Source: a virus. Taken from it: a stretch of 43,901 bases of DNA. The notes below the pieces were generated by a model that did not search any database, was not told where the DNA came from, and saw only the letters and a list, made by a program, of their open reading frames with translations. Location of the stretch: positions 1 to 43,901 of the IMG/VR virus record IMGVR_UViG_3300032893_001425, one strand, 5' to 3'. Positions 1 to 43,901 of the stretch are shown here, piece by piece. The first letter of the stretch is position 1, and each line of letters begins with the position of its first letter. Position numbers and translations under genes: made by a program.

Positions 1-1861
1 AGTAAGCGCACGGCGGAAGCTCGACCTCTTTGTTCTTCTCTTTGTCGAAGTGTTTCTCACCGCCCTTACACGCAAGCGTCGGCCACTTCTCTGGGTACAG
101 AATCTCAGTAGATACCGAGTGAACGTCCTGATCCTTCGCGAACGCGATGATCCACGACTTGGCATGCGCCAGCTCTGCGATGATTCGCAGCTCGGCTCCC
201 GACATGTCACACGTGACAATGCAGTACTCTTCCGCTTTGTGTTCACACGGCAGACCACACTTCGTGCAGAAGTATGCCTCATGCAACACTTCCCCGGTCT
301 CGCTGAGCACAGGTTTCTTCTCAGTGTCGTGATCACAACACACCGAGATGCGAACGTTCTCGTCAGAAGGATCGCAGATAAAGCACGCACGTACTTCGTC
401 TTCGTGAGGAAGGTTCTGTGCATTGGGCTGTGACGAAGAGGATCGCCCAGTTTCCGCTTCCAGCTGGTTGAACTTACAATGCAGTCGTCCGTCCCCGGGG
501 TGACGCCATCCCTCCTTCGCTCCCGGCTTCTTCACCCAGCGCTGAACCCACGACTCTCCGTAGGTACCAGTCTCCTTCTTTCCCTTGCGGTACTTTCGGA
601 GAATCTGGATCATCTCCATGTCGTTGTACTTCAGCAACGAGTCATCGGCTACGCTGTCCAGATGCTTGAGCTTGGGAATCTTCTGCAGGGCCGCGAGCAG
701 TTGTACGTTCGATCCATAATTCAGGAACGCCTCGCCCTCGCACTTCTCTAAAATCTTTTTCTTCTGAGTCCGATCCTTGCTAAGGACCATGTACGCTTCG
801 CGAGCTTTCTTCTTAGCGTCGTTGCGGTTCGCCTTCAACACCTTGATCTCTTCGCGGATCGCAGCCTTCTTGGCCTTGTCAGGTTCCAAACGCAACTCTG
901 TTGCTTTCGCCTTCTCTGCCGGGGTTGCCTCTTCAAAGTTCTCTCGCCAGATTTTCTCCAAGCGAGCGATCTCGACCTCATCGATAGCGTTGGCTTTGTG
1001 TCCACAGATTGGCACGAAGATTTTGTCGAGGTACGCGAGCTGCTCAATACGACGCTTCTTCACATTCTCAACACGCTGCATCCACTTCGTGTCGTCAAGG
1101 TTCTGGCCCACGATATGCATTTCGGTATACGTCCCGAGTGCATCATTTTCAATCGTCGCAGTGGACGTGAGATGATCTTTGTCGAGAACCTGCAGCTGCT
1201 TCAAGCGAACAGGCAGCGGTGTACGCACGTCGAGTGCTGCGTAAAGAATCTGTTCTTCAGTGAGCGGTGAACTGAGATCGAACGACATCTGCAGTTCCTT
1301 CGCCAGTGTCACACCGAAGTAGCGCTCCATCAGGCGCTTCAAAGAGAACTCGTCGTATTTCTTGAGCGGTATCGCACCGGCCTGAATCACGCGTTCAACG
1401 AGGTCGATAGAGTAGAGCTTCCACATGCGACGACCAAAATGCCAGAAGAACACTTCATATTCGAATGCTAGCGTCTGACCAACTTTGGTGATCGTGTTGT
1501 TGCAGAGGAACGGATCGAATACATCGAAAATCGGTTTATAGATCGTCCCGTTGAATTTTCCAAAGTGCGCCTGAGATGATTGCAAGCGTTCTGGGGTCTC
1601 TGCGAATGCGAGGAGATCGATTACATACTGCTCGTACTTGTCTCCTGCCTGCAAACACCGTGCACGCCGAAACCAGAAGTCGTTGATCGAGTCACCGTTG
1701 GTTTCAGTATCGAGACCAGCTACGCGATCACCCTTCTCAATTCTCTGGAGGCACTTTCTTAACTTCTCAAGTCCCGCACCGTCCTGAACAAGCGTGATGT
1801 TCATCGGTGGGTCCAGCGCCTTTACATTGAGCACTGGGTAATTCTGCTGAGCAACTGTCAT
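1..1861 (-). CDS. Family A DNA polymerase with 3'-5' exonuclease domain (C-terminus beyond left edge)
   Basis: Reading the minus strand from ATG at 1861-1859 gives 620 codons without a stop up to the window edge; an in-frame TAG lies four codons upstream. The N-terminal domain resembles the Pol I proofreading exonuclease: LDTETNG (Exo I, D51 and E53) and YAALD (Exo III, Y207 and D211). The Exo II segment reads KVGQTLAFEYEV (126-137), with Thr and Glu where Pol I has Asn and Asp. A Lys/Glu-rich helical region (about 300-375) precedes the polymerase core, which has SQPNAQNLP (477-485), motif A CDMSGAELR (551-559) and DVHSVSTE (579-586). Between QNLP and motif A is an unusual Cys/His-rich insert (about 493-541). 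It replicates the phage genome. The finger O-helix and motif C lie outside the window. No strong Shine-Dalgarno sequence sits at normal spacing; an AGGAG lies about 17 nt upstream. Family assignment is firm. Confidence 0.95.
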   Translation of the reverse strand, partial: MTVAQQNYPVLNVKALDPPMNITLVQDGAGLEKLRKCLQRIEKGDRVAGLDTETNGDSINDFWFRRARCLQAGDKYEQYVIDLLAFAETPERLQSSQAHFGKFNGTIYKPIFDVFDPFLCNNTITKVGQTLAFEYEVFFWHFGRRMWKLYSIDLVERVIQAGAIPLKKYDEFSLKRLMERYFGVTLAKELQMSFDLSSPLTEEQILYAALDVRTPLPVRLKQLQVLDKDHLTSTATIENDALGTYTEMHIVGQNLDDTKWMQRVENVKKRRIEQLAYLDKIFVPICGHKANAIDEVEIARLEKIWRENFEEATPAEKAKATELRLEPDKAKKAAIREEIKVLKANRNDAKKKAREAYMVLSKDRTQKKKILEKCEGEAFLNYGSNVQLLAALQKIPKLKHLDSVADDSLLKYNDMEMIQILRKYRKGKKETGTYGESWVQRWVKKPGAKEGWRHPGDGRLHCKFNQLEAETGRSSSSQPNAQNLPHEDEVRACFICDPSDENVRISVCCDHDTEKKPVLSETGEVLHEAYFCTKCGLPCEHKAEEYCIVTCDMSGAELRIIAELAHAKSWIIAFAKDQDVHSVSTEILYPEKWPTLACKGGEKHFDKEKNKEVELPPCAY

Positions 1862-1902
1862 GCTTCTATGCTATCATGCTCCTGTTTGAAGTTTTAAACG
1901 GG

Positions 1903-1925
1903 TGCTTGGGGGAATCCCCCAAGCA
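1903..1925 (-). terminator. Hairpin between the small coiled-coil gene and the polymerase gene
   Basis: A perfect 10-bp stem (1903-1912 with 1916-1925) closes on a 3-nt loop directly after the stop codon of the 1926-2171 gene. On the minus strand it is followed by a weak T run (CGTTTAAAAC). It could be a leaky terminator or an RNA processing/stability hairpin that lowers polymerase expression relative to the first gene. Confidence 0.55.
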
Positions 1926-2171
1926 TCATCGGTAGCCCCAACCGGCTCTTTGTTGCGACCGGGAACCCCGAGAGAGCCCGTTGAGTTCGCGCTGGAGCTT
2001 CGCTATCTCTGCCATCAGGAATGTTCGCCCTTTGGTCTGGGCTTCGAGACCTTCAGGGGTCACGATGGGTGTTCGTTCAAGTTCGCGCAATTTGCGTCGG
2101 AAACCCTCAATCTTCTCGCGGATTTCGAAGCGCTCACGGCTGAGTATCGCCCTTAGTTTGTGTTTAGTCAT
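1926..2171 (-). CDS. Small coiled-coil protein of unknown function
   Basis: 81 aa, ATG at 2171-2169. Residues about 8-34 and 54-67 are charged amphipathic helices with heptad-like spacing (for example IREKIEGFRRKLRELE), so a coiled coil is likely. The C-terminus is Arg/Gly-rich. It is the first gene of the leftward unit that continues into the DNA polymerase, and a good minus-strand promoter lies about 150 nt upstream. The start codon is preceded by TTGAAAACAA, one copy of a repeated motif in this intergenic region, and has no clear Shine-Dalgarno sequence. No known family is recognised; a replication-module accessory or regulatory protein is a guess from position only. Confidence 0.6.
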   Translation of the reverse strand: MTKHKLRAILSRERFEIREKIEGFRRKLRELERTPIVTPEGLEAQTKGRTFLMAEIAKLQRELNGLSRGSRSQQRAGWGYR

Positions 2172-2218
2172 TTGTTTTCAACAAGATAAGGCACCTAACT
2201 GAGGGTAAAACTAAGAAA

Positions 2219-2270
2219 ATAAAGGACTTACCCGAGGTCACTGAGCACAGAACTGAGCTAAGTCCTTTAT
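2219..2270 (-). promoter_or_regulatory. 12-bp inverted repeat in the leftward leader (possible attenuator)
   Basis: ATAAAGGACTTA (2219-2230) and TAAGTCCTTTAT (2259-2270) are perfect inverted repeats separated by 28 nt. On the minus strand the stem is followed by TTTCTTAGTTTT, which resembles an intrinsic terminator tail. It lies between the leftward promoter and the first leftward gene, so it may attenuate transcription or shape the leader RNA. Confidence 0.5.
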
Positions 2271-2321
2271 TCTCAGTAACTTAACTAATTCAATACATAT
2301 ATCTCCCGGGGAACACCTTTT

Positions 2322-2350
2322 ATGGTACCACGCGGGATTGAATTTGTCAA
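2322..2350 (-). promoter_or_regulatory. Leftward sigma70-type promoter
   Basis: On the minus strand TTGACA (2350-2345) is followed by a 17-nt spacer and TACCAT (2327-2322). The -35 is a perfect consensus match and the -10 matches 4 of 6 positions. It faces the 81-aa gene and the DNA polymerase gene. Confidence 0.6.
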
Positions 2351-2482
2351 CTTTTCGGAGTTCCTTTGTTTTCAACAACTTAGCTCACTTTGCAAAACCC
2401 GCTCAGCCTTTGTTTTCAACAGCTTAGACAATTCCAAAAGCATTGCACCGGAAAATTCCGGTGGGCTCCTAGAATTTTTTCC

Positions 2483-2511
2483 TTGACTTTAGACTAACTC
2501 CATGATATAGT
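2483..2511 (+). promoter_or_regulatory. Rightward sigma70-type promoter for the tRNA unit
   Basis: TTGACT (2483-2488), a 17-nt spacer and TATAGT (2506-2511) match the housekeeping consensus at 5 of 6 positions in each hexamer. The predicted start is about 20 nt before the first tRNA. It probably drives the tRNA cluster and may read into the downstream genes. Confidence 0.75.
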
Positions 2512-2539
2512 TGATGTGTTCCCCAAATTTACGTCTTAT

Positions 2540-2615
2540 TGCGGGTTAGAGGAGTCTGGGACCTTGCTGGGCTCATAACCCTGAGACGCTGGTTCGAATC
2601 CAGCACCCGCAACCA
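2540..2615 (+). tRNA. tRNA-Met (CAU)
   Basis: This is a 76-nt cloverleaf. The acceptor stem TGCGGGT/ACCCGCA is followed by discriminator A and an encoded CCA. The D stem is GAGG/CCTT, the anticodon loop CTCATAA (anticodon CAU), and the T arm GCTGG-TTCGAAT-CCAGC. One U-U mismatch lies in the anticodon stem. From sequence alone, elongator Met, initiator or a lysidine-modified Ile tRNA cannot be told apart; the T1-A72 pair does not suggest the usual bacterial initiator. It sits directly after the rightward promoter. Confidence 0.93.
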
Positions 2616-2695
2616 ATCTTCGTCGTGCTTGAGTAGCCTACCCGGGAGAGAATCCCAAAGGGACTGTAAAAGTGGCCTCGCATGGCAAGCGCTTC

Positions 2696-2721
2696 AGCGC
2701 ACTGAGCGTAATCAGTGCGCT
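2696..2721 (+). other. Strong hairpin between tRNA-Met and tRNA-Tyr
   Basis: AGCGCACTGA (2696-2705) and TCAGTGCGCT (2712-2721) form a perfect 10-bp stem with a 6-nt loop, followed by TCAAATTTC. It may guide tRNA precursor processing or be a weak terminator. No tRNA could be fitted to the 2616-2737 spacer. Confidence 0.55.
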
Positions 2722-2737
2722 TCAAATTTCTACCCAT

Positions 2738-2827
2738 GGGCGTTAGGCGGATGCGGGTAGCCGCGAGTGGCTGTAACCCACTTCCTCCTAGCGAGGTTGA
2801 CAGGTTCAAATCCTGTAGCGCCCACCA
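2738..2827 (+). tRNA. tRNA-Tyr (GUA)
   Basis: This is a 90-nt class II tRNA. The acceptor stem is GGGCGTT/AGCGCCC with an encoded ACCA end. The D stem is GCGG/CCGC, the anticodon stem-loop AGTGG-CTGTAAC-CCACT (anticodon GUA), and the T arm ACAGG-TTCAAAT-CCTGT. The long variable arm (CCTC/GAGG) is as expected for bacterial tRNA-Tyr. Confidence 0.95.
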
Positions 2828-2835
2828 AATTTCAC

Positions 2836-2923
2836 CGGGGTGTAAATCGGTAAAGAGAAGCCGACCTGCCTTGGAAGCAGGAGATTAAGATCACTGGACG
2901 TGCAAGTCGTCTCACCCCGACCA
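2836..2923 (+). tRNA. Non-canonical tRNA, probably Pro (UGG)
   Basis: A perfect 7-bp acceptor stem CGGGGTG/CACCCCG is followed by A and an encoded CCA. The C1-G72 pair with A73 is typical of tRNA-Pro. The anticodon stem-loop is CCTGC-CTTGGAA-GCAGG, giving anticodon UGG. Several parts are odd: the D arm (TCGG/CCGA) lacks the usual GG, A rather than G is at position 37, the variable region is 14 nt long, and the T loop is TGCAAGT instead of TTCAAGT. It is either a divergent working tRNA or one that is decaying. Confidence 0.6.
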
Positions 2924-2938
2924 CATGAGGAGCACAAA

Positions 2939-3004
2939 ATGAGAACACGAAGCAACTTGAAGCCGTGCCCCTCGCGGGTACTGAATACAACCACCACAGT
3001 TTAA
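2939..3004 (+). CDS. Possible 21-aa leader-type peptide within the tRNA cluster
   Basis: ATG at 2939 is preceded by GAGGAGCACAAA, a good Shine-Dalgarno sequence at normal spacing. The frame runs 21 codons to a TAA that ends one base before tRNA-Thr. The peptide is basic and then Thr-rich. No family is recognised. Evidence is limited to the ribosome binding site and the tight fit between two tRNAs. Confidence 0.25.
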   Translation: MRTRSNLKPCPSRVLNTTTTV

Positions 3005-3080
3005 GCCGATGTAGCTCAAGTGGAAGAGCACCCGCCTTGTAAGCGGAAGCGTGCGTTTTCGACTAACGCCAGCGGCTCCA
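3005..3080 (+). tRNA. tRNA-Thr (UGU)
   Basis: This is a 76-nt cloverleaf. The acceptor stem GCCGATG/CAGCGGC has one A-G mismatch, then discriminator T and an encoded CCA. The D stem is GCTC/GAGC, the anticodon loop CTTGTAA (anticodon UGU), and the T arm GCGTT-TTCGACT-AACGC. The GCCGA start resembles bacterial tRNA-Thr. Confidence 0.88.
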
Positions 3081-3172
3081 TGTTAGTGTTTCGATTAACG
3101 ACCGAAGCGTGGTAAGTTTTCGGACTTAAACCGAATGGCTGGGGAGGTGGGTCGAACCAGAAAGGTTCGATC

Positions 3173-3556
3173 ATGTCTCGTTGGAAAAATTCTACACCTG
3201 AACAAAAGCGAAAACTCATCGACAATGTTCAGAGGTGGAGAAGTAACAAAATTCAAAAGCTTAAAGACCTCTTCGGGTCGCAGTGTTCTCTTTGTGGATA
3301 CAACAAATGCATGCGTGCTTTAGAGTTTCATCATTTGAAACCTGAAGAAAAGAGTTTTGCAATTAGTGCACGAGGAAGAATTGTAAGCTGGGAAAGAATG
3401 TTGAAAGAAGCACAAAAGTGCATCCTCGTCTGTGCAAATTGCCATAGAGAGATTGAGAGCAAAAGTTCGCCGCAACATCCGAGGTCCTTGGTTCCTCCTG
3501 CGGCAAGACAACCAAGGAAATTTTTTGAAGCTTCACCGTGGAGCGCTACGATCTGA
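3173..3556 (+). CDS. HNH homing-type endonuclease
   Basis: 127 aa. The N-terminus is basic and helical (RWKNSTPEQKRK...). It is followed by an HNH/zinc module: CSLCGYNKC (about 39-47), LEFHHLKPEEKSF with the catalytic His pair (about 52-64), and CILVCANCHREIE (about 83-95). These features match small free-standing HNH endonucleases that phages carry between genes and that cut DNA to spread themselves. It lies between tRNA-Thr and a structured segment and has no role in the phage cycle. No good Shine-Dalgarno sequence precedes ATG 3173. The last 30 or so residues are encoded by a sequence that can form a terminator-like hairpin, so the C-terminus may be non-native. Confidence 0.85.
   Translation: MSRWKNSTPEQKRKLIDNVQRWRSNKIQKLKDLFGSQCSLCGYNKCMRALEFHHLKPEEKSFAISARGRIVSWERMLKEAQKCILVCANCHREIESKSSPQHPRSLVPPAARQPRKFFEASPWSATI
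3486..3527 (+). terminator. Terminator-like hairpin at the 3' end of the HNH gene
   Basis: CCTTGGTT (3486-3493) pairs perfectly with AACCAAGG (3510-3517), followed by AAATTTTTTG. It lies inside the last codons of the HNH reading frame. It would end transcription of the upstream tRNA/HNH unit. Confidence 0.5.
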
Positions 3557-3909
3557 TCGTTGCGCCTTGAAGCGGTGTTGGAAATCCACGTTTCGATACG
3601 TGGTGAATCCCCAAGGGGTTCCTAGTCCAGCCATTCTTTGGCATCGTAACGAGCTGGCTATCTGAGCGTGTCCCGGCGAATCGAGTGGACCCTGCGCTGC
3701 ATCCGAAGGGACTGCAGAGGCCGCAGAGAAAGCGAAACCACAGCGCTAAAGACAGGACGTGACACCGTACCTGATCTAAGCTCCAAATAGCCTTTGTGTC
3801 ACATAGGCGAACGGAGAATGTGGCCGGGTGCGCAGACGTGCGCACAACTGGAGAAGAATCGCTGGACACTCCAACGGATGAAGGCCGTGAAACTAAAGTC
3901 CAGCGTAAA
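3557..3909 (+). other. Structured segment without a convincing gene
   Basis: No codon-like reading frame is credible here. Hairpins are visible, such as CCACGT/ACGTGG (3586-3603) and AACCCC-type pairs around 3607-3620. A tRNA-like fold with a Phe (GAA) anticodon can be drawn at 3530-3613 but has an abnormal D arm and a short T loop. The segment may be a noncoding RNA, the debris of tRNA genes, or the former 5' part of the adjacent HNH gene. Confidence 0.4.
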
Positions 3910-4128
3910 TTTTTATTTTGTTGCAGCCTTATAACCTGCAACGGGAGGATGCCTCAAACATCCTCCCAACTCTTGCTCGATGTACATCACAAAGACCATG
4001 ACCGAGAGAATAATAAATTAGAAAATCTAGAAGTTTTATGTGTCTGGTGCCACGCACTAGAAACACGTGGGATTGTAGCTCAATCAGGAGAGCGCCTGTC
4101 TTGCACACAGGAGGCAGTCAGAGCATAG
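3796..4128 (+). pseudogene. HNH endonuclease remnant abutting tRNA-Ala
   Basis: Recognisable HNH sequence runs from about 3910 to 4068: FLFCCSLITCNGRM, then LLLDVHHKDHDRENN, then LENLEVLCVWCHALETR. These carry the HH catalytic pair, the Asn residues and the closing CxxCH. The similarity stops exactly where tRNA-Ala begins. The rest of the frame is read-through of the tRNA, and its TAG stop falls inside the tRNA T loop. The 38 codons before residue 39 look random and there is no ribosome binding site at 3796. This is best read as a truncated HNH gene, though a compact intact endonuclease with an unrecognised start is possible. Confidence 0.6.
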
Positions 4129-4144
4129 CTGACCAGTTCCACCA
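4069..4144 (+). tRNA. tRNA-Ala (UGC), atypical T loop
   Basis: This is a 76-nt cloverleaf. The acceptor stem is GGGATTG/CAGTTCC (with wobble pairs) plus an encoded ACCA. The D stem is GCTC/GAGC, the anticodon stem-loop CCTGT-CTTGCAC-ACAGG (anticodon UGC), and the T stem GTCAG/CTGAC. The T loop is AGCATAG rather than TTCRAAT. Everything except the T loop is regular. It lies directly after the HNH remnant and 16 nt before the next coding gene. Confidence 0.82.
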
Positions 4145-4160
4145 ACTTTGAAAGGGAGCA

Positions 4161-4571
4161 ATGGTTCCTTACCTTATCGCACTTTCTACGCTAGCAGTAG
4201 CCGACATCGTCGCAGGGATTCGCGATGCAACCATAACGGTTCAAGGAATTCAAAAAGGCGTTGCGGTCGAAGGTAACGACATCATCGTAAAACTTTTTAG
4301 CAACAAACCGAAGAGCTGGCAGCTCGACATTTACAACACGGTCGTGACAGCCCTCGGTGTGGTGCTTGGAGTTGAGTTCTATCACCTCCACATCTGGGCG
4401 CTCGCAGGCGGTGCGGTCGGATTGCTACTTGTAGACACCGGAAAGCATTTGCTTGCCGTGAAGAACTGGCGCTACCTGATAGCCGGTGGTAACCCTCATC
4501 CGTCTCAGACAGCGTTTCAGAAGTTCATTGGTTTGCTGTCTTGGAATGAAGACGGAAAAAGATTAGTTTAA
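4161..4571 (+). CDS. Small integral membrane protein (holin-like candidate)
   Basis: 136 aa, ATG preceded by GAAAGGGAGCA (good Shine-Dalgarno). Three hydrophobic stretches are visible: residues about 2-20 at the N-terminus, about 60-75 and about 78-95. The loop between the first and second is hydrophilic, and the C-terminus is basic. Size and topology fit a phage holin or another small membrane protein, but no family signature was recognised. It heads a three-gene group with another membrane protein and a coiled-coil protein, an arrangement that would suit lysis genes. No endolysin is visible in the window. Function is inference only. Confidence 0.75.
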   Translation: MVPYLIALSTLAVADIVAGIRDATITVQGIQKGVAVEGNDIIVKLFSNKPKSWQLDIYNTVVTALGVVLGVEFYHLHIWALAGGAVGLLLVDTGKHLLAVKNWRYLIAGGNPHPSQTAFQKFIGLLSWNEDGKRLV

Positions 4572-4647
4572 AGCCCAGAGATGGCTCTGTTGTTTATCTC
4601 GCTCCACTTTGTCCGAAAGCGTGAGCGGTGGACAGCGGAGAGTCTTG

Positions 4648-4938
4648 ATGAAAGCTCCAAAATGTAAGCTTCTGTTGTTTTTGTTTTTCTTTGTGATGGA
4701 GTTTGTTTCTGCCTTCATCATCTGCGCCGGGACCCGAGCACAAGCCAAGGGCAACTATTTGTGGACCGGTATCACTTCGATTGGATTTACGATCCAACTC
4801 TTCATGCTCCAGAAAATGGGCGTGGAAGACGAAGCATCGAGATCATGGCTGGCAGGAATCGGTATGACGACCGGCGCGTGCGCTGGAGACCTGTTGTCGA
4901 TCTGGGCAACGGTTCACTTGTTCGGAAATTGTGATTAA
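4648..4938 (+). CDS. Small membrane protein, three predicted membrane segments
   Basis: 96 aa from ATG 4648, chosen because GGAGAG lies 5 nt upstream; a TTG 39 nt earlier has no such site. The N-terminus is a basic, strongly hydrophobic stretch (KCKLLLFLFFFVMEFV). Two more hydrophobic segments lie at about 38-56 and 68-90. The first segment could be a signal anchor. No family is recognised. Position after another membrane protein and before a coiled-coil protein suggests an envelope-related role, perhaps lysis. Confidence 0.72.
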   Translation: MKAPKCKLLLFLFFFVMEFVSAFIICAGTRAQAKGNYLWTGITSIGFTIQLFMLQKMGVEDEASRSWLAGIGMTTGACAGDLLSIWATVHLFGNCD

Positions 4939-4949
4939 GGAGACTCAGA

Positions 4950-5273
4950 ATGGAAGTTGTCGAGGAAGTGAAACAGGAAGTTCAAGAAGTGAAGCAGGAA
5001 GCTCAGGTGGCTACTGAGAATGCAATTGCGGAAGCCGTGAAAGAAACGGCCAAAGCACGCATCGAAGTGACTGATGCTGAGAAGTTGGGTTTGGTGCGAT
5101 TGGAGAATGAGTTCCTTAAAGCGCAGATGGAAATGCGCCGTCTACAGGACCTCATAAAGAACGTCCAAGAGGTTTATCCGAAACAGGTCGAGCAACTGCA
5201 AAAGAAGTACTCGATTGATCCCGCTACGCACGTGTACGATGCTATTCAGGGTGCGTTTGTGAAGAAGAACTAA
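4950..5273 (+). CDS. Coiled-coil protein of unknown function
   Basis: 107 aa with ATG preceded by AAGGAGACTCAGA. The N-terminal half is a Glu/Lys/Val-rich repeat (EVKQE at 6-10 and 13-17) that predicts a long helix; residues about 50-85 continue as a charged helix. The last 25 residues are less regular. It has no signal peptide or membrane segment. It ends just before a strong terminator, so it closes this small operon. A structural or spanin-like role cannot be shown. Confidence 0.75.
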   Translation: MEVVEEVKQEVQEVKQEAQVATENAIAEAVKETAKARIEVTDAEKLGLVRLENEFLKAQMEMRRLQDLIKNVQEVYPKQVEQLQKKYSIDPATHVYDAIQGAFVKKN

Positions 5274-5283
5274 TTACCACAAC

Positions 5284-5322
5284 AAGGCTTGCACCTTCCT
5301 CAGGTGCAGGCCTTTTATTTTT
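5284..5322 (+). terminator. Rho-independent terminator
   Basis: A 13-bp stem (5284-5296 with 5302-5314, one G-U pair) has a TCCTC loop and is followed by TTATTTTTG. It separates the membrane-protein group from the packaging and head module. Confidence 0.9.
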
Positions 5323-5341
5323 GCGTTAGGGAGACTCAGAA

Positions 5342-5836
5342 ATGGCCGAGGAGAAACAGGAATCCACCGATCTGGTACCGCTCAGAAACCCAGACGGTAG
5401 CCTGCGGACACAAAAACGTGGTGGTGGCGGCAGGTTTGTGAAGTCAGGGCCAAAGCTGATCCCTACGATTGAGATCACTGCACAAGCACGAAAATGGTTG
5501 CACACGAAGTATTCTTCGACAGGGAAGATCACCAAGGAATCGAAGACGCGATTCGAAGAGATGCAGCAATGTATCTTTGAGATCGCCACAGGTAACAGTA
5601 AGTTGGACCCAAAGTCTCAAATGGCTGCAGTGAGTGCGTACGAAGCATTGATGCTCCGCGCACACGGAAAGCCATCGATCAACGATGAAGAGAAGGACGC
5701 TCTTAAGCAAGCAGGAATCCGCGTAGTCGTGATATCCACACCGCATGAGCTGCCAGTATCTGAGGAAACACAGAGAGAAAAATTGAAGCCATCCTTCATC
5801 GATGCAGAGGTTGTCAGCATAAACGAACAGGAGTAA
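5342..5836 (+). CDS. Putative terminase small subunit
   Basis: 164 aa, ATG preceded by AGGGAGACTCAGAA. It has a basic, Gly-rich N-terminal stretch (about 24-36: QKRGGGGRFVKSG) and a helical middle region (about 48-110) that could be a DNA-binding and oligomerisation core. The C-terminus is acidic. The assignment rests mainly on its place directly before the large terminase gene and on its size. Small terminases are too divergent for recognition here. It would bind phage DNA and start packaging with TerL. Confidence 0.65.
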   Translation: MAEEKQESTDLVPLRNPDGSLRTQKRGGGGRFVKSGPKLIPTIEITAQARKWLHTKYSSTGKITKESKTRFEEMQQCIFEIATGNSKLDPKSQMAAVSAYEALMLRAHGKPSINDEEKDALKQAGIRVVVISTPHELPVSEETQREKLKPSFIDAEVVSINEQE

Positions 5837-5842
5837 GACTCA

Positions 5843-7555
5843 GTGCCACGAAAAGTTGCGAAGGAAGTTAAAGAACGTCCAGCATACATTTCGGCCACTG
5901 GCGAGCTGGACTTCTCAAAGATTTTTAAGCACCAGCCCAAGCAGTTAGAATTACTGCACACAGTTGTTCGTAAGGGTGGTAGGCGATTCGTTCAAGCCAA
6001 GGCACCGCAATGCTTGAGTGTTGGCGGTATTCGAAGCGGTAAGACTTCGGGTGCGATGATGTTCATGGTCCAGCACTATTGTTTGGCATTCGAAGGGTGC
6101 GACATTCTCATCCTGCGACGAACGTTTAAGGAATTGGAATCTGGAGCCATCGCAGACTTCAAGGCATTCATGCCTGAGGAGTTGTACGATTACGACTCTA
6201 CAAAGCACGTGGCCACTCTGTTCAACGGATCAAGAGTCGTCTTCGGCCACTGCCAGAACAACAAAGAACGAGATATTGAGCAGTACCTAGGACAAGCGTA
6301 CCCAGCGATCCTAGTTGACGAGTGCGGTCAGTTTTCAGCTGACGCGTGGCAGATGTTGTATTCTCGAAACACGGTGAACGCAAATTGCAAACCGGATGAG
6401 TTCGACAACATGCCAATCCCAGTAATTTGGGGATGCACCAACCCATTAGGTCCACACTACGAGTACTACCGCACGTTGTTTGTAGACAAGCGTCCGTACA
6501 ACCCCCCAGAGGGTGCTCGTCGTGATGAGGCAACCGGCGCGTGGTGGAGCTATGAAAATGGCGAGTGGATGCTGCTGTATGATCCACGTGACTATGCGTA
6601 CCAACGTAGTACGGTAATGGATAACCCAGCGCTAACACAACGCGACCCGGGAATCATAAACCGCTTGATGAGTTTACCCAAAGCGAAGCGAGACAAGATG
6701 CTACACGGTCTCGACGGTCGTTTTGAAGGTCAGTACTACGACATCTGGGACCCATCAGTTCACACAATCAATTTACGCGAGGACCCCGATGCAATCATCT
6801 GGCAACCTCATCAACCGGTTTGGTTAGGGCAGGACTGGGGCATGGGTCACGCCAACGCGATCTATTTTTTCACGAAAGCGTTGGTAAAGAAGTCCGTAGG
6901 CACCGACTATGTTTTAAAGACGGTATGTTTTAAGGAGATCGTTGTAACAGGTGGGAAGGGCTACAAAGACTTGGTGCAAATAATCAAGGCGAAGTGCAAA
7001 CTTCCACTGCGCACCGAAGAGCATCCGCAGGGTGTACCGTTTGTGCCCAAAGCAATTTACTTCTCGCACGAAAAATTTAACCGCCAGATGGATGAGCACC
7101 ATACGCCAGCTGACGAGTACTCACGAGAGCTGAGAAGCAATGGCCTGTGTGGCGTTATCAAGGCCACCCGAGATCGTATTGGTTCAGCGTCCTTCATCTA
7201 CAACAAGTTGAAGAACGGTGAGCTGGTGATTCTCGATGAGTGCAAAGAAATCATCTTGACGTTCCCATCTTTAATGCGTGATCCAGATAACATGGATGAC
7301 GTATTGAAGACTGAGGCTAAAGGTGACGACTGCTATGATGGATTCCGTTACGGTTTGTATGGAGAGCTGCGCGAGCGAAAGAAACCGGCTGTTGAGGCGG
7401 TGATCGACCGCGCCAAAGAGTTGGAGAAGACCGACCCACTCGCTGCACACTTCTACAAGATGAAGATGATGGCGCAGGTTCACAAAGCGAACGCGCCGTT
7501 CACACAACCGAAGATACCTCACTGGCAAGCTAAAATGAATGGACTACACTCATGA
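5843..7555 (+). CDS. terL: Terminase large subunit (packaging ATPase and nuclease)
   Basis: 570 aa, GTG start at 5843 with AGGAG in the end of the previous gene. The ATPase domain shows Walker A GGIRSGKT (61-68), Walker B AILVDE (155-160) and a likely coupling motif IWGCTNP (195-201). The C-terminal nuclease has an acidic start GQDWG (D331), with later acidic residues around TEAKGDDCYDG matching the RNase H-like fold of TerL. It powers DNA translocation into the prohead through the portal and cuts the DNA. The next gene starts inside its stop (ATGA at 7552), so translation is coupled. Confidence 0.95.
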   Translation: MPRKVAKEVKERPAYISATGELDFSKIFKHQPKQLELLHTVVRKGGRRFVQAKAPQCLSVGGIRSGKTSGAMMFMVQHYCLAFEGCDILILRRTFKELESGAIADFKAFMPEELYDYDSTKHVATLFNGSRVVFGHCQNNKERDIEQYLGQAYPAILVDECGQFSADAWQMLYSRNTVNANCKPDEFDNMPIPVIWGCTNPLGPHYEYYRTLFVDKRPYNPPEGARRDEATGAWWSYENGEWMLLYDPRDYAYQRSTVMDNPALTQRDPGIINRLMSLPKAKRDKMLHGLDGRFEGQYYDIWDPSVHTINLREDPDAIIWQPHQPVWLGQDWGMGHANAIYFFTKALVKKSVGTDYVLKTVCFKEIVVTGGKGYKDLVQIIKAKCKLPLRTEEHPQGVPFVPKAIYFSHEKFNRQMDEHHTPADEYSRELRSNGLCGVIKATRDRIGSASFIYNKLKNGELVILDECKEIILTFPSLMRDPDNMDDVLKTEAKGDDCYDGFRYGLYGELRERKKPAVEAVIDRAKELEKTDPLAAHFYKMKMMAQVHKANAPFTQPKIPHWQAKMNGLHS

Positions 7556-7980
7556 CCGGTAAACAAATCCGTGAATTCTTTCGAGAGCTGTTTGGGTCGC
7601 GCCTTGTCGAGACGATGCAGAACAACATGAGCCTGTTGCTGGCTGAGAAGGAAGTATCCTTCAACCATCTGCAAGAGGAGATGTTGCGCATGCGTAATGA
7701 CTACGAGATGCGCCTACAGGACAAAGAGGCCCAACTTGCCGACTTCAGGTCTGAGAAGGCTATGTTAGTTGGTAAGATTCACCTGTACGAGACAACCCTG
7801 CTCCCTCTGGCCTCCAGAGCCGGTGCAGACGTGGTCGCGGCAGGCAAGCCTTTACGTAAACCAAGTTTCGCGGACTTTAACATCCCACCGGTCAAGACTC
7901 GTTGGCAGCAGATTCAAGAAGAGCACGAGGCGAGCTTGCGGGATGAAGAGCAGAGCAATGCCTCTGCCGCAGGAGAATAA
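7552..7980 (+). CDS. Coiled-coil protein next to TerL
   Basis: 142 aa; its ATG overlaps the terL stop by 4 nt. Residues about 25-75 form a charged helix rich in Glu, Lys and Arg with Leu/Met at heptad spacing. The C-terminal part is polar and Ala/Glu-rich. No signal peptide or membrane segment. No family is recognised. Coupling to terL and the downstream head genes points to a packaging or head accessory role. Confidence 0.75.
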   Translation: MTGKQIREFFRELFGSRLVETMQNNMSLLLAEKEVSFNHLQEEMLRMRNDYEMRLQDKEAQLADFRSEKAMLVGKIHLYETTLLPLASRAGADVVAAGKPLRKPSFADFNIPPVKTRWQQIQEEHEASLRDEEQSNASAAGE

Positions 7981-8190
7981 ATGGCAGAGAAAAAGATGGA
8001 CATCGACAACATCTACATACGATGTGAAGAGATCGATGGAGAATGTGGATACCGTGTTGAAGTAGGCCGCAAGGCAAAGAAGACTTTGAGTCAAAAAGCC
8101 GGATGGGTGCCAAGTTCTTATCAGGAACCGGAGAAGTTCACGGCAACTTCTAAAGAAAAACTCTTGGCAAAATTGAAGGAGATTCTGTAA
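7981..8190 (+). CDS. Small conserved-type protein, unknown function
   Basis: 69 aa. ATG follows the previous stop directly (TAAATG) with GCAGGAG upstream. The sequence has two Cys (C15 and C22, in RCEEIDGECGYRVEVG) and a Lys-rich C-terminus. It reads like a small beta-rich domain followed by a helix (TSKEKLLAKLKEIL). It belongs to the tightly packed operon between TerL and the portal. A nine-codon frame with an ATG at 8191 follows but is not credible as a gene. Confidence 0.7.
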   Translation: MAEKKMDIDNIYIRCEEIDGECGYRVEVGRKAKKTLSQKAGWVPSSYQEPEKFTATSKEKLLAKLKEIL

Positions 8191-8229
8191 ATGGTTGCTG
8201 AGTATTTACAAAGCAATTAAGGAGATATT

Positions 8230-8703
8230 ATGGCTTTTTCTACCAAGGATGGTAAAAAGAAGTTCGGATCGGCGTATGCTGCAAAACGGTATGACTCCGC
8301 CCACGATGAACCCGCGAACGAAAAAGACGCGAAAAAGAAATTCGGCAAGGTGCTCTCTGATAAAGAGGGCGACCTGAAGCACGAAATGGACGAGTCTCCT
8401 GAGACCCAGCACGAAGAGGGTGAAGACGAAATGCACCCTGTCGTAGCTGAGCACGGAGCAGCGCATCACGTCTCTATTCATCATGACCACAACAACGGTA
8501 AGCATACCGTGGTCTCTCATCACGAAGATGGACACGTGAACACCAGCGAGCACCAAGATGCAAAGACCGCTCATGAAGAGGGTGGGAAACTGGCGAACAT
8601 CAGCCTGAAGAAATCAGGCGAGCAGGAAGACCAGCAGCTGGCGGCGTCTGAGGGTGGAAACTCCTCGACCCCTGACGGCTTCGAGATGCCTTCGCTCGTG
8701 TAA
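8230..8703 (+). CDS. His- and Glu-rich small virion-module protein
   Basis: 157 aa, ATG preceded by AAGGAGATATT. The N-terminus (MAFSTKDGKKKFGSAYAA) and a second GKV-type segment are Lys-rich. The middle (about 75-115) is very rich in His, with many HH and HxH pairs, which could bind divalent metals. The rest is acidic and low in complexity, so much of it is probably disordered. No family is recognised. It lies between terL and the portal gene. Confidence 0.72.
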   Translation: MAFSTKDGKKKFGSAYAAKRYDSAHDEPANEKDAKKKFGKVLSDKEGDLKHEMDESPETQHEEGEDEMHPVVAEHGAAHHVSIHHDHNNGKHTVVSHHEDGHVNTSEHQDAKTAHEEGGKLANISLKKSGEQEDQQLAASEGGNSSTPDGFEMPSLV

Positions 8704-8712
8704 GGAGGCACC

Positions 8713-8934
8713 GTGCCATTCAAGTCAGCAAAACAGCGAGCTTGGGCATACACCGATGAGGGCACAAAAGCTCTCGGCGGCACAGACAAAGTCAAAGAGT
8801 GGGAGGACGAGACACCCTCGGACCTCCCGACTTATGCGAACGGTGAAACTACTTCCCCGGACTTGAAGAAAAAGTTCCAGTGGGCACCAGCCAAGCATCG
8901 CGCAGGTTACAAGAAGTCTGAGAGGTTGGCGTAA
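8713..8934 (+). CDS. Small phage protein with MPFKS-x-KQR-type N-terminus
   Basis: 73 aa, GTG start with a perfect AGGAGG six bases upstream. The start MPFKSAKQRAWAYT resembles a short N-terminal module found in many phage proteins of the head region. A second basic segment, KHRAGYKKSERLA, ends the protein. It is probably a small DNA- or virion-associated protein, but the function of this family is not known. It precedes the portal gene by 20 nt. Confidence 0.7.
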   Translation: MPFKSAKQRAWAYTDEGTKALGGTDKVKEWEDETPSDLPTYANGETTSPDLKKKFQWAPAKHRAGYKKSERLA

Positions 8935-8954
8935 CGAAATTCTGAAGGAGACAC

Positions 8955-11678
8955 ATGGCAGAGCCAAACGAGAACGCAGCAGAGAACGCCCCGGTCGCTG
9001 CCAATCCTCCTACCCCAGTAGCGTCAGAGAAGCCCCAAGACGCCGCACTCGGTGTATATGCACCTTTCCCGTATAGCCCAGAGCCGTTTGCCGAGTTGTC
9101 GGATAAAGCACGGCTTACCTTGTTGGGTTTGGATGACATCGCGACGAAGACGGACATCGCGGCTCGACGCTTAGAGATCGAGCAAGCATGGGAAGCAATT
9201 CATTTTGACCGAGGATACCAGCATCTACTGCGTGGCAAAAATGGCGGCTGGGTTCTCCCGGGGAACAACACAGGTTTTGGCCCACAGGCTCAGTTGGACA
9301 CGTCTGCGGTTTATGCGACGAACGTCTACGGCCCCAAAGGTGATATCATTGTTGCAGCGCTATCGCGGGAAGTTCCCAAGATAGAATTCTTTCCGATGAA
9401 CCCTGAGTACGCTCCAGATATCGTGGCAGAGGAAGAGGCCGAGAACTTCAAGCTCATCTGGTCGCGCAACAACAATCTCCACGCTCTACTTGTCGAGTGC
9501 GCCCGTATCTTTTGGAATGAAGACCGCGTATTGCTCTGGACGCGCTACGAGTTGGACGGTCAGAAGTATGGGTTTGAACAGAGCGGTGAAGCATTGCCGG
9601 ATTCGGTGAATGTCAACATCGCTGAGCAAGAGGAAGCCGAAGAGAGTCCAGAGGAAGCCGCAGCGGAAGCTGGACTGGCCGAGCCAACAGGGCAGGATGC
9701 GCAAGCTGATGTATTGGCAGCTGGAGAATCTCCTATGTCTGAGGGTGCTGAGGCACTCTTGGAGGAAGCTGAGCAAGCTCCAGATGCAGCAATCATCAAC
9801 GAGGCCGGTGGATCGCGCAAACCGCTAGGCCGCGAAGTCACTACTGCATTCGGTAAGCTGGATCACAAAGTTCCGATCAACGTCCAAGAGCGTAGTCAGA
9901 TGCCTTGGGTGCAGATCATGATTGATGTGGATGTTGCGATAGCGCGTGCAACGTTCCCTTGGATCGCAGATAAAATCAAAGTTGGTTCTGATGGTACGTC
10001 GGAATCACAGCTCGACCGCATTGCACGTGAAAATGTGCGCCAGTCGATTCTGGGTGCGTACGTTACCGGTGATTCACTCAACCGGCGCACTACTTTAAAG
10101 TACACGTGGTTCCGTCCGTCATTCTTCCTTGATGAATCCGTGGAAGATGACGTTAAAACGGAATTACTTGATAACTTTCCAAATGGGTGCTTGTTAGCAC
10201 GAGCTGGACGCGAGTTTGCGTTCGCTCGGAATGAGAGCCTCGACGCTCACATTGCTATTGCTCATCCAACTTCCGGTAAAGGTCAAAACCGCAAAGCCAT
10301 GGGTTCCGCGCTCATCTCCGTGCAGAAGCGGATCAATGACTGGGTTGACTTGATGGATGACTTCTTCAAACGAACGATTCCAAAGAAGTGGATGAACGCT
10401 GACGCTTTCGACATGGAGGCGATCAGAACTCAGCCTAATACTCCCGGAAGTATCGCACCGTTTTTACCGCAGCCGGGGCTGACTACACCTGATCAATACA
10501 TCATGGTGGAGCCGACACCGCAACCGCAGGCTGCATTACCCGACTTCATCAAGTGGTTTATCACCAGCTTGTCTGAAGAAATCTCGGGAGCGCTCCCGTC
10601 ATTATTTGGCGCACCGACCAACACTGAAACAGTTGGCGGTATTCAAATACAACGCGACCAAGCGCTGCAGCGAGTCGGGTGCCCATGGAACAACATACAG
10701 GACCTCTTTGCCGAGGCCGCGCTACAAGCTGTTAATTGTGCTAAGGCCTGCCGCGAAGGGAAGAAAATCTCGCAGAACATTCCCGGGAGTGGAAACATTG
10801 TCGTTAACACTGCAAATCTTGCAGGTAACGTACTTTGCTACCCCGAGAGCAACCCTGCATTCCCTGAGTCATGGGCTCAAAAAGAACAGAAGTTGATTGA
10901 CCTGATTAACATCAGCTCACAGGTACCGGCGCTGGGTGAATGGCTGTACTCACCGACGAATCTACCTGTGCTTGCGGATGGGATCAGGATGAAGGCGTTT
11001 AAAGTTCCGGGAGCTTCATCGGTGACGAAGCAGCGTGCTGAATTTGAGTACTTGCTGCGTGGTGCGCCGGTAGATAATCCTCAGTTCCTCATGCTGAAGA
11101 ACCAGTTAGCAGAGGGAATGGAGCAGCTCAAAGCAAACAATGTTCCGGGACAGCCTATTGATCCTCAGGTTCAAGCCACGATGGAAAAAGGTGCGCAACT
11201 GTTAAAGACGTTGCCGCCTAAGACCAGCTCTGTGCCAGTCGCGCAGGACGAGTCCGAATTGCACGCTGTCGAAGCTGACACGTGTTTCCAGTGGATGAAC
11301 AGTTCAGAGGGAATCAAATTCAAGAACGGCGATGAGAAGCAAAAGGCCGCATTCGAGAACGTACATCTGCATTGGCAAGAGCACACTGCGATGGCGAAGA
11401 AGATTGCCGCAGCCAATGCGCCTCCTCAGAAGCCGCCATCAGAGAGCTTGAGCGTGTCGGTTGACAAAATGCCAACCAACGTCGCAATTCAGGCACTTGG
11501 TAAGATGGGTATTCAAGCAACACCCGAAGATTTCGCGCAGAAGGCGAAGGAAGACTTGCAGAGCAAGGTTGCAAGCAAATCCATCCCTGATGTCCTGCGA
11601 AGTACAGGGGAAGAGAAAGCACCTCCGAAGGAAAGCTTCGGGAGTGCGAGCAAGGCACCAACGGCAGGGGCTCAGTAA
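8955..11678 (+). CDS. Portal protein (unusually large)
   Basis: 907 aa, ATG preceded by GAAGGAGACAC. Position after TerL and before the scaffold and capsid genes, size and composition point to the portal, the dodecameric ring at the packaging vertex. The N-terminal 60 residues are Pro/Ala-rich. Residues about 60-200 look like a portal-type start (AATNVYGPKGDIIVAALSRE-like helices). An Ala/Glu-rich low-complexity insert (about 215-285) interrupts the body. The segment SLFGAPTNTETVGGIQIQRD (about 550-570) resembles the C-terminal helical part of P22-like portals. The last 200 residues are helical and polar, like a barrel. Large portals of this kind are usual in podoviruses. The family call rests on context plus these features. 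Confidence 0.85.
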   Translation: MAEPNENAAENAPVAANPPTPVASEKPQDAALGVYAPFPYSPEPFAELSDKARLTLLGLDDIATKTDIAARRLEIEQAWEAIHFDRGYQHLLRGKNGGWVLPGNNTGFGPQAQLDTSAVYATNVYGPKGDIIVAALSREVPKIEFFPMNPEYAPDIVAEEEAENFKLIWSRNNNLHALLVECARIFWNEDRVLLWTRYELDGQKYGFEQSGEALPDSVNVNIAEQEEAEESPEEAAAEAGLAEPTGQDAQADVLAAGESPMSEGAEALLEEAEQAPDAAIINEAGGSRKPLGREVTTAFGKLDHKVPINVQERSQMPWVQIMIDVDVAIARATFPWIADKIKVGSDGTSESQLDRIARENVRQSILGAYVTGDSLNRRTTLKYTWFRPSFFLDESVEDDVKTELLDNFPNGCLLARAGREFAFARNESLDAHIAIAHPTSGKGQNRKAMGSALISVQKRINDWVDLMDDFFKRTIPKKWMNADAFDMEAIRTQPNTPGSIAPFLPQPGLTTPDQYIMVEPTPQPQAALPDFIKWFITSLSEEISGALPSLFGAPTNTETVGGIQIQRDQALQRVGCPWNNIQDLFAEAALQAVNCAKACREGKKISQNIPGSGNIVVNTANLAGNVLCYPESNPAFPESWAQKEQKLIDLINISSQVPALGEWLYSPTNLPVLADGIRMKAFKVPGASSVTKQRAEFEYLLRGAPVDNPQFLMLKNQLAEGMEQLKANNVPGQPIDPQVQATMEKGAQLLKTLPPKTSSVPVAQDESELHAVEADTCFQWMNSSEGIKFKNGDEKQKAAFENVHLHWQEHTAMAKKIAAANAPPQKPPSESLSVSVDKMPTNVAIQALGKMGIQATPEDFAQKAKEDLQSKVASKSIPDVLRSTGEEKAPPKESFGSASKAPTAGAQ

Positions 11679-11726
11679 GGCCCCTGCTCGTGACTCAGTG
11701 ACTCAGGAATAGACTCAAGGAGAGAT

Positions 11727-13232
11727 ATGGCATCAGACGTTCTCGATTTCGCAGGGCTGGAATCTGCAGCAGCTGCAAGTGACTCAGGCGCAGACCAGAT
11801 TGACTCAGGCGCGGAACAGATCGAAGAGACCCCAGTAGAGGGCGCAGAAGGCGCTTCTGAAGCTGGTGGTGAAGCAGACAAAGAAGGCGAAGGACAGCCT
11901 GAAGGTGGTAAAGAAGGCGAAGAGCAATCCGGCGAGAAGAAAGAAGGAGCCGCGAAAGACGAGAAGCTCCCCGGAAACAAGAACACTCCGCAAAACATCC
12001 GTAAGACCCTGAAGGCAATTCAGGATGCAGACCCAGCGAATAAAGAGGCCGTGAAAACTCTGCACGGCGCGTATGAACGTTGGAACGCGGCACAGCAGAT
12101 TTTCCCCAAGGGCATTCAGGAAATGAAGGATGTCAAAGCCTTGGTGGACCTGATTGGTGGGCAAGAAGGATTCGAAACCCTGCAAGCCCAGAAGGCCGCA
12201 ATCGAGGCGATTGATCAGAAGGTCTACAACAGCGATCCTACGCTGGTGGATGACATCATCAACGACCTGAAGGAAGCCAATAAGCTGGAAGCGTTCCCGA
12301 AGTTGGCGATGAATTTCCTGAACCGTCTGCAAAAGGACAATTCGGAAGCTTACTACGACCAGATGATCCCGCATTTCGTGGGATTGCTGGAAGAAGTGAA
12401 CATTCCGGGTGTGTTCGCAGGGTTGGTGAATGTACTCTCTGGGATCAAGGCTGATTCGAAGCCTGAGGACATCACAGCCGCTGTAACGCGTGCGTTGGGA
12501 ATTGCCAGCAAGGCTGACACGTGGGCAAAGAACATGCAGTCTCAGAATAAGAAAGCAAAAGAGACTGAGGTCAGCCCCGAGCAGAAGAAGTTTGAGGAAG
12601 AGCGCAAGAAGTTCGAAGCTGAGAAGAACCAGTTCAAGACCAATCAGACCGAGACATTCAAGAAGGATGTTGCAACCTCCACCGGTAAAGTGGACAGCAC
12701 CGAACTCGGTAAGGCCCTCGGGCCGTTCTTGAAGATGCCGTTCTTCAAAGGGTTCACTCGTGAGAACTTGTCTCCTTTGGCTAGTACGATTCAGAGTAAT
12801 CTGCTGAGCGAGCTGAAGAACGACAAGATTTATCAGGCGCAGATGAAAGCTTTGTGGGGAGCAAAGGAACCTGCAAAGGACAAGATCGTCGCCTACCACG
12901 AGAGCAAAGTAAGAGACATTGCTCAACGCATCGTCCGTTCCACGGTCGAGCGTATGTACCCGGGATATGCGAAGGGTAGCGCGGCCACTGGACGCGTAGC
13001 AGCACAAGCAGAGAAGAAGGCCGCTACTCAGAAGTCCGAGCAGCAGTCAGTGCAGTCAGGCAAGCCGATCTTCGTGCCCACCAAGCCGAAAGACTTGGTA
13101 CGGAACACGGATGTGATCATCGGCAACAAGACCTACAAAGCAAGTGACCTCACTACACTGGAGATCACCGGTAAAGGTTTTGTGAAGTCGGCTGATGGTA
13201 AATCTTTCAAGCTTGTGACTTGGAGAAAATAA
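11727..13232 (+). CDS. Scaffolding-like head protein
   Basis: 501 aa, ATG with AAGGAGAGAT upstream. Residues 1-95 are almost only Glu, Gly, Ala, Lys and Asp and are probably disordered. The middle (about 100-275) is helical. About 280-310 is a highly charged coiled coil (EEERKKFEAEKNQFK). The C-terminus is basic and ends in a compact segment. A long, charged, helical protein between portal and major capsid genes is typical of scaffolds that shape the prohead. No protease motif was recognised. Frames of 400 and 74 codons on the other strand are shadows of its codon bias. Confidence 0.75.
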   Translation: MASDVLDFAGLESAAAASDSGADQIDSGAEQIEETPVEGAEGASEAGGEADKEGEGQPEGGKEGEEQSGEKKEGAAKDEKLPGNKNTPQNIRKTLKAIQDADPANKEAVKTLHGAYERWNAAQQIFPKGIQEMKDVKALVDLIGGQEGFETLQAQKAAIEAIDQKVYNSDPTLVDDIINDLKEANKLEAFPKLAMNFLNRLQKDNSEAYYDQMIPHFVGLLEEVNIPGVFAGLVNVLSGIKADSKPEDITAAVTRALGIASKADTWAKNMQSQNKKAKETEVSPEQKKFEEERKKFEAEKNQFKTNQTETFKKDVATSTGKVDSTELGKALGPFLKMPFFKGFTRENLSPLASTIQSNLLSELKNDKIYQAQMKALWGAKEPAKDKIVAYHESKVRDIAQRIVRSTVERMYPGYAKGSAATGRVAAQAEKKAATQKSEQQSVQSGKPIFVPTKPKDLVRNTDVIIGNKTYKASDLTTLEITGKGFVKSADGKSFKLVTWRK

Positions 13233-13307
13233 AGGAGCAGATGTTGCTCCTTAGCATTCTGTAGAGCGTGGGACGAATGGTTAGCCCAGCGCGGGATGCT
13301 AAGGAGC
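13232..13307 (+). promoter_or_regulatory. Alternative-hairpin leader upstream of the major capsid gene
   Basis: AAGGAGC occurs at 13232-13238 and 13301-13307, and its complement GCTCCTT lies between them (13246-13252). The middle element can pair with the first copy (7 bp, 7-nt loop) or, over 12 bp (13246-13257 with 13296-13307), with the second. The two folds exclude each other, as in attenuators. The rest of the 236-nt gap up to the capsid start holds no convincing gene; a small hairpin GATAG/CTATC precedes the capsid ribosome binding site. Confidence 0.5.
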
Positions 13308-13468
13308 CACATGGCTTATAACTAACGTGATCGAAGAGTAGCGGAGAGGTGGCGTGAACACCATAAACATGACCGCGAAATCGAGAGCGAGGAAATGACT
13401 CAGCACGAAGAGCGAATCTCCCCTTAGAGAGATAGCGTCTATCTTGTAGTACTTTGAGGTTTTGATTT

Positions 13469-15038
13469 ATGGCACTTTTAGAAGCCGCAGTAGAGGCGGT
13501 AGAACTTGATGCGTTTGCTAAGGAAATTCCTGATTTGGTTTTCCACGGCACCACAGGCTACAGCTTGTTTAAAAATGAAGCGACGAAGGTCCCCGTTTCG
13601 AACCAGTCTAACGCTGGTGGAACGCAGCGTCCTTCGTTCCGTGTACCGTTCCGCGTACAGGCTGGTTCCGCAATTGCACAGGGAACTGGTAACGCTGACG
13701 CGATGGGACGTGGTACGGGTTCGCAGTGGGCATCCTTTGCTCTGGCACCGATTTATCTCTTCAACGTTTGCGAAATCAGCTGGCTGGCTCAGGCCTCCAC
13801 TGACAGCAAGTCGAAGGGCCTCTTCGCGGTAAAAGCCCAAGAGATGAAGAACTCCTTGGATGCCGCTATGCAGGGCATCGAAGGTCTGATCAACGGCGAC
13901 GGTTCCGGTATGATCGACCAGATTCCTTCGACTGCAACCGTTAACAACAACACTGGTACTGGTGCTCAGACTTCGAGCATCGTCGGCCTGAACGTTGCAG
14001 TGGCGTTCACCGATCAGCAGGTTGTGTCTGTGTACAGCGCTGCCGGTGCGCTGCGTGGGACCGCTACGATTTCTTACAGCGATGGTCCTAGCAACACTCT
14101 GTATTTCTCCACCGCACTTCCCGGTGGAACGACCACAACGGACTTCCTCGTTGTGAGCGGAGCAACGTACGGCTCTGGAAACTCCTTGCTCGGTATCCGC
14201 GCATGGGACGTTAACAGCAACACCGGTATCATCGGTGGTCTGAACCGTGCGAACTTCCCGGGTCGGCTGAGCACCCCTACCATTAACTTGGCCGGTGCAG
14301 CCCTTACTCCGGGATTGGCGAACCGTGCAGAGGTCCTGTTGGGCCGAGCACTCGGTCCCGATGCTGACTCGATCAAGAGCGGTATTTGGTATGGACCACC
14401 TGAGCAGGCATACGCGCAGTCGAACTTGATGTACAACGTTCAGATTGCGAACGCTCAGGATATCAAGGGTGACAAGACCCTCGATATGGCGAAGAAATTC
14501 TTCGCAGATACGTTTGGTGGACGCAAGTACCACAAGAGCTGGACTGCCCAGCCCAACCGTATCGACCTTCTGGTTATGGATAATTGGTACATTGGGGAAT
14601 TGAGCCCTCTGGAACTCTATGATTTCGGTGGAGGCAATGTGGTGGCACCTGTGCCGGATGTGAATAGCTCAACCCCCAGCAACGCCAGCTACCTCACCTC
14701 GCATATGTTCGCGTACAACACTTGTTTTAACCTCTGTGGAAATCGCAGCTCTAAGTAGAAATGCTTAGATGAATAACTCAGTTAATTCAGGGAATCTCCA
14801 AATTAAATTTGGACAATCCTGAGCCAAGCCTCTTTTAGAGGAAGGTGCAACGACTATTCCGAAAGGAAGTAGGTCTCAAGTGAGATCGAAATGCTGAGTA
14901 CCTGAAAAGGTAATGATATAGTCTGAGCCTTTGAGTAATCAAAGGAGATTAAGTGGAAACGACTTAATCGTAACACAACCGAATGCAGCTCCGCGAGCTG
15001 GTCTGTTCGTCCAGAACGCCGCTGTCCCAACGATTTAA
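13469..15038 (+). CDS. Major capsid protein, two exons joined across a group I intron
   Basis: Exon 1 is 13469-14756 and exon 2 is 14971-15038, giving 451 aa after splicing. Unspliced, the frame ends at a TAG (14756-14758) created at the exon-intron border. Splicing after T14756 and before T14971 restores the frame through a TTA codon. It adds LTQPNAAPRAGLFVQNAA and a short tail, a plausible capsid C-terminus, after CFNLCGNRSSK. The protein has an N-terminal helix, a central region with an inserted Ser/Thr/Gly-rich beta segment (about 155-235), and AQPNRIDLLVMDNWY before the end, as in HK97-fold capsids. Position after the scaffold-like gene supports this. The ribosome binding site is weak (TTTGAGG 10 nt upstream). 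Confidence 0.9.
14757..14970 (+). ncRNA. Group I self-splicing intron in the capsid gene
   Basis: 214 nt without its own ORF. P1 pairs exon end CTAAGT (14751-14756) with GCTTAG (14763-14768), giving the conserved U-G pair at the 5' splice site. The core has AATCCTGAGCCAAGCC (about 14815-14830), a hallmark of group I P3-P4 regions. P7 pairs GACTA (14852-14856) with TAGTC (14919-14923). P8 is TACCT-GAAA-AGGTA. P9 is CCTTTGA-GTAA-TCAAAGG (14928-14945), and a further 8-bp stem (14947-14954 with 14962-14969) ends just before the terminal G14970. The intron removes the premature stop and restores the capsid frame. An endonuclease VII gene 250 nt downstream could mobilise it. Confidence 0.92.
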
Positions 15039-15066
15039 GCAAGTGTACAGCAATTTTGAACTGATT

Positions 15067-15118
15067 GAGACTGATCACCTCTTGAGGTTCCGTGCTATAA
15101 TAGAGACTGATCACCTCT
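15067..15118 (+). promoter_or_regulatory. Extended -10 promoter flanked by a 16-bp direct repeat
   Basis: GAGACTGATCACCTCT occurs at 15067-15082 and 15103-15118, 36 bp apart. Between them lies TGCTATAAT (TATAAT at 15096-15101), a perfect extended -10 element; no good -35 is present at standard spacing. The repeats could be operators that control transcription of the endonuclease and downstream genes. Confidence 0.55.
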
Positions 15119-15176
15119 GTTATATCCACGTTAAAGTTGTGAGTTTCCAGCCTCATGAACTGGAAACCGTAATAGG

Positions 15177-15209
15177 GAGGGGAGCCTTTCACTCCCCTCT
15201 TCACTTTCT
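15177..15209 (+). terminator. Terminator-like hairpin before the endonuclease VII gene
   Basis: GAGGGGAG (15177-15184) pairs with CTCCCCTC (15192-15199), followed by TTCACTTTCTT. A second stem, GTTTCCAG/CTGGAAAC (15143-15150 with 15160-15167), lies just upstream. The hairpin would limit read-through from the capsid unit, or structure the leader of the endonuclease mRNA. Confidence 0.6.
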
Positions 15210-15222
15210 TGAAGGGAGAAAG

Positions 15223-15813
15223 ATGGGAAACCCAAAAGGTAATCCAAAACCACAATACGAAGGAATGATTCCAGAGCAAAGAAAATCAGCATACTGGAAA
15301 AACTCCTATGAGAAACATAAAGTCAAGAGGCAAGCCGAAGGCCGAGTACAAGCTAAGAAGTACCGAACAGAAAACAGAGAAATAGTTTTAGAGAAAAAAC
15401 TGGATCAGTGGTTACGAGACAATTTCAAGAGAACGTCTGAGTGGTATGTTGAGACTTTGCTAGGGCAAAATGGCCATTGTGCTTTGTGTGACCGTGTGCC
15501 TACAACGAGACGTTTTCAGGTAGACCACGATCACGACTGCTGCCCAACGGATAAATCTCACAGAAAAACATGTGGTAAATGTATACGCGGTCTACTATGT
15601 GAGCCCTGCAACACAGATTTAGGAAGATTAGAACGTACTCTCAAGGATGCCTTCTTCATAATCAAGCTCGGCAAGGAAGACTCGTGGACTGCCAAGGCAC
15701 TCCGCTACTTGGCTAAGTGGAAGACTCAAGAGATTCAAACGTGCACTCGGGTAGAACCCCATGTGTGCACAGTAAATGGGCCATGCAACGGCTGGCCAAG
15801 GACTCAGCAATGA
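15223..15813 (+). CDS. Recombination endonuclease VII-like nuclease
   Basis: 196 aa from ATG 15223, chosen for GAAGGGAGAAAG directly upstream; earlier in-frame codons overlap capsid exon 2. The N-terminal third is basic and helical. The core is a beta-beta-alpha metal/HNH-type domain: CALCDRV (about 87-93), VDHDHDCCP with the catalytic Asp/His residues (about 102-110), and CGKCIRGLLCEPCNTDLG (about 119-136). The pattern CxxC, DHDH, RGLLC..CN is typical of endonuclease VII, a resolvase of branched DNA that also occurs as a mobile homing-type enzyme. Next to an intron-split capsid gene it may act in homing. The following gene starts at its stop (ATGA). Confidence 0.9.
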   Translation: MGNPKGNPKPQYEGMIPEQRKSAYWKNSYEKHKVKRQAEGRVQAKKYRTENREIVLEKKLDQWLRDNFKRTSEWYVETLLGQNGHCALCDRVPTTRRFQVDHDHDCCPTDKSHRKTCGKCIRGLLCEPCNTDLGRLERTLKDAFFIIKLGKEDSWTAKALRYLAKWKTQEIQTCTRVEPHVCTVNGPCNGWPRTQQ

Positions 15814-16004
15814 ATATTATGGAACTCTCAGACTTCATAGAGCAGTTAAAGGACTTTGCTAAAGAACATGGAGCTGAGATCAAGACAGACAAGAACGGTG
15901 TAGCACTGTGGCCGACTTACGATAACCAAACCGGAGGTATAGGAGAATGGTTTTGTCTGTACATTAAACCAGTGAAGACTCAGGAGGACTCAGAATGTCG
16001 CTAG
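15810..16004 (+). CDS. Small protein of unknown function
   Basis: 64 aa; ATG overlaps the endonuclease stop by 4 nt and follows AAGGACTCAGCA. It has an N-terminal amphipathic helix (MELSDFIEQLKDFAKEHG) and a C-terminal part with Trp and Gly (WPTYDNQTGGIGEWFCLYI) that could form a small beta sheet. It reads like a genuine small phage gene because of coupling at both ends, since the next ATG lies within it. No family recognised. Confidence 0.65.
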   Translation: MNIMELSDFIEQLKDFAKEHGAEIKTDKNGVALWPTYDNQTGGIGEWFCLYIKPVKTQEDSECR

Positions 16005-16159
16005 AAACAGCGATCAAGAAGTTGTACGAAGAAGTAGCGTGGAAAGAGGCCGAGCTTGCGAAGCTGAACAACCGAATCAAGGTTGTCAAAGATGATATCG
16101 TGAAACTCAAAGAGCGAGCCGAGCATCTCCAAAAGATTTTGACAGAAACAAAAGATTAG
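15995..16159 (+). CDS. Small coiled-coil protein
   Basis: 54 aa, too short for a standard length cut-off. ATG 15995 is preceded by CAGGAGGACTCAGA, a strong Shine-Dalgarno sequence followed by the recurrent GACTCAG motif. The whole protein is an amphipathic helix with Leu/Ile/Val at heptad spacing (AELAKLNNRIKVVKDDIVKL), so it probably forms a coiled coil. It overlaps the previous gene by 10 nt. No family recognised. Confidence 0.65.
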   Translation: MSLETAIKKLYEEVAWKEAELAKLNNRIKVVKDDIVKLKERAEHLQKILTETKD

Positions 16160-16188
16160 CAACACGGTGCCCCGAAGCACGGGTTGCT
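16158..16188 (+). terminator. Hairpin after the small coiled-coil gene
   Basis: AGCAAC (16158-16163) pairs with GTTGCT (16183-16188), with an inner GTGC/GCAC stem, directly after the stop codon. A second stem, CAGGGACG/CGTCCCTG, follows at 16201-16228. T-runs are poor, so these may be weak terminators or mRNA-stabilising hairpins. Confidence 0.45.
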
Positions 16189-16239
16189 ATTAAACCTCCT
16201 CAGGGACGGTCTTCGGGCTCGTCCCTGACCCGAGGTAAG

Positions 16240-16308
16240 ATGACTCAGTACGTACCGATTGTGATGTTGGTTTTGTTTTTAGTTGCACTGCAACTCGTAA
16301 GAAAATGA
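16240..16308 (+). CDS. 22-aa single-membrane-span peptide
   Basis: ATG 16240 is preceded by CGAGGTAAG, a good Shine-Dalgarno sequence. The peptide is MTQYVPIV followed by a hydrophobic run of Met, Leu, Val, Phe and Ala, ending in a basic QLVRK. It fits one transmembrane helix with a positively charged C-terminus. It ends 12 nt before the next gene. The codons include GACTCAG, the motif that elsewhere lies near start codons, so part of the sequence may be leader. A real microprotein is plausible but unproven. Confidence 0.45.
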   Translation: MTQYVPIVMLVLFLVALQLVRK

Positions 16309-16320
16309 CTCAGGAGACTC

Positions 16321-17061
16321 ATGAATAACGGTGGAGATGTTCTGGCACGTGGCGCGAAGAGCGCTCAGTTTGCTGGTGGAGCGGCAACAATTTCTCAGTT
16401 CGAAGATGACCTGATTTTCCGGCCCGAGATCGTAGGTGTGAAGTATGGCCTCTCTCAGGTTGAGATCGACCAGTTTCAGGAGAAGCGCAATAACGGCGAG
16501 AAGCTTCCTGAGCTAATGACTGTAGCTGAGCGAGAAGAGCTTAGCACCTTGAATTTGAAAGTCGTGGATAAGCGCCCCAACTTCTTGGAGGCCTCGCATC
16601 CGCTTGCTGAGTCCGCACATACTGCGGCGCAGGTTAAGAAGTACCCAGAGCCCGAGTATGAAGTGGGGAAACCGATTCTAGATCGCGTCGTTATTATGCG
16701 AATCCCGGATGACCCAAACCTAGAAATTCTTGAAGACGGCAGCGCTCGCGATAAGCGCACAGGGTTTATCATCCCGCCACGGTACCGCCAGCATTCGAAC
16801 ACAGGCATCGTGATCGCCATCGGAGACTTCGTAGTCATGGGTGGTGTGAAGACCCCACTGAACACGATTGTGAACCCGGGTGACAAGGTAACCTACGGAG
16901 ATTACAACTCAGAAATCTTCCACGCATCGGCTGCAAAAGTCGAGGCAATGTGTGATGCTGCACAGGTGAACTATAACCCCGACCCCGAAGCGATTCGAGT
17001 CGTGCGCGTTCAGGATATTCGCCTTGTTGAACGTCCTAAGGTTTCCAAAGGGGACAACTAA
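16321..17061 (+). CDS. GroES-like co-chaperonin with an added N-terminal region
   Basis: 246 aa, ATG with CAGGAGACTC upstream. Residues about 117-238 resemble GroES: GKPILDRVVIMRIPD matches the LHDRVIVKR start; RTGFIIPP (146-153) corresponds to the mobile loop with its GroEL-binding hydrophobic triad (here FII); TGIVIAIGD (161-169) matches the conserved GEVLAVG; NPGDKVTYGDYNSEIF (185-200) matches VGDIVIFNDGYG; and VRVQDIRLVE (228-237) the last strand. The N-terminal 116 residues are unrelated. A phage co-chaperonin would cap the host GroEL ring, as T4 gp31 does, to fold capsid or tail proteins. Its place among head genes supports this. GroES proteins are usually about 95 aa, so the extension is unusual. 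Confidence 0.8.
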   Translation: MNNGGDVLARGAKSAQFAGGAATISQFEDDLIFRPEIVGVKYGLSQVEIDQFQEKRNNGEKLPELMTVAEREELSTLNLKVVDKRPNFLEASHPLAESAHTAAQVKKYPEPEYEVGKPILDRVVIMRIPDDPNLEILEDGSARDKRTGFIIPPRYRQHSNTGIVIAIGDFVVMGGVKTPLNTIVNPGDKVTYGDYNSEIFHASAAKVEAMCDAAQVNYNPDPEAIRVVRVQDIRLVERPKVSKGDN

Positions 17062-17330
17062 TGAGTCTGATCACTGAACCAAATGGGCTCATTGAGCAGC
17101 CTCATGATCCGTTTTGGGATGGACCGGCCACACGTAGAGAACTGCAACGGTTTGCGGATATCTTTTCTCAGAACGATGAACTGCTCACTATGCGAGCAGA
17201 TACCGGTCACATCGTAATCAACCTCATTTGCGAGAAGCTGGGCATCACCAAAGCCGAGCTTGAAAGCTACGTTACACGCAAGAGGGCTGAGATGAAGGCG
17301 GGGACCCAATCGAATGGACCCAACAAGTAG
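17061..17330 (+). CDS. Small protein of unknown function
   Basis: 89 aa; its ATG shares the last base of the co-chaperonin stop (TAATG), so translation is coupled. It is mostly helical and hydrophilic, with a central stretch TGHIVINLICEKLGITKAELESY (split here only for description) that resembles a small helix-turn-helix-like segment, followed by a Lys/Arg-rich end. No family recognised. It overlaps the next gene by 17 nt. Confidence 0.65.
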   Translation: MSLITEPNGLIEQPHDPFWDGPATRRELQRFADIFSQNDELLTMRADTGHIVINLICEKLGITKAELESYVTRKRAEMKAGTQSNGPNK

Positions 17331-18042
17331 TTATCAGCAGTATGAGTGTCCTCAGGAGTTCCAAGATCGACTCAATGAAGTTGGAGGATTCAATCGGTAC
17401 GACGAGCCCAACTTCAAGATAGTTTGGTCGCAGGGTGGATGCCCTGAAGCCTACTTCAGAGCCGGTGGAGTATGGGAGGTCCCGGGTCAGCCGACACGAA
17501 AAGGCTACCGTGATCTCTTGGTCGGTGGTGGAACACCTTCGTGGTGCCTCCTGCAGTGGCAGGACGCAATCGAGTATGGCACACCTGAGCTGTATTACAT
17601 GCAGAACTTTGACGAGTCAACAGGTCTGCAACTGCTCGGTGAATATCCTTACTCTGGACGCTACCGCGTACTCTACAATCTGCGGTGGATGGAGCGAGGC
17701 AAGGACGGTTTAAGATTTGAGGCAATGCCTTTGAATGCCTACTTGATTGACACCATTGTGCCGATCATTATGCAGGCGAAGGAGATTAGTTGGGAGAAGA
17801 CGAAAGCGGTCTTGGCCGATCTCAAAGCACGTGAAGAGAAGGCTCAGTTAGCCAAGATTGAGGATGCAATGCTTTCGAGTGCCTTACCCTTCAAAGGGGC
17901 TCCCGTATCTTATTCGAGACAGGGCTGCAGAACAGCGCTGGTGGATAAGAAGATTGAAGCAATGCAGCGAAACTGGAACAAAATCATGACTCGGGCTTCA
18001 GGGCTCGCTGGTAGTAAAGGAAGAGGACTACTACAACGCTAG
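17314..18042 (+). CDS. Virion-module protein of unknown function
   Basis: 242 aa. The N-terminal 130 residues are rich in aromatic residues, Gly and Trp (for example GGVWEVPGQPTRKGYRDLL and SWCLLQWQDA) and appear globular. The C-terminal part (about 145-240) is helical and basic. It overlaps the preceding gene by 17 nt and stands 35 nt before the next. Conserved-looking proteins of this type sit between capsid and connector genes in phages, but I do not recognise a family. Confidence 0.75.
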   Translation: MDPTSSYQQYECPQEFQDRLNEVGGFNRYDEPNFKIVWSQGGCPEAYFRAGGVWEVPGQPTRKGYRDLLVGGGTPSWCLLQWQDAIEYGTPELYYMQNFDESTGLQLLGEYPYSGRYRVLYNLRWMERGKDGLRFEAMPLNAYLIDTIVPIIMQAKEISWEKTKAVLADLKAREEKAQLAKIEDAMLSSALPFKGAPVSYSRQGCRTALVDKKIEAMQRNWNKIMTRASGLAGSKGRGLLQR

Positions 18043-18077
18043 TCCAGACTCAGAGAAGACTCAAGGAGATTTAATTC

Positions 18078-18950
18078 ATGGAAGCAACAATGTCGTCGCC
18101 CGTAACTCGCCCCGATCTCAGCGGTGGAATGAGCAGGGCAAACAACGTTGATTTTCAGTTTACGACTCAGAATTATCTGTACAATCGCGAACCGGAATAC
18201 TACGTTTACCTTTACAATGTGTCTGAGCACACGTACGAGTTCTCTCGTCCCCCGCTCATTCGCAAGGCAGTCATCGTAGGTCGTCAGCCGGGACATAACT
18301 CGAAGGTTGTGCTCGCTGCGCGATTGCCCCAGCCGCTGCTTGTTCCAAAAGGCAATGTTGACTCTAACGAGATTGACATCGTTCCTCAGGATGCGCGGCG
18401 ATTTGCAATGGACATCATCAACCCGGACAACCTTGGATTGAACCAAGACGCAGTGATCCAGAACGCCACCAGCATCGGAAACAACCTTGGTGCAAAGGGC
18501 GTGTTCTGGAGCCTAAATGGTCCCGGCGCAACAAAAAATAAAGAGCAGCTGAAGCGTCTCTACAACATCGAAGTTGCCGAGGAGCCCACGCAGAAAGAGA
18601 TCAGTGATGCAGTAGCGCGTATGGAAAAATACTACCGCTATCTGCTCAACCAAGCAAAGACGGTAGAAGCTTCGAGTCCGAAAGATTTACCTGACACTAT
18701 CACGCCGGAACACCACGTTGCGGCAGAATACTTCGGTGAAGAGTACAGCTGGCATGGAAAGCGTGCACGTACGGACTTCTGTCCGAACTGCGGCGAGCGC
18801 ATCAAGGCGAACTCCGCGTTCCACAAGACGGAAGAGGGTACGCTGTGCATCATCGATTGGCACCGCGCCGTCAAAGCCGGTGTGCGTACTCGTGCGCAGG
18901 CCTTCGAAGCAACTGAAGACCCAAAGTTCGCTCCTCTTGGTGAGGAGTAA
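18078..18950 (+). CDS. Virion-module protein with C-terminal zinc ribbon
   Basis: 290 aa, ATG preceded by CAAGGAGATTTAATTC. The N-terminal 120 residues look beta-rich (YYVYLYNVSEHTYEF; KAVIVGRQPGHNSKVVLAAR). A helical region (about 150-205) follows. Near residues 232-238 is CPNCGER, a zinc-ribbon knuckle, with a second Cys/His pair further on (TLCIIDWHRA). It could be a structural or DNA-binding head protein. No family recognised. It is followed by 141 nt that end in a terminator. Confidence 0.72.
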   Translation: MEATMSSPVTRPDLSGGMSRANNVDFQFTTQNYLYNREPEYYVYLYNVSEHTYEFSRPPLIRKAVIVGRQPGHNSKVVLAARLPQPLLVPKGNVDSNEIDIVPQDARRFAMDIINPDNLGLNQDAVIQNATSIGNNLGAKGVFWSLNGPGATKNKEQLKRLYNIEVAEEPTQKEISDAVARMEKYYRYLLNQAKTVEASSPKDLPDTITPEHHVAAEYFGEEYSWHGKRARTDFCPNCGERIKANSAFHKTEEGTLCIIDWHRAVKAGVRTRAQAFEATEDPKFAPLGEE

Positions 18951-19035
18951 CAAGCTTGGGAGATGAAAACAGCACGGATGAGTAGAGGTTCTGAGTCCCT
19001 CGAAAACCTGCTGTCTAGTCTCCCATGTCAAATTA

Positions 19036-19079
19036 GCCCTGACCGTGGAAATAATCCGGTCAGGGCGCTATTTCTGTTT
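19036..19079 (+). terminator. Rho-independent terminator before the HNH gene
   Basis: GCCCTGACC (19036-19044) pairs with GGTCAGGGC (19058-19066); GCTATTTCTGTTT follows. The stem is perfect over 9 bp. Confidence 0.75.
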
Positions 19080-19091
19080 ATAGGAGTGTTG

Positions 19092-19565
19092 ATGAGAGAC
19101 AGAAAAGAGCACGACGCCCTATACCGACAGAGGCACAAAGAGCAAACAAAGAGAGCTGTGCTAAAGTGGCGAGAGGAAAACCCCGACAAGTACAAAGAGT
19201 ACCAAGCAGAGTATAGATTGAAGAATAAGGAAAAAGAACGAGCAAGGAAAACTGAATGGGCACGAAACAACCCAGATAAGGTTGCGGCAAAACATGCTCG
19301 TAGGCGTACAAGAAAAACTAAAGCTGGAGGATTTTTCACAGCGAATGAATGGTTTTTGCTTTGCTTTGCAGTTGGGTTTAGGTGTCTGTGTTGTGGTGAG
19401 AGAAAGCTCTTAACTCCTGACCACGTGGTCCCTGTAGTTTTGGGAGGGACGAGTTGGCTGTATAATATTCAGCCCTTGTGTCTTTCTTGCAATGATAAGA
19501 AAGGTATCAAGATTATAGACTACAGAGAACAGGAGCAACAATGTCGTCCCCTACAATCAACGTAA
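19092..19565 (+). CDS. HNH homing-type endonuclease
   Basis: 157 aa from ATG 19092, chosen because ATAGGAGTGTTG is directly upstream; an earlier in-frame ATG at 18963 would run through the terminator. The N-terminal half is extremely basic and helical (YRQRHKEQTKRAVLKWREE), as in HNH enzymes with DNA-binding arms. The nuclease part has CLCCGERKLLTPDHVVPV (about 103-120) and LYNIQPLCLSCNDKKG (about 127-142), with DHVVP as the His motif. It lies between two virion genes and its 3' end overlaps the start of the next by 25 nt, which suggests insertion at a gene border. Confidence 0.85.
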   Translation: MRDRKEHDALYRQRHKEQTKRAVLKWREENPDKYKEYQAEYRLKNKEKERARKTEWARNNPDKVAAKHARRRTRKTKAGGFFTANEWFLLCFAVGFRCLCCGERKLLTPDHVVPVVLGGTSWLYNIQPLCLSCNDKKGIKIIDYREQEQQCRPLQST

Positions 19566-20401
19566 CACAGGTATCTAGCGACACCTCGCTTACGAATATC
19601 ATGAACTTGGTACGCGCTCTGGTGAACGATTCCCAAGCGGGTGCCACAGGAACACCCGGGGAAGGGCAGATCATCACGGACAACTCAACGATCTCGCCGT
19701 TCACTCTACCATTCTTGAACAGCGCCATTCGGGACATGTATAGAGAGCTGCGCCTTGTGGGCCAGCCGACCTTGATCAAAGACAATGTGATCATCAGCAA
19801 CCTTCCCACGATCAATGGCGCAAACGGTCAAGGGTTCCCTGACCCAGCAGCGCAGCAGTACCTTGGGTTCTCTGGGTTCTACGATGGATCGCAGATGCAT
19901 TCGAACCTGCTTCTGCCGGGGGACATGATTGTTCCCGAACGCTTGTGGGAGAGACAGACCGGCACGAACAACCCGTTCGTACCGATGATACAGCCGCAGT
20001 TCGGCCTGCCGTCGATTTATCAGCAGCCACGCCTTGTGTACTGGGAGTGGCGCAATGACAACATCAACTTCCTAGGTGCGACGGTCAACAACGACATCCG
20101 CATCCGCTACTACTGCCAGCTCCCGACGTTCTACGGCTCTAACATCGATTTCGACTCTACGTACGTGCCTGTGATTGACTGTGCAGATGCCGTGGCGTAC
20201 AAGATCGCTGTCAAGTACGCGAAGTCCCTCGGCGCACCCGCTGCAGCTGACTTGCAGAACGACGCTCGCGATGAAATGTTCAAACTGAAGTCACAGCACG
20301 TGAAGAGAATGCAGAGCATTAACTTTGACCGCGTACCGTACGGAAACTACGGTCCAAGCGGAGATTCTCTTATGAATGGGAGTTACATTGGATGGCAGTG
20401 A
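19541..20401 (+). CDS. Head-tail connector or adaptor-type structural protein
   Basis: 286 aa, ATG with ACAGGAGCAACA upstream. The protein starts with a helical segment (about 15-33), has a Gly/Pro/Asn-rich middle, and ends with a long helix rich in Ala and Lys (about 215-262: DCADAVAYKIAVKYAKSLG). The pattern of beta-rich middle and C-terminal helices with AVAYKIAVKYA is typical of phage connector or adaptor proteins placed between capsid and tail genes. The assignment comes from layout and composition. The stop TGA is followed in frame by an HNH remnant. Confidence 0.7.
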   Translation: MSSPTINVTQVSSDTSLTNIMNLVRALVNDSQAGATGTPGEGQIITDNSTISPFTLPFLNSAIRDMYRELRLVGQPTLIKDNVIISNLPTINGANGQGFPDPAAQQYLGFSGFYDGSQMHSNLLLPGDMIVPERLWERQTGTNNPFVPMIQPQFGLPSIYQQPRLVYWEWRNDNINFLGATVNNDIRIRYYCQLPTFYGSNIDFDSTYVPVIDCADAVAYKIAVKYAKSLGAPAAADLQNDARDEMFKLKSQHVKRMQSINFDRVPYGNYGPSGDSLMNGSYIGWQ

Positions 20402-20617
20402 TCAAACTGTGTAGACGAAAACACGAACTTAAAGGAAGAAGCCGACAAGTGTGATTTAGTTTGTGCTAATTGTCACGCGATCAGAACTTTTGATAATGAG
20501 AAAGTTGCACACAAAATACGTCGTGGACAAAACGAAAGAACAGCTAGACGGCTCGATGTTCCGGTGGCTTTGGTTTCAAAAATAAAGAAAGCAAAAGCAG
20601 AAAAGGCGGGACAATAA
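20402..20617 (+). pseudogene. C-terminal remnant of an HNH endonuclease
   Basis: The 71 codons directly after the TGA of the previous gene, in the same frame, read like the end of an HNH protein: LKEEADKCDLVCANCHAIRTF carries the second CxxCH knuckle, and a basic tail follows (RRGQNERTARRLDVPV). The first knuckle and the His motif are missing and there is no start codon. The frame ends at TAATG, coupling with the next gene. It is probably an HNH gene that lost its 5' half by deletion; a stop-codon read-through product cannot be excluded. Confidence 0.75.
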
Positions 20618-20913
20618 TGGCGACCTATTACCGATACGATGGATGGGCCAGAACAACTCTCGGCCCTGCGATCTCTGGCGCACAGATTTACGTTTGCAGC
20701 CAACCTACCACGGATATCGTGGACATTCCGCCTGCGCCCCTTGCGTCGATCTATTCGGATAATGCTGGGGCTCACCCAATCACACAACCGGTGGTAACAG
20801 ACGGTTTTGGGCACTTCTATTTTTATGCGCTCCAAGGCTTCTACACCGTAGTCATAGTGAATGCAGGACAAATTCAACTCGTGCTCCCTGATCAAGCTCT
20901 AGGGCACTCGTAA
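20617..20913 (+). CDS. Small tail-fibre-type beta protein
   Basis: 98 aa. The pattern AISGAQIYVCSQP, ASIYSDNAGAHPITQPVVTDGFGHFYFYA and FYTVVIVNAGQIQ is a single beta-sandwich repeat that many phage tail proteins carry at their N-terminus (sugar- or protein-presenting domains with G-x-F-x-F motifs). Here it stands alone. It marks the left border of the glycan cassette. It is probably part of the tail fibre or baseplate. ATG overlaps the preceding remnant's stop. Confidence 0.7.
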   Translation: MATYYRYDGWARTTLGPAISGAQIYVCSQPTTDIVDIPPAPLASIYSDNAGAHPITQPVVTDGFGHFYFYALQGFYTVVIVNAGQIQLVLPDQALGHS

Positions 20914-20922
20914 GGACTCAGC

Positions 20923-21891
20923 ATGCACCCTACCACGTACACCTCAAGCTCTATAGGACCTTGTCCAGATTTGAAGTACAACTTCTTCGACAGACCTGAG
21001 CCGGTGTCCATCACTTGGGATGATGGTTTTAATTTCTCAGACCGCACTTGGTTCAAGGTGTTCCACCAGTGCGAGCCACCTGAGGTGATAGATATCATCG
21101 ACAAGCTGATACAGAACCACAAGTTTTACGATTTGATTTTAGCTTGGGATGACAGGGTGCTTGCTCAGTGTTCTAACGCAGTGTTTCTTACTGAGTCTGC
21201 TTGTAGTTGGATGGACCGAAAGAGCGGGAAGCTCTCCCCGGCACCTCTTGGGCAGATGAGAGTGGAGGGGTACGATACACCACAAAGCAATGTGGTGGTG
21301 GCGAACTACACACCCTTTGATGGTCCTAAGAACTTTGCGGCCTCTTTCATCACAAGCTCAAAGAGTATGTTTCCCGGCCACAAACTCAGGCAAGAAATCT
21401 ACAGCCTTCTCCCAGAGAGGATTGGTCAGCTTAACATCAGGAAGCACAAGTCTCCTCCGTGGCTGAGTGATAAGCGAGAGCTGTTGGAGACCTTTCAGTT
21501 CCACGTCGTGTGCGAGAACTCGAAGCACAACGGATACTACTCCGAAAAGATAGTGGACTGCTTCATAGCGAAGACGGTGCCTATCTACTGGGGCTGTCCC
21601 AACATCGGTAAGCATTTTGACTCGGACGGAATCATTGCCTTCGAGACGGCAGAAGAGGCGATACGCATACTGGAGACCTTAACTGCTGAGGACTACACCA
21701 AGAGGTTACCTGTTATCGAGAGAAATTTCCACATGGCCCTGAAGGGCGTTCACCAGTGGGACCTCATTGAGCAGGCCATCTCTAACGGAATAGCCAGCAA
21801 GTTGAAAAACGGAACAATCACTACGGTAGAGCCTCCGATGGTCGAGCAGTTTACCTTGACAAGCCCACGGAGAATGCTAAGGCGAAAATGA
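20923..21891 (+). CDS. Family GT10 fucosyltransferase-like enzyme
   Basis: 322 aa, ATG after TAAGGACTCAGC. Residues about 191-230 hold the family GT10 signature: FQFHVVCENSKHNGYYSEKI then VDCFIAKTVPIYWGCPNIG, matching the alpha-1,3-fucosyltransferase motif (F-x-x-x-x-E-N, Y-x-S/T-E-K, V-P-I-Y-x-G). In bacteria and phages such enzymes transfer L-fucose from GDP-L-fucose to sugar acceptors. The gene lies just upstream of GDP-fucose synthesis genes, so donor and enzyme fit. There is no signal peptide. The C-terminal 25 residues are a flexible basic tail ending SPRRMLRRK, shared in type with two other glycosyltransferases here. It couples to the next gene through ATGA. Confidence 0.88.
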   Translation: MHPTTYTSSSIGPCPDLKYNFFDRPEPVSITWDDGFNFSDRTWFKVFHQCEPPEVIDIIDKLIQNHKFYDLILAWDDRVLAQCSNAVFLTESACSWMDRKSGKLSPAPLGQMRVEGYDTPQSNVVVANYTPFDGPKNFAASFITSSKSMFPGHKLRQEIYSLLPERIGQLNIRKHKSPPWLSDKRELLETFQFHVVCENSKHNGYYSEKIVDCFIAKTVPIYWGCPNIGKHFDSDGIIAFETAEEAIRILETLTAEDYTKRLPVIERNFHMALKGVHQWDLIEQAISNGIASKLKNGTITTVEPPMVEQFTLTSPRRMLRRK

Positions 21892-22619
21892 TCAGGCTGA
21901 AGAGAAGTATATCCAAGGAAGTGACTCTTGTAGCTCTGGGAAAATACCCAATAATCTTCAACGACTTTGTCAACAACGTTACCCTGTTCGCCCCTGATCA
22001 CAAAAAGGTCTTAGTAAGGGATCAGTTTCACATTGCCTGTCCAAGGGATTGGGTTCTGGTACAAGGCCCTGAGCAATTCAGTATGGCAGGGAACGCGAAC
22101 TTGGGGTGGAAGGCCGTTGACCCTACGCATGATATCTTTTACATCGGTGACGACTGTCGTCTCTTAGACTTCGGCACCATCGAGAAACTACGGCAAGTGG
22201 CCTACTCAGACGCATCGATTGGCATGGTTTCCCCGAAGATCATCGGAGGGGCCAACAACCCTCTACAGACTAACCCTCCCATGGACAGAGAGGTTGTCTA
22301 CACGGATCAGCACCTTGCGTTGGTGTGCACATACATCAAGAGAGAGCTGATAAACGCCATCGGATACCTAGATGACGTAACGTTCGTGGGGTATGGGTAC
22401 GATGACGTAGACTATTCCTACCGAGCGAAGAAGGCAGGCTTCAAGTTGGCGATTGCTCCGCAGGTATCTGTACAGCACGGAGTAAGAAAAATGGACAACG
22501 GTGAAACCCGAAAGGGAACCGAGACCTTCATCATCAACCACGACGGCGAGTACGACCCTATCCAAGCCCAGTGCGAAGCCAACGAGAGAGCGTTTAAGAA
22601 GAAATGGGGCATAAGTTAG
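21888..22619 (+). CDS. Family GT2-like glycosyltransferase
   Basis: 243 aa, ATG overlapping the previous stop. YIGDDCRLL (about 85-93) is a DxD-like metal/nucleotide site. FVGYGYDDVDYSYRAKKAGF (about 166-185) is the acceptor-binding/catalytic-base segment usual in GT2 proteins, followed by AIAPQVSVQHG. No membrane segment is visible. It probably transfers a nucleotide-activated sugar in the phage glycan. It is followed by the GDP-mannose dehydratase gene, with GGAGACTCAG as its ribosome binding site. Confidence 0.82.
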   Translation: MIRLKRSISKEVTLVALGKYPIIFNDFVNNVTLFAPDHKKVLVRDQFHIACPRDWVLVQGPEQFSMAGNANLGWKAVDPTHDIFYIGDDCRLLDFGTIEKLRQVAYSDASIGMVSPKIIGGANNPLQTNPPMDREVVYTDQHLALVCTYIKRELINAIGYLDDVTFVGYGYDDVDYSYRAKKAGFKLAIAPQVSVQHGVRKMDNGETRKGTETFIINHDGEYDPIQAQCEANERAFKKKWGIS

Positions 22620-22628
22620 GAGACTCAG

Positions 22629-23600
22629 ATGAAGAAAGCCCTCATCACAGGCATTACAGGGCAGGACGGATCGTACCTCGCTGAGCTGCTTCTTGAGAAG
22701 GGCTACGAAGTGTGTGGCATCCTTCGACGGTCTAGCAGCTTCAACACCGGCAGGATCGATCACATCTTCAAGAGGCTGCACTTGGTGTACGGGGACCTGA
22801 CAGACGGAAGCTCCGTCAACAAAATCCTGAGGGACATCAAGCCGGATGAGATATACAACATCGGAGCGCAGAGCCACGTTAGGGTGTCGTTCGACATCCC
22901 AGAGTACACGGCTGACGTTGACGCGGTGGGAACGCTGCGTATCTTGGAGGCAATCCGAGAAAACGGCCTAAACACTAGATTCTACCAAGCCAGTACGTCA
23001 GAGCTTTACGGTAAAGTTCAAGAGGTTCCGCAGAGGGAGACCACACCATTCTACCCTCGCAGCCCTTACGGCATCGCAAAGCTGTTCGCGTACTGGATGA
23101 CGGTGAACTACAGGGAGAGCTATGGGATGTACGCCTGCAACGGAATCCTCTTCAACCACGAAAGTCCACGAAGAGGTGAGACTTTTGTTACAAGAAAGAT
23201 TACAAGAGCTGCGGCGAGAATTAAGCTCGGCCTTCAGGACCGACTTCTGCTCGGCAACCTAGACGCAAAGCGAGATTGGGGCTACGCCAAGGACTACGTA
23301 GAGGCCATGTGGTTGATGCTGCAGCAGGAGAAGCCGGAAGACTTTGTGATTGCCTCGGGAGAGACCCACACAATTCGCGAGCTTCTCGATGTAGCGTTTG
23401 GTCACCTCGATCTAGAATGGCAGAAGTACGTTGGAATTGACCCGATTTACTACCGACCGTCTGAGGTGGACATCCTTTTAGGAGACCCATCTAAAGCAAA
23501 ACGCATTCTAGGGTGGCAACCTAAGACATCCTTCAAAGAACTTATCACTATGATGGTAGATAATGACCTGAAAGAGGCTCAGAGTGGACATAGCAGGTAG
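22629..23600 (+). CDS. gmd: GDP-mannose 4,6-dehydratase
   Basis: 323 aa, ATG after TTAGGAGACTCAG. It is an extended [23 protein letters not shown] (8-27) holds the nucleotide-binding GxxGxxG, ASTSELYG (about 126-133) the catalytic Ser/Thr and Glu, and YGIAK (about 152-156) the Tyr and Lys. [12 protein letters not shown] and [16 protein letters not shown] (about 177-192) are signatures of GMD enzymes; the second binds GDP-mannose. It makes GDP-4-keto-6-deoxy-D-mannose, the shared precursor of GDP-L-fucose and of 3,6-dideoxy sugars such as colitose. The following gene overlaps by 17 nt. Confidence 0.95.
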
Positions 23601-24516
23601 CGTAGTGCTGGTGACTGGAGGCCAAGGCTTCCTCGGAAAGCACGTGGTGGAGGCACTGAGGGCTAAAAAGGCTGCGCACATCGTCGTTCCCAGCCATAAG
23701 AGCATTGACCTGCGCGAACGCAAGTCTGTTCGCTGGGTATTGGACAAGGTTAGGCCAGATTTAGTCATCCATCTCGCTGCAGTTTGCGGCGGAATCGGTG
23801 CCAACCGGGAAAATCCCGGGAAGTTTTTCTACGACAACATCAAAATGGGCATCGAACTGATCGATGAGGCCTGCCAACAGGGCGTCGCCAAGTTCGTTCA
23901 GGTCGGGACCGTGTGCGCGTACCCAAAGTTTACGCCCACACCCTTCAAGGAAGAGGATTTGTGGAACGGATACCCCGAGGAAACCAACGCTCCCTATGGC
24001 ATAGCGAAGAAATCCCTGTTGGTAATGGCTCAGGCGTACCGTCAGCAATACGGAATGAACGCAATCTACCTCGTACCGGTGAACTTATACGGTCCCGGAG
24101 ACAACTTTGACCCCAAGTCGTCCCATGTGATCCCGGCGCTCATCAAGAAGTGCCTAGAGGCGAAGAAGTTGAATCTTCCCAACGTGGAAATTTGGGGAAC
24201 AGGGTCAGCTTTTCGAGAGTTTTTGTACGTACGTGACTGCGCGGAAGGCGTTTTACTCGCCGCAGAGCGCTACGACGGCGCAGAACCGGTCAACTTGGGC
24301 ACCGGCTCAGAGATTTCAATCAAGGCGCTAGTGGAATTGATCGCAAACGAGACCGAATACTACGGAGACATCGTTTGGGACGCAGAAAAACCAGATGGGC
24401 AACCTCGACGGCGTCTGGATACTTCAAGAGCCGAGAAGCTTTTTGGATTCACGGCGCAGACAGGACTTGTAGATGGCATCCGAGAGACAATTGCGTGGTA
24501 CCGTAGACAAATATAA
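23584..24516 (+). CDS. fcl: GDP-L-fucose synthase (GDP-4-keto-6-deoxymannose epimerase/reductase)
   Basis: 310 aa, GTG start overlapping gmd by 17 nt. [18 protein letters not shown] (8-25) is the nucleotide-binding motif and YGIAKKS (about 138-144) the catalytic Tyr and Lys. [17 protein letters not shown] and VGTVCAYPK, with PYGIAKK, match Fcl/Wca[12 protein letters not shown] and [10 protein letters not shown], followed by [13 protein letters not shown], are also typical. It converts the GMD product to GDP-L-fucose using NADPH. With GMD and the GT10-like enzyme it completes a phage-encoded fucosylation route. Confidence 0.93.
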
Positions 24517-25279
24517 GATTCTGATCGCCATCAGCGGTTGTGAATCTTACGAGCGAAGTGGTTTTCAGCAACCGATGCGAGAAACTTGGCTTAAGGATGC
24601 CGTGGCGCTCGGTATGGACTACAAATTCTTCCATGGTAAAGGTGGAACACCCAAGGAAGATGTTGTGGTGGTCGATTGTGACGACGCCTACTTCGACTTA
24701 ACGTCGAAACTGAAGGAAAAATGCAAGTGGGCGCTAGATAATGGCTATGACTTCATGTTTTCCTGCTTCCCTGACACGTACGCCAACGCAGAGCGCTTGC
24801 TGCAGTGTGGATTTGACTCATTTGACTACTTCGGTGACCTTCTTTATCACCCGAACGGCGACTACTGCCAAGGCGGTGCTGGTTACTTCCTCAGCAGGCG
24901 TGCTTTTGAGTACGCTGCGAAGCATCCGAGCAACTATCCGAACGACGACTGTTGGCTTGGTGACCGCATGAGAGAAAACACCGCTCTGAAGAGAGGTGAC
25001 TCACGGTACTTTGTGCACGCCGGGGCTTCTCCACTGGCCGGTCCACTGAAAAACAACTTGGTAGTCTCTTGTCACCTGTCTCCATACGAGCCAAACGGTT
25101 ATCAGCCTGAGCAGATGTACCGGAAACACGAACTTTGGCGTCAATCGGTAGGTGAAAGTACCCCGGTTCCTCGCCCAGCTGTCGCGCCAACACTTTTGGA
25201 CACGGTCTTCACAGAAAGAACGTTCCAAACCCCAGAAACCCCCGTCGCACCACGACGTTTAGTGAGGCAGTTGAGATAA
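24473..25279 (+). CDS. GT31-like glycosyltransferase, divergent DxD region
   Basis: 268 aa, overlapping fcl by 44 nt. QQPMRETWL (about 32-40) matches the R-x-T-W-type motif of the galactosyltransferase family GT31, and [19 protein letters not shown] aligns with the DCDDSYYGLPNKVQE segment of the 30399-31154 gene. Where that paralogue has the KCDDDV metal site, this protein has FSCFPDTY, so the acidic triplet is largely lost and activity may differ. A short stretch, [19 protein letters not shown], is also found in a decayed remnant at 28203. The last 40 residues are Pro-rich and end in [10 protein letters not shown]. Confidence 0.75.
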
Positions 25280-25977
25280 TGCGAGTGCTAATGGGTATTC
25301 CGGCCTTTCGTTTGTCGGACTTGGTGAAAAGAAGCATAGATTCGACCATTGGAACCCCTGCTGATGTCTTGGTAATCGATAACGGGTCCGACCCTAGCGT
25401 AAAAGCGACCTTGATGCAGTACAATACGTCCCCGTCGCTCAGACTGGCAGCGAACGCTCCTGAACGAAAGAACGCAGTGCACGAGAAGCAGGTTAAACTC
25501 ATCGTCAACCAGAAAAACACGTTCTGCAACGGCGCATGGAATCAGATATTGGATTATGGACTCAAAAACGGTTACGACTTGATCGCACTGAACACAGACG
25601 TTGCCTTGCACGGTGGTTGGTACGACATTCTCTTGCACCGAGCAGCGAACTATGAGAAAGAAGTGTGGCTTCCTACGATTGGACCTTTTTCTGCAACACA
25701 GGATTCTCGATTCGGCTCAATTGTAGAAAACATCGCTGGATCATGCATATTCTTGACCAAGGAAGCTGCCGAGATCGTGTACCCTATACCTGAGCAGCTG
25801 CGGCAATGGTTTGGTGATGAGTACATGTTCACTAAGCTCAGGAAATGTGGATGGAACACGGTTGTGTTGAGAGATTTGACCGGGGACCACCAGTGGACGC
25901 GTGTAACTGAAGCTACGCCTGAGGCATACACGCAAATTGAGCAAGACAAGATAGAGTGGGAAAAAATAAAACGATAA
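25279..25977 (+). CDS. Family GT2-like glycosyltransferase
   Basis: 232 aa, its ATG overlapping the preceding stop by one base (TAATG). MGIPAFRLSDLVKRSIDSTI and VLVIDNGSDP (about 30-39) are the start of a GT-A nucleotide-binding fold; ALNTDVALHGGWYD (about 99-112) contains an NTD-type metal site; and PIPEQLRQWFGDEYMFTKLRKCG (about 173-195) resembles the acceptor-side D/E-D motif. No membrane segment. It is the last gene before the AT-rich block and is followed by 50 nt with no gene. Confidence 0.82.
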   Translation: MRVLMGIPAFRLSDLVKRSIDSTIGTPADVLVIDNGSDPSVKATLMQYNTSPSLRLAANAPERKNAVHEKQVKLIVNQKNTFCNGAWNQILDYGLKNGYDLIALNTDVALHGGWYDILLHRAANYEKEVWLPTIGPFSATQDSRFGSIVENIAGSCIFLTKEAAEIVYPIPEQLRQWFGDEYMFTKLRKCGWNTVVLRDLTGDHQWTRVTEATPEAYTQIEQDKIEWEKIKR

Positions 25978-26027
25978 TTGATGTGTTCTCGTTCAATGAC
26001 TGTTGTTTTCAAACAAAGGAGAAATAA

Positions 26028-26375
26028 ATGGAAAAATATGCATTAGGTGGAGGTTTTAGTTTGCCAGCAGATGGAACCCATGTGGTAATTAATACTATCA
26101 CTTTGAGTCCGGGAACTTACAGGATATCAGCTGGAGCCTATGCCGATCCAACAAATACATATACCATCTCTGGGTACGATGCCATTGTGTTTCCAGTTTT
26201 CGTACCGCATTTCAACCTTACTTCTCGGTATGGCGGGGAGAATTATGACATTCTGGACTTGGGAATCTTTTTGATTACATCTCCGGGGGCCATACAGTTA
26301 CAAGCATATAACGAACACGGAGTTGCTTCTGGTGGGTCAACATCTATGCTTGTAGCTTCTCCTGTGAAGCTATGA
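26028..26375 (+). CDS. Small beta-rich structural-type protein in an AT-rich block
   Basis: 115 aa, ATG after AAAGGAGAAATAA. The sequence alternates hydrophobic and polar residues (GTHVVINTITLSPGTYRISAG) and lacks charged clusters, as in small beta-sandwich virion proteins or fibre tip domains. No catalytic motif. Its codons are clearly more AT-rich than those of the genes to the left, as are those of the next two genes, and its ATGA overlap links it to the downstream SDR gene. Function unknown; it may have arrived with the block. Confidence 0.65.
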   Translation: MEKYALGGGFSLPADGTHVVINTITLSPGTYRISAGAYADPTNTYTISGYDAIVFPVFVPHFNLTSRYGGENYDILDLGIFLITSPGAIQLQAYNEHGVASGGSTSMLVASPVKL

Positions 26376-27286
26376 AAATACTAGTAACAGGCGGTGCCGG
26401 ATTTATAGGCCACCACCTTGTCGGGCATTTACTACTGCAGGGCCATACACCTGTAGTAGTAGACAATCTAAGTACAGGAAAAAAAGAAAACCTTTTTTCT
26501 GATGTAGAATTTCATCTCTTAGATTGTCGAGATAAAAATGCTATGAAAAAGGCATCTCTTGGGTGTGAGTTTGTGTATCACCTTGCTTCTACTGTTGGAG
26601 TAGAAAAGGTACTGAATAATCCCAAGGAATGCATTGAAAATATTATAGAATCTACCCATTCGGTTTTGAGTTTAGGAATACCGGGAATGGATTTTTCTAC
26701 TTCTGAAGTGTATGGAAAAAACACCAGCATTCTTTCAGAGGAAAATGATTTGATATACTCTAGTAAAGCTAGATGGTCTTATGCTACTTCGAAGTTGATA
26801 GGAGAATGGCTTGCTAAGTCTGCTGGATGGAAAACCGTTAGGCTGTTTAACATAGTTGGCCCTAGGCAAATTCTTGGGTATGTATTTTCAAACTTTGTAA
26901 ACAGAGCAATAAACAATGAGCCCTTGAGAGTGTATGGTACAGGAGAACAGATTAGAACCTTTACCGACGTGAGAGATGCAGTAGTTATTTTTGATTTACT
27001 GCGTACACCTATATTCGATGTGGTTAATGTGGGTGGAGTGCATACTGTTTCCATACTAGCTTTTGCAGAAAAGGTGAAGACCACACTGAACTCCTCTTCT
27101 TCGATTGTTACTGTGCCATATAAAAAAGCATACTCTAAAGAGTTTGAGGGTGTTTTTGAAGATTGTTTTTCAAGGGTTCCAGACTTAACAAAGTTGCATA
27201 ATCTAGTGGGAAAGTATGAGTATATTCCTTTAGAAAAAACAATTAAGGACACTGCAGATGATCATAGACTCATTTATGTTTCATGA
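26372..27286 (+). CDS. NAD(P)-dependent sugar-nucleotide epimerase/dehydratase (SDR)
   Basis: 304 aa, ATGA overlap with the preceding gene. KILVTGGAGFIGHHLVGHLL (2-21) is a textbook extended-SDR Rossmann motif. HLASTVGVEKV (about 70-80), DFSTSEVYG (Ser/Thr, about 107-115) and YATSK (about 131-135) give the catalytic set. NIVGPRQ (about 153-159) and YGTGEQIRTFTDVRD (about 183-197) are typical of UDP-glucose 4-epimerase-like or dTDP-glucose dehydratase-like enzymes. The substrate cannot be told. Codons are strongly AT-rich, unlike gmd and fcl, so it was probably acquired separately. Confidence 0.88.
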   Translation: MKILVTGGAGFIGHHLVGHLLLQGHTPVVVDNLSTGKKENLFSDVEFHLLDCRDKNAMKKASLGCEFVYHLASTVGVEKVLNNPKECIENIIESTHSVLSLGIPGMDFSTSEVYGKNTSILSEENDLIYSSKARWSYATSKLIGEWLAKSAGWKTVRLFNIVGPRQILGYVFSNFVNRAINNEPLRVYGTGEQIRTFTDVRDAVVIFDLLRTPIFDVVNVGGVHTVSILAFAEKVKTTLNSSSSIVTVPYKKAYSKEFEGVFEDCFSRVPDLTKLHNLVGKYEYIPLEKTIKDTADDHRLIYVS

Positions 27287-28202
27287 TGAACTGGACTTGT
27301 TAGAGTTACGACTAGGACAGCTCGATGAAGTAGTAGATTACTTTGTATTCAACGAGCTTCCTTTTACTCATTCAGGAAAGCCAAAGCCTCTTTATTATCG
27401 TGAGAATATCCACAGATTTTCGAAATGGGGTAATAAAATCATTTGTTCTGTTCCAAACCTATCCGTCATGTCGCCGTGGTCTCTCGAAGTAGCACAGAGA
27501 AAATCCTTAGAGGATTCAATCGTTGATGTTTCTAGGAGCCCAGAGGATGTACTCTCTACTTCAGATTGTGATGAGATACCTAACCCAAAAGTTCTTAAGA
27601 GTTACTCATCTAGTATGGGACTCAGGAATCTTAAACAGTTTACTTTTTGGTACAATTTCGGTCATATGTTCGACTATGGAAGCAGGTGGTCTTCCCGCGC
27701 TCGCATAGGAACTATAAAGAACATGCATGATTCTGGTGGATTAGGAAATTTTCACGGTGGACCAAAAGATGATATGGACCCAAATTTTCCGTCCATAGAA
27801 AATGCAGGATGGCATTGTTCTTATTTTTCTGATAGCATAGAGCGTATACGTAGAAAGATAAATTCTTTTGCCCACACCGATTTAGCACCTTACATCAACA
27901 ACAGAACTGACAAGCAGATTGTTGAAGACATAGCTAATGGGGTAGATTTGTACCACAGAGACGGTATAAATTCAGCTCAGAAATGGGCAGAGAACGATCC
28001 TCGTCTACCTCCTTATTACTTATCTAATAGAGAGAGGTTTTCAATGTTTTCTAATGAAAAGTTTCTGTCTAAATACCAGCAACTGCTTAATGAGGCAGAA
28101 ACAGGGCAGATAAGTCAAGGTCACCATCTTGTTCACAGATCATCTTCTACTCAGGCGCAGGTACCTCCCAAGGCGACTGCACCAAGACGAATACTTCGAT
28201 GA
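27258..28202 (+). CDS. Family GT17-like glycosyltransferase
   Basis: 314 aa, overlapping the epimerase by 29 nt. The start IIDSFMFHDELDLLELRLGQ with VVDYFVFNELPFTHSGKPKP (about 25-44) matches family GT17 (beta-1,4-N-acetylglucosaminyltransferase type, MGAT3-like). LSTSDCDEIPNPKVL (about 98-112) carries a D-x-D/E site, and HGGPKDDMDPNFPSIENAGWHCSYF is also typical. GT17 members in bacteria and viruses act on varied sugars. Most of the gene is AT-rich, but the last 30 codons are not. The C-terminus is a Pro/Ala/Ser-rich tail ending APRRILR. A remnant of another gene follows in frame after its stop. Confidence 0.82.
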   Translation: MIIDSFMFHDELDLLELRLGQLDEVVDYFVFNELPFTHSGKPKPLYYRENIHRFSKWGNKIICSVPNLSVMSPWSLEVAQRKSLEDSIVDVSRSPEDVLSTSDCDEIPNPKVLKSYSSSMGLRNLKQFTFWYNFGHMFDYGSRWSSRARIGTIKNMHDSGGLGNFHGGPKDDMDPNFPSIENAGWHCSYFSDSIERIRRKINSFAHTDLAPYINNRTDKQIVEDIANGVDLYHRDGINSAQKWAENDPRLPPYYLSNRERFSMFSNEKFLSKYQQLLNEAETGQISQGHHLVHRSSSTQAQVPPKATAPRRILR

Positions 28203-28337
28203 AAACACTCATATGGGGCGTTGCCGAACTATCCTAGGTTTGACAACGACTACATAACGTCTCACCTGTGTATCAGCCCAGAAGTTCACACAGCAGACAA
28301 GATGTACGAAATCGAAAGACTCAGGATGGCAAAATGA
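28203..28337 (+). pseudogene. C-terminal remnant of a GT31-like glycosyltransferase gene
   Basis: 44 codons follow the GT17 stop in the same frame and end at a TGA overlapping the next ATG (ATGA), the coupling used all over this cassette. The peptide (YITSHLCISPEVHTADKMYE, then IERLRMAK) resembles the C-terminal part of the 24473-25279 protein ([21 protein letters not shown]). No usable start codon lies upstream. It looks like the end of a gene whose body was replaced when the AT-rich block entered. Confidence 0.55.
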
Positions 28338-29569
28338 TTTTACCCCCATACATTCCTCAGGGTGGAAAACAGGTGTTGTACTCAGGTCCCTACTGGGATC
28401 AGGACGAGATCGAGGCCGCGACCAAGGTGTTGACCTCAGGCAGCTGGATTACCTCAGGGGAGTACGTAGTGCGGTTCCAGAACCTGTTCTCTAAGCACTT
28501 CGGAGTTAAGCACTCCCTCATGGTGAACTCTGGCAGCTCAGCAAACCTTGTGATGATCGCGGCATTGAAGAAGGTGTACAGGTGGAATGATGGGGACGAG
28601 GTGATTGTGTCACCTGTAGGGTTCCCTACGACCATAGCACCGCTTGTGCAGAACGGCTTAAGACCGGTCTTTGCTGACATTGAAACCAACACTCTTAACT
28701 TTGATTTGCGAGAGGTAGAGTCAAGGGTTTGCTCTAAGACCGTAGCTATCTTTGTGTCCCCGGTTCTTGGCAACCCTCCAGACATGGATGAGATTAAGAG
28801 CATAGCGGCCTTCAATGGTTTGACGGTCATTGGGGACAACTGCGATAGCCTAGGAAGCAAGTGGTCAGGTCAGTATTTGACCAGCAGGTATGAGGCGTGG
28901 TCCTCTTCCTTCTACCCCGCACACCACATTTGTACTGGCGAGGGTGGAATGGTAAGTTCTAACGACCAGAGCGTGGTGGACATTGCGCGTAGCATTGCGT
29001 GGTGGGGAAGAGACTGCTACTGCGTCGGCAAAGCTAACCTGCTGCCCTGTGGTTCTTGCAAGACTAGATTTTCAAAGTGGCTAGAAGATGTTGATGCGGT
29101 GGTTGACCACAAGTACGTCTTCACTAATCTCGGGTACAACCTGAAGCCGCTCGATCTGCAAGGTGCCATCGGTATCGAGCAGATGAAGAAGATTGAAGAG
29201 ATCGAGAGACGGCGCAGATGGAGCTTCGAGCAGATAAAGAATCTCCTAGAACCCTTCGATATGCTCAGGGTTGCCACAGTTCTTCCGCAGGCTGACCCCT
29301 GCTGGTTCGGTGTCCCGATCATCTGCCGTACGCAGGCGGTAAAAGAGAGCCTAGTGGCTCATTTTGAAAGCAACGGTATCCAGACGAGGAGCTACTTCGC
29401 CGGGAACATTCTGTTGCACCCAGCGTATCGTCACCTTGACAGCTTTCTTAGATATCCAAACGCGAACCTTGCGTTGACTCATGTGTTCTTCCTAGGGGCC
29501 TCCCCTCACTATGACGAGTCAACAATTGATCGTATCAGTGAGGTCCTGAAAATATGGCAAATGCACTAA
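28334..29569 (+). CDS. RfbH/E1-like 3-dehydrase (DegT/DnrJ/EryC1 fold)
   Basis: 411 aa from ATG 28334; a GTG 66 nt earlier would add non-conserved residues, and AGGATGG lies upstream of the ATG. It is a PLP-fold enzyme: NSGSSAN (65-71) binds PMP/PLP phosphate, and SFYPAHHICTGEGG (192-205) has His at the place of the aminotransferase Lys. That His is the mark of the dehydrases RfbH (E1) and ColD, which remove the C3 hydroxyl of 4-keto-6-deoxyhexoses. WGRDCYC (224-230), C239/C242 and GDNCDSLG (168-175) give a Cys set like the [2Fe-2S] ligands of E1. LGYNLKPLDLQGAIG (266-280) is also E1-like. It would start 3,6-dideoxyhexose synthesis. Substrate nucleotide (CDP or GDP) is not visible. Confidence 0.85.
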   Translation: MILPPYIPQGGKQVLYSGPYWDQDEIEAATKVLTSGSWITSGEYVVRFQNLFSKHFGVKHSLMVNSGSSANLVMIAALKKVYRWNDGDEVIVSPVGFPTTIAPLVQNGLRPVFADIETNTLNFDLREVESRVCSKTVAIFVSPVLGNPPDMDEIKSIAAFNGLTVIGDNCDSLGSKWSGQYLTSRYEAWSSSFYPAHHICTGEGGMVSSNDQSVVDIARSIAWWGRDCYCVGKANLLPCGSCKTRFSKWLEDVDAVVDHKYVFTNLGYNLKPLDLQGAIGIEQMKKIEEIERRRRWSFEQIKNLLEPFDMLRVATVLPQADPCWFGVPIICRTQAVKESLVAHFESNGIQTRSYFAGNILLHPAYRHLDSFLRYPNANLALTHVFFLGASPHYDESTIDRISEVLKIWQMH

Positions 29570-30402
29570 CGGTGCTCGGAGGCAAAGGGTTTGTCGGGAG
29601 TGAGTACGTTAACCAATATTACGACGCGGCCATTGGAAACATCGCCAGTGTGAACGACAAGTATGACTACAACATCTACAGCCCAGATGTTCTCTACTTC
29701 ATAAGCACGGTTCACAACTACAACGTCTACACCAATCCCGTACTGGACATCAATACCAATCTGCGCACACTCATCGGAGTACTGGACAACTGGAAGAGAC
29801 GGAACGAGCACGGAGTCTTCAACTTCATCAGCTCGTGGTTCGTGTATGGCGAGCAGGACTGCCCTCATGGGGTACGAGAGGATGCATACTGTAATCCGAA
29901 AGGGTTCTACTCCATCACCAAGAGGTGCGCCGAGCAGCTTCTCGTTTCCTACTGCGATACCTTCGGGTTGAAATACCGGATATTGCGACTTGGGAACATT
30001 ATAGGTCCGGGAGATCACAAGGCCTCGGCTCAAAAGAACGCATTGCAGTTCTTGGCAAACAAACTGAAAGCCAATGAGCCCATTCAAATCTATGGAGATG
30101 GGCACTTCTATCGGGATTATATCCACAAGACCGACTGTGCGAGAGCCATCGATTTGGTGCTGAACAAAGGTGAAGAGAACTCGATCTACAACATTGGCAA
30201 CGGTAAGACTTGGGATTTCTTGACCATCATCAGCTTCCTCCAGCAGCAAACCAGCTCAACTTCGGACATTCAGTTTATAGAAGCGAAAGAGTTTCACAAG
30301 AAAGTTCAGATTTCTTCGTTCTACATGAACGTTGACCGGCTCAAGAACTTAGGGTTCGTACCTCAATATCTCTACGGGGAGCTATTCAAGAGCCTGCTAT
30401 GA
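29554..30402 (+). CDS. Sugar-nucleotide SDR (epimerase/reductase type)
   Basis: 282 aa, overlapping the 3-dehydrase by 16 nt. LTVLGGKGFVGSEYV (5-19) is the Rossmann motif; FISSWFVYG (about 90-98) and YSITK (about 117-121) give Ser, Tyr and Lys. LRLGNIIGPGDHK and IYGDGHFYRDYIHKTD are typical of the NAD-dependent epimerase family that includes CDP-abequose and CDP-paratose synthases. Coupling to an E1-like 3-dehydrase suggests it reduces or epimerises the dideoxy-ketosugar. This step is inferred from context. Confidence 0.85.
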   Translation: MANALTVLGGKGFVGSEYVNQYYDAAIGNIASVNDKYDYNIYSPDVLYFISTVHNYNVYTNPVLDINTNLRTLIGVLDNWKRRNEHGVFNFISSWFVYGEQDCPHGVREDAYCNPKGFYSITKRCAEQLLVSYCDTFGLKYRILRLGNIIGPGDHKASAQKNALQFLANKLKANEPIQIYGDGHFYRDYIHKTDCARAIDLVLNKGEENSIYNIGNGKTWDFLTIISFLQQQTSSTSDIQFIEAKEFHKKVQISSFYMNVDRLKNLGFVPQYLYGELFKSLL

Positions 30403-31154
30403 AAACACTAATTGCAGTAGTCAATGCTCGGCACCGACACGCATGGCGTGAAGCCATACGTAGTACTTGGAAGCCAATGGTTCCAGAGGACAGAGCCGAT
30501 GTGTTCTTCTTCCAAGGAAGAGGCGAGACCCTTGAGCCTAAGGCCGACGAGGTCTTTCTGGATTGTGATGATTCCTACTACGGGTTGCCAAATAAAGTGC
30601 AGGAGATCATGCGCTGGTCCCTGAATACAGGGAAGTATGACTTCACCTTGAAGTGCGATGACGACGTTGTACTTGATCCGTTCGCATTCTTGGACTCAGG
30701 GTACGATAAGTACGACTTCACAGGAAGAGAGAACAGACCACCGACACCAGAGAATCCTTTCTGGGTTCCAATGGGTTTTAACTACGTGCTCTCAATGCGT
30801 GCAAAAGCTTTGGTAGCCGCTGCAGAGTTGCCACATCGGTGGAAGGGTGATAATGATGATGAGCGTTGGGTTTCTGAGGTCCTATGTAAAGGCGGTATCG
30901 GACTGCACAGCGATTCGAATTACCGGTTGCACTATGGCACACCAGACAATCGGCCTCTGCGTCCTCGGGACCCGAATGCACCAAACCGACCGCTGCGACC
31001 GTCGCCAATAGGCATTCACCCCACAGCGTTCTCATGGTGCATCTTCATGGAGGGTCTGTCAGGCAGCACGATACCCCTCGAAATTAAAATTCGAGAGTTC
31101 CATAGAGTTTTTGAATTAAGTGTGAAAGCTAAACACACCATTAAGTCGGTGTGA
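30399..31154 (+). CDS. GT31-like glycosyltransferase with intact DDD metal site
   Basis: 251 aa, ATGA overlap with the SDR gene. WREAIRSTWK (about 16-25) is the GT31 R-x-x-I-R-x-T-W motif, DCDDSYYGLPNKVQE (about 59-73) the second, and LKCDDDVVLDP (about 86-96) the D-x-D metal site. NDDERWVSEVL (about 150-160) matches the E-D-V/W-type motif near the acceptor base. Family members are beta-1,3-galactosyl- or N-acetylhexosaminyltransferases in eukaryotes, and phage members act on unknown acceptors. It is the last gene of the cassette. Confidence 0.82.
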   Translation: MKTLIAVVNARHRHAWREAIRSTWKPMVPEDRADVFFFQGRGETLEPKADEVFLDCDDSYYGLPNKVQEIMRWSLNTGKYDFTLKCDDDVVLDPFAFLDSGYDKYDFTGRENRPPTPENPFWVPMGFNYVLSMRAKALVAAAELPHRWKGDNDDERWVSEVLCKGGIGLHSDSNYRLHYGTPDNRPLRPRDPNAPNRPLRPSPIGIHPTAFSWCIFMEGLSGSTIPLEIKIREFHRVFELSVKAKHTIKSV

Positions 31155-31160
31155 TTTAAA
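31134..31160 (+). terminator. Hairpin at the end of the glycan cassette
   Basis: CACACC (31134-31139) pairs with GGTGTG (31148-31153) across the stop codon of the last glycosyltransferase, followed by ATTTAAAA. A second small stem, CTAGG/CCTAG, lies at about 31168-31182. Weak but well placed terminator. Confidence 0.4.
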
Positions 31161-31228
31161 ACTTGTCTAGGCTCAACCTAGGCAGTATCCGGGGCGAAAG
31201 CTTAAATATCCGGGGAAAGTAAAGCAAT

Positions 31229-31621
31229 ATGGCACAGCCACAACCGGTGATTACGTACTCCAACCTGCTCACAGGCACGGACATTACGAAGTACACCATT
31301 CAGCTGTATCTTCAGATTTCTATTGGGACGGGGTACTACACAGTCGGCGGAATTGCTGCCGGTCTGCAAGCGTACGCTAGCCAGCAAGGAATCAGCGCTA
31401 ATGCACAGTTCTTGTTCTCGCAGATCGCAAGCGAACTGCAGACGTTGAACAGTAACCTGTCATTGCCGACAGAGGGTGGATTCACCTACAAATACATTCC
31501 GGCAAAAGACCTGCTTCAGATTTTCGATAAGACAGGCTTGGAATTGACCGCCTCTGAACCGATTCCTCAGGGCGTCTACACCGACACAATCGTTGGTGTG
31601 TTCACGTGGAACCGTCTGTAA
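31229..31621 (+). CDS. Virion structural-type protein of unknown function
   Basis: 130 aa. The sequence has hydrophobic/polar alternation, no charged clusters, and Gln/Ser/Thr/Gly richness (YTIQLYLQISIGTGYYTVGG) in the first half, with a helical middle (about 43-72). It resembles small tail or head decoration proteins. No family recognised. It begins after the glycan cassette with GGGGAAAG as the likely ribosome binding site and ends at a good terminator, so it is a single-gene unit. Confidence 0.65.
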   Translation: MAQPQPVITYSNLLTGTDITKYTIQLYLQISIGTGYYTVGGIAAGLQAYASQQGISANAQFLFSQIASELQTLNSNLSLPTEGGFTYKYIPAKDLLQIFDKTGLELTASEPIPQGVYTDTIVGVFTWNRL

Positions 31622-31630
31622 TCTCTGGAT

Positions 31631-31656
31631 GAGGCCCTTCGGGGCCTCGTATTTTT
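31631..31656 (+). terminator. Rho-independent terminator
   Basis: GAGGCCC (31631-31637) pairs with GGGCCTC over a TTCG tetraloop, followed by GTATTTTTG. This is a compact, strong intrinsic terminator. Confidence 0.88.
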
Positions 31657-31679
31657 GCAGGACTCGGAGAAAAGGAACA

Positions 31680-32036
31680 ATGATGGCAGGAACAAGTTTG
31701 ACAGGCAATAGCGTCAACGCTGGAGATCAGATTACGATACTCGGCAACGTGACCGCAGTTTCAGGTACTGGGCCGAACGCTAGCGTTACGGTGCAGACCT
31801 TGACTGGAGAAACGATCACGGTGAAAGCGAAAGATTGCTACGCACCGCAGACTGATGGACCAGCAATTAGCAAGGCCGGTAAAGGTTTTGGAGTTGGTTC
31901 TCAGGTATCGATTTCAGCAGATGTTGTGTCGGTTTCTGGAACAGGAAAAAGTGCAGTTGTCACTGCAACTACCCATGCGTCCAGCACACCGGTTGCACCT
32001 TCGGCTGGTACGGCACACGCACCAAAGAAAAACTAA
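31680..32036 (+). CDS. Small two-repeat beta protein, virion-associated type
   Basis: 118 aa; ATG 31680 or 31683 (adjacent ATG codons), AAAAGGAACA upstream. The sequence holds two copies of a short beta motif: ITILGNVTAVSGTGPNASVTV (split over about 18-38) and VSISADVVSVSGTGKSAVVT (about 77-96). The C-terminus is Ala/Pro/Ser-rich. Repeated SGTG turns suggest a small beta-barrel or decoration protein. Family not recognised. It precedes the large tail gene. Confidence 0.65.
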   Translation: MMAGTSLTGNSVNAGDQITILGNVTAVSGTGPNASVTVQTLTGETITVKAKDCYAPQTDGPAISKAGKGFGVGSQVSISADVVSVSGTGKSAVVTATTHASSTPVAPSAGTAHAPKKN

Positions 32037-32070
32037 GACTCCTTCGCGGGGTGCAGTAAACAAATCCGTA

Positions 32071-32099
32071 GGCAGGTTGAAATCCCTGCCCCGAATTTT
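32071..32099 (+). terminator. Weak terminator-like hairpin before the large tail gene
   Basis: GGCAGG (32071-32076) pairs with CCTGCC (32085-32090), followed by CCGAATTTTC. Modest stem and tail. Confidence 0.4.
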
Positions 32100-32113
32100 C
32101 TAAGGGAGAGACA

Positions 32114-35100
32114 ATGCACAATCTTACAGGTCTTGGAACCGCCAGCCTTGACACTATGGGTGGTTTGGTGACAAACGTTGCGCCGTCCGATCTCCCTGAG
32201 GGTGCAAGCCCTCGTACTTGGGACACAGACTTCATTGTAGGCAGCGTATTCACCCGCGCCGGTCTGTCGTCCGTGTACGCATACGCAACAACATTCAATA
32301 TCACGGCGGTATCGGTGAGCTATGGGGTGGCCACGTTCACATATGCAGCCAACCTTGCTACACCGACTGTAAACGAAACCTTCTTGCTGTCGGCCTTCAC
32401 AGGGCTCGCGTTCCCTTTGAACGGTCAGATTATCACAGTGACCTTCGTCAATGCCGCAGCAAACCAGTTCAATGCAGTGGTCTCTGGCATCTTGAACATG
32501 TCGCAGATCGCGCAGGCAGGATTTGCGGTGTCTACGGTGGGATCGTTCGACGGTCCTAAGACGCCCACGTCCGCATCGCAGGGATCGACTGGTACGCAGT
32601 GGACGAATCCTTCCGGGATTCTAGGAAGCATCAGTTATGCGCAGGTTGTACTGCCCAGTGCGAGCGCTAAGTCTAGTGCCCTTGCTGGTCAGGCATTCGC
32701 GTACGCTATCCCGAGTACTTCTGGGATCACTGGCCTCATTACTACCTTCCAAGCATATGCATCCGTGGCGAACGTGACCTTAACCGTTCAGATGCTGAAG
32801 GCTGGTACACCGGTTGGAACACCTAAGACGCAGCTGTTGACTACTACGCCGACGATCTACTCTCTGGGCGCAAGCTCGGACCTCTGGAACGGTACGTGGG
32901 TCTCTAGTGACGTAAACAACGTCACGTGGGGAGTGCAGTTCTCGGCCTCAGGCGCGGCTGGTACAGTATTCCTGAATGATGTCGATACTATCGTCTATGT
33001 ATCCCCGGCACTGACTAACTTCAATTACATCAAATCGTATATTCAGCAGGACACGCAGACATATACCCTTGCGCTCGACGCTACAGGCGATCTGTGGCGC
33101 GAGGACGTGACCAACAATCCGGGATATTTGACTCTGGTCCTATCTGGGCTGCTTCCTAATTCGTTCGCGAAGAGCACCACGATGAATGATCGAGAGTTCA
33201 TCTGTTTTTCGGACCTTTTAGAGGGAACAGATCGACCGCGCATTTACGACGGTACGCAGTTCGGGCCTCTCTCACAGGTTGGTCCCGGGGCTGCACCACA
33301 GTTCAACTCCTCGGTGGGAAATAACGGACAGAACACCTTGACGCTGACGAACTTCCAGATCAGCGGAGATGTGGTCACCTTTACGTACACCGGCACAGAG
33401 CCTACGGCTGGTCAACTGTTTACGATCACAGGGGTCGCGGCACCGTACGCCTACCTGAACATCACAGCTACAATTCTCGGCACAGGACTTTCGCCCACAC
33501 AGTTCCAGATGGGCATCCAACATGCCGACGTGGGTAGCACGGCTATCAGCGGTATTGCAACTCAGGCTTTCCAGTACAACATTTCAACGATTACGCAGCC
33601 GGTCTCTTTCATTCCTTATCCGACTACGAACTTTAACGGTCAGATTTTTCTGTGGAGTGCAGGGCCGGGATCAACCCAACCGGGAACAACTATCACCGCC
33701 TACTATGGCTCGACCACGAGCGGTCCCGATCCGGGATTGGTCGCGGCAGTGAACGCTGGTCTGTATCCCGTTTACGTCTATATCCAAGATGCACCGTTTG
33801 CTAATGGGACTTGGTTGGTGACCTCGGTTGGTTTTGGTAACCCTCCCGGTGAGCACCCCGGTGTGAACTATTTCACGTTCACGTACACACAGTCTGGATA
33901 TCAGAAGGTTGGTGGTCCGAGTGGTGGTGGGAACACTGGAACGTACCGCATGACAGCGGCTACAGTGACCACAACAACACCAATTCCAAACGTTGCAGTG
34001 GGAGATTCACTCCAGATTTTCGGAGCATCACCTTCGCAGTGGAATGGTAGCTGGACAGTGTTGCAGACTCTGAAGAGTGGCACAATGAACATCGTCAGTA
34101 CTGCGATGTCTTCTTCAGGTGTCGCAACGTATGGGTTCATCGTATCCTCTGGCGTGGCCCCAGCGGTTGGCGAGCTGGTCACCGTAATCAACTGTACAAA
34201 CAACGCAATCTTCAACACGACCGGCGTTATTGCCTCAGTATCCGGCAGCTTCTTCACGATCTCCGGGTTCTCTTCGGGAGCGATCACGCAGGCCACCGAG
34301 CAAGGTGCGCAGGCCGAAACATTCGGTACGCAATTCATCATCGACCCGGGACCGCTAACCGTAGGAACGACCACTAGTCCGATCTATGGTACTGATACCG
34401 GTACTGGTACCGTTGCAACTATCGGTGGCTCGGTTGTGCCGGTGGGCTCTGGTACGCGTCAAGCGGTGGTGTTCTTTATCACTAACACTGGCTACTGGAC
34501 CGCGCCATCCCCTCCTGTGACCTTTACGACCTCGGCGGAAGCGAACTACATCAACGCCTCTAATATTCCAATCGGACCTCCAAACACGGTGGCACGAGGG
34601 ATCGCATTTACAGAGGCAGGACAAAACGGAGTACCGGGAGCAAACTTCTACGTCATCGAGAACCCGGTCACGATCACCACAGGGAATACGTCAACCACGT
34701 ACTCCTCTACGATTATCCGAGATAACACCACAACGTCAGCGAAGTTTACGTTCACTGACGCGATTCTGCTGAACTCAACCGAGATCGACATCCAAGGAAA
34801 CGACCTGTTCAACCAGATAGAACTTGGAAGCCCTGCGTGGAATGTGCAGTATGCGCAGCGCATGTTCTACGGTTTGCAGCTCAACAAAGTTCAGAACTTC
34901 AACAATCTCTCGTTTGACGGGGGCTATCTACCGAACCCAACAGGGAACATCGCACCTCTTGGCTGGAACGTACAAGACACAACGAACACGACACTGAACA
35001 CAAGTCCAGTGACCGGTAATTCGCTGTATATTTTTAATTCCACCAACCACGTGTTGTCCTCTGCTGGTCTCGTGTCACAGACGGCCTTTAGGGACGCTTA

Positions 35101-36559
35101 CAACGTGGCGATCATTCAGCCCAACGTAGCGTACTCTGTGCGCGTAGCAGCGCGTAACCCGTCGAGTGTAGGAATAGGAACACTGCAGATTACGTTGCAG
35201 GATTACAACTCAGGAATCGGGCTTGGGACCACCTACGGGACCTTCCAAGTGCCGCTTTCGAGTATGTCCAGCGTGACCCAAGTGTTCACCGGGAAACTTT
35301 TGACGACACCGTTCACTGGCACTGTCTCTACGAACCTGAACCTAGTAGTTCAGGTGCTGGGACTTGGTGTATCGGCGGATTGTGAGATCGACCGCATCGA
35401 GGTGTTCCCAACACAGGCACCAATTTTGGGAGCGCAAGTCTTTGGTTCCTACATCAACCGTCCTGAAGCCATCGACGCGACAGGCGAAGGTGGAATCATC
35501 GATACCTCCTCTGAGAACCCGCAGTTTTGCTATGGAGGGTTCGTCATGCATGACAACCTGTACCTATTGAAGCTGAGTTCGATGTATGTCACTGAAGACA
35601 ACTCGAATTCAGAGCCGGGAGGGTGGGGCCTGAGAGAGGTTTCGAATAAGGTTGGAGCTTGTGGAATAAATTCCTACGATGTGGGTGAGGAATGGGTAGT
35701 GACAGCCTGCCGTGCTGGCATCTTCGGTTTCAACGGAGGACAGCCGGTAAAGCTGATGCAAGAGCTTTGGAATTTGTGGAACTCGATCAACTGGGACGCT
35801 GGGCACACAATTGTGTTGCGCAACGATATGACCAACCGCAGACTACTGTGTGCGGTTCCGTTGCCGACACCAAACCAGTGGCTACCGTTTGATCCTCCAA
35901 ATTCTGCACCAACGTCCCCGAACGTGATCCTGATGTGCAACTATCAGGGTCTTAGCACGTTTGAGGAGCTGGTGAACTCTCCAGAAGTCCATACGACGAT
36001 GTTCGGTACACTGGCAGCAGTGGACATGAAGCGAAAGTGGTCGATCTGGAGAATTCCGACTCCGTACATGGACTTCATCATGCGGCAAGACGGTAAGTCT
36101 ACGCCGTTATTTGTCTGCAATGGTATCTCGTCCTCGAAGGTTTACCAGTTCTTAGATGACCAACTGTCAGACGACGGAGTAGCGATCAACGGACTGTACA
36201 CCACGTACGGGTTCGTGAACGCGGCCAAGGCGGCAACCCTGCCGATCTTTGGCTTCCACCAAAAGCGGTACACAGTGCTCCAATTCACAGCTGAGGGCGC
36301 AGGAAACATGCAATTGTCCCTGTACCCCAATACGCTCAACGCTCCATATCCGTGGTCCATCCCCGGTGGAGTGACTTTAGTGAATCCGTCATATGACGAC
36401 TGGATGCGACCTTTGAATGTCAGAGGAAACCGTGTATTCATCTCGTTCTCCACGAATGCTGTGGGGAGCTGGTTTGAATTGCATAAGATTCTTCTGTCAG
36501 GTAAGGCCGACTCTTGGGCACCTATCAACCCGACCGGTGGCGGAAACGTTGGAATGTAA
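32114..36559 (+). CDS. Large tail protein (1481 aa) with repeated beta domains
   Basis: ATG after TAAGGGAGAGACA. The N-terminal region is a beta-rich virion-binding segment (LGGLVTNVAP-like, about 15-25, and DLPEGASPRTWDTDF). Three related 60-70-residue beta modules can be seen at about 58-124, 406-480 and 657-735, each of the type VATFTY, TPTVNETFLL, ITVTF. The C-terminal third contains LYLLKLSSMYVTEDN, EPGGWGLREVSNKVGACG, SYDVGEEWVVTACRAGI and FGFNGGQPVKL, a pattern common in large phage tail or hub proteins. Its long Ser/Thr/Asn/Gly-rich body has no enzymatic motif that I recognise. It probably forms part of the tail hub or a receptor-binding structure. Confidence 0.85.
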   Translation: MHNLTGLGTASLDTMGGLVTNVAPSDLPEGASPRTWDTDFIVGSVFTRAGLSSVYAYATTFNITAVSVSYGVATFTYAANLATPTVNETFLLSAFTGLAFPLNGQIITVTFVNAAANQFNAVVSGILNMSQIAQAGFAVSTVGSFDGPKTPTSASQGSTGTQWTNPSGILGSISYAQVVLPSASAKSSALAGQAFAYAIPSTSGITGLITTFQAYASVANVTLTVQMLKAGTPVGTPKTQLLTTTPTIYSLGASSDLWNGTWVSSDVNNVTWGVQFSASGAAGTVFLNDVDTIVYVSPALTNFNYIKSYIQQDTQTYTLALDATGDLWREDVTNNPGYLTLVLSGLLPNSFAKSTTMNDREFICFSDLLEGTDRPRIYDGTQFGPLSQVGPGAAPQFNSSVGNNGQNTLTLTNFQISGDVVTFTYTGTEPTAGQLFTITGVAAPYAYLNITATILGTGLSPTQFQMGIQHADVGSTAISGIATQAFQYNISTITQPVSFIPYPTTNFNGQIFLWSAGPGSTQPGTTITAYYGSTTSGPDPGLVAAVNAGLYPVYVYIQDAPFANGTWLVTSVGFGNPPGEHPGVNYFTFTYTQSGYQKVGGPSGGGNTGTYRMTAATVTTTTPIPNVAVGDSLQIFGASPSQWNGSWTVLQTLKSGTMNIVSTAMSSSGVATYGFIVSSGVAPAVGELVTVINCTNNAIFNTTGVIASVSGSFFTISGFSSGAITQATEQGAQAETFGTQFIIDPGPLTVGTTTSPIYGTDTGTGTVATIGGSVVPVGSGTRQAVVFFITNTGYWTAPSPPVTFTTSAEANYINASNIPIGPPNTVARGIAFTEAGQNGVPGANFYVIENPVTITTGNTSTTYSSTIIRDNTTTSAKFTFTDAILLNSTEIDIQGNDLFNQIELGSPAWNVQYAQRMFYGLQLNKVQNFNNLSFDGGYLPNPTGNIAPLGWNVQDTTNTTLNTSPVTGNSLYIFNSTNHVLSSAGLVSQTAFRDAYNVAIIQPNVAYSVRVAARNPSSVGIGTLQITLQDYNSGIGLGTTYGTFQVPLSSMSSVTQVFTGKLLTTPFTGTVSTNLNLVVQVLGLGVSADCEIDRIEVFPTQAPILGAQVFGSYINRPEAIDATGEGGIIDTSSENPQFCYGGFVMHDNLYLLKLSSMYVTEDNSNSEPGGWGLREVSNKVGACGINSYDVGEEWVVTACRAGIFGFNGGQPVKLMQELWNLWNSINWDAGHTIVLRNDMTNRRLLCAVPLPTPNQWLPFDPPNSAPTSPNVILMCNYQGLSTFEELVNSPEVHTTMFGTLAAVDMKRKWSIWRIPTPYMDFIMRQDGKSTPLFVCNGISSSKVYQFLDDQLSDDGVAINGLYTTYGFVNAAKAATLPIFGFHQKRYTVLQFTAEGAGNMQLSLYPNTLNAPYPWSIPGGVTLVNPSYDDWMRPLNVRGNRVFISFSTNAVGSWFELHKILLSGKADSWAPINPTGGGNVGM

Positions 36560-36564
36560 TGAGT

Positions 36565-36598
36565 ATGCGGGTGTCGTTCTTGGCACCCGCATTTTAAC
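36565..36598 (+). terminator. Rho-independent terminator
   Basis: ATGCGGGTG (36565-36573) pairs with CACCCGCAT (36584-36592), followed by TTTAAC. It ends the large tail gene unit. Confidence 0.78.
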
Positions 36599-36622
36599 AC
36601 CATAGTACCTTAGGAGAACTCA

Positions 36623-37288
36623 ATGCAAGGCAAGAATGGATTACTCTTTGGCGGTCAAGAGCTGACGTACCTTTCTCAGAAAGACAGAGCATTCGGCACA
36701 CTTTTTCAACGCATCATCAATGCGGTAAACAATATCGCAAAGAACACTTCAGTGGCAGCTGTGGGAAAGCTTCCCGCACCACCGAAGGTTGACAGTATTG
36801 CAGTACAGGGCACCGTGGACGCTACGAATAACGTGATCACGTGCCCAAGTGAACACCTTCACTGGACGTTGACGCACAATCAGGCGGTTCAGAAGGGTGT
36901 GCAGTACATGACCGAGATTGCGACCGAGCCCAACTTTCTACAACCTCATGTTGTGGACCATGGGTGTTCGCGCTCAGGATTCTTGTCGCTCCCGGCGAAA
37001 GATAACAGCGGCAACACGCAAACGTACTACATGCGCTCGTACGCGCAGTACCACGGAAGTGACCCTTCGCACCCAACGGTGCTCGGCGGGTTCAATAACG
37101 CCACAAAGATTGTGATGACAGGATCGAGCCAAAGTTCTCTCCTCTCATCCACCGGTAGCGGTACCGCGCAGCCTACAGGGCAGCAGGGTGGTAAAGGGTT
37201 GGGCACAGTGCTCAATCGACCAGCCCCGGGACCGAAGCGTAACGCGCTGACAATGACAGTTCTTAAGAATTTCGGAGGCGGTCAGTGA
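36623..37288 (+). CDS. Virion structural protein, beta-domain type
   Basis: 221 aa, ATG after TTAGGAGAACTCA. The N-terminal 50 residues are helical. Residues about 50-165 are beta-rich: LPAPPKVDSIAVQGT starts a fibronectin-III-like domain, and THNQAVQKGVQYMTEIATEP continues it. The C-terminus (about 170-221) is Ser/Gly/Gln-rich and basic. It is similar in style to small tail proteins that follow large tail genes. Family not named. Confidence 0.72.
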   Translation: MQGKNGLLFGGQELTYLSQKDRAFGTLFQRIINAVNNIAKNTSVAAVGKLPAPPKVDSIAVQGTVDATNNVITCPSEHLHWTLTHNQAVQKGVQYMTEIATEPNFLQPHVVDHGCSRSGFLSLPAKDNSGNTQTYYMRSYAQYHGSDPSHPTVLGGFNNATKIVMTGSSQSSLLSSTGSGTAQPTGQQGGKGLGTVLNRPAPGPKRNALTMTVLKNFGGGQ

Positions 37289-37719
37289 TCCGGGATTTCC
37301 TACCTGAAGATTACATCGCTGTACTGGCCTTGCACGAGGCCTCTGGAGACGACTACCGTCTTCCTGCACTGACTATTAAGACGGAGGACGGAGAACGACG
37401 CCATCCGTTGTTTGTGAGTGCCAAAGTTTTAGAGAAAGACGGAAAAATTGTGCTGTTCTTAGGAGGACGAGCACAAACCGAGATGTACATGCTCGCAGAC
37501 AGATCGCGATGGGCCGACCCGAGGACAAAGATGTCATGCATACGTGGTCTGGACAAAGCGGTGCGTTACGAGCTGTGGCTGAAAGGGATTGACGACGCAG
37601 TTGCGTACGTCCCACCCACGAAGAAGAGATTTGTAAAACGTATCATGGATTGGTTGGGATATAGACCGCCGAGAGAAGGTTGGACCCCGCTTTCGCGGCC
37701 AACGAAGGAGACACAGTGA
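37285..37719 (+). CDS. Putative GNAT-type acetyltransferase-like protein
   Basis: 144 aa, GTG start overlapping the previous stop (GTGA). IRDFLPEDYIAVLALHEASG (2-21) resembles the first strand and helix of GNAT enzymes, and KVLEKDGKIVLFLGGRAQTEMYML (split around about 47-70) the central strands. The acetyl-CoA pyrophosphate loop (Q/R-x-x-G-x-G/A) is not clear, so it may be an inactive or diverged member. Phages often carry such proteins between tail and late virion genes. Confidence in the fold is moderate. Confidence 0.6.
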   Translation: MIRDFLPEDYIAVLALHEASGDDYRLPALTIKTEDGERRHPLFVSAKVLEKDGKIVLFLGGRAQTEMYMLADRSRWADPRTKMSCIRGLDKAVRYELWLKGIDDAVAYVPPTKKRFVKRIMDWLGYRPPREGWTPLSRPTKETQ

Positions 37720-38384
37720 AAATTACGACGTATGCAATATGGGGATCAATCAATGATTTCATCGACGGCAAAGCCGCCGACTGTGAGGTCTCCTACGACT
37801 ATCAAGGATCGATGGGTGGACTAGATCGCTGGGCACAGGGCGCGGAGAAGAGTGCTGTAGGGCAGGATAAAATGGTTGCACAACAGGCTGGGTCACAAGC
37901 TACAGCTGACGAATCACAGTTGACACCTTTTGCTTCGCAAGAAATGCACGCCGAGCACTCTCTCGACCCATACCAAATCAACCAGATGTTGACTGCAGCT
38001 GGTGCCGGTACTGGAGCTGCTGAGGGAGCCATAGAGGGCGCAGCGGGTCGGGAATCTGCCCTTACACGTAATGCCTCAGGATTTGCGAAGGACCTAGACC
38101 TCGCAGCGCGGAACCGAATGAAGACCGGCGCTGGTATCTCGGAAGGTATCGCTGCCGAAGACATTGCTGGCGCTCAAAAGTTGCGGCAAGAGGGTGCAGG
38201 ATTGATGACTGATCTCTTCAAGACAGACACAGGCAAACAGCTCGAAGCTATGAGTCAAGAAAGTAAAGATATTCAAGGCGAAGTCGAAGCAGGGAAGTCT
38301 GGGTGGTTGCAGAACATGAACGCAACCCTTGAGGCCATAGGCAAAGTTGGTTCTGCAGCGTTCCCTAAGGGATTCCAAAGTTAA
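37716..38384 (+). CDS. Virion protein rich in Ala/Gly, unknown function
   Basis: 222 aa from GTG 37716, chosen because GAAGGAGACACA lies just upstream; an earlier in-frame codon lacks a ribosome binding site. The start overlaps the previous stop. Residues about 100-165 are Ala/Gly/Glu-rich and helical (AAGAGTGAAEGAIEGAAGRE), and residues about 165-205 are a charged helix. Such proteins in the late region of podoviruses are often internal or ejected virion proteins. Function by position only. Confidence 0.7.
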   Translation: MKITTYAIWGSINDFIDGKAADCEVSYDYQGSMGGLDRWAQGAEKSAVGQDKMVAQQAGSQATADESQLTPFASQEMHAEHSLDPYQINQMLTAAGAGTGAAEGAIEGAAGRESALTRNASGFAKDLDLAARNRMKTGAGISEGIAAEDIAGAQKLRQEGAGLMTDLFKTDTGKQLEAMSQESKDIQGEVEAGKSGWLQNMNATLEAIGKVGSAAFPKGFQS

Positions 38385-38399
38385 CAAGGAGAGCAATAC

Positions 38400-40856
38400 A
38401 TGCCTTACCAAAAAGTGATGGACGATAAAGATGAGTCCACAGCTAACAAGGTGAAGAATTATGTCACCAACCTTTACAACCAAGGCAAAGCTCTCATCGC
38501 CCCAGAGGACTCTGAGGCCGAGGCCTTCAAGGCAAAGGAAAGTCAAATCAATCAGGTAGCTCCGCAACCCGCTGCACAATCTACGCGTCAGCCGATTGTT
38601 GAGAAGTACCCTGTTGACATGATCACCCCACCACATAAATACGGAGAGCGTCCCGGGGAGAAAGTCATCGACACAAAACCGATGATGAAACCTCTTGGGC
38701 AAGGACTACCATTGTATGATGAAGGTGGTGAGGTCACCGAGGACAAGAACAACGTCAACGACGGTAAGCATCAGATGGCCGTGTTGGAAGATGGTGAGCG
38801 CGTTCTGACCCCAGAGGAGACTGAACAATACGACCGCGAGCACGGATCAGCCGATGAGCCCCGTATGGTTGCTGAGAGCACACCTCCACCGAAGCCTTCT
38901 ATGGAGCCTATCGTTCCAAGGGAGACCCCGGCAGAGCCGAAGCCATATCCCGGTGCACAACCACCACAACCCAGTGCTCAGGCGTCAACGTACCAGATGC
39001 CAGCGGACCAAATGAAGGTTCAACCTCAGGAGAGCCCTGAGCCAGTCAACGTGTTCCAGAAGCAGAAGGAGGACGCTGCAAAGAAGGGCGACCTCGTTGG
39101 TTTGGGCGCAGCGATCATCGGAGAGAAGGCAACGGCGAGGCCGCAAGATACTGCACCTACCACGCCAACCACACCGACCGGTGACGCGGAAATTAAGGAC
39201 CCGAAGCAGGCCTTCAAGAATAAGATCGCGCAATACAAGCAGGCGTACCAGCAGGCGCTGGATGAGTTCACGCCTGAAGGACAAAAACGCGCTGCGTCGA
39301 TCAAGGAAGCAATGCTCAACTATATGCGTGAGAACCCTTACGGGTCCGCAGGTAACCATCCCGGTATCCTTGGGAAGATCGAGCACGGCTTGGCCACAGT
39401 AGGAAATGTAGCAGGGGCAGTTCTTGCGCCGGGAGTTGAGGCAATGATCCCGGGATCGGCTCTAAATCGTATGGAGCAGTCTAGGGCAGCTCGAAGCATG
39501 GGCGAAGCAGCCTCGAAGGAAGAGTTAGAAGGAGCTGAAGCAGCAAAGGCCAATGCTTTCGCTAAAATGGGTGGTGCACCGGGGGCGTACGAGATCAAAG
39601 AGATTACCCACCCAGATGGTACCACTGAGTTAGTACGGGTCAACAAAGTGACCAACCAAGCAGAGCCAACCGCAGGCACTGCTGGTTCCAAGGTCATCGA
39701 CCCAGTGAAGCAAGCCAAACAAAAGATCGAAGCCGCACAGAAAGCTGGTGACATGGCGGCTGTCGAGCAAGCACAGGCCGAACTTGCGCAGTTGGACCCT
39801 AAGGCAGCGAACGAATACCTCCACAGTCAAGTTGTAGGAAAGCTCAGCGAGAAGGGCCTAATCAACAGTGCAAACATCAGTGATCCTAAGGCTGTGAAGC
39901 AAGCAATTGATCAAGGTCTCAAAAACAACGTTATCACTCCGCGTGAAGTTGCAGGGTACAACGCTTGGGCCTCTGAGCACCCAGACACTGCTCAGCAGAT
40001 GTTGATGACGGCAGTCAAAGGTGATGAAGCTGTAGACCGTGCTATCAAGAAGATGTACGAAGGCAAAACTGTGCAGGTTGAAACAGCACCTAATCAATAT
40101 GAGCAGATGTCATCTGCCGAGGCCTTGGCGAAAGGTTACACCTACGATCAAATGCTGCTGCAGCAACCGGGACAAGCTCAGAAGAACGAGGAAACTGTTG
40201 CTAACGCAATCGACACGAAACGCGCCATCGTAAAATATCACGATGACTACAATAAGTATGCGAAGGATTTGACTGCGGACGATATCCGTGCCTTCCAAAC
40301 ACTGCAGCGCAATGAAGGACGTGTTGCCTCAGCGTTGTCTGGAATCATCGGTGATATCCCGGCTTTAGGGCCTATCTCTGAAGCGGTCAATAAGCGTATC
40401 CAAGGTTACATGATGCAGCAAGGATATGACAGTTTGTCCAAGGGTGGAAAAGCACTCATGGCCGACTACTTCAATGCCATCGTTGCTAACTTTGCGGATA
40501 CGAAGCGCCGACTGGGCGGAATTGGACGAAACGATAGTATGATTCTGGCGGAAATGCATACCATCCCAATGGGTGGTATTGATGTGGCCTCTGCAAACGA
40601 AGCGTTCAAAGATAAGCTTCAGAGCATCGATGATCGCAACAAATTTCTGCCTCGTGTGAAAGGTCAGCACCCCTCAGACATAAAGCCGACAAAAGAGGCA
40701 GAGGAAAAAGCTGATATCCCCACAGTACAGAATCACAAGTACCGTGTCGAGCCGAAAGGCAAACCACCCATCTACTCTAACGATGGAAAGACTTGGTATG
40801 ACGCCAAAGGAAAGCAAATTGGCGCAAAGACCAAGACCGAAACCGAAAAGGAATAA
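38400..40856 (+). CDS. Large late virion protein (818 aa), possible internal/ejected protein
   Basis: ATG after AACAAGGAGAGCAATAC. The N-terminal 330 residues are Pro/Glu/Ala/Gln-rich and mostly disordered, with YDEGGEV and NDGKHQMAVLEDGERVLTPE (about 102-144), a short module common in phage structural genes. From about 330 to 600 it is Ala-rich and helical. The C-terminal 200 residues look globular (DDIRAFQTLQRNEGRVASAL). No enzyme motif recognised. Size, helical content and position after tail genes suit a core or ejection protein, but there is no direct evidence. Confidence 0.78.
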   Translation: MPYQKVMDDKDESTANKVKNYVTNLYNQGKALIAPEDSEAEAFKAKESQINQVAPQPAAQSTRQPIVEKYPVDMITPPHKYGERPGEKVIDTKPMMKPLGQGLPLYDEGGEVTEDKNNVNDGKHQMAVLEDGERVLTPEETEQYDREHGSADEPRMVAESTPPPKPSMEPIVPRETPAEPKPYPGAQPPQPSAQASTYQMPADQMKVQPQESPEPVNVFQKQKEDAAKKGDLVGLGAAIIGEKATARPQDTAPTTPTTPTGDAEIKDPKQAFKNKIAQYKQAYQQALDEFTPEGQKRAASIKEAMLNYMRENPYGSAGNHPGILGKIEHGLATVGNVAGAVLAPGVEAMIPGSALNRMEQSRAARSMGEAASKEELEGAEAAKANAFAKMGGAPGAYEIKEITHPDGTTELVRVNKVTNQAEPTAGTAGSKVIDPVKQAKQKIEAAQKAGDMAAVEQAQAELAQLDPKAANEYLHSQVVGKLSEKGLINSANISDPKAVKQAIDQGLKNNVITPREVAGYNAWASEHPDTAQQMLMTAVKGDEAVDRAIKKMYEGKTVQVETAPNQYEQMSSAEALAKGYTYDQMLLQQPGQAQKNEETVANAIDTKRAIVKYHDDYNKYAKDLTADDIRAFQTLQRNEGRVASALSGIIGDIPALGPISEAVNKRIQGYMMQQGYDSLSKGGKALMADYFNAIVANFADTKRRLGGIGRNDSMILAEMHTIPMGGIDVASANEAFKDKLQSIDDRNKFLPRVKGQHPSDIKPTKEAEEKADIPTVQNHKYRVEPKGKPPIYSNDGKTWYDAKGKQIGAKTKTETEKE

Positions 40857-40859
40857 ACA

Positions 40860-43800
40860 ATGGCTGACCCTCGTGAACAGCAGCAGGGAGTAGTTCTACC
40901 TCCCGGCTACGAAAATGAACAAGTAGTACACAATGAAGCTGCCCAACAGGGAGACGTGTCTCTCCCTGAGGGTTACGAGGGCAGTCAGGTTGTTCCCGGA
41001 ACTACAAAGACCGAGCCGCAGAAGAGCTGGGGACCACGAGCTGTAGAAGCAATTGGAAACCTTGTTCCTGAGGGAGCCCCGGCTGCTGCACAGAAAGCGC
41101 AAGAGGCCGTAGGCAGTGTTGTCCCTGAGTGGTCAATAAAGCCACTGGCAGGATTCCAGAAGTGGGTGAATGAACCACTGAACAAACTGGGACAAGCCGG
41201 TGCACAGTTTGGTGGTGAGTTGGCACATGATGTCTTGGGCGGTGTTCAGACACTGACGCACCCCGTTGAAACCTTGAACGCAGCTCTACCGTCTCCTTAC
41301 GGACCAAAACCAGCTACCAAAGCACCGGAACAAATTTTTCAAGAAGAGCACCCTGTTATTCATGGTGTTGCAACCACAATAGGTCAAGCTGCCGGTGGGG
41401 CTATTGCTGATCCACGCATGTGGCCTATGATGGGAGCAGCGGAAGCTGGCCCATTGATTCAGAAAGCGCTCGCAGGCGGATTTGGTACACAGATGACCAA
41501 GGACGCCGCCGATGCAGCTACTGAGTTGATGGCGACATGGGATGACATCACTCCAGAGCAGCGTGCACAGTTAGCAGCGCGAGCTGGCTTGAGCACTATC
41601 TTCGCTACCCTTTCAGCAGCGCACCTCGCTGGTCCTGAGAACGTTGGTAAAGTTGCCAAGGGAGCAAAGAAGCTTGGTGGCGACCTGATGAGAGGAGAAG
41701 AGGGTGCTAACATTGGACAGAGAGTAAAGAAACCATCCAATGTAGTTACAGGTACAGAGCAGTACGAACCGAAGAATCTGCCAGCACCGAAAGGTACAGA
41801 GCTTCCGGCCCCAGCTGACCGTGCACCGTACGTTGAGCCCACTCCGTTGGCCCCTGAGCCGGGACTGGTCGGTCCAGATTACTTCGAGGGTGAGTTTGAG
41901 GCACCGCGTCAAGGGAAACTGAAGTTTCCACAAGTGCCGCGCATCGAGTATGCAGAGCCTACCCCTTCTGGGCCGGGACCTGAAGTTGCCACAGGCAGCG
42001 ATCAGTATGACATCCGTAACTTCCCGAAGGTTACAGGAGCTACCGCTGTTGAGGAACCAAAGAGCAACGGGTTCAAGACTCCCTATGGTACGATTGATGT
42101 CGAGTCAATGACACCATCATCTCAAGCAGGGTTCCCTGAAGCGAAGGTGCAAGAGAAACCAATCACCCGCGAGGAAGTGAAATCTTCCCCGGGTACGTCG
42201 ATGGGCGAAGAGCGTCGAGCAACTGGTGAACGCCGAGTCTCGGAGCAGCCATACGAAGGCGAAGAGCGTCGTCAAGCTGAACGCCGTGCATCCCTGACGA
42301 AGCCCACGGAAGTTGAAGCAGCCTTGAAATCTGGTAAGCCAGTCAAGACAGCCTTCGATGTCACTGAGGGCGCAATGGACACGATTAAACGTGACCAAGC
42401 GATGCCTAAGCACCCAGCCGAGGAAGCAAAGGCTAAGAGTGATGCAGTTGTAAAGCATATCGAGTCAGGCAAGAAGTTCGCCATTCTCCAAGCTGAGAAC
42501 CCTCAGAACACTCGCATTTCAGAGGCAGAGAATGCGAAGCTTACACAGCAGCTCAAGCAGGAGCTGATCGACAAGGGCTACAAACCCGTAGAAGTCGGTG
42601 GGAACACGAAGGACGTAGAGGGTATCAAAGAGCACGCTTTCTTCGTTCCTGACATCTCTGCTGAGGATGCTGCTGAACTTGGTCGCAAGTATAAACAGCA
42701 AGGTATCGTTACGCACGAAGGCCTGCGTGATCTGAACACCAACAAAGTGGACCCGCTCGACTTGAGCAAGGGACTGGTTAAAGGTGACGCGGCACGTGCT
42801 CAGCAGTACTACACGACTATTGGGAATGAAGACTATCACTTCCCGATGAAAGAGGGCGAAGCACAGAACCCTGTACGTGATGCTGCCGATACCGTCAACA
42901 AGAACCTCGGCAAAGCCAAAGTCAATAACGAAAGGGCTGAACTTGATCCGCGACGTAATGAGATCGCGGACGCCTATGATGCAATGAAGCACGATCCGAC
43001 GAATCCGAAGGTCAAGGCTGCATATGATGCCTTGAAGGACGAGACCTTGGATCAGTGGAGAGAGCTGGAGAAGCAAGGCTACACCATGGAGCCATCCAAA
43101 GAGGACCCGTACAAGTCCTACGAGGAAATGGCCAAAGATGTGAAGGACAATAAGCGCATCAAAGTGTGGACTGGTGGGGAACCTCCTGCCGACCACCCGA
43201 TGTCCGCTATTGAGCCTGCTAGCGGCCTTACTTACAACACAATCTTCCGCGCTGTGCACGACATCATGGGTCACACTGCTGGAGACAATGACTTCTCTGA
43301 GCTTGGTGAAGAGAACGCATGGAAACGCCACGCACAGTCGTACAGTGACAGGGCTCTCCCCGCGATGACCACCGAGACCAAAGGGCAAACGTCAACGTTC
43401 TTCAACAGCGAGCGAGTACGCAATGGTGGGAAACCTGATTTTCCCGAGCAGAAAGCCAATCTGCTCCCTGAGGAGTTCTACAAAGGTGAACCGAAACAGG
43501 TCACCAAGAATGCCTCAGGTGAATCAGCTGCCTCTCAGGAAGCGATCAACCGCACCGAGAGCCAGAAGGCACAGGGAGTCAAAACCTACCGCGTAGACAC
43601 TCGTTCAGGAAAGACCACGCCAATCTCTGGCGTCGAGTCTGCGGACGCAAAAGCCAACCCTTATGAAAAGATCGTTCAAGTCAAAGGGGACCAAATCACA
43701 GAGCAGGACTCTGGAAAAGGTGCGCGTCCACTGGATGAGCAAAAGCTACTGGATCAAATAAACAAAGACAACACTACGACGAAGGCGCAAGAAGCCAAAG

Positions 43801-43901
43801 TCAAAGAGGTCGCCAAGCCGGGACGAGACACCAACTTCCTTGAGCAGGTTCAAAACGAGCCCGAGTGGAAGAGCAAGTCCTTGTCTCAGCAGTTGCAAGA
43901 G
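40860..43901 (+). CDS. Giant late virion protein, 1014 codons visible, open at right edge
   Basis: ATG 40860, with AAAGGAATAAAC upstream; the frame stays open to the window end. The N-terminus has two copies of a LPxGYExxQVV repeat (about 12-26 and 33-43). A hydrophobic, Ala/Gly-rich part (about 150-260) precedes a long Pro/Glu/Lys-rich region. Residues about 690-850 form a conserved-looking domain: ELDPRRNEIADAYDAMKHDP, then AVHDIMGHTAGDNDFSE with H800, D801 and H805, EENAWKRHAQSYS and TTETKGQTS. It resembles a module seen in very large phage polyvalent proteins. Such proteins are often packaged and injected. Function of the domain is unknown to me. Confidence 0.85.
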   Translation, partial: MADPREQQQGVVLPPGYENEQVVHNEAAQQGDVSLPEGYEGSQVVPGTTKTEPQKSWGPRAVEAIGNLVPEGAPAAAQKAQEAVGSVVPEWSIKPLAGFQKWVNEPLNKLGQAGAQFGGELAHDVLGGVQTLTHPVETLNAALPSPYGPKPATKAPEQIFQEEHPVIHGVATTIGQAAGGAIADPRMWPMMGAAEAGPLIQKALAGGFGTQMTKDAADAATELMATWDDITPEQRAQLAARAGLSTIFATLSAAHLAGPENVGKVAKGAKKLGGDLMRGEEGANIGQRVKKPSNVVTGTEQYEPKNLPAPKGTELPAPADRAPYVEPTPLAPEPGLVGPDYFEGEFEAPRQGKLKFPQVPRIEYAEPTPSGPGPEVATGSDQYDIRNFPKVTGATAVEEPKSNGFKTPYGTIDVESMTPSSQAGFPEAKVQEKPITREEVKSSPGTSMGEERRATGERRVSEQPYEGEERRQAERRASLTKPTEVEAALKSGKPVKTAFDVTEGAMDTIKRDQAMPKHPAEEAKAKSDAVVKHIESGKKFAILQAENPQNTRISEAENAKLTQQLKQELIDKGYKPVEVGGNTKDVEGIKEHAFFVPDISAEDAAELGRKYKQQGIVTHEGLRDLNTNKVDPLDLSKGLVKGDAARAQQYYTTIGNEDYHFPMKEGEAQNPVRDAADTVNKNLGKAKVNNERAELDPRRNEIADAYDAMKHDPTNPKVKAAYDALKDETLDQWRELEKQGYTMEPSKEDPYKSYEEMAKDVKDNKRIKVWTGGEPPADHPMSAIEPASGLTYNTIFRAVHDIMGHTAGDNDFSELGEENAWKRHAQSYSDRALPAMTTETKGQTSTFFNSERVRNGGKPDFPEQKANLLPEEFYKGEPKQVTKNASGESAASQEAINRTESQKAQGVKTYRVDTRSGKTTPISGVESADAKANPYEKIVQVKGDQITEQDSGKGARPLDEQKLLDQINKDNTTTKAQEAKVKEVAKPGRDTNFLEQVQNEPEWKSKSLSQQLQE

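Follow-up and report, generated by a model that had tools for sequence, protein, structure and literature searches.

Group I introns in phage major capsid genes have been described for mycobacteriophage LittleE (cluster J), in which splicing was shown, and, as cited in the same report, for the lactococcal phage Tuc2009 (PMC3706429). The LittleE gene carries one 820-nt intron that contains an endonuclease and lies near the capsid processing site (PMC3706429). Several group I introns can also occupy one phage gene, up to three in the sources found; examples are a Twort gene with three introns and the DNA polymerase and terminase genes of the Bastillevirinae (PMC11878797). At the small end of the size range, putative group I introns of 63 to 75 nt occur in fungal rDNA (PMC3160393). 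In the laboratory constructs called spliceozymes, an engineered group I core removes a separate intron that has no core (PMC4509937).

Here we describe an intron in a phage known from metagenomes alone. The window, by which we mean the whole stretch of DNA analyzed (IMG/VR virus record IMGVR_UViG_3300032893_001425; 43,901 bases), is a single metagenomic contig. Taking splicing, landing site, and spread together, we consider it very probable that the window contains a self-splicing, IA-like group I intron in what is most likely the capsid gene (Table 1). As in LittleE and Tuc2009, the interrupted gene is likely to encode the major capsid protein, but the window intron is only 244 nt long, has no ORF, lies near the 3′ end of the gene, and belongs to a gene family with 23 insertion sites. 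Its core sequence and architecture are like those of the RF00028 introns of staphylococcal phages (Twort and relatives), which are its nearest known-phage sequences (about 69–77% nucleotide identity over 145–230 nt). Those introns reside in genes such as helicase and cell wall hydrolase, whereas this one is in a capsid-type gene of an unclassified phage. Judged by its sequence, the window intron by itself is an ordinary phage group I intron; what is perhaps new is the intron load of the capsid gene and the possible presence of core-less introns in this phage group.

Table 1. Coordinates of the window intron, its flanking exons and neighboring gene, and of the mini-inserts in relatives.
Feature	Position	Strand	Basis or elements
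Exon 1, putative major capsid gene, 423 codons	13469–14737	+	ORF and ~80% identical uninterrupted homologues
Group I intron, 244 nt, phase 0 (codons 423/424), IA-like, no internal ORF	14738–14981	+	RF00028, homologues, alignments
P1 5′ exon strand CUGU; U14737 pairs with G14745	14734–14737	+	Single-sequence fold, coordinate check
P1 internal guide strand GCAG	14745–14748	+	Single-sequence fold
P2 hairpin, GAAA loop (P1 of the preliminary description)	14750–14769	+	8/8 pairs change on both sides in family
P3 5′ strand CUCAG, partner CUGAG 14894–14898	14777–14781	+	100% paired, double changes in 3/5 pairs
P4/P5 (UUCAGG ... CCUGAG)	14786–14823	+	Family covariation helices 4 and 5
P7 5′ strand GACUA, partner UAGUC 14919–14923; pseudoknot with P3, guanosine site	14852–14856	+	Invariant in 8/8 members
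P7.1 and P7.2 hairpins	14857–14887	+	Family helices 9 and 10
P8 hairpin	14899–14914	+	Family helix 11
P9 and P9.1 hairpins	14929–14971	+	Double changes in 13/16 pairs (helices 12, 13)
Terminal guanosine, 3′ splice site	14981	+	Invariant G column, family alignment
Exon 2, NAAPRAGLFVQNAAVPTI and stop TAA 15036–15038	14982–15038	+	Matches homologue C-termini
Separate gene for endonuclease VII (HNH-type), possible partner in mobility	15223–15813	+	PF02945, E = 7e-14; PHROG endonuclease VII
Mini-insert	L018:473–513		P1 (U.G), P10, terminal G
Mini-insert	L020:225–264		P1 (U.G), P10, terminal G
Mini-insert	L029:89–128		P1 (U.G), P10, terminal G
Mini-insert	L094:1228–1268		P1 (U.G), P10, terminal G
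Mini-insert	L046:3800–3848		P1 (U.G), P10, terminal G
Mini-insert	L042:4728–4766		P1 (U.G), P10, terminal G
Mini-insert	L028:4691–4729		P1 (U.G), P10, terminal G
Mini-insert	L049:4955–5000		P1 (U.G), P10, terminal G

A preliminary description of the window, made from its letters, had proposed that a group I intron interrupts the gene beginning at 13469, close to its 3′ end, and had recommended a covariance-model search. When this search was run, the Rfam group I model RF00028 matched positions 14728 to 14945 (+) over the whole model, with a score of 86.0 bits (E = 1.1e-20; gathering score, 50). The single-strand fold of 14722–14990 was more stable than 200 of 200 dinucleotide shuffles (z = −3.8). 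Because the model matches and the fold surpasses its shuffles, the basic intron claim is right and is not a product of chance. The Rfam scan of all 43,901 bases revealed no second group I intron above the gathering threshold. The unspliced ORF reaches a stop at 14756–14758, and an ORF check confirmed that joining the exons restores the reading frame, as had been proposed.

The borders of the intron were set by comparison with ten uninterrupted homologues that are 62 to 82% identical to the window protein (L003–L007 and L039, about 80%; L022–L024 and L050, about 62%). These pass from ...CFNL directly to NAAPR or variants thereof, and their C-termini (...CFNLA-NAAPRAGLYVQNAAVPTV, CFNLANAAPRAGLYVQNAAVPTV, and variants) hold nothing between NL(A) and NAAPR. 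The preliminary description had instead drawn a 214-nt intron at 14757–14970 with P1 formed by CTAAG/CTTAG. That placement likewise preserves the frame and puts a U before the intron and a G at its end, but it adds the ten residues GNRSSKLTQP, which are missing from 10 of 10 uninterrupted homologues. In addition, its P1 is the P2 of the intron family, where 8 of 8 pairs covary, and its 3′ G falls 11 nt short of the conserved 3′ end. We therefore regard these borders as highly improbable. Because the homologues leave no room for GNRSSKLTQP, we place the intron at 14738–14981, the sole position that matches the homologues without a gap while leaving a U as the last nucleotide of exon 1 and a G as that of the intron. 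An intron-aware protein-to-DNA alignment independently returns the same borders, and when the intron is aligned with seven related introns that occupy this gene in other phages, the terminal G forms an invariant column.

With this placement, the exons are joined exactly as in the intron-less alleles. The predicted junction in the spliced RNA is ...AACCTCTGT followed directly by AATGCAGCT..., and the predicted 441-aa product ends in ...FNLC followed by NAAPRAGLFVQNAAVPTI, without the RSSK/LTQP junction and hence without the peptide LTQPNAAPR that had been proposed for detection. At the protein level the earlier version is 30 nt off, giving ten spurious residues and 451 instead of 441 aa, so its frame was kept by luck. 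Its expectation that the intron truncates the predicted ORF holds, but the lost tail is 18 residues rather than 22, and the false tail is GNRSSK. The product should be annotated with a length of 441 aa; in this phage group, automated gene calling will give the gene a wrong end or break it into pieces.

The structural model for the intron was assessed with eight related introns. It comprises 69 base pairs with the P7 pseudoknot counted in, and these are 96.4% paired, compared with 78.6% in shuffles and 32–42% in slid controls; changes on both sides occur in 41 of the 69 pairs, and none of 500 shuffles performed as well. A catalytic core with the P7 guanosine site is present, with P3, P4, P6, P7, and P8 counted on all eight sequences. 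The P3–P4, P7, P8, and P9 elements that had been named beforehand are all there, as are P7.1 and P7.2, which had been overlooked. The true P1 is CUGU/GCAG with a U14737.G14745 pair, and a U.G pair is found in the other seven family members as well. The window P1 was taken from the single-sequence fold; its exon strand is displaced by three columns in the family alignment (A2), and therefore the family counts for P1 apply to the other seven members. P10 is weak in the window intron and throughout its family. Helices P7.1 and P7.2 between P7 and P3 are an established criterion for subgroup IA. Because both are present, we classify the window intron as IA-like on structural grounds.

In the proposed reaction, the transcript would fold so as to pair the last four nucleotides of exon 1, CUGU, with the internal guide GCAG, a guanosine held in P7 would cut after U14737, and exon 1 would then attack after G14981, yielding a joined mRNA for the 441-aa protein. 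One could argue instead that the intron is a dead relic, that the phage makes a truncated 429-aa protein, and that the downstream exon goes unused, given that the locus is represented by a single metagenomic contig. However, exon 2 keeps 18 codons aligned with the homologues, family covariation indicates an intact catalytic core, and the exons remain intact in relatives whose introns lie at other sites. Such a relic therefore seems very unlikely, and we favor an intron that is probably spliced.

The identification of the interrupted gene as the major capsid gene, which the preliminary description had taken as given, is likely rather than proven. It follows from gene order, wherein TerL (5843–7555) precedes 907-aa and 501-aa proteins in portal and scaffold positions and then the intron-bearing gene, and from a distant relative (L111) that matches the PHROG family ‘major head protein’ (E = 5e-4). 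The window protein itself had no match in Pfam, PHROG, or PDB and no relative among 50,697 phage records, and its AlphaFold model (pLDDT 36) was discarded for fold reading. A prophage search of bacterial genomes for a host confirmed no relative.

Relatives of the putative capsid gene were gathered in three scans of IMG/VR. Inserts were mapped by an intron-aware protein-to-DNA alignment of each gene, followed by a check of the borders for P1 and P10, and each insertion position was named by residue number and phase (the window intron being 423.0). Among 46 complete genes, a set that includes some near-duplicate assemblies, 31 are interrupted by one to seven inserts each and 15 are uninterrupted. 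The inserts occupy 23 positions, a tally in which two of 24 initial position labels were moved to 15.1 and 21.0 by re-alignment. A 1684-nt ‘intron’ of L111/L112 proposed by the alignment program was treated as spurious and excluded from this tally. L017 has a second Rfam group I match (L017:6524–6735) right after its 418.1 intron, where it overlaps the capsid C-terminus; the intron counts in relatives are lower bounds.

The most heavily interrupted gene is that of L094 (L094:987–5059), with seven inserts at 6.0, 15.0, 21.0, 100.1, 120.2, 147.0, and 419.2. Its inserts range from 41 to 731 nt, and its exons include an 18-nt micro-exon, TTTGCTAAGGAAATCCCT, and one of 27 nt. Whereas Twort and Bastillevirinae genes hold up to three introns, relatives here thus reach seven inserts in a 1.3-kb gene. 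In these stretches, no split was seen in homologues of the portal (41 loci) or of the scaffold (48 loci). The preliminary description had called the capsid gene one of the less common intron targets, which is true of published phages, but in this group it is the densest target that we have seen. We propose that the gene is a favored landing site for group I introns in this phage group. That a single short virion gene, presumably expressed at a high level, accommodates introns at 23 positions and as many as seven together makes it a test of the number of introns that can be carried by a late phage mRNA.

Inserts of relatives show P1 at their borders and often P10, and two families recur. The first, to which the window intron belongs, is about 237–245 nt long with a weak P10. 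The second measures about 194–225 nt, and most of its members have a strong P10; they mostly score too low for the Rfam group I cut-off, and many would escape routine annotation. Introns of about 200 nt, many with strong P10, were seen at sites 412.0–427.0 in L002, L008–L016, L018, L020, and others. Outside the capsid gene, group I introns were noted in L114 (G040:18500–22500), L113/L115, and L116, apparently in TerL and another virion-type gene.

Eight lineages (L018, L020, L028, L029, L042/L043, L046, L049, and L090/L092/L094) also carry mini-inserts of 39 to 49 nt. These split the first 21 codons of the gene and do not permit read-through, as they either disrupt the reading frame or bring in an in-frame stop early on. 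Their borders are reproduced by protein alignment alone, and those of L090/L092/L094 and of L042/L043 are repeated in separate assemblies. In each, exon 1 ends in a U paired to a guide (P1 of 5–9 bp), the strand preceding the guide pairs with the start of exon 2 (P10 of 5–8 bp), and the last nucleotide is G; some carry a small terminal hairpin. For each of seven tested, this pairing was reached by at most 2 of 20,000 shuffles. Furthermore, exon and guide change together in P1 and P10 among L018, L020, and L029/L094 (GGCAAA:UUUGCC to AGCAAA:UUUGCU; UUGACGC:GCGUCAA to UAGACGC:GCGUCUA). The mini-inserts have no catalytic core, and a search of them for P7 found none.

The mini-inserts occupy four positions, three of which (6.0, 15.0, and 21.0) are occupied by full introns elsewhere among the relatives, and they therefore look like introns from which the core has been deleted. 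Each of the eight is followed by a full group I intron at a distance of 18–83 nt. Of 12 lineages in which codons 1–38 contain a full intron, 8 have a mini-insert, compared with 0 of 32 lineages that lack such an intron there (Fisher p = 3e-6, uncorrected for ancestry). We tentatively propose, as a reading that is plausible but falls just short of probable, that the mini-inserts are natural core-less group I introns that may be removed by the ribozyme core of the downstream neighbor in the same transcript. Rival readings are that they splice autonomously or that they sit in dead genes. Translational bypassing of the mini-inserts is disfavored because no take-off codon is repeated at a landing site in the sequences examined and because the mini-inserts end in G after a U. 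A de novo P1/P10 scan for further cases without homology guidance, which demanded flanking exons longer than those of the known mini-inserts, gave 27 matches and is uninformative because this number falls within the range of 12–38 obtained with decoy pairing rules.

The nearest natural case to the mini-inserts in the open-access literature is that of the fungal rDNA introns of 63–75 nt. Both have P1 with U.G, P10, and a reduced core. However, the fungal introns retain a P7-like element, have U as their last nucleotide, and are confined to one clade and nearly all to one site, whereas the phage mini-inserts are shorter, end in G, and lie at four positions beside full introns. The proposed mechanism would use the same chemistry as a spliceozyme, except that the spliceozyme bears the guide on the ribozyme and each mini-insert carries its own. 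If spliced, the mini-inserts would set a new lower size limit for group I-type introns, as far as the open-access literature shows, and would provide the first example in nature of introns that rely on a neighbor's core, with priority uncertain in both respects. Should removal by a neighboring core prove true, the spliceozyme would have a counterpart in nature, one that in ribozyme form resembles an early step toward trans-acting splicing, and the evolution of a shared splicing machine from self-splicing introns would become directly testable in a simple system.

With regard to mobility, the 244-nt window intron was checked for an internal endonuclease ORF and has none. Longer introns of relatives encode GIY-YIG (21.0), LAGLIDADG (100.1, 120.2, and 147.0), or endonuclease VII (372.0, assigned by eye, and 415.1) proteins. 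Because the window intron is without an endonuclease of its own, it probably spread by homing in the past, when it still had one, or with help from a separate nuclease. A candidate is the endonuclease VII gene that starts about 180 bp downstream of the capsid stop codon, whose product is 39% identical to the endonuclease within a capsid intron of L040. Endonucleases of this family are contained in capsid introns of both L040 and L055.

By collaborative homing, this downstream nuclease would move the window intron by cutting intron-less capsid genes, a route in keeping with the presence of the same nuclease family inside capsid introns at 415.1 and 372.0 and by the precedents of the Endo VII-type F-CphI and the T4-type trans-acting nucleases (PMC6083498, PMC3984707). 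However, most relatives have a similar gene after the capsid gene, even where the latter is uninterrupted (L003, L005, L022–L024, and L050). The nuclease is therefore not specifically tied to the window intron and may be an old neighbor with another role, and we consider its participation rather unlikely. Elsewhere in the window, an ORF of 246 aa (16321–17061) matches Cpn10 (GroES-like; Pfam E = 4e-5), and tRNA genes lie within 2540–4141. ARAGORN calls these as Met, Tyr, and Thr, and one differs between ARAGORN and Rfam (2738–2827 versus 4069–4141).
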